Shown here: positions 1-9,534 of the stretch, piece by piece | Position numbering within the stretch: the first letter of the stretch is position 1 | How the letters are laid out: the number at the start of each line of letters is the position of its first letter | DNA from: Candidatus Eiseniibacteriota bacterium | GTDB taxonomy: Bacteria; Arandabacterota; Arandabacteria; JAGLYR01 | Direction: 5' to 3' | DNA: 9,534 nucleotides | Assembly: GCA_023132135.1 (NCBI GenBank) | Contig: JAGLYR010000159.1 | Location: 1-9,534 of the forward strand | Position numbers and translations under genes: made by a program | The notes under the pieces: generated by a model | Told to the model about the DNA's origin: nothing | Database searches by the model: none | What the model saw: the letters and a program-made list of their open reading frames with translations, nothing else

Positions 1-61
1 TGTAGGTCTCTCTCATACCCTACTCCATGCCGGTTTATCCCGGCGCTCAGTCTGTCCCGAA
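1..61 (-). other. CRISPR trailer (leader-distal flank)
   Basis: This is the sequence beyond the degenerate last repeat, at the left edge of the window. I see no gene in it. It holds a small inverted repeat, GCCGG at 29-33 and CCGGC at 40-44 with a 6-base loop. No T-run follows on either strand, so it is not a convincing terminator. Read on the minus strand, 31-41 is GGGATAAACCG, identical to the 3' end of the canonical E. coli I-E repeat and similar to the end of the local repeat. This may be chance or a decayed repeat. Confidence 0.5.
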
Positions 62-89
62 ATACTATCCCCACGCACGTGGGGAACAG
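62..89 (-). repeat. Degenerate terminal CRISPR repeat
   Basis: Compared with the other five repeats, this copy differs at 62, 63, 65 and 66; the hairpin core and the AACAG end are unchanged. In the transcribed (minus) direction the changes fall in the 3' handle segment, which reads ATAGTAT instead of ATGATCC. New repeats are copied at the leader, so the oldest, leader-distal repeat is free to drift. This is the main evidence for placing the leader at the other end. The hairpin is intact, so Cas6e could still cut here. Confidence 0.9.
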
Positions 90-394
90 GGGATAGCCGT
101 AATCGTCCCAGAGCAAGCCGACGGATCATCCCCACGCACGTGGGGAACAGCCTCCGGTCCTCATCCCACGCGCTCCGGACGTAGGATCATCCCCACGCAC
201 GTGGGGAACAGTTGCCTGTCTCGTAGTCCGTGCGACCTGTCCTCGGATCATCCCCACGCACGTGGGGAACAGACAATGCCGAACTCCGCCAGACCCTCTT
301 CCAGCGGATCATCCCCACGCACGTGGGGAACAGCGGAATCTCGACAGGTTTCTTCGCTCTCCCTACGGATCATCCCCACGCACGTGGGGAACAG
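62..394 (-). CRISPR. Type I-E CRISPR array, 6 repeats and 5 spacers
   Basis: Six 28-bp repeats start at 62, 123, 184, 245, 306 and 367. The period is exactly 61 bp, leaving five 33-bp spacers (90-122, 151-183, 212-244, 273-305, 334-366), all different. On the + strand the repeat begins GGATCATCCCC and ends GTGGGGAACAG. The five repeats from 123 to 394 are identical; the one at 62-89 differs at four bases of its left end. On the minus strand the repeat forms a 7-bp stem, TCCCCAC / GTGGGGA, around a GTGC loop. Cas6e cutting at the 3' base of the stem, as in E. coli, would leave the 5' handle ATGATCC plus one more base, which is G before four of the five spacers. Degeneracy at the left end, the E. 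coli-like handle and the cas gene direction all favour minus-strand transcription with the leader at 395-476. The 28/33 (or 29/32) geometry is typical of type I-E. Confidence 0.98.
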
Positions 395-476
395 AGCGAC
401 ATCATGCGTCTCGGCTTCTGTGTATCACTACATGTGGTATGCTTCAGTGGTCGAAGAACTGCTTCCTAGTCGGGAT
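395..476 (-). promoter_or_regulatory. Putative CRISPR leader
   Basis: These 82 bases lie between the exonuclease stop codon and the leader-proximal, perfect repeat. Counting gives 41 G+C of 82 (50%). In I-E systems the leader carries the array promoter and the site where Cas1-Cas2 inserts new spacers. I see no strong -35/-10 pair and no clear match to the IHF consensus that E. coli I-E adaptation needs. There is a 12-bp imperfect palindrome centred on ACATGT at 427-438, 32 bases from the first repeat. No terminator separates the exonuclease gene from the array, so cas-operon transcripts could run into it. The leader role is inferred from position and orientation. Confidence 0.6.
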
Positions 477-1295
477 TCACGTCCTTGGTGTATTGCGAGC
501 AATCGCGCGTCTAACAAGGCTTTCCCCCATGGGGTACGCGACCATGCTCTGCTCGATAAGGTACAATACCAGGGATTTCAAAACCCTCGCGTCTTCCTCA
601 TTGTAAGCTACGAGCCGCCTTAAGGCTTGTCCGTCGCCCGCAAGATACTGATACCAGAGTTTAATCGCCTCCATCCCATTTTGAACCGCGCTTGTGCGCT
701 TTGCCATGCCTAGCCGGCGTTCGATTTTCTTCAGACCACCGCTCATTCCTCGAGCACGAAATTCGTGCCACAAATCCAGATGCAGGTCCCCGCCTTTCCA
801 GCCCAAGCGGTGGCGCAGAAAACGCAAGTCGAATGCCTTGCCGTTGAACGTGACGAGGAGCGTCTTCTGATCCAACAACACCGGAGTTTCCTCAATATCT
901 CGGCCGTGGACCAAAACCCGGCAACGCGCCCCGTCGTACAAGGCGACAGTCGTAATCTCGCTCTTGAAGGGGCTCAAACCCGTGGTCTCGATATCAAGGA
1001 ACCACGTCTCGCCTGCCAAACACGGGTAGAGCCGCGAGCGCTCACCGGCCGGCAACCGAACTGCGAACCAGCGCCAGTCCTCGCTGGCTAGCGCCGTTTC
1101 CGCTTCGTCAAGATCCGCCAAGACGTTTGCATGGCGCCTCCGGCTAAGTAAGGTAGCTCCCCGGAGCCGGTAATCTTGCCAGGTCAAGACCCCCCGCGAC
1201 CAGAGCATCTGTTCCGCCGAAAGCCCAAGTTTACCCAACATGCAGAAGCTGGCGCGCAGAATCGCCGCACCGGGATTGTCCGAGCCGGAGGTCAC
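477..1295 (-). CDS. DEDDy 3'-5' exonuclease (YprB/RNase_H_2-like), cas2-linked
   Basis: A 272-residue protein of the RNase H-like exonuclease fold. Exo I is DIETTG at residues 101-106 (D101, E103). Exo II is FNGKAFD at 150-156 (D156). A segment with D174 (HLDLWHEFR) is followed by GLKKIERRLG (187-196), typical of YprB-like proteins. Exo III is Y231-x3-D235 (YNEED), making this the Tyr (DEDDy) subclass rather than DnaQ-type DEDDh. The N-terminal 45 residues (FCMLGKLGLSAEQMLW, then GVLTWQDY) resemble the short helical region that precedes the nuclease in family relatives; there is no signal peptide. The GTG start at 1293-1295 overlaps the cas2 TGA as GTGA, behind a purine-rich stretch (GGAAGGGGGTGAGGA), so it is translationally coupled to cas2. 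It is the last gene before the leader. By analogy with DnaQ-like domains fused to Cas2 in some I-E systems, which trim prespacers, I infer a role in prespacer end processing. Activity and strand or substrate choice are unproven. Confidence 0.88.
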   Translation of the reverse strand: MTSGSDNPGAAILRASFCMLGKLGLSAEQMLWSRGVLTWQDYRLRGATLLSRRRHANVLADLDEAETALASEDWRWFAVRLPAGERSRLYPCLAGETWFLDIETTGLSPFKSEITTVALYDGARCRVLVHGRDIEETPVLLDQKTLLVTFNGKAFDLRFLRHRLGWKGGDLHLDLWHEFRARGMSGGLKKIERRLGMAKRTSAVQNGMEAIKLWYQYLAGDGQALRRLVAYNEEDARVLKSLVLYLIEQSMVAYPMGESLVRRAIARNTPRT

Positions 1296-1591
1296 TCCTC
1301 ACCCCCTTCCTGCTCTCGCCAAGCCTCGGCCACAAGATGCAGACCGCACTCGCGCACGGGCTTGCGGTTTGTGTCACCGAAGGACTGGATTTCAAAACCC
1401 TGGCTGCCGCCATGGGATACGATCACAAGAAGTCCAAGCTTCGGCGCGTTGCGCAGCACGTACTGCAGTACGTTCTCGCGGGTGCGCCTGTTGACCGTGC
1501 CAACGAATACGTTCGGCCGCGGCTCGATAAACCAGCGCTTTAGCAAACCCCGGATAGCCGGGGGAGTATCGTTGGCGACGATCACGGTCAT
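1292..1591 (-). CDS. cas2: Cas2 (type I-E, Cas2e)
   Basis: A 99-residue protein matching the E. coli-type Cas2: MTVIVANDTPPAIRG at the start, NVFVGTVNRRTREN at 27-40 and GFEIQSFGDTNRKPV at 65-79. A Cas2 dimer bridges two Cas1 dimers to form the integrase that inserts 33-bp prespacers at the leader-repeat junction; in I-E it acts mainly as a scaffold. The ATG at 1589-1591 overlaps the cas1 TGA as ATGA, with AAGGAG about 8 bases upstream. The same reading frame is open well upstream inside cas1, but homology begins exactly at this ATG. There is no fused nuclease domain; a short acidic tail (REQEGGEE) ends the protein and the separate exonuclease gene follows with a 4-base overlap. Confidence 0.97.
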   Translation of the reverse strand: MTVIVANDTPPAIRGLLKRWFIEPRPNVFVGTVNRRTRENVLQYVLRNAPKLGLLVIVSHGGSQGFEIQSFGDTNRKPVRECGLHLVAEAWREQEGGEE

Positions 1592-2421
1592 GACAGAAGC
1601 TCCTTGATGTCCGCAGGCAGGCGCCGCAGGATATGTTTCTCCTCGATCTTGGCCTTGAGAAGCGTCAAAGCGTCCTTCTCCGTGGCCTCGGGATTGACAC
1701 TGATGGCGTGGAATGCCGCCTCCAGTGTCGTCTCCGGCTTGTAGATGTCCGCCATGTCGAAGACAAACGGCAGGGTGCCCGCCGAGTGGATGAACCCCAG
1801 TGTCGGCAAATATCCCATCGAACAAACCACAGCCGTGGTGAGCGCGTACAGCGCTGCGTTCGTAGCCGAGACAGCGCGGTTGATGTTGTCCGCGAGATCC
1901 CACCTGTCCGGGTTGTAGTTGCGGCCCTTCCAAGTAACGCCATAGCGCGCTCCCATCTCCTGATACAGCGCCTTGACGCGCCTTCCCTCCATACCTCGCA
2001 GTTCGTCGATCTTCTTCTCCGCCACAACCGACTCGGGGAATCGCTTCGCGAACATCCGGCGGGCAATCTGCATGCGCTTCGTACGGTTGGCATGAAGCTC
2101 GGCGTGTCTGCGGGCGTTGGAGTTGTCATGCGTGGCCGACACGCCGCAGGCATAGAATCGCATGCCTTCCTCACCGATCCAGCAGATCGGAGTATTGCAC
2201 TCAGCACATGTCTTGATCGCCGCATGCGTGACGGTCGTGCCCGGCCCGAGCATCAGCACGCTCACTGTGGCCACGGGGATGCGCAGGACCGTCCGATCCG
2301 CGCCGATCCACTTGACCGACGCGTCGTCCACTTCCAGCCGACCGTGCTCCAGGTACAGGGGTGTCCAGCGCTCGCGAGCCAGAGTTAGCGTTTCCAATGG
2401 TGGCTTTTCAAAGATCGGCAC
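1588..2421 (-). CDS. cas1: Cas1 integrase (type I-E)
   Basis: A 277-residue Cas1 (E. coli Cas1 is 305), the metal-dependent integrase of spacer acquisition, working with Cas2. The N-terminal beta domain starts PIFEKPPLETLTLARERW, and the helical catalytic domain carries the expected metal ligands: E145 (RGMEGRR), H212 (GFIHSAG) and D225, with D222 (FVFDMADIYKP). I chose the GTG at 2419-2421 because GGAGG (2428-2432) lies six bases upstream and the family-like sequence begins there. In-frame ATGs at 2443-2448 would add residues that do not look like Cas1 and that overlap cas5e more deeply. With the GTG start it overlaps the end of cas5e by 14 bases, and its TGA overlaps the cas2 ATG. All catalytic residues are present, so it is predicted to be active. 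Confidence 0.97.
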   Translation of the reverse strand: MPIFEKPPLETLTLARERWTPLYLEHGRLEVDDASVKWIGADRTVLRIPVATVSVLMLGPGTTVTHAAIKTCAECNTPICWIGEEGMRFYACGVSATHDNSNARRHAELHANRTKRMQIARRMFAKRFPESVVAEKKIDELRGMEGRRVKALYQEMGARYGVTWKGRNYNPDRWDLADNINRAVSATNAALYALTTAVVCSMGYLPTLGFIHSAGTLPFVFDMADIYKPETTLEAAFHAISVNPEATEKDALTLLKAKIEEKHILRRLPADIKELLS

Positions 2422-3094
2422 TTTCGGCCTCCGCGAAGGGCACATCATCGACGCGCCGCACCGTGAATTCCCGTTTGGCGAAGTCGAGTGGCACATCCAT
2501 GAGCGTGTCTGACCCCGCAGCGAAGTCACTCACTTCGACTACCCTCCTTCGCACGCTGCCGCGGCCGGTGCGAGCAAAGAGGTGTCGGATGGCATCTGCT
2601 TCGCACGGAAACATGCCTTGGTTGACAGGCTGCGCTGGAATGCAACATTTCCGGCCGAGCCAAATGCCCCATTTCGGATTGCGCAAGGCTTCGTCGCAGC
2701 GCTTCAGGAGCGCAGCGCTACCTGTGAGCAACGTGCCGAACTTGGCGTCGGACAAATACTCCCGGTCCGTTAACACTGTGTGGCGGGCAGCACCAGACGC
2801 CTTGCGCGGAATGCTCCATCGCTCGGCCCTGGCATCGTATCCGCCACCTACGGTGTGGTAGTCCATCCAGCATCCGCACTCTCCAAGGCCAAGAACCGTG
2901 ACACCGAGATACGAAGGCGCCAGTTCAGCCAAGCGTGACCGATCTCCTCGGGGGATGCCCATGGCGGCGGCAAGTATCCCAACGATTCCACTTCGTGTCG
3001 GATAGAACAGCGTTGTTCGTCGGTTGAACCGACTCTGGTGGCCCCAAGATTGCATAGGGCCATCCAGCAGCAAAGCCAGGACTGGTTCAGGCAT
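2408..3094 (-). CDS. cas5e: Cas5e, Cascade subunit (CasD)
   Basis: A 228-residue RAMP protein that caps the 5' handle end of the crRNA in Cascade and contacts Cas8e. Family features are LLLDGPMQSWG at 8-18, the TLFYPTRSGIVGILAAAMG block at 28-46, DYHTVGGG at 78-85, EYLSDAKFG at 112-120 and WLGRKCCIPAQP at 145-156. The length is close to E. coli CasD (224). The ATG at 3092-3094 overlaps the cas7e stop by 8 bases (ATGCCTGA), with a GAGGGGG purine run 9 bases upstream. The frame stays open upstream to 3166, but that part lies inside cas7e and has no Cas5 character. The 3' end overlaps cas1. Confidence 0.96.
   Translation of the reverse strand: MPEPVLALLLDGPMQSWGHQSRFNRRTTLFYPTRSGIVGILAAAMGIPRGDRSRLAELAPSYLGVTVLGLGECGCWMDYHTVGGGYDARAERWSIPRKASGAARHTVLTDREYLSDAKFGTLLTGSAALLKRCDEALRNPKWGIWLGRKCCIPAQPVNQGMFPCEADAIRHLFARTGRGSVRRRVVEVSDFAAGSDTLMDVPLDFAKREFTVRRVDDVPFAEAESADL
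2428..2432 (-). promoter_or_regulatory. Shine-Dalgarno deciding the cas1 GTG start
   Basis: GGAGG on the minus strand, six bases before the GTG at 2419-2421. No comparable site precedes the in-frame ATGs at 2443-2448, so this motif supports the shorter 277-residue Cas1. Confidence 0.75.
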
Positions 3095-4139
3095 GGCCGA
3101 GCACCCCCTCGATGAGATCGTCCAGCGAGTTATCCGGAATCCTGAATGCCGTGGCCTGGATACCATAGGTCTTGCTCAACGCGGTGAAGTGATCCTCCAT
3201 TTGTTTGTTCGATTCCTCCACATAGCCGTTGCGGGAACGAACAGGTTTCTCGAAGGCGTTGGCGAGTGATAAGGGTTGCCCGCTGCGGGCAAGCGCGAGG
3301 ACGTTCGCTGGTGGGTTGTGGCCGAGCATGGAGTTGTGGCGCGCGGTCGGGACCGCCAGGATGCAGGCCCGGAGGAAGGCCTCGGCTACTTTCTTGCGTT
3401 CGTCTTCAGAGAAATGGCCGAGATGATCCGGATCGCACAAGAGATCCCAGTTGAGCCCGATGTATCGGTAGTAGCAGGCGGAATTGAACTCAAGCGTTCC
3501 GATGTGCCCCGCGCCCTCCGACTCCTCCGGCTTCAACTCATCCACCGCGGAAAAGAAGTCGATTTCGTTGCTGACCCCGTGCGTGGAGAGCGCGTGGCTG
3601 AACATGCCGGCGCCTTCAAGCATGAGCGTGTGGTCGTCGGCGACCATGCGGCCGAAGATGGCGATGTCCGCATGATCACGAGGTGGAGCTGCCTCAATGG
3701 CTTTCTTGATCGCGCCCTTCTTGACGTCCGCCTTGCCGCCCGTCCGGACCTCGTCGGCAATGGCCTTGGCTATGGCCCGTAACTCTAAAGGCGACAGATA
3801 CAAGGCCACCGAGGTCTTGTGCTCAGCCTTGTGCTTCTTGTCCTGCTTTCCCAAGAACGTCGCCACGGCCTCGGCGCTCTCCCTGGCTTTGTCCACGGGT
3901 ACCCCTTCGGCAACCAGCTTCTCCTGGAGCGGTTCCGCCACGTAGTGACCGCGCTTGCCAGCGAAGAGGGACGGCTGCAATTCGGTCGCCAGTTCCCGGA
4001 TTGCTCTCTTCCAGCACTGGCTGGACACGCGCGCCCGGGGAACACCCCCGAACAACGCCGATTTGGGCGCGCCCACATCATCTCGGTTGAGACATGTCAC
4101 GGGGAAGGAGTGCAGGATGTGAAGTTCGATCAGTTTCAT
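3087..4139 (-). CDS. cas7e: Cas7e, Cascade backbone subunit (Cse4/CasC)
   Basis: A 350-residue protein (E. coli CasC is 363) that assembles in six copies along the crRNA and kinks it every sixth base. The signature LNRDDVGAPKSALFGG at 17-32 runs into RARVSSQCWKRAIR at 35-48. Further family blocks are IAIFGRM at 159-165, GHIGTLEFNSACYYRYI at 211-227 and VPTARHNSMLGHNPPA at 263-278. A lysine-rich stretch at 98-108 (KQDKKHKAEHK) probably lies in an RNA-facing or inserted loop; this is inference. It starts at ATG 4137-4139. The ribosome site is weak (GAAAGGGCGAGACC before ATG). This is the only gene in the operon that does not overlap its upstream neighbour: 28 bases separate it from the cas6e stop. 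Confidence 0.97.
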   Translation of the reverse strand: MKLIELHILHSFPVTCLNRDDVGAPKSALFGGVPRARVSSQCWKRAIRELATELQPSLFAGKRGHYVAEPLQEKLVAEGVPVDKARESAEAVATFLGKQDKKHKAEHKTSVALYLSPLELRAIAKAIADEVRTGGKADVKKGAIKKAIEAAPPRDHADIAIFGRMVADDHTLMLEGAGMFSHALSTHGVSNEIDFFSAVDELKPEESEGAGHIGTLEFNSACYYRYIGLNWDLLCDPDHLGHFSEDERKKVAEAFLRACILAVPTARHNSMLGHNPPANVLALARSGQPLSLANAFEKPVRSRNGYVEESNKQMEDHFTALSKTYGIQATAFRIPDNSLDDLIEGVLGHA

Positions 4140-4167
4140 GGTCTCGCCCTTTCTCGAGTGGATTCAG

Positions 4168-4785
4168 TCACGCATCGTCGCGGACCGGCATGAGCATCAG
4201 CATCCCAAAGCCAAATGCCTTAGCCGAACCGATTCCTTTCGCGAAAGATTCCCGAAATGCCTGCCGGTCCGTCACCCGCAGAACGCCCTCAAAGTCCACG
4301 GCAGCGTGGGTTCCTCGCTGGCCCTTCTTGCGAAAACTCTGCCTGACGGGTGGCGTGAAGGAGACATCTTCCACGGCAAACCCACCTTGCTCGGCTTTGC
4401 GCCTCAGCCATTCGCGCAAAGCCCCCTCGTTATAGATCGCGACCCGCCGGCTGTTCTTCTTGATCTCGCCTTTCTCGTCCAGTGCCGTTCGCTTTACCGT
4501 GGGATTGGCGCGCAGCGAGAAGCGATAGCGGTCGTGAGCTAGAAAGGAATCTGCAATCTCCTTTGTCTCCCATGTGCCCCACGCCGGAGGAGTGGGCTTG
4601 TCTTCAGAGACGATGAACGCCTCAAATCCATCTCGCTTGCGGCCGAACCGCATCAGAAAATCCCGGGTCTGTCCGTCCCTTGTGGGAAAGCTTTCCCACA
4701 AGGCCTGGTGCCAGGCATACGAATCGCAGAGTCGTCTGACAGCGGCTTCCCGCAGTGGGAGCCGCACGCGCGTAAGCCAAGTCAT
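4168..4785 (-). CDS. cas6e: Cas6e crRNA endoribonuclease (Cse3/CasE)
   Basis: A 205-residue endoribonuclease (E. coli CasE is 199) that cuts the repeat hairpin of the array transcript and stays bound to the 3' stem-loop as part of Cascade. Y23 and H26 (DSYAWHQALW, 21-30) sit where the catalytic Tyr23 and His26 of the Thermus enzyme are. LRANPTVKR at 91-99 and the C-terminal glycine-rich loop GIGSAKAFGFG at 184-194 are classic family features. The ATG at 4783-4785 overlaps the cse2 TGA as ATGA; AAGGAGG and a GGGGGTGG run lie upstream. It stands between cse2 and cas7e rather than after cas5e as in E. coli and Thermus. Its expected substrate is the 7-bp stem of the array at 62-394. Confidence 0.97.
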   Translation of the reverse strand: MTWLTRVRLPLREAAVRRLCDSYAWHQALWESFPTRDGQTRDFLMRFGRKRDGFEAFIVSEDKPTPPAWGTWETKEIADSFLAHDRYRFSLRANPTVKRTALDEKGEIKKNSRRVAIYNEGALREWLRRKAEQGGFAVEDVSFTPPVRQSFRKKGQRGTHAAVDFEGVLRVTDRQAFRESFAKGIGSAKAFGFGMLMLMPVRDDA

Positions 4786-5300
4786 GAGCCACCCCCGTCC
4801 TCCTTTGGCGCACCCCAGAACTGCGCGGCCCAAGCGATTTTGGGCCTACCGCCATTCCACCACCAGAAATCCTGGAACAACTGCGTGTAGTTAACCGGAA
4901 CCCCTTTCTGCTTCGCTGCGCGCATTACCTCGCCCACCCGCGAGCAGACTTCCTCGGTGGTCTGGCAAGCGAGCAGGCGGCGAAAACGACTCTCGAAGGA
5001 CGCCAACCCATCCTCAGTCTTACCGCCACCCATAGCAATCCTACGCAGGGTGGCTCCAAGGTTCCCTTCTGCGGCAGCGTCCGGCTGTGTGGCGTAGGCC
5101 GCTGCGACCGTGGTGTAGATGGTGCGAATCCAATCCTTCTCTAGGTCGCACCATCGAGCAATCCATGGCCAAGCCCGGTCCTCAGTTGCCTGGTTCAGAC
5201 CGCGGCGCAGGTTGGCCATGGCCCCTCGGTCGTCCTTCAGCTTTTCCAGTTCAACCAGCAGTTCCTCCGCCCGTCTCCTAACCTCCTCACTCTTGCTCAT
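4782..5300 (-). CDS. cse2: Cse2 (CasB/Cas11e), Cascade small subunit
   Basis: A 172-residue, mostly helical protein (E. coli CasB is about 160). Two copies line the belly of Cascade and stabilise the displaced DNA strand of the R-loop. Family features are RGAMANLRRG at 25-34, FESRFRRLLAC at 102-112 and VNYTQLFQDFWWWN at 136-149. The first 25 residues are highly charged, rich in Glu, Arg and Lys. The ATG at 5298-5300 has the strongest ribosome site in the window (full AAGGAGGTGA, 5304-5313), suggesting high output, as expected for a subunit present in more than one copy. The gene overlaps the cas8e 3' end by 14 bases, and its TGA overlaps the cas6e ATG. Confidence 0.95.
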   Translation of the reverse strand: MSKSEEVRRRAEELLVELEKLKDDRGAMANLRRGLNQATEDRAWPWIARWCDLEKDWIRTIYTTVAAAYATQPDAAAEGNLGATLRRIAMGGGKTEDGLASFESRFRRLLACQTTEEVCSRVGEVMRAAKQKGVPVNYTQLFQDFWWWNGGRPKIAWAAQFWGAPKEDGGGS

Positions 5301-6765
5301 TCGTCACCTCCTTCCGTCGGCCACGCTTCGCTCTCTTGGGTTCTGTCTCTTCCGCCTTCCTTCTGATCCGCAAGCGTTGCTGCCCGGCGGCATATGCTTG
5401 AATCTGCCGAGGCGTTTCGTGAGGGCAAGCAAACGCATATGCGTCCTGCATGCTGCGCCAGACTTGCTGCTGCCACGGCCCTAGGTCTGCACCTTCATTG
5501 ACCAGGTTGAGTAACATCCCTCGATGCGCGTCAAGCGTAGACCAGTAGTGCGTGGCGGCAGAACGCAAATCTCCGGAATAGTCCGCATTGAGGGCATGAC
5601 GATAGGTCTTGACCGCTTCCCTGATCGCCGCCTCGCCCCTGTCCGCGTATGCAATTTCGTTGCCGTAGGCCAGCAGGGCCGGAGCGCCAATGATGCCTGC
5701 AGGTACGTGGAAATTCCATTCCGCCGCATCCACAGCTCTCCCGCTCTTCCCGGCAACGACGCCACCGACCCAGATATCCACCGGCGCATCGCATCCAGAG
5801 ACAAGATGGCCGAGGGCGTACGCGCCTCCTTGTGTGCCAGCTTGCCCAAACCTGAGTATGCCGCTCAGTTCCCGCCAAGGGTGCTTGTTCAGATTGATTC
5901 CGAGGTAGCGTTGCTCTCCGTCTCCACGTTTGATGATGCAAGCCATCGTGTCCCTTGCCTGGGGGTACTTCGGAAAGGCAACTCCATTAGCCAGTGTCAG
6001 AGAACGCTTGCCAGCCTCAAGAAGTACCGCCCTGGAAACAGGCACCAACCGTCCTAGAACAGTGGATGCCATCTGTCGCTCCACTTCGCTGACCCCGCTT
6101 GATGTGTCCAGATCCCACACTGGTGTTCCCCACTGACTCCCCCCGGTCAGTCGTCTGGTGACTAGATTCTTCCACACAGTCTCCAGGAGACTGTCGCCTC
6201 GGATGATAGTGAGTAGGGCTGAGGATTCGAGGCAAGGCGCGTGCTCACTGTTGCGCCCCGTCTTTTGGCCGGCCCATACTGTCTCGCCAATGGTTCCCCC
6301 TGGAGAGAAGCACTGAAAAGTCAAGAGATGCAGAGCGATCCAGGCAGAATCGTGATCGCGTCCCGCGGGACAAGCGTCCTGGTCAAACAGCGTGGAGTTG
6401 TTGCCCGCCGCCAGCCCCAAATCCAGCTTGTCCAAAGTAGCGTTGTGCGTCGGAGTCAGACTCGGCACCTGCAGGAACGGCGTCGGGCCGAACAGATCGA
6501 ACTTCTGCGTGCGCTCACCGAGATAACGCAAACTATCGGGCGGGATCCGCACCTTACATTCGCGCCAGTCATCCTCATCTGCAGGCCCATCCAGTGCCGC
6601 GTGGGTGATGCAGAGCAAGAGCCGCATGAGGGCCACGCGCTGAGGAGGTGTGACCACGAGATCGCAGACCTCATCCCCTTGCTCGAAGGCCTCCTGAAGG
6701 CTCACAAGCCGATGCTGGCCGTCTCTGAAAATTACGGGAATCCAAGGATCACCAATCAGATTCAT
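5287..6765 (-). CDS. cas8e: Cas8e (Cse1/CasA), Cascade large subunit
   Basis: A 492-residue protein (E. coli CasA is 502) that recognises the PAM, opens target DNA and recruits Cas3. The N-terminus MNLIGDPWIPVIFRDG and the block KFDLFGPTPFLQV at 88-100 are family hallmarks. They are followed by GNNSTLFDQD at 121-130, near the L1 loop that contacts crRNA and PAM, and LLTFQCFSPGGTIG at 147-160. The C-terminal part (about 360-460) should form the four-helix bundle that binds the non-target strand and Cse2. The last 30 residues are strongly basic (RIRRK..., PKRAKRGRRKE), which could be a DNA-contacting tail. The ATG at 6763-6765 has GAGGAGG six bases upstream and gives the conserved N-terminus; the upstream in-frame start at 6780 would add only MRRRD. 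It overlaps the cas3 stop by 17 bases. Confidence 0.96.
   Translation of the reverse strand: MNLIGDPWIPVIFRDGQHRLVSLQEAFEQGDEVCDLVVTPPQRVALMRLLLCITHAALDGPADEDDWRECKVRIPPDSLRYLGERTQKFDLFGPTPFLQVPSLTPTHNATLDKLDLGLAAGNNSTLFDQDACPAGRDHDSAWIALHLLTFQCFSPGGTIGETVWAGQKTGRNSEHAPCLESSALLTIIRGDSLLETVWKNLVTRRLTGGSQWGTPVWDLDTSSGVSEVERQMASTVLGRLVPVSRAVLLEAGKRSLTLANGVAFPKYPQARDTMACIIKRGDGEQRYLGINLNKHPWRELSGILRFGQAGTQGGAYALGHLVSGCDAPVDIWVGGVVAGKSGRAVDAAEWNFHVPAGIIGAPALLAYGNEIAYADRGEAAIREAVKTYRHALNADYSGDLRSAATHYWSTLDAHRGMLLNLVNEGADLGPWQQQVWRSMQDAYAFACPHETPRQIQAYAAGQQRLRIRRKAEETEPKRAKRGRRKEVTNEQE
5304..5313 (-). promoter_or_regulatory. Very strong Shine-Dalgarno for cse2
   Basis: On the minus strand this reads AAGGAGGTGA, a ten-base complement to the usual 3' end of 16S rRNA, ending three bases before the cse2 ATG. 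It lies inside the last codons of cas8e. Independent strong initiation here would let the multi-copy Cascade subunits be made in excess of Cas8e and Cas3; that consequence is inference. Confidence 0.85.
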
Positions 6766-9331
6766 GTCTCGCCTCCTCAACAGCGTCTTCGTGTTCCCGT
6801 ACGAATACTCCGAGTTCGTCGGTGTAGGCCAGCGACGTTTGGCCGCCTGACGGTGTTCGAAGCCCGCCGTCTTCCCCGACTACAAGGATGCCTGCAGCAT
6901 GCTTCCCGGTACCGCGCACGAATTGCCTCAACCATTTCGGTGGGTCGAACTCCGGAGTGTGCCTGTTCTTCCGAAGATGAACGAGGTTCAGGTGCAAGGC
7001 CTTTGCAACGCGGAAGTTCTTCTCGAACTCGCTGAACTCCAGCTGCTCGCCACTGAGGAGCAGAAGGCGCACAGCGTTGCCGTTCTGCTGGTGTGCCCGG
7101 ACGAGCACAAACGGTATGCTCACGCCTAGTCCGTAGCGAGTGGCCGTTGTCTCATCATCGTCCATCGTGAGCATGTGATCGCCACCCATGGCTATGGCCA
7201 TGTTCCGCAACTTGACGCACTGTCGGGTGTGCTTTTCCCACAATTCCTTCTTGGCCCATTCCGGGTCGTCTGGCCGGGGTTCGATGTAGGTCGCTTCCAG
7301 CACTGTTCGAATCCCCGAGGGAATCAACAAATCCTCCAATCCGCGCCACACACGATATGTGCGCCACAGCACATAGGGCGAGTACACGTAGAAGGAACCA
7401 CCGAGCATCTCTCGGAACTCGGCCACGTCCGTGGCGCTTCCGAGATCCGGTGTGGTAATCCATGTCTCCGGCTGCCCCACCCTACGGTCGGCCCGTTCGT
7501 GCCGCCACACCCGGCCCATGCGCTGGAGCATCATGTCTGTAGGCGCAAGGTCCGTGACCAATAGGTCAGCATCTACGTCAACACTCTGCTCCATGACCTG
7601 CGTAGCAACGAGGACACAACCTTTGTTCCGAGCCGCGCTTTTCCCGAGACGCGTAATCCACTCCGTCTCCAGCGCCTCACGCCGGAAAGCAGGGAACCGC
7701 GAATGCAGGAGGCCCACGTCCGCGCCATCTTGTCGCACGGCCGCCTTCGCCATCTTGTAGCAGGTCTGTGCGCGGTCCACAGTATTGGCGATCCAAAGCA
7801 CTGCCACGCCAGCGTCGGCCCTCTCGCCCAGACGATTGGCCAGTAGTGTCGGATCCTGCTCTGCCCGCCGGAGCAGGAAGCGGCGATCAGGAGGAGCATC
7901 CGCCGGGACGGAGCACACCCTGCCACTCGCGCTTGAAGTGCTGATTAGAGGATACCCCTCCCTACTTGCCGCCTGCTGGATGAACTGAGATCGGCGCGCT
8001 TGAGTCAACGTAGCCGACAAGATGAACACCGAACAACCGAGCCCGAGCAAAGCTTCAACGAGCCTGTCGATCAGAGTGCCCGTAAACATATCATAGGAGT
8101 GCACTTCGTCGAGAATCACGACCTTGCCAGCCAACCCAAAGAGCCGCAGGAAGTTGTGCCTGACCTTGAGCACGCCGAGAAGTGCCTGATCAACCGTACC
8201 TACGCCGAAGGGCAGCAAGAGACCCCGCTTCGCAGGACTGAACCATGCGCCTCCCGGTCTGAATTCTTTGCCCCCATGTTCCGTAGCCTTCACCCAAGCA
8301 GAGCCATGGAGAAGACGGGCAGCCGCGTCGGCGCCAAAAGCAACCTTGAGGAAACAGTTCACCCGCTCGTGGATGCGATTGCTCGTGAGCTGGGTTGGAA
8401 GACCGAAGTAGATGCCATGGTTGTGTCCAGCCACGATCAGGCGATACGCCGCCCACAGCGCAGCTTCCGTCTTGCCCATTCCCATGGGCGCTTCGACGAT
8501 GTAGAGGCCCGGCGTCTGGGCGGTGTCGAAAACCGTGCGCTGCATCGCGTTGGGCGACATCTGCGGAAACAATTCCTCGAATCCGAGCATTGGGCGGACT
8601 TCCGGCCATATCCACCCCGCATCATCGAGAACTGATTCGATGTGGCATTCCAAGTCTAAATCCGAGGGGATCCCCTGCCAGTCAAACCACTCTTCGTCTG
8701 AAGCAATCCAGTCCGCTACGCAAGTCAAACCGGTTGCCAACCACAGATCCCTGGTCGCAGGCGGCTGGCCGGGTAAGCCCCCAAAAGCTCGTGCGAGGTG
8801 ATCGATCAGGGATTCTCGCTCAGCGAGCCAGGACTTGCCGCCATACACTTCCTGCCCTGCCGCTTCAGGGACTGGCTCACCCTGCCTGCGTCGGCCCCCG
8901 TGGTGCGCCCCTGCCACCAGCGCCCACTCCCGCAACTGTTTGCCATTAGGACGCGAGCTAAACCAGTGCGCGACCGTGTCCTCGCTGACCTGGGCGTGAG
9001 GATTAGCTTGATTTCGGTAGTGTGTCGCAGGATATGCTGTGAGTTCGGCCGGAACCCCGCCCGCTGACTCGGCATAAATGTGCCGGAGAAAACACGGGTT
9101 AATCTTCCCCACGTCATGCAGGGCAACAAGAGCGGCGGCTCCCTGCGGAATCAACTGCCTGAGGGCTTCGGGCATTCGCGCAATGATAGCCCGCGCGATT
9201 GTCCCCGCTATTCGGCAGTGTTCTTCCACAGAAAGGCCGGGCTGGTTTTCTGAAGTGAGTTTTGCCAAGTACTTGACATTGGGCAAAGAGTTGTTGTTCC
9301 TGTGCGCGCAGAATCTCACCATGATCGTCAT
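6749..9331 (-). CDS. cas3: Cas3 HD nuclease-helicase
   Basis: An 860-residue protein with an N-terminal HD nuclease and a C-terminal SF2 helicase, recruited by target-bound Cascade to nick, unwind and degrade DNA. HD residues, numbered from this start, are H38 (EEHC), H72-D73 with K76 (ALHDVGK), H143-H144 (GAHHG) and D207 (CVADW). Helicase motifs are Walker A APMGMGKT (281-288), DEVH (408-411), SAT (439-441), QSVDVDADLLVTD (582-594) and QRMGRVWRH (603-611). The region after about 650 is the linker and C-terminal domain; it is full length, with no truncation or frameshift. I chose the ATG at 9329-9331 because GGGAAG lies seven bases upstream. An ATG three codons later (9322) and a TTG at 9358 are alternatives, and an in-frame stop lies just above the TTG. 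It is the first gene of the operon and overlaps cas8e by 17 bases. Confidence 0.97.
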   Translation of the reverse strand: MTIMVRFCAHRNNNSLPNVKYLAKLTSENQPGLSVEEHCRIAGTIARAIIARMPEALRQLIPQGAAALVALHDVGKINPCFLRHIYAESAGGVPAELTAYPATHYRNQANPHAQVSEDTVAHWFSSRPNGKQLREWALVAGAHHGGRRRQGEPVPEAAGQEVYGGKSWLAERESLIDHLARAFGGLPGQPPATRDLWLATGLTCVADWIASDEEWFDWQGIPSDLDLECHIESVLDDAGWIWPEVRPMLGFEELFPQMSPNAMQRTVFDTAQTPGLYIVEAPMGMGKTEAALWAAYRLIVAGHNHGIYFGLPTQLTSNRIHERVNCFLKVAFGADAAARLLHGSAWVKATEHGGKEFRPGGAWFSPAKRGLLLPFGVGTVDQALLGVLKVRHNFLRLFGLAGKVVILDEVHSYDMFTGTLIDRLVEALLGLGCSVFILSATLTQARRSQFIQQAASREGYPLISTSSASGRVCSVPADAPPDRRFLLRRAEQDPTLLANRLGERADAGVAVLWIANTVDRAQTCYKMAKAAVRQDGADVGLLHSRFPAFRREALETEWITRLGKSAARNKGCVLVATQVMEQSVDVDADLLVTDLAPTDMMLQRMGRVWRHERADRRVGQPETWITTPDLGSATDVAEFREMLGGSFYVYSPYVLWRTYRVWRGLEDLLIPSGIRTVLEATYIEPRPDDPEWAKKELWEKHTRQCVKLRNMAIAMGGDHMLTMDDDETTATRYGLGVSIPFVLVRAHQQNGNAVRLLLLSGEQLEFSEFEKNFRVAKALHLNLVHLRKNRHTPEFDPPKWLRQFVRGTGKHAAGILVVGEDGGLRTPSGGQTSLAYTDELGVFVREHEDAVEEARHESDW

Positions 9332-9534
9332 CGTACCACTTCCCAATGCCCGTGACAAGCGGGCCGATTCTCTCGATCAGTCCCGGGGCTTTTGGGGGAC
9401 ATCGGGTCTGTTGAAAAACCCCTGCCGGGCTGTCCGCCGTCCCTCGATACACGGCGATGTCAAGCCTTCCGGCCGGACTCGCCGCACTCGGGACGAACGG
9501 TTTGGGAGGCGGCAGTGTTGGGTCCTTCGACGGG
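9332..9534. other. Region upstream of cas3, no recognised gene
   Basis: These 203 bases should contain the cas operon promoter, but I see no convincing -35/-10 pair. A TTGACA on the minus strand (9458-9463) has no matching -10 at the usual distance. A minus-strand frame that is open from the window edge ends at a TGA at 9460-9462 and could be the tail of an upstream gene; I do not recognise it. An inverted repeat, CGCCGT at 9435-9440 and ACGGCG at 9451-9456, lies just downstream of that stop in the minus direction, and a T5 run follows at about 9415-9419. Together these might be a poor terminator. GGGTCTGTTGAAAAACCCC at 9404-9422 looks like the end sequence of some insertion elements. Confidence 0.4.

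What the first reader, a model, noticed from the sequence alone, without database searches (positions are those of the whole stretch)
477..1295. Free-standing DEDDy exonuclease built into the I-E adaptation module
The sequence shows an intact DEDD+Tyr exonuclease (D101, E103, D156, Y231, D235) whose GTG start overlaps the cas2 stop, placing it as the last gene before the leader. Some I-E systems carry a DnaQ-like (DEDDh) domain fused to Cas2, and host DnaQ-family nucleases can trim prespacers. Here the nuclease is a separate polypeptide from the YprB/RNase_H_2 branch with Tyr in motif III. I infer a dedicated prespacer-trimming factor acquired independently of the DnaQ fusions. Its N-terminal helical region could be a Cas1-Cas2 docking or DNA-binding part.
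Basis: partly seen in the sequence, partly recalled or inferred. Interest (0 to 1): 0.72.

Follow-up and report, generated by a model that had tools for sequence, protein, structure and literature searches.

The report
DEDDy exonuclease in CRISPR adaptation operon
Next to the genes that write new CRISPR memories, this bacterium and 13 relatives from other groups carry a dedicated DNA-trimming enzyme that was apparently recruited once from a housekeeping family and has travelled with the memory-writing machinery since; it probably trims captured DNA to size, a step whose enzymes are still undetermined in the textbook system.

Summary
Window 477-1295 (minus strand) encodes a 272-aa PF13482 (RNase_H_2) exonuclease with intact D101/E103/D156/Y231/D235. 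Its GTG start overlaps the cas2 stop as GTGA, and it is the last gene of a complete type I-E operon before an 82-bp leader and array. It is the only PF13482 match in this genome. The linkage is not a one-off: 13 other I-E loci, in Lentisphaerota, Kiritimatiellota and related bacteria, carry an orthologue directly after cas2. All 14 form one clade (bootstrap 100, SH-aLRT 97). Every unlinked family member tested, including second copies in the same genomes, lies outside it. The exonuclease co-diverges with Cas1 and Cas2 (Mantel r 0.79 and 0.82). In sister I-E loci of the same phylum the slot holds a different free-standing DEDDh exonuclease, or Cas2 is fused to DEDDh, or nothing is there; no locus has two. 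A dedicated 3'-5' prespacer trimmer, recruited separately from the DnaQ-like ones, is the best reading, but activity is untested. The N-terminal 'docking' idea is not supported: that region is a family-wide domain. New variant of a known kind.

The parts
477..1295 (-). Free-standing DEDDy exonuclease (PF13482), 272 aa, last gene of the I-E operon
   Evidence: ORF; Pfam E 3.2e-29; AlphaFold2 mean pLDDT 92.4; only PF13482 match in the genome
978..995 (-). Motif I, D101-I-E103-T-T-G106
   Evidence: D101, E103 and G106 invariant in the 14 cas2-linked copies
828..830 (-). Motif II Asp156 (FNGKAFD)
   Evidence: invariant in A1, A3 and A4
591..605 (-). Motif III Y231-N-E-E-D235 (DEDDy type)
   Evidence: Tyr and Asp invariant in A1, A3 and A4
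1008..1274 (-). N-terminal all-helical domain (residues 8-96), shared by the whole family, weakly helix-hairpin-helix-like
   Evidence: alignments; helices in model; sub-threshold HHH_5 hits in relatives only
1292..1295 (-). 4-nt overlap of cas2 stop and exonuclease start (GTGA)
   Evidence: sequence; similar overlap in most linked loci
1292..1591 (-). cas2 (Cas2e, 99 aa, no fused domain)
   Evidence: PF09707 and TIGR01873; length
1588..2421 (-). cas1 (Cas1e); the ORF is open to 2529 but the likely start is GTG at 2421
   Evidence: TIGR03638, match from residue 48 of the long ORF; start position inferred from the sequence
2408..3166 (-). cas5e
   Evidence: TIGR01868
3087..4139 (-). cas7e (cse4)
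   Evidence: TIGR01869
4168..4833 (-). cas6e (cse3)
   Evidence: TIGR01907
4782..5300 (-). cse2
   Evidence: TIGR02548
5287..6780 (-). cse1
   Evidence: TIGR02547
6749..9358 (-). cas3
   Evidence: Cas3 HD and helicase domains
395..476 (-). leader between the exonuclease stop and the first repeat
62..394 (-). CRISPR array, six 28-nt repeats with 33-nt spacers; the leader-distal repeat (62-89) is degenerate

Best explanation
The gene encodes a dedicated adaptation nuclease. A DEDDy 3'-5' DNA exonuclease of the PF13482 family was recruited once between cas2 and the leader of an I-E system and has been inherited with cas1-cas2 since. It most likely trims the 3' single-stranded overhangs of prespacers held by Cas1-Cas2 down to integration length, and possibly removes the PAM-side end, in the way the DEDDh domain does in Cas2/DEDDh trimmer-integrases, but as a separate polypeptide co-translated with Cas2. 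Shown here: the gene, the intact active site, the fold class, the single clade, the linkage, co-divergence with Cas1/Cas2, and replacement by DEDDh enzymes at the same place. Inferred: DNA rather than RNA as substrate, 3'-5' polarity, action on Cas1-Cas2-bound prespacers.
For: Intact DEDDy residues in all 14 linked copies. The model matches DEDDy proofreading domains of family B DNA polymerases (Z up to 15.9) and NrnC. By sequence profile the closest solved protein is MrfB, a 3'-5' DNA exonuclease (PMC11194089). Recurrent placement directly after cas2 in 14 loci, with the start overlapping or within about 10 nt of the cas2 stop in most. One clade, 100/97; same-genome paralogues and unlinked relatives lie outside. 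Co-divergence with Cas1 and Cas2, Mantel p 1e-4. In sister loci the same slot holds a free-standing DEDDh (L177, L180) or Cas2 carries a fused DEDDh (L138-L141), and no locus has two. A Cas2/DEDDh fusion is a proven prespacer trimmer (PMC10284694).
Against: No biochemical or genetic data. Many close I-E relatives have no nuclease in this slot, so it is dispensable or replaceable by host enzymes. Spacer length is 33 nt with or without it, so the array shows no clear trimming signature. Co-divergence and linkage would also arise for any stable operon member. DEDD exonucleases can act on RNA.
Confidence: 0.72

Rival explanations
1. The nuclease belongs to the CRISPR operon but acts elsewhere: degrading Cas3-generated DNA (feeding fragments to adaptation or finishing interference) rather than setting prespacer ends.
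For: A 3'-5' ssDNA exonuclease could process Cas3 products, and the operon is co-oriented with cas3.
Against: The gene sits with cas1-cas2, not cas3, in all 14 loci; the alternative occupants of the slot are the known trimmer type, in one case fused to Cas2 itself.
Confidence: 0.13
2. It processes RNA, for example maturing or turning over pre-crRNA.
For: DEDD folds include RNases, and NrnC is among the structural matches.
Against: I-E crRNAs are matured by Cas6e, which is present, and classically keep their 3' hairpin (established knowledge); the closest sequence relative with a solved structure is a DNA exonuclease.
Confidence: 0.06
3. A general repair exonuclease that happens to be trapped in the operon, without a role in adaptation.
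For: The family is widespread and mostly unlinked to CRISPR; haloarchaeal copies sit beside unrelated genes.
Against: 14 linked copies form one exclusive clade across several classes, co-diverge with Cas1/Cas2 and mostly keep the start-stop overlap; several genomes hold a separate unlinked paralogue as well.
Confidence: 0.06
4. Regulatory or structural: a Cas1-Cas2 partner in which catalysis is incidental.
For: Clade-specific residues exist outside the active site, for example A27 and E178.
Against: The catalytic residues are invariant although mean identity is only 42%.
Confidence: 0.03

Closest known systems
Cas1-Cas2/DEDDh trimmer-integrase (Megasphaera type I-E; PMC10284694)
   Same: Type I-E without Cas4 in the operon; DEDD-superfamily exonuclease tied to Cas2; proposed task (3' overhang trimming, PAM removal)
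   Different: There the nuclease is a DnaQ-like DEDDh domain fused to Cas2; here it is a separate DEDDy protein of PF13482 with an extra N-terminal helical domain
Free-standing CRISPR-associated DEDDh (PADLOC PDLC01247), present in L177 and L180
   Same: Separate exonuclease gene between cas2 and the array
   Different: Different family (PF00929; His in motif III); the window protein matches this model only over 23 residues around motif I
MrfB/YprB of Bacillus subtilis (PDB 8un9; PMC11194089)
   Same: Closest solved protein by sequence profile, aligned over the nuclease core; wedge leucine six residues after the first Asp also present (L107)
   Different: MrfB is DEDDh, has a C-terminal TPR domain and works with the helicase MrfA in DNA repair; no CRISPR link
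Unlinked 'ribonuclease H-like domain-containing protein' family of archaea and bacteria (for example Halorussus megaplasmids, Geotalea)
   Same: Same full-length architecture: N-terminal helical domain plus PF13482, about 30-40% identity
   Different: Not beside cas genes; outside the CRISPR clade
Host exonucleases DnaQ/ExoT in E. coli I-E adaptation (PMC9699676)
   Same: Can trim prespacer 3' ends in vitro
   Different: Not part of the CRISPR operon and not essential in vivo in E. coli

Membership tests
PF13482 RNase_H_2 | Domain match above the Pfam gathering score | tested here: met
   102.4 bits against a cut-off of 22
DEDDy 3'-5' exonucleases | D, E, D, D plus Tyr four residues before the last Asp | tested here: met
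   D101, E103, D156, D235, Y231; invariant in A1, A3, A4
DEDDy 3'-5' exonucleases | DnaQ/PolB proofreading fold | tested here: met
   AF2 pLDDT 92.4; family B polymerase exonuclease domains at Z 14-16
DEDDy 3'-5' exonucleases | Measured 3'-5' activity | not testable with these tools
   needs purified protein
MrfB/YprB | C-terminal TPR domain | tested here: not met
   only PF13482 found; model ends shortly after the nuclease core
MrfB/YprB | His as fifth catalytic residue (DEDDh) | tested here: not met
   Tyr231; MrfB has His258 (PMC11194089)
CRISPR-associated DEDDh (PDLC01247) | Full-length match to the DEDDh model and His in motif III | tested here: not met
   E 1.5e-4 over residues 99-121 only; L177 and L180 match at 4.6e-26 and 1.3e-17 over nearly the whole model
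Cas2/DEDDh fusion | Nuclease fused to Cas2 in one polypeptide | tested here: not met
   Cas2 is 99 aa with its own stop
Type I-E CRISPR-Cas | cas3, cse1, cse2, cas7, cas5, cas6e, cas1e, cas2e and array | tested here: met
Prespacer trimmers (functional class) | Acts on Cas1-Cas2-bound prespacer 3' ends | not testable with these tools
   inferred only

The most novel reading that the evidence does not exclude
The DEDDy protein is an obligate third subunit of a Cas1-Cas2-exonuclease integrase in these phyla. It was recruited independently of the DEDDh trimmers and handles the PAM-side end differently, so that the PAM-derived first nucleotide of the spacer is not always kept, unlike in exonuclease-less sisters.
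Probability: 0.18. Interest if true: 0.78.

Novelty: new variant of a known kind. Interest (0 to 1): 0.6.

Why it matters
Which enzymes make prespacer 3' ends in type I-E systems without Cas4 is an open question; in E. coli DnaQ and ExoT proved non-essential and the set of enzymes is 'yet to be determined' (PMC9699676). Here is a lineage that appears to have its own gene for the step, with an intact active site, next to cas2. Within one broad bacterial group the same slot is filled by a DEDDy enzyme, a free-standing DEDDh, a Cas2-fused DEDDh, or nothing. That is a natural comparative series for testing whether adaptation needs a dedicated trimmer, and it suggests that exonucleases were recruited to Cas1-Cas2 more than once. 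The literature searched here holds no description of this association, and PADLOC has no model for it.

Tried and rejected
N-terminal domain as a CRISPR-specific docking part: rejected as a special feature, because it is shared with unlinked relatives; co-option is not excluded. Pfam names no clear domain there: HHH_5 appears only below cut-off, in relatives and not in the window protein. Viral contigs: one weak relative. Plasmids: only haloarchaeal megaplasmid copies, none beside cas genes in the three inspected. Spacer-length signature: none, 33 nt with or without the gene. First spacer nucleotide looser in exonuclease-carrying arrays (G in 165 of 217 against 211 of 219), but not significant per array (p 0.12), and the arrays are related; kept only as an observation. 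First alignment for the genome scan was too divergent; a four-member one worked. Shmakov 2018 and Makarova 2020 are not held, so their gene lists could not be checked.

Full report
The gene and its place. The ORF at 477-1295, minus strand, GTG start, 272 aa matches PF13482 RNase_H_2 at E 3.2e-29 over residues 99-245. NCBIfam and PADLOC give no family-level hit; PADLOC's CRISPR-associated DEDDh model matches only 23 residues around motif I. All other genes of the window form a complete type I-E operon, cas3-cse1-cse2-cas6e-cas7-cas5-cas1-cas2. The GTG of the nuclease and the TGA of cas2 overlap as GTGA. Six 28-nt repeats at a 61-bp period lie at 62-394, so an 82-bp leader (395-476) separates the nuclease stop from the array. 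In the genome (345 contigs, 96% complete) this is the only PF13482 match and there is one Cas1. The genome's phylum holds only eight genomes in the collection.

Catalytic residues and fold. D101, E103, D156, Y231 and D235 are invariant in a diverse 16-member alignment of full-length relatives, in the 30-member alignment and in the 14 cas2-linked copies, although mean identity among the latter is only 42%. AlphaFold2 with the 30-sequence alignment gives pLDDT 92.4. The nuclease core (about residues 92-260) matches the DEDDy proofreading domains of family B DNA polymerases (Z up to 15.9) and NrnC. By sequence profile the closest solved chain is MrfB of B. subtilis, 8un9, E 1.2e-9, a 3'-5' DNA exonuclease (PMC11194089). 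MrfB is however DEDDh with a TPR domain, so the window protein is a relative of MrfB/YprB but not an orthologue by those features. The N-terminal helical domain, consensus TFxHIPGIGxxxERxLWxxGxLxWxDF, is present in the unlinked relatives too; some relatives give sub-threshold helix-hairpin-helix hits. It is a family trait, perhaps DNA-binding (inference).

Is the linkage conserved? A scan of 84,980 species genomes with a four-member family alignment returned the 80 best relatives, which it found through two short motifs. One, L043 (Lentisphaeria MAG SLSR01000249.1), has the same operon order with the nuclease after cas2 and its ATG overlapping the cas2 stop; that genome too has no other PF13482 match. 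Searches from the Cas1 side over sampled genomes of L043's phylum (387), L043's class (197), the class of G335 (345) and Planctomycetota (392) brought the total, with the window, to 14 loci with the nuclease directly after cas2. G335 carries a contig of exactly the length of L070's Kiritimatiellaeota MAG contig (174,637 bases), so its class is most likely Kiritimatiellae (inference). There 11 of 13 close Cas1 loci have the gene. In most loci the start overlaps the cas2 stop by 1-14 nt. In the loci whose contig reaches far enough, the array follows the nuclease.

One origin, separate from the housekeeping copies. A tree of 114 family members put all 14 linked copies in one clade (SH-aLRT 99). 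Adding PF13482 paralogues from genomes that carry a linked copy (G335, G435, G267, G738, G735, G604) or lack one kept that clade intact, 96/98, and adding 19 further unlinked copies from the class gave 100/97. With a model built from the linked copies, the 11 linked copies of that class score 327-372 bits and every unlinked copy 237 bits or less; this gap is partly by construction. None of the 19 fetched unlinked loci has cas1 or cas2 in its flanks of about 1.5 kb. Pairwise divergence of the nuclease tracks that of Cas1 (r 0.79) and Cas2 (r 0.82), p 1e-4 each, which is what co-inheritance predicts. The Cas1-Cas2 tree needs two changes of presence; the pair L162 (present) and L170 (absent) shows a recent gain or loss.

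What sits there in sister loci. L177 (G241) and L180 (G327) carry, between cas2 and the array, a separate DEDDh exonuclease (PF00929; PADLOC DEDDh 4.6e-26 and 1.3e-17), of a different family. In L138, L139 and L140, and in L141 as far as its contig goes, Cas2 is fused to a DEDDh domain. Others have nothing in the slot. No locus has two. G419 (L172) is undecided because the contig ends at cas2. Non-orthologous replacement of one exonuclease type by another at the same place, one of them of the kind proven to trim prespacers when fused to Cas2 (PMC10284694), is the strongest argument for function. The number of independent switches is small and was not corrected for phylogeny.

Mechanism proposed. 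Cas1-Cas2 holds a duplex with long 3' overhangs; the DEDDy enzyme, made from the same message as Cas2, shortens the 3' ends until the integrase shields them, as shown for Cas1-Cas2/DEDDh (PMC10284694). Shown: gene, residues, fold class, linkage, clade, co-divergence, replacement. Inferred: substrate, polarity, partner. Against a strong unique effect: spacers are 33 nt with or without the gene, and many relatives manage without it. The first spacer nucleotide, G in 211 of 219 repeats of arrays without the gene, is G in 165 of 217 in arrays with it, but per array the difference is not significant (p 0.12) and some arrays with the gene are strictly G.

Known or new. Free-standing DEDDh exonucleases are described as widespread ancillary components, and a Cas2/DEDDh fusion is characterised (PMC10284694). 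Searches of open-access full text for PF13482, RNase_H_2, YprB or DEDDy together with CRISPR found no paper describing this association. Two key neighbourhood surveys were not held, so prior listing in a supplementary table is not excluded. I file it as a new variant of a known kind: a dedicated adaptation exonuclease from a different nuclease branch.

Noticed in passing
L177 (oriented 9265-9834) and L180 (oriented 9618-10211): Free-standing DEDDh exonuclease between cas2 and the array in sister I-E loci, the slot that holds the DEDDy enzyme in the window.
   Followed up: yes
L138:2496-3359, L139, L140:2436-3302, L141: Cas2 fused to a DEDDh domain in I-E loci of the same phylum (L141 cut by the contig end).
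   Followed up: yes
L043:6051-7049; oriented L158 6143-7051, L162, L165 1061-2020, L174 4114-4989: About 300-aa HEAT/CxxC/PD-(D/E)XK gene (PADLOC HEAT_CxxC_PDDEXK, E 1.3e-114 for the L043 copy) inside the I-E operon, between cas6 and cas7 or between cse1 and cse2, in loci with and without the exonuclease; absent from the window.
   Followed up: partly
L161 (oriented 3772-5397) and L167 (oriented 4506-5531): A gene that looks RhuM-like sits between cse1 and cse2; in L161 it reads through in frame into cse2. Identification by eye only.
   Followed up: no
L173 (oriented 7635-8057): A small PIN-domain-like ORF (CFLDTNVLVYAF) between cas5 and cas1; identification by eye only.
   Followed up: no
arrays of L154, L158-L180: The position after the 28-nt repeat is nearly always G without the exonuclease but variable in several arrays with it; per-array test not significant (p 0.12).
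   Followed up: partly
L160 (G267) array: Unit length varies from 58 to 63 bp, unlike the near-constant 61 elsewhere; imprecise trimming or assembly error cannot be told apart.
   Followed up: no
window 1588-2529: The cas1 ORF is open about 36 codons upstream of the conserved start and overlaps cas5; the real start is probably GTG at 2421.
   Followed up: partly
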